This document shows positions 1 to 11,970 of a stretch of DNA of 11,970 nt, one piece after another (the stretch's first letter is position 1; each line of letters begins with the position of its first letter). Origin of the DNA: Nitrospirota bacterium. Its GTDB lineage: Bacteria; UBA2233. The position numbers were made by a program, and so were the translations under genes. The stretch covers positions 1 to 11,970 of the forward strand of contig WOZJ01000040.1 of assembly GCA_011620345.1 (NCBI GenBank), given 5' to 3'. Below the pieces are notes generated by a model, which saw nothing but the letters and a program-made list of their open reading frames with translations, was not told the origin of the DNA and ran no database searches.

Positions 1-21
1 GTCTGCTTGCCCGACTCTGGC

Positions 22-771
22 CTATTCAAGACCTAGGCCGGCATGTTTTATCCGGAGGGCTTCTATGCGCTCAAAGAGGAAGTTTGTCCAGCCTTCGAAC
101 CCATAAAGCGTCTTGGCCGATAATTCAAGGATGCGGATGCCTGGGTTGATTTCTTGCGCCCAAGTCTTGGCCTTGGAGGCATCGAAGGCAAGGTAGGGCA
201 GGAGGTCTGTCTTGCTGACAACGAGAAGCTCTGCCGCCCGGAAGACGAGAGGGTACTTAAGCGGCTTGTCTTCGCCCTCGGTTACGCTCAAAAGGACGAC
301 GTTTACATGCGCGCCCACGTCATAGAGAGAGGGGCAGACCAAATTACCCACGTTCTCGATGAACAAAAGATCGAGCGCCTCGTGAGGGAGGTCTTCAAGG
401 GCCTTTTCGACCATGAACGCATCCAGATGGCAGGCTTGGCCCGTTGTGATCGCCTTGGCGAGCGCCCCTTTGGCCTGGACTCTTTCGGCATCCCTTTGGG
501 TTTCCAGGTCTCCTGCCAACACCCCAATCTTGAGCTTCCCCTGGGTCATTTCGAGCGTTCGCTCGATCAGCGCGGTCTTACCCGACCCTGGCGCGCTCAT
601 CAAATTGATCGCGAGCGTCCCATGCCGGGTAAAATGGCTCCGAACGTGTTCGGCCTGTTTGTCGTTGGCGGCAAGCAAAGAAACGCCGATATTGCGAGAC
701 GTCGCCGAACCGGGCGATTTCTCGCTCGCTGGAATCGGTCCGGGCTCACTGCATCCGCAAGTTGTGCACAT
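22..771 (-). CDS. hypB: HypB, hydrogenase nickel-incorporation GTPase
   Basis: HypB is a cytosolic SIMIBI-class GTPase that, with HypA, supplies nickel to the large subunit of [NiFe] hydrogenase during maturation. The protein has 249 residues. It opens with MCTTCGC, the Cys-rich N-terminal nickel site known from E. coli HypB (C2, C5, C7). The P-loop SAPGSGKT is at residues 59-66. The G-domain metal site is visible as C114-H115 (QACHLDA) and C146 (ENVGNLVCP), with the 32-residue spacing seen in E. coli. SKTD at 186-189 is the guanine-specificity motif. There is no His-rich nickel-storage stretch. I chose the ATG at 769-771 rather than one 20 codons upstream because it starts the conserved motif and has a GAAGGGGG ribosome site before it. 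The stop is TAG at 22-24. The gene is transcribed off the left edge, where other hyp genes would be expected (inference). It is divergent from the M28 peptidase. Confidence 0.96.
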   Translation of the reverse strand: MCTTCGCSEPGPIPASEKSPGSATSRNIGVSLLAANDKQAEHVRSHFTRHGTLAINLMSAPGSGKTALIERTLEMTQGKLKIGVLAGDLETQRDAERVQAKGALAKAITTGQACHLDAFMVEKALEDLPHEALDLLFIENVGNLVCPSLYDVGAHVNVVLLSVTEGEDKPLKYPLVFRAAELLVVSKTDLLPYLAFDASKAKTWAQEINPGIRILELSAKTLYGFEGWTNFLFERIEALRIKHAGLGLE

Positions 772-848
772 CGAAGGCCCCCTTCGTTTGTTTTGGCTGT
801 AATCATCTATACTATAACGTAGGATTGACATTAAATAAGGGGGATCGA
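772..848. promoter_or_regulatory. Divergent intergenic region between hypB and the M28 peptidase
   Basis: These 77 bp separate two head-to-head genes and must hold both start regions. The middle (about 800-838) is AT-rich beside GC-rich coding flanks. It holds overlapping -10-like hexamers: TATACT at 808-813 and TATAAC at 813-818 on the plus strand, and TATAGT (811-816) and TATAGA (806-811) on the minus strand. No convincing -35 boxes pair with them, so the exact promoters are uncertain. The ribosome sites are clear: GGGGG just before the TTG start at 849, and GAAGGGGG before the hypB ATG. Confidence 0.4.
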
Positions 849-2447
849 TTGAACATCTCGAGAAGAAGAGCGCTCCAGGCGCTCGGGTCCGTTCCGCTGG
901 CGCTGGCCTATTCAGGGTCCGTGAAGGGGGTTGGCGCGACCCAGTCCCTAGGCCCTGCCCGTCCCCAGCCTACGGTTCCGCTTGAGGCAATACGGGCGCA
1001 TACCGAAAGGCTCGTCGCCTTCAAACAGAAGCGAGCGGGGTCCGAGGGCCTTTCGGAGGTAAGGGGCTTTCTTAAACAGCAGCTTGAGACCCTAGGCTTC
1101 TCTGTTCAAACCGACGCGTTCCAGTTTTTGGCTTACCGGCCGAAGAGCGACTCCTTAACCATAGAAGGGCGAGATGTTACGCATGAAACGTTTGCGTATT
1201 CAAGCGGGCTTGTGGGGCGTTTTCCAGTACGCCTTCTTGAAGGCACTTCGGACACTTCCCGGTTCCTTAGGGGCGCGATCGCGCTAGCTCCGATCGAGTC
1301 GTTCAATGAGGTTTCTGTCGCCTATCAGCGGGCGATCCATGAGGGATCCGCGGCGATTGTGTTTAGCCACACGGGTTGTCCCGCATACCCGTTTGCTTCG
1401 TCCGTGGGGTTTGCCTTCGACGGCGTTCAAAAAGAAAGTATCCCTGCGCTCAGCATGCCGCTTGACGCAATCGCCCCTTTGCTTGGGCGGCTTGGCAAAG
1501 AGGACGTTTTCGCGCATGTCATGATCGAGCCAGCAACCGAGCCTGCCTTAGGGGAAAACCTTTATGCTTTTAGCCAACAAAATCCAGGGCTTGCGCCTCT
1601 TGTGTTTCTTGCAGCCCATTTCGATACCTGGTTTGAAGGCGCAACCGACGATTGTGCCTCCGTGGCGCTGCTCCTCGAGCTTGCAGGTGCGCTGAAGCGG
1701 GCCTATCCTCAAGCGAACTTCGGGTTCTTGTTTTTGGACGCAGAAGAGGTCGGACTGCTTGGCGCCTACAGGGCGCTCCAGACGCTCGTAATCGAAAACC
1801 GCCTTCCCATCAAGGCTTTTCTCAACCTAGAGCAAGCGGTCGTATCGCCCAAGGGGTTTACATCTTCCACCTTTTCTGCGCCCAGGCTCTTTTTCGATGC
1901 GTTCTCCCAAACGCTCTTTGGCGCCTCCGGCGGCGTTCCCGTCCCCGCATTCCTTAGGCTTGCCTGGTCCGGCGGGGCGTCCCTTTCGAACCTAGTACCT
2001 TTCTACAACGCAGGCGTTCCAAGCCTTACGACGGGACCGATCACCGTGCCTTGGTTCAACCACTCTCAGGCGGATACATTGGACAAGGTAAGCGACGGAG
2101 CGCTCACCGATGCGTTCCGTTTCATGTTCGCCCTGGCCGCTTCGGTCCACGAGGGTGGGTTGGGGCTCGGCGGAGGGGGCCTTTCCGTTCCGGAGGCGCC
2201 GAATATGGTCTTTGATCGAAAAGAATCTGGCTTGGAGGTGCGGATCGTGCCGGCGTTTTTGCCTGGTACGATAGATGCGTTTGTTTTAAATAAAGGCCTT
2301 TTGCCTGTTTATAAGCCCAGGCTCGAACCCCTGGGTAACGGCCGCTACCGGCTGGAGGCGCTGGAACCCTTCGAAGGAAATTCTGACACCTTCTTGTTCG
2401 TTCGCTTCTTGGGGCCGATCCCCGCGGAAGGCTGGCTTAAGCTCTAA
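849..2447 (+). CDS. Exported M28-family zinc metallopeptidase (aminopeptidase-like)
   Basis: This is a 532-residue protein of the M28 di-zinc exopeptidase family, which removes N-terminal residues from peptides. The expected ligands are visible: H257 (AAHFD), bridging D267 (GATDD), the E299-E300 pair (DAEEVGLLGA; general base and ligand), E328 (NLEQ) and H405 (FNHSQADTLDKV). Residues about 130-230 form an insert between the N-terminal part and the catalytic core that resembles a PA domain. About 80 residues follow the last ligand as a C-terminal extension of unknown role. The leader ISRRRALQAL followed by a short apolar stretch looks like a twin-arginine signal, so export is inferred. I chose TTG at 849-851 because the leader begins there and AAGGGGG precedes it by 5 nt; an ATG at 762 would overlap hypB and add 29 unlikely residues. 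The substrate is unknown. Family call is firm, Tat export moderate. Confidence 0.88.
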   Translation: MNISRRRALQALGSVPLALAYSGSVKGVGATQSLGPARPQPTVPLEAIRAHTERLVAFKQKRAGSEGLSEVRGFLKQQLETLGFSVQTDAFQFLAYRPKSDSLTIEGRDVTHETFAYSSGLVGRFPVRLLEGTSDTSRFLRGAIALAPIESFNEVSVAYQRAIHEGSAAIVFSHTGCPAYPFASSVGFAFDGVQKESIPALSMPLDAIAPLLGRLGKEDVFAHVMIEPATEPALGENLYAFSQQNPGLAPLVFLAAHFDTWFEGATDDCASVALLLELAGALKRAYPQANFGFLFLDAEEVGLLGAYRALQTLVIENRLPIKAFLNLEQAVVSPKGFTSSTFSAPRLFFDAFSQTLFGASGGVPVPAFLRLAWSGGASLSNLVPFYNAGVPSLTTGPITVPWFNHSQADTLDKVSDGALTDAFRFMFALAASVHEGGLGLGGGGLSVPEAPNMVFDRKESGLEVRIVPAFLPGTIDAFVLNKGLLPVYKPRLEPLGNGRYRLEALEPFEGNSDTFLFVRFLGPIPAEGWLKL

Positions 2448-2486
2448 TCTCAAAACTTTTGTTTAAAAAAAGTATTGTCGACGGCG

Positions 2487-2514
2487 TGTCGTTTTGGGGT
2501 ATTAAAGGTATAAT
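2487..2514 (+). promoter_or_regulatory. Candidate sigma70-type promoter for the pcm-ptsP operon
   Basis: A perfect TATAAT at 2509-2514 lies in the 120-bp gap between the M28 peptidase and pcm, 53 nt before the pcm ATG. The best-placed upstream hexamer is TGTCGT at 2487-2492 (16-bp spacer), a poor match to TTGACA. A weak -35 may mean the promoter is activator-dependent or that the hexamer occurs by chance in an AT-rich gap. The rest of 2448-2567 shows no gene. Confidence 0.45.
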
Positions 2515-2567
2515 AGGAAAGGCTTTAGGGGTGTTTACCTCAGCGTCGGTGAAGGGGCTTGTAAGGG

Positions 2568-3209
2568 ATGGATTTCGAGAGAGCACGACAGGGCATGGTC
2601 AAAAGCCAGCTCGAGAACCGCGGAATCTCCGACCGAAGGGTTCTCAAGGCCATGCTGGAGGTGCCTCGTCACCTGTTCGTGCCCGCATCCTTGGTCGGCG
2701 AAGCCTATGCAGACCGGCCCCTTCCGATTGGCGAGGAGCAGACAATCTCACAGCCCTATATCGTGGCCTTGAGCCTGGAGCATTTAGATGTTTCACCCGA
2801 ATCCCGCGTTTTCGAGGTTGGGACGGGCTCTGGCTATCAGACGGCGCTTTTGGCCTACCTAGCAAAAGATGTGTATACAATCGAGAGAATCGAAGGGCTG
2901 TTGGAATTGGCCAAGGGTAGGCTGCATGCCCTAGGCATCCAAAACGTGCGCTTTTGTCTGGGCGATGGGTCCAAGGGTTGGGAAGATGCCGCCCCGTTCG
3001 ACAGGATCGTGCTTAGCGCCTGCTCAAAAGAGGTTCCCAAAGCGCTCATAGGTCAGCTTGCCCCGTTGGGCCGGATGGTTCTTCCTTTGGGTCAGGGGCG
3101 GAGCCAGTGGCTGACGCTCGTCACGAAGGGCGCTACGGGAAAGGTTTACGTGAAACCGACTGTCCCTTGTGTGTTCGTTCCCCTTATCGCCGATGAAGGT
3201 GATTCATGA
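2568..3209 (+). CDS. pcm: Pcm, protein-L-isoaspartate O-methyltransferase
   Basis: Pcm uses S-adenosylmethionine to methylate L-isoaspartyl residues in aged proteins, which starts their repair to aspartate. The 213-residue length fits the family. The N-terminus MDFERARQGMVKSQLENRGI, the segment VPRHLFVP and the S-adenosylmethionine-binding glycine loop FEVGTGSGYQTA (about residues 83-94) are all diagnostic, as is GEEQTISQPYIVA before it. ATG 2568 is fixed by an in-frame TAA at 2562-2564 and by the conserved N-terminus. GAAGGGG at 2551-2557 serves as ribosome site at a slightly long spacing of 10 nt. The stop TGA overlaps the start of the next gene (ATGA, 3206-3209), which implies translational coupling with ptsP. 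It is the first gene of the plus-strand operon. Confidence 0.95.
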   Translation: MDFERARQGMVKSQLENRGISDRRVLKAMLEVPRHLFVPASLVGEAYADRPLPIGEEQTISQPYIVALSLEHLDVSPESRVFEVGTGSGYQTALLAYLAKDVYTIERIEGLLELAKGRLHALGIQNVRFCLGDGSKGWEDAAPFDRIVLSACSKEVPKALIGQLAPLGRMVLPLGQGRSQWLTLVTKGATGKVYVKPTVPCVFVPLIADEGDS

Positions 3210-5545
3210 AATCTCCTGAGCTTACCCTTCTTAGCGACATTTCCCAGGTAATTTCCAAGTCTCACGACATTCACCAGACGCTAGACGCGATCGTCGGGCT
3301 CGTCAAAAGGCGCATGGGCGTAGATTGCTGCTCGCTCTACCTCTTAGACCAATCAAGGCGTCAGCTTGTGCTGAAAGCTACAGAGGGGCTGGATAAAGAA
3401 GCAATCGGCAAAGTTCGGATGCGCCCCAAAGAGGGGCTTGTCGGGCTTGTCGCCGAAACAGGTGCGCCCGTGTTCGTCAAGAATGCTTTCGATCATCCGA
3501 AATTCAAGTATTTTCCCCAGACGCGAGAAGAGCGCTTCTCGGCCTTCTTGGGCGTTCCTTTAATTGCAAGGCGCGCCTTGATCGGCGTGCTCGTCGTCCA
3601 GACGAAGGAGGGGCGGGACTTCAGCGAGGAAGAAGTCCAGATGTTCACGACGCTGGCCTCCCAGCTCGGCTCCGTCGTCATGAACGCCGAATTGGTCGAC
3701 TTGCTGTTCGAGCGCTACTTAGAACCCGGCACCGTAGCACAACGAAAGGTAAGCTCTCAGGATGGGCCGAAGGAAGAAAAAGAGCCCCCAAGTAGGCATG
3801 CCGTCCTTAAGGGGATCGCCGCTTCCCAGGGAGTGGGTTTTGGCAGAGCGGCCGTAATTACGCCTCGCTCATTCGAGCACTACCTGCCCGCCCGCCTCAA
3901 CGTCAACCACGAGCCTCAAAGGGAAACGGCAAGGTTCCGGCGGGCCGTCCAAGAAACGTTCAAAGAAGTGTCCGCCATTCAAAAAACGATTGCCGAGACG
4001 CTTTCCCAAAGAGAGGCAGAGCTGTTCCATGCCCCCCTTCTTTTGCTAGAGGATGAGCACATGCTAGGGGCAGTGGAGCAGAAAATTTCAGAAGGCATGC
4101 TCGTCCCAAAGGCGCTCGAGGCCGTGCTCGAGGAGTACCGGCAGGTGTTCGAGAAGATCCCCGACTCTTACCTAAGGGAGCGGTTCTCCGATTTGTCGGA
4201 CATCGCAAGGAGGATTGCGGAGAACTACGCCAAGCGCACGAGGCGCAAGAGGGTTCCAAAAAGAGAGCAGGCGATTTTGGTGTGCGACCCCATCAGTCTC
4301 ATCTCGCTTGCCGACCTCGAGAACCGTTCCGTGGCCGGAATCGTCTCGGGTTCTGGCGGGCTCAGCTCGCATGCAATCATTTTGGCGAAGTCGTTCGAGA
4401 TTCCGGCGGTGATTGACGTCGAGGGGCTACTTTCCGCCGTGCACGACGGTGACGAGCTCATCGTGGACGGCATTCACGGGGTGGTGATCGTAGAGCCCAA
4501 CGAAGAGCAGAAGCAGGAGTACCGTTACACCAAGCGTGTGTATTTGAAAGACCAAAAGGCGCTGCTCCAGCAAGCCTACGCCAAGGCAAGAACGGTGGAC
4601 GGAGTGGAGGTCGACGTCTTGGCAAACGCCGGAGTTGCTGCGGATATGGACTTGGCGATCAAGTTTGGGGCCGACGGGATTGGACTTTTTCGGAGCGAGC
4701 TTTCGTTCATGGATGCCCGCCATTTTCCGGATGAAGAAGAGCAATACGGGCTCTACCAGTACATTGTCCAAAAGATGGCCCCCAAGCCCGTTTGTATCCG
4801 GACGTTCGACATCGGCGGCGACAAAACAATCGCGTTTTTTGACCACAAGAACGAGGCCAACCCTTTTATGGGCTGGCGGGCCATCCGAATTTCGCTTGCC
4901 CTGCCCATGTTCTTCAAGGCACAGCTCTGGGCCATTCTGCGGGCGAGCGCCTTAGGGGACGTCAGGATTCTTTTACCGATGATTTCCAGCCTCGAGGAAG
5001 TTCAGCAGGTGAAGTCCCTTCTTGAAGAGGCCAAGGGTGAGCTTAGGGCCAAAGGAGAACCCTTCAACCCCAAGATTCCATTAGGAATCATGGTCGAAAT
5101 ACCGGCTGCGGCGCTGATGATCGAGGAATTGTTAGGCGCCGTCGATTTTGTCAGTATCGGAACGAACGACCTTATCCAATACTTTTTGGCCGTCGACCGC
5201 AACAACGAGCGCGTGGCCAGCCAGTTCGACCCATACCACCCGGCTGTTTTGAGGGTTATCTACAAGGTGATTAAGGCCTGCAACCGAGCCATAAAGCCCG
5301 TGAGCGTATGCGGGGAAATGGCCGCCGATGCGCTTGCTTGTCAGATTCTAGTCGGGATGGGCGTAAGGGAGGTTTCTGTGGCACCACAGTTTGTGCCAAA
5401 GCTCAAGCTCGCTATTCAACAGGCCTGCGTGAGCGACCTAGCCCCGTTCATACAAGCGCTCCTCAAGACACGTACGGCCATGGACGCTAAGCGTCTAATC
5501 GAGGATAAGTTTGTCAAATTTCCCATTTTGCCGAGAAGGGTGTAG
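3206..5545 (+). CDS. ptsP: GAF-domain PEP-protein phosphotransferase (PtsP / enzyme I of nitrogen-type PTS)
   Basis: This enzyme I paralogue autophosphorylates from phosphoenolpyruvate and passes the phosphate to an HPr/NPr protein, usually in a regulatory PTS branch rather than sugar uptake. The 779 residues divide into a GAF sensor domain (about 1-165; GVPLIARRALIGVLVVQ), a charged linker (about 178-198), the enzyme I N-terminal domain (from about 200; LKGIAASQGVGFGRA), the swivelling phosphohistidine domain with H389 in GGLSSHAIILAK, and the PEP-binding TIM barrel (about 455-770). Barrel catalytic residues are present: R496 (GLFRSE), R532 (RTFDIGGDK) and C702 (SVCGEMA). E. coli PtsP has the same architecture and a similar length. 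All active-site motifs are intact, so it should be functional. The start ATG overlaps the pcm stop, with AGGTGA as ribosome site. No HPr or EIIA partner lies in the window, so the acceptor must be elsewhere. The GAF ligand cannot be told from sequence. Confidence 0.93.
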   Translation: MKSPELTLLSDISQVISKSHDIHQTLDAIVGLVKRRMGVDCCSLYLLDQSRRQLVLKATEGLDKEAIGKVRMRPKEGLVGLVAETGAPVFVKNAFDHPKFKYFPQTREERFSAFLGVPLIARRALIGVLVVQTKEGRDFSEEEVQMFTTLASQLGSVVMNAELVDLLFERYLEPGTVAQRKVSSQDGPKEEKEPPSRHAVLKGIAASQGVGFGRAAVITPRSFEHYLPARLNVNHEPQRETARFRRAVQETFKEVSAIQKTIAETLSQREAELFHAPLLLLEDEHMLGAVEQKISEGMLVPKALEAVLEEYRQVFEKIPDSYLRERFSDLSDIARRIAENYAKRTRRKRVPKREQAILVCDPISLISLADLENRSVAGIVSGSGGLSSHAIILAKSFEIPAVIDVEGLLSAVHDGDELIVDGIHGVVIVEPNEEQKQEYRYTKRVYLKDQKALLQQAYAKARTVDGVEVDVLANAGVAADMDLAIKFGADGIGLFRSELSFMDARHFPDEEEQYGLYQYIVQKMAPKPVCIRTFDIGGDKTIAFFDHKNEANPFMGWRAIRISLALPMFFKAQLWAILRASALGDVRILLPMISSLEEVQQVKSLLEEAKGELRAKGEPFNPKIPLGIMVEIPAAALMIEELLGAVDFVSIGTNDLIQYFLAVDRNNERVASQFDPYHPAVLRVIYKVIKACNRAIKPVSVCGEMAADALACQILVGMGVREVSVAPQFVPKLKLAIQQACVSDLAPFIQALLKTRTAMDAKRLIEDKFVKFPILPRRV

Positions 5546-5547
5546 GT

Positions 5548-6198
5548 ATGAGCACGTTCTTTCGTTGCTGGGCTTTGGGCTTTGCCTTCGTTGTTGCGCC
5601 CGTGTTGTCGGCAGCTTCTGTCTATGCCTTGGATTTCGGGTGTTTACCGGAAATATTCGGGCCATGCTTTTTAAAGGGGCCGCATGCCGATGCGTTGCCT
5701 TACAAGACCCCGCCCAAGGGCACGGCCCCCTTTTTTACCGAGGCAGCAAAGAAAGACTCGAGCGTACGGGAGGTTCTTAAGAAGGCGGAGCCAGGCTGTT
5801 TTCTGTTCGAGGTAAACCCAAAGGCGGCGCCGGTATGGCTGCAAGGCAGAGCGTGGAAGCTTGGACTGACCTTTAAGAACGGCTGTCCGACGAGTGTAGG
5901 CCGTGGGTCAAGGCAGGGGTTTGCCGAATACCTCTTGGCCAGGCCCTACAGTATGCTCAGCCTTTTGGCGGGCTTAGACGAGGCGGGGGAGGACCCCAAG
6001 GCGAGGATGTCCATCCAAATATTTGGCGACGGCAAGGAGCTTGCCCGCGCGACCTGCCTAAAATTGGGCGAGCCCAAGCTGATGAGCGTTGATCTTAAGG
6101 GCGTAAAGCGGCTTACGTTCGTTCTTGGCGTGTACGTTGCAAGCCCTGGACTCAAGAACCCCGCGAGGGCCTCTATCGCGAGCGTGTACGCCTGGTAG
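5548..6198 (+). CDS. Secreted protein with NPCBM-like C-terminal domain
   Basis: The 216-residue product begins with a clear Sec-type signal peptide: a hydrophobic core at about residues 8-24 and probable cleavage after VYA (residue 27). The mature N-terminal part (28-90) is Cys- and Pro-containing and I do not recognise it. Residues about 95-197 resemble the NPCBM/NEW2 beta-sandwich, a putative carbohydrate-binding module: an initial VWLQGRAWKLGL strand, EYLLARPYSMLSLLAGLDE, IQIFGDGKELARA and VDLKGVKRLTFVLG follow that family's order. This resemblance is from recognition, not a search. Five Cys remain after the signal (C32, C40, C84, C113, C170). The start lies 2 nt after the ptsP stop, so it is co-transcribed. 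Function is unknown; binding of a cell-envelope or extracellular glycan is inference. The final residues end in a short strand (SVYAW). Confidence 0.75.
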   Translation: MSTFFRCWALGFAFVVAPVLSAASVYALDFGCLPEIFGPCFLKGPHADALPYKTPPKGTAPFFTEAAKKDSSVREVLKKAEPGCFLFEVNPKAAPVWLQGRAWKLGLTFKNGCPTSVGRGSRQGFAEYLLARPYSMLSLLAGLDEAGEDPKARMSIQIFGDGKELARATCLKLGEPKLMSVDLKGVKRLTFVLGVYVASPGLKNPARASIASVYAW

Positions 6199-6208
6199 GC
6201 TTATAGAT

Positions 6209-6967
6209 ATGGACGTCGTTCAGGCCATGCACCAAAGAAAGAGCATCCGGGGGTTTTTGCCAACCCCCGTTCCCAAGGAGGTTATCGTGGAGGTCCTCGA
6301 GGCGGCCGTAAGGGCGCCTTCCTCCGAGAACATCCAGCCCTGGAAGTTCTACGTGCTCGGGGGCAAAGTGCTCGAGACGCTAAAGGACAAGGTTATGGAG
6401 CAGATTGAGTCCGGGAAGGCGCCCGAGCCCGAGTTTCCGACCTACATGACGATGAACCTGCCCCAGAAATACCGCAGCAGGATGGTTGAACTGGGCAAGG
6501 CGCTCTTTGGGCTCGCCGGCATAGAGCGCCACGACATGGAAGGCAGGAGGCTTTGGTACTCGAAAATGATGCGCTTTTTCGAGGCCCCCAACGCCGTCGT
6601 CATCACGGTTGACGAGGAGATCTCGACGTTTTCTTCCATCTTCAGCGTCGGCTGCGTAACGATGGCTATCGCACTGGCCGCTTTGCCTTTTGGGCTTGGC
6701 ACCTGCATCCAGCACGCGGGCGTCCTCTACCCGGATGTGATTCGCGAGGTCGCCAAAGTCCCCAAGACAGAGAAAATCGTGATGAGCGTCGCGATCGGCT
6801 ACCCCGACCCGGCTTTCAAGGCCAACCGCCTTGTGAGCCCGCGCGTTCCTTTGGAAGAGGTGGCCACGTTTCTTGGCGTTTCGGAAGAAGTACCTTATCC
6901 AGGGGGGGCGTTGTCGTCTTGCAGCAGGCCTTCTGTTGATAATAATACGACCAATGGTGTATTTTAA
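6209..6967 (+). CDS. FMN-dependent nitroreductase family oxidoreductase
   Basis: The 252-residue product belongs to the NADH/NADPH-FMN nitroreductase superfamily, cytosolic flavoproteins that usually act as homodimers on nitroaromatics, quinones or flavins. The opening MDVVQAMHQRKSIRGF and the APSSENIQPWKFYV segment (about 36-49) are the family's FMN-contact motifs; FGLGTCIQHAG and MSVAIGYPD mark the C-terminal half. The central insert (about 75-120) is longer than in small family members and may set substrate range. I chose ATG 6209 because the family motif starts 9 residues later and upstream sequence belongs to the preceding gene; the ribosome site is weak (GTAGG about 10 nt upstream), which suggests coupling across the 10-nt gap. 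The last 20 or so residues (after FLGV) form a low-complexity tail not typical of the fold. Its physiological substrate cannot be named. Confidence 0.9.
   Translation: MDVVQAMHQRKSIRGFLPTPVPKEVIVEVLEAAVRAPSSENIQPWKFYVLGGKVLETLKDKVMEQIESGKAPEPEFPTYMTMNLPQKYRSRMVELGKALFGLAGIERHDMEGRRLWYSKMMRFFEAPNAVVITVDEEISTFSSIFSVGCVTMAIALAALPFGLGTCIQHAGVLYPDVIREVAKVPKTEKIVMSVAIGYPDPAFKANRLVSPRVPLEEVATFLGVSEEVPYPGGALSSCSRPSVDNNTTNGVF
6919..6948 (+). promoter_or_regulatory. Possible promoter for the small Gly/Met-rich gene
   Basis: Within the 3' end of the nitroreductase gene, TTGCAG (6919-6924) is followed 18 nt later by TAATAC (6943-6948); overlapping alternatives AATAAT and GATAAT lie just upstream. The region from about 6935 to 7000 becomes abruptly AT-rich compared with the preceding coding sequence. 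This would give a 5' leader of roughly 58 nt before the ATG at 7013. The gene could equally be the last member of the operon. Confidence 0.3.
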
Positions 6968-7012
6968 GTAAATAGGGGCTCAGAAAAATTCATCCAAAAA
7001 AGGAGGATGGCG

Positions 7013-7186
7013 ATGGTCAAAAAGCTCACCAAAAAAGGCCCTGAGCTTGCGCTCGGAAGGGTTCTAGGGTCGGCCTCGCCTTTTGCGAAGAAAGGCCCGC
7101 AGGGGCCGCAAGGCGGCATGGGCGGAGGTATGGGAATGGGTGGCGGGGGTGGAATGGGCATGGGAGGAAACTGCCCTTACATGTAA
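7013..7186 (+). CDS. Small Gly/Met-rich protein of unknown function (57 aa)
   Basis: I do not recognise this protein. Evidence for a real gene is an ideal ribosome site, AGGAGG at 7001-7006, exactly 6 nt before ATG 7013, in a 45-nt AT-rich gap after the nitroreductase, and a GC-rich hairpin 14 nt after the TAA stop. An ATG at 7007 is in frame but abuts the AGGAGG, so it is unlikely. The N-terminal half is basic, with KKGP occurring twice (residues 7-10 and 26-29), followed by GPQGPQG. Residues 34-52 consist only of Gly (14) and Met (5). The tail is NCPYM, with the single Cys at 54. In total there are 19 Gly and 7 Met. There is no signal peptide or membrane segment. Met-rich runs can bind Cu(I), and a leader-plus-Gly-core layout can also mark a modified peptide; both are speculation. 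It may also be a low-complexity structural protein. Confidence 0.7.
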   Translation: MVKKLTKKGPELALGRVLGSASPFAKKGPQGPQGGMGGGMGMGGGGGMGMGGNCPYM

Positions 7187-7200
7187 GCCCGAATTGTTCT

Positions 7201-7232
7201 GCGCGGAGGGGGCGTTTTCAGCCCCTCCGCGC
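7201..7232. terminator. GC-rich hairpin between convergent genes, probable terminator
   Basis: GCGCGGAGGGG (7201-7211) pairs perfectly with CCCCTCCGCGC (7222-7232) around a 10-nt loop, an 11-bp stem. It starts 14 nt after the stop of the small Gly/Met-rich gene and lies beyond the end of tRNA-Sec on the other strand, so it could end transcription from both sides. Neither side carries a run of T: on the plus strand the hairpin is followed by a C/T-rich tract ending in TTT. This makes it an imperfect Rho-independent terminator, or a stem protecting the mRNA 3' end. Confidence 0.6.
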
Positions 7233-7259
7233 CCTCTCCCCCCTCCCTTTAGATGCCAT

Positions 7260-7275
7260 AAAAAGCCTTTGCTTT
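7260..7275 (-). terminator. Weak hairpin with T-run downstream of tRNA-Sec
   Basis: On the minus strand, 8 nt beyond the tRNA CCA end, AAAGC pairs with GCTTT around a 4-nt loop and continues into a run of five T. The stem is only 5 bp and AT-rich, so as an intrinsic terminator it is weak; the GC hairpin at 7201-7232 may do most of the work for the sel transcript. Confidence 0.3.
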
Positions 7276-7283
7276 GGAAAATT

Positions 7284-7376
7284 TGGCGGAAGCGTGTGGG
7301 AATCGAACCCACCGTACCTTTATGGGGTACCGCTGGATTTGAAGTCCAGGCAGGCCACCAGGCCCGATCCGCTTCC
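7284..7376 (-). tRNA. selC: tRNA-Sec (UCA anticodon)
   Basis: This is the selenocysteine tRNA, charged with serine by SerRS, converted to Sec by SelA and carried by SelB to UGA. Reading the minus strand: the acceptor begins GGAAGCG and closes with CGCTTCC, discriminator G and an encoded CCA (7284-7286). The D-stem has 6 bp (CGGGCC/GGCCTG, one G-U) with a 4-nt TGGT loop, a feature specific to tRNA-Sec. The anticodon arm is CTGGA-CTTCAAA-TCCAG, with TCA at 7340-7342, and its loop matches the E. coli selC arm. A long variable arm (GTACC/GGTAC) and a T-arm GTGGG-TTCGATT-CCCAC follow. Seven acceptor pairs are canonical; the eighth expected in bacterial tRNA-Sec would be G-A. It lies 74 nt downstream of selB on the same strand. 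Confidence 0.97.
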
Positions 7377-7400
7377 AGAACGAATGGCGAACTCCACTTT

Positions 7401-7429
7401 AGTCTAGGCGATGGCTCAAGTCCGATCAA
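7401..7429 (-). promoter_or_regulatory. Candidate promoter for selC
   Basis: On the minus strand in the selB-selC gap, TTGATC (7424-7429) and TAGACT (7401-7406) are separated by exactly 17 bp. Each matches four of six consensus bases. The start point would lie about 17 nt before the mature tRNA 5' end. This would let tRNA-Sec be made independently of the sel mRNA, though read-through from selB remains possible. Confidence 0.45.
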
Positions 7430-7450
7430 GCCCCGCATTTGGTTGGGGCC

Positions 7451-9373
7451 TCAGGCTTCCGCGAGCGTTCGTGCATCCCCGACGCGCCGGGTAAACCGAA
7501 CCCGGTCGAAGTACTCCAGAAGCGGAATGACGACCTTACGGCTCGAACCCAGCGCGTCGCGCAACTCACCAACACCCACAGGCCCTTTTTGCCGGATGAG
7601 TTCTTGTATCCTCGTTTTTGCCCGCTCGAGCGTCTCTTTTGGAAGAATGAGGTCTTCTTTTAGCCGGATGAACTCTCCTTGCTCGAGCAAATAGGCGAGC
7701 AGCTCGAACGCTTCGTCCCGGTTCAAGCCGAGACCCTCAAGGGCTTCCTCCCAGCTTGGAGGCTGGAATTGAGCCTTCAAAAGCCGCTCGATCGCAACCT
7801 CGCCCGCCTTGGCAAGCTTGTCCGGAAGCGCGGGCGAAAACCCCTCGAGGGCAACGAACTCGCCTTTGAGTCGGACGGTTCCCCCGCTCTCGAGCGCTTC
7901 GAGCAAAATCCCAAACCCCCTCGGTTCGATTCCCTTTCCGAGCTTTTCCCGAATCAGCTCCCTGGAGATTCCGGCCCTTGCGGGGTGGGCCTTGTGGAAT
8001 GGCGTAAGGAGCTCCACGACCCCTCTTCGGAGCCAATCGAGCGCCGCTCCTCCTACCCACAAGCGCTTGCCATCGAGGCTGAAAGCGAGCGCTTTACCCG
8101 TTTGCTCGAGGCCTTTTAGGGACAAAAGAGCTTGAGGAAGCTGCTCTTGGGGTAGAGCAAGCCTTTGTACGAGTGCCTCTTCGCTCAACAGCTCAAGGTT
8201 CCCCAGGGCGTCCTCGATCAAGTCTTCCAAGGTGCCTTCGAGCTTTTTCCTCAGGCTTTTGGCAAGCTCGGCCTTCTTGGTGCGCGTTTGAGCCCCGGCA
8301 AGCTGGACGACCTCGCCGCCCCCGATCGTCACCATGGGGGAGTACGACCGGATCACGAACCTATCCTTAGGGGCGGCCACGACGGGTGATTCAAGCAAAA
8401 TTCTGGCCAGCCCGCTTTTGCCGGGTTCGAGCGTTTGGTCTTCCAAAAGAACTGCCCTTCCTAGCACCTCGGCCGTGCCCAGGTAAAAGTGTACCCTCTG
8501 GCGTTGTTTGAGCGGCTTGGCTTCTGCAAGAAGGTCGATCGCCACATCAAGCCTTAGGACCGCGTCAAAAGAGCCCGGTGTTACGAGCACGTCTCCCCTT
8601 TTGAGTTCTTCTGTACCGACCCCTGTTAAATTGACGGCCACCCTCTGTCCTGCAAGCGCCCTCTCAACCTTTTGGTCGTGAACCTCTAGGCCTCTTATGC
8701 GCGCCTTGATTCCCTTTGGAAGGATCACGAGCTCGATTCCAGGCTTAAGTGTTCCAGACCAAAGCGTCCCCGTAACGACCGTTCCAAAGCCCTTAAGCGT
8801 GAACACCCTGTCAATCGGCAAGCGGACGGGGCCGCCCTCGGGCTTGGGCGTCGTTTTGGAAGCGAGCGTATCGAGCGCTTCAAGGAGCTCGTCCAGTCCC
8901 TCTCGGGTCTTGGCCGATACGGCGAGGATGGGTGCGTCTTGAAGGAAGGTTCTTTTCAGCGCGCCTCGTAGGTCGTCTTTGACCATACTCAGCCATTCAT
9001 CATCCACAAGGTCTTTCTTTGTAAGGACAACCAGGCCTTTTTGTGTATGCAAGAGGTCTAAAATCGCCAAATGCTCGAGCGTCTGGGGCATGACGCCTTC
9101 GTCCGCCGCGACGACGAGCACGCCTAAGTCCATGCCGGCGGCGCCAGCCAGCATCTGCCGGATGAAGCGCTCGTGGCCGGGCACGTCCACAAGCCCCAGT
9201 ATTTTGCCGGAAGGAAGCTTAAGCGGAGCAAACCCAAGCTCGATCGAGATGCCCCGCTCCTTTTCTTCCTTTAGCCTGTCCGTGTCGATGCCCGTCAGCG
9301 CCTGGACGAGCCAGGTCTTGCCGTGATCGATATGGCCCGCAGTCCCGACGATGACGTAGTCCTCAGCCCCCAT
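7451..9373 (-). CDS. selB: SelB, selenocysteine-specific translation elongation factor
   Basis: SelB is the EF-Tu-like GTPase that binds Sec-tRNA(Sec) and the SECIS hairpin and delivers Sec at UGA. The 640-residue protein starts MGAEDYVIVGTAGHIDHGKT, with the P-loop at residues 13-20; TDRLKEEKERGISIELGFA is the SelB-type switch I, DVPGHERF the G3 motif and TKKD the G4 motif. Beta-barrel domains follow (about 175-345), and the last 280 or so residues have the helical pattern of the C-terminal winged-helix array that reads SECIS, ending TRRVGDARTL. E. coli SelB is 614 residues. I chose ATG 9371-9373 because AAGGAG lies 8 nt upstream and the GTPase fold starts at once; an earlier in-frame ATG (9401-9403) adds ten non-conserved residues. 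The start overlaps the selA stop by 11 nt, so the two are translationally coupled. Confidence 0.97.
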   Translation of the reverse strand: MGAEDYVIVGTAGHIDHGKTWLVQALTGIDTDRLKEEKERGISIELGFAPLKLPSGKILGLVDVPGHERFIRQMLAGAAGMDLGVLVVAADEGVMPQTLEHLAILDLLHTQKGLVVLTKKDLVDDEWLSMVKDDLRGALKRTFLQDAPILAVSAKTREGLDELLEALDTLASKTTPKPEGGPVRLPIDRVFTLKGFGTVVTGTLWSGTLKPGIELVILPKGIKARIRGLEVHDQKVERALAGQRVAVNLTGVGTEELKRGDVLVTPGSFDAVLRLDVAIDLLAEAKPLKQRQRVHFYLGTAEVLGRAVLLEDQTLEPGKSGLARILLESPVVAAPKDRFVIRSYSPMVTIGGGEVVQLAGAQTRTKKAELAKSLRKKLEGTLEDLIEDALGNLELLSEEALVQRLALPQEQLPQALLSLKGLEQTGKALAFSLDGKRLWVGGAALDWLRRGVVELLTPFHKAHPARAGISRELIREKLGKGIEPRGFGILLEALESGGTVRLKGEFVALEGFSPALPDKLAKAGEVAIERLLKAQFQPPSWEEALEGLGLNRDEAFELLAYLLEQGEFIRLKEDLILPKETLERAKTRIQELIRQKGPVGVGELRDALGSSRKVVIPLLEYFDRVRFTRRVGDARTLAEA

Positions 9374-10784
9374 TCTCGCTTCTCCTTCCCAAAACATCGG
9401 CAAGGGCGCTGTAAACGAGGTCTTCTTCTTGGGGCAGGATTGTCCGCACGTCCAAAAGCACTCTTCCCTCTCGCTCTACACCCACGACGGGGGGGTTGGC
9501 CGTACGCAGCGCGGCTCCGAGCTCCTCGGCCTTCATACCAGCTACCTGAAGCCCTATGGCGTAGGAGGGCAGGGAGGCTTGGGGTAGCGCTCCGCCACCC
9601 ACTTTGCCTTCAAGCGGTACTACGTGAATTTCCACGGCGTCGCCTAGCGTTTGCTTGAGGCTCGAGGCAAGCCTCGAGGCCCTAGCTTCGAGCTCCTTCG
9701 GCTTTTGGGAGAGCATCGAAAGGGCTGGGATTTCCCGTATCGCCTTTTGGGGTTCAAGGTAGGACAGAAGCGTGGCTTCGAGCGCTCCAAGAATGAGCTT
9801 GTCCACACGAAGCGCCCGCATAAGCGGGTGCTTGGCCATGGCCTCGATCATCGCCCGCTTCCCGGCTGCAATGCCGGCCTGAGGCCCTCCAAGGAGCTTA
9901 TCTCCGCTGAAGCACACCACGTCCGCCCCGGCCGCCACGATTTCTTGAACGGTCGGCTCGCTTGGAAGGCCTTTGGGGCCAAGCGGAACGAGGCATCCGC
10001 TTCCCAAATCCACGAGCATCAAAAGCCCTCTTTCGTGGGCAAGGGCTGCGAGCTCCTGGGTGGGTACGCTATGGTGAAAGCCAACAATCCGGAAGTTCGA
10101 GGGGTGTACCTCGAGTAGCGCCGCCGTCTCGGGGCCGATCGCGCGTTCGTAGTCTTTTAGGTAGGTTTTGTTCGTCGTGCCGACTTCGACGAGCTTGACG
10201 CCCGCCTGGGCCATGACTTCGGGGATACGGAAAGACCCGCCGATCTCGACGAGCTCGCCCCTCGATATGACCGCTTCTTTGCCGCTGGCTAGGCCAGAGA
10301 GCATCAAAAGGACGGCGGCCGCGTTGTTGTTCACGACAAGCGCCGCTTGGGCGCCCGTAAGGCTTGTCAAGAGAGGTTGGATATGGCTTACGCGCTTGCC
10401 GCGCTTTCCAGATTCAAGTTCGAACTCCAGGTTGCAGTATCCTTGGGCAAGCTCGAAAACCCTTTTGGCCGCGTGCGATGGGAGCGGTGCCCTGCCAAGG
10501 TTTGTGTGCAAAACGACCCCGGTGGCGTTGATGACGCGCTTAAGGTGAAACCCGCTTGCTTCAAGCCTTTGCTCGACCTCTTCGACGAGGCCTTCTAGAT
10601 CGGCCTGGCGGTCCACGCTGTCCGAGCCTAAGTTTTCCCTCAGGCTTTGGAGCGTATCCCGGATGGCCGCGAGCACTAAGGGCCTTGGGTAGCGCTCGAG
10701 CATCGTTTGGACAGCATCGTGCTCCAAAAGCCGGTCGGTCTTGGGGATGTGCCGGGAAAGGCCCGGGTCTGGCGTTTCTCTCAT
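9363..10784 (-). CDS. selA: SelA, L-seryl-tRNA(Sec) selenium transferase
   Basis: SelA is a pyridoxal-phosphate enzyme, a homodecamer in E. coli, that converts Ser-tRNA(Sec) to Sec-tRNA(Sec) using selenophosphate. The 473-residue length matches the family. The N-terminal tRNA-binding part (IPKTDRLLEHDAVQTML) precedes the core signature RVINATGVVLHTNLGRAPL. The PLP lysine is K296 in CFSGDKLLGGPQAGI, nearly the same position as K295 of E. coli. GTTNKTYLKDY and LLEVHPSNFRIVGF are further family motifs. I chose ATG 10782-10784, which overlaps the selD stop as ATGA; longer in-frame extensions run into selD and are not conserved. No strong ribosome site is close (AAAGGAA lies about 15 nt upstream), consistent with coupling to selD translation. 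Confidence 0.97.
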   Translation of the reverse strand: MRETPDPGLSRHIPKTDRLLEHDAVQTMLERYPRPLVLAAIRDTLQSLRENLGSDSVDRQADLEGLVEEVEQRLEASGFHLKRVINATGVVLHTNLGRAPLPSHAAKRVFELAQGYCNLEFELESGKRGKRVSHIQPLLTSLTGAQAALVVNNNAAAVLLMLSGLASGKEAVISRGELVEIGGSFRIPEVMAQAGVKLVEVGTTNKTYLKDYERAIGPETAALLEVHPSNFRIVGFHHSVPTQELAALAHERGLLMLVDLGSGCLVPLGPKGLPSEPTVQEIVAAGADVVCFSGDKLLGGPQAGIAAGKRAMIEAMAKHPLMRALRVDKLILGALEATLLSYLEPQKAIREIPALSMLSQKPKELEARASRLASSLKQTLGDAVEIHVVPLEGKVGGGALPQASLPSYAIGLQVAGMKAEELGAALRTANPPVVGVEREGRVLLDVRTILPQEEDLVYSALADVLGRRSENGG

Positions 10785-11845
10785 GCAACCACCAAGGTTC
10801 CTTTGGGGGCTTCTAGCACTTTCCCGATAAGCCTGGCACTCAAAACCCCCGCTTGATGAAGACCGGAAAGCAGGGCCTCTGCACGGTCTTCGGGCACGCT
10901 GATCAAAAGCCCGCCCGAGGTCTGGGGGTCGGCAAGCAGCCACTTGAGGGGTTCTGGCACTCGGGGCGAAAGGCTCACGGAGCCCTCCTTGAAAGCAAGG
11001 TTCCTCTTTGCCCCTCCTGGATACACGCCTTCTTCTGCAAACTTAAGCGCGAGCGGATCGATCGGGACAGCGTTCGCCTCTATCTTTAAGCAAACCCCCG
11101 AACCCGTCGCCATTTCCAGCGCATGGCCCAAAAGGCCAAAGCCCGTGATGTCCGTGCAGGAGTTCACGCCTATTTTTAGCATGCAGTCTTTCGCCTTGAC
11201 GTTGAGCGCAAGCATGCTCTCAAGCATGGCCTGCATGTCGGCTTCTTTAATCAGCCCGAGCCTGAGGGCCGTGGTGAGAATCCCGCTGCCCAGCGGCTTT
11301 GTTAGGATCACCCTGTCTTTTGGCCTTGCTGCCTTGTTTGTCAGGGTCTTTGCTGGATGAGCCGTGCCGATCACGCAAAGCCCGTACTTCGGCACGCCGT
11401 CTTCGATCGTATGGCCGCCCACCAGCAGCGCTCCCGCCTCTTTAACTTTATCGAACCCGCCTTTCAGAATCGCCTCGAGCACTTCGGTTCCAAGATCCTT
11501 GCAAGGAAACGCCACGACGTTGAGCGCAAGGATGGGATCGCCCCCCATCGCGTAGACATCCGACAGCGCGTTGGCCGCCGTAACCTGGCCGAAGAGGTAT
11601 GGGTCGTCCAAAAGCGGCGGAAAAAAGTCCACCGTGGCGATCAGCGCAAGGTCTTCCCTTAGGCGGTAGACCGCCGCGTCATCGCTCGTTTCCATCCCCA
11701 CGAGCAGTCTAGGATCGATCGGCTTGGGGAAGTGCTCCAGGATGCGGGCCAGGACCCCCGGCCCCACCTTGGAAGCTCAACCCCCGCCGGGTGCGAGCGT
11801 GCTCAGGCGCACTTTCTGACCATCCGTTGGAGTTGTAGGTTTCAT
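10781..11845 (-). CDS. selD: SelD, selenide water dikinase (selenocysteine-containing)
   Basis: SelD makes selenophosphate from selenide and ATP, the selenium donor for SelA. The full protein is 354 residues with Sec at residue 23, encoded by in-frame TGA at 11777-11779. The N-terminus reads VRLSTLAPGGG-Sec-ASK, aligning with the catalytic Cys/Sec loop of SelD (C17 and K20 in E. coli; here Sec23 and K26). Downstream are LLVGMETSDDAAVYRL, the metal/ATP motif, VDFFPPLLDDPYLFGQVTAANALSD, GGHTIEDG, TDITGFGLLGHALEM and DPQTSGGLL, which cover both AIRS domains. An in-frame TGA at 11849-11851 bounds the start, so ATG 11843-11845 is the only sensible one. If TGA is read as stop, only an internal GTG at 11767 remains, giving 328 residues without the catalytic loop. 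The ribosome site is weak (GGA, 6 nt upstream) and an out-of-frame ATG lies 7 nt upstream. It heads the selD-selA-selB order. Confidence 0.95.
11746..11779 (-). promoter_or_regulatory. Sec UGA codon and bacterial SECIS hairpin in selD
   Basis: Starting 13 nt after the UGA (11777-11779), the mRNA can form a hairpin at 11764-11746: GGGCC pairs with GGCCC, and GGG can pair further with CCU, leaving a GGU apical triloop. The apex therefore carries GGUC, like the E. coli fdhF SECIS loop bound by SelB. The loop G-U sits 22-23 nt past UGA, within the range known for bacterial SECIS elements. The stem is stable and encodes part of KVGPGVLAR. Confidence 0.7.
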
Positions 11846-11861
11846 CGTTCATCCGGGATAA

Positions 11862-11890
11862 ATTGTATACTGCTACTCTCCATACAATAC
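11862..11890 (-). promoter_or_regulatory. Candidate selD promoter overlapped by an inverted repeat
   Basis: On the minus strand GTATTG (11885-11890) and TACAAT (11862-11867) are spaced 17 bp and would start transcription about 10 nt before the selD ATG. The same stretch holds a perfect 7-bp inverted repeat, ATTGTAT (11862-11868) and ATACAAT (11882-11888), with centres 20 bp apart, about two helical turns. One arm covers the -10 box and the other most of the -35 box, as expected for a repressor operator. The -35 match is weak, and AT-rich 7-bp arms can arise by chance. Confidence 0.4.
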
Positions 11891-11970
11891 CACAGACTTA
11901 GGTTGAAGGCTAGCTGCCGATGTAATACCTTGCGTCCCATTCGTCCCTTTATGCCTTCCTTTCAATAGGC

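Follow-up and report, generated by a model that had tools for sequence, protein, structure and literature searches.

Does the TGA triplet that interrupts the selD reading frame near the end of contig WOZJ01000040.1 encode selenocysteine (Sec) in the very enzyme that makes the Sec precursor, or does it end the gene, and what else could the Sec system of this genome serve? We addressed these questions in the window, i.e., the whole stretch of 11,970 nt analysed (~57% G+C), in the genome to which it belongs (1.80 Mb in 72 contigs, 96.8% complete) and in related genomes. Our reading, to which we assign a probability of about 97%, is that the window encodes a Sec-containing SelD heading a selDABC operon, with the UGA at codon 23 read as Sec via a downstream stem-loop.

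Translated with TGA as Sec (U), selD extends over positions 10781..11845 on the minus strand (coding part 11845-10784, terminal stop TGA 10783-10781) and yields 354 residues, the frame being interrupted by TGA only once. This agrees with the reading frame and coordinates of a preliminary description of this DNA, which had placed the triplet at 11777-11779 within GGG-Sec-ASK. The ATG at 11845-11843 is the first start codon after an in-frame TGA at 11851-11849, and the N-terminal motif between this ATG and codon 23, earlier described as conserved, is also conserved in the genus mate Nitrospirae bacterium UBA2233, the single one compared. The read-through protein scored 364 bits against the TIGR00476 profile (curated cut-off, 125 bits), its residues 13-321 covering model positions 1-310 of 311. 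Alignment with the solved SelD chains 2yye and 3u0o revealed that the Asp motifs of the ATP/metal site are kept (TSDDAAVY, TVDFF, LSDVYAMGG and CTDITGFGLLGH). Family score and active-site alignment together confirm, at the sequence level, that the gene encodes a selenophosphate synthetase (SelD; selenide, water dikinase).

In the same alignment, residue 23 (codon 11777..11779, minus strand) corresponds to the catalytic Cys of both solved chains, as the preliminary description had supposed; it lies in the glycine-rich N-terminal loop (GGG-U23-A-S-K26), with the Lys at +3 kept. Among the 110 related SelD loci that we gathered, the homologous codon is TGA in 76, TGT in 28 and TGC in 6, i.e., each of the 34 non-TGA loci carries a Cys codon at the catalytic position, and nearly all SelD matches found in other genomes by a whole-genome search contain one internal TGA. 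The gene hence shows homology on either side of an in-frame UGA that occupies a conserved Cys/Sec position, the pattern by which selenoprotein genes are recognized. Three of the Cys-type relatives (L010, L011 and L015) lie in open frames of ~745 codons and contain GLGCACK, a CxxC-like motif; by length and motif they may correspond to the fusions of NADH dehydrogenase with SelD that PMC2398784 describes.

The SelD of the genus mate is 94% identical and contains the TGA as well. Between the two genes, codons 1-22 differ by two synonymous changes and one replacement, and codons 24-354 by 35 synonymous changes and 21 replacements. Judged by these changes, both flanks of the TGA look protein-coding, the upstream stretch being short.

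Bacterial SECIS elements have a small apical loop that contains G and lies about 16-37 nt past the UGA. In the window, a SECIS-like stem-loop is predicted directly 3′ of the UGA (11734..11776, minus strand), with an apical stem at ~11764-11746 and the loop GGU (11756-11754) 20 nt from the UGA. The RNA from 11785 to 11725 folds at -38.5 kcal/mol (z = -2.97), and none of 200 shuffled sequences was equally stable; shuffling of codons with the amino-acid content kept gave z = -3.3. The genus mate has exactly the same apical hairpin, a match that says little by itself, as both sequences are nearly identical in that stretch. Across the 110 loci, a SECIS-distance hairpin with G early in its loop was predicted for 58 of the 76 TGA-type genes vs 7 of the 34 Cys-type genes (Fisher p = 5e-8), a contrast inflated by shared ancestry and composition, since the Cys-type set is mostly Bacteroidales and differs in base composition. 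RNAalifold on an ungapped alignment of diverse TGA-type selD genes returned no consensus structure; the case for a SECIS element therefore depends on the folding of individual sequences and on how TGA-type and Cys-type genes differ.

The machinery for Sec insertion is encoded directly downstream of selD on the same strand. First comes selA (9363..10784; L-seryl-tRNA(Sec) selenium transferase; TIGR00474, 609 bits; PF03841), its ATG and the selD stop sharing 4 nt (ATGA). It is followed by selB, the gene for the Sec-specific elongation factor (listed as 7451..9403; TIGR00475, 379 bits; winged-helix domains PF09106 and PF09107), for which an ATG near 9373, overlapping the end of selA, is a more likely start than the listed TTG at 9403. 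The tRNA-Sec gene selC, with anticodon TCA, was located by ARAGORN at 7284..7376 and matched Rfam family RF01852 with 81.3 bits at 7288-7376. By its sequence, selD-selA-selB-selC is an intact operon with selD at its head, documented here in a poorly sampled lineage known from very few genomes; UBA2233 is listed as Candidatus Cutipiota, with two genomes of 1.8-1.89 Mb and ~56% G+C (PMC11382960). The remaining genes of the window are unrelated to this function: they encode HypB, an M28 peptidase, a protein-L-isoaspartate methyltransferase, a GAF/PtsP-type enzyme I, an NPCBM-domain protein and a nitroreductase. The contig apparently ends at position 11970, which leaves 125 nt ahead of selD and the promoter region incompletely seen; a sigma-70 promoter scan upstream of the gene found nothing. 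In this upstream part, only the last ~60 nt clearly resemble the genus mate.

Could the TGA instead be a genuine stop, arisen by nonsense mutation or sequencing error, with a truncated or decaying SelD made from a downstream start? An open frame that would allow this is present: the ORF list contains, exactly as the preliminary description had it, a 328-aa product without the active site (10781-11767, minus strand) that begins at a GTG (11765..11767). The warning attached to it was correct, as standard annotation would lose the active site of selD. However, the same TGA occurs in the separately assembled genus mate, on which ground we reject a nonsense mutation or assembly error; most relatives have TGA at the homologous codon, the codons ahead of it are conserved, and the gene is accompanied by a SECIS-like hairpin and all of the Sec machinery. 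The assembly also lacks another selD: a second, Cys-type gene, which the preliminary description had named as evidence against a Sec-SelD, was not found in the 72 contigs. One candidate, a 350-aa protein without TGA encoded on contig C39, was rejected as a second SelD (31% identity, 32.8 bits) and reads as a ThiL-like paralogue, a name based on inspection and on the ThiL matches given by SelD itself. Conservation thus strongly disfavours a truncated SelD, and we regard this explanation as very improbable. That codon 23 encodes the catalytic Sec of SelD is supported because the position is catalytic, the codon is TGA, selA, selB and tRNA-Sec lie in the operon and the rest of the assembly contains no Cys-type selD.

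Under this Sec-SelD reading, SelB and tRNA-Sec would read the UGA at codon 23 as Sec, guided by the stem-loop that directly follows it. Together with Lys26, the selenol group of Sec23 would help to activate selenide with ATP to selenophosphate, which SelA would use to make Sec-tRNA, and SelD would be one client of its own product. The sequence itself shows the gene, where the codon lies, the hairpin, the complete machinery and the conservation; actual read-through of the UGA, the part of Sec23 in catalysis and any feedback on expression are what we infer from these data. The self-dependence to which the preliminary description drew attention, an enzyme for the Sec precursor that itself needs Sec, is real on paper, yet usual, being predicted for about two thirds of the sampled relatives. 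Its further statement that Sec-SelD is known elsewhere in bacteria and archaea is borne out by two decades of literature, in which both Sec-SelD and the self-dependence have long been described (PMC1794560). Sec in SelD and the resulting loop are textbook biology, and the window gene is a correct but ordinary instance of a common, long-known form.

The question of value beyond SelD itself concerns the other uses of the Sec system in this small genome. The UGA might be recoded mainly for SelD, in a nearly self-serving loop without another selenoprotein or a selenouridine synthase. In line with this, no other selenoprotein emerged from the families that we screened in the window genome (FdhA-type, FlpD, NiFe hydrogenase, HesB, peroxiredoxin, thioredoxin, rhodanese and CCG): FlpD was not found, SelU did not appear above cut-off, and the members found of PF00384, PF00374, PF01521, PF00578, PF00085, PF02754 and PF00581 lack an in-frame TGA. 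These comprise two molybdopterin enzymes, one NiFe hydrogenase (DPCLAC, Cys type), HesB, five AhpC/TSA proteins, thioredoxin, CCG-domain proteins and two rhodaneses. Against such a loop, however, stands the fact that the families searched are a minority of the >110 known selenoprotein families, in an assembly ~97% complete, and that a coding-potential scan for other TGA-interrupted genes, covering ~0.4 Mb of the genome, did not recover selD, its positive control. Furthermore, the genus mate encodes two candidate Sec-rhodaneses (see below). We therefore consider recoding mainly for SelD improbable and SelD as the only selenoprotein of a genome without a selenouridine pathway slightly more so; were the latter true, all of the Sec machinery would work for a single enzyme, the one that supplies it. 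In the published cases of SelD as sole selenoprotein, the species are reported to possess YbbB/SelU (PMC1794560). In its pure form, the self-serving loop is possible but unlikely in the window genome.

A Sec-containing formate dehydrogenase, the usual client, was rejected, as neither molybdopterin protein contains a TGA; one (L112) has Cys in TICSPAS and the other (L113) is closest to DmsA/YnfE. The gene of the latter, a DmsA/YnfE-like oxidoreductase, lies at 442-3282 (minus strand) of its locus, and that of the Cys-type NiFe hydrogenase (L114) at 3-1724 (minus strand), with a membrane protein gene adjoining; together they would be consistent with anaerobic respiration on hydrogen.

The two candidates of the genus mate are paralogous tandem-rhodanese genes, L151 (G001:C58:77000-83500, 2781-4079, minus strand) and L152 (G001:C54:49500-54500, upstream end at 3382, minus strand). 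Both have an in-frame TGA at the catalytic Cys of the first rhodanese domain (ILICAUGIRAL), followed by a hairpin (z = -3.2 and -2.6), and likely encode Sec-rhodaneses. Their proteins, with two rhodanese domains and an N-terminal signal-like segment, are apparently exported, and are related to NF041203 (rhodanese_LYCAU) with a score below cut-off. Sec-rhodaneses of this type were not found in the window genome. Because of these two candidates, the genus probably uses Sec beyond SelD.

Compared with known Sec-containing SelD, the window protein is alike in its TIGR00476 family score, in U at the catalytic position and in the UxxK motif, and likewise its gene has a SECIS-like hairpin downstream of the UGA and its genome one selD. 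It is at most ~55% identical to any SelD gathered from outside the genus; otherwise nothing essential differs. The SelD of E. coli, whose catalytic residue is Cys17, shares the fold family, the active-site surroundings and the Lys three residues on, but has Cys where the window SelD would have Sec, leaving E. coli without the self-dependence. A selDABC cluster is reported in Eubacterium acidaminophilum (Gursinsky et al. 2000, as cited in PMC12013277); this organism belongs to a different phylum, whereas its cluster, judged by name, consists of the same four genes as the operon in the window.
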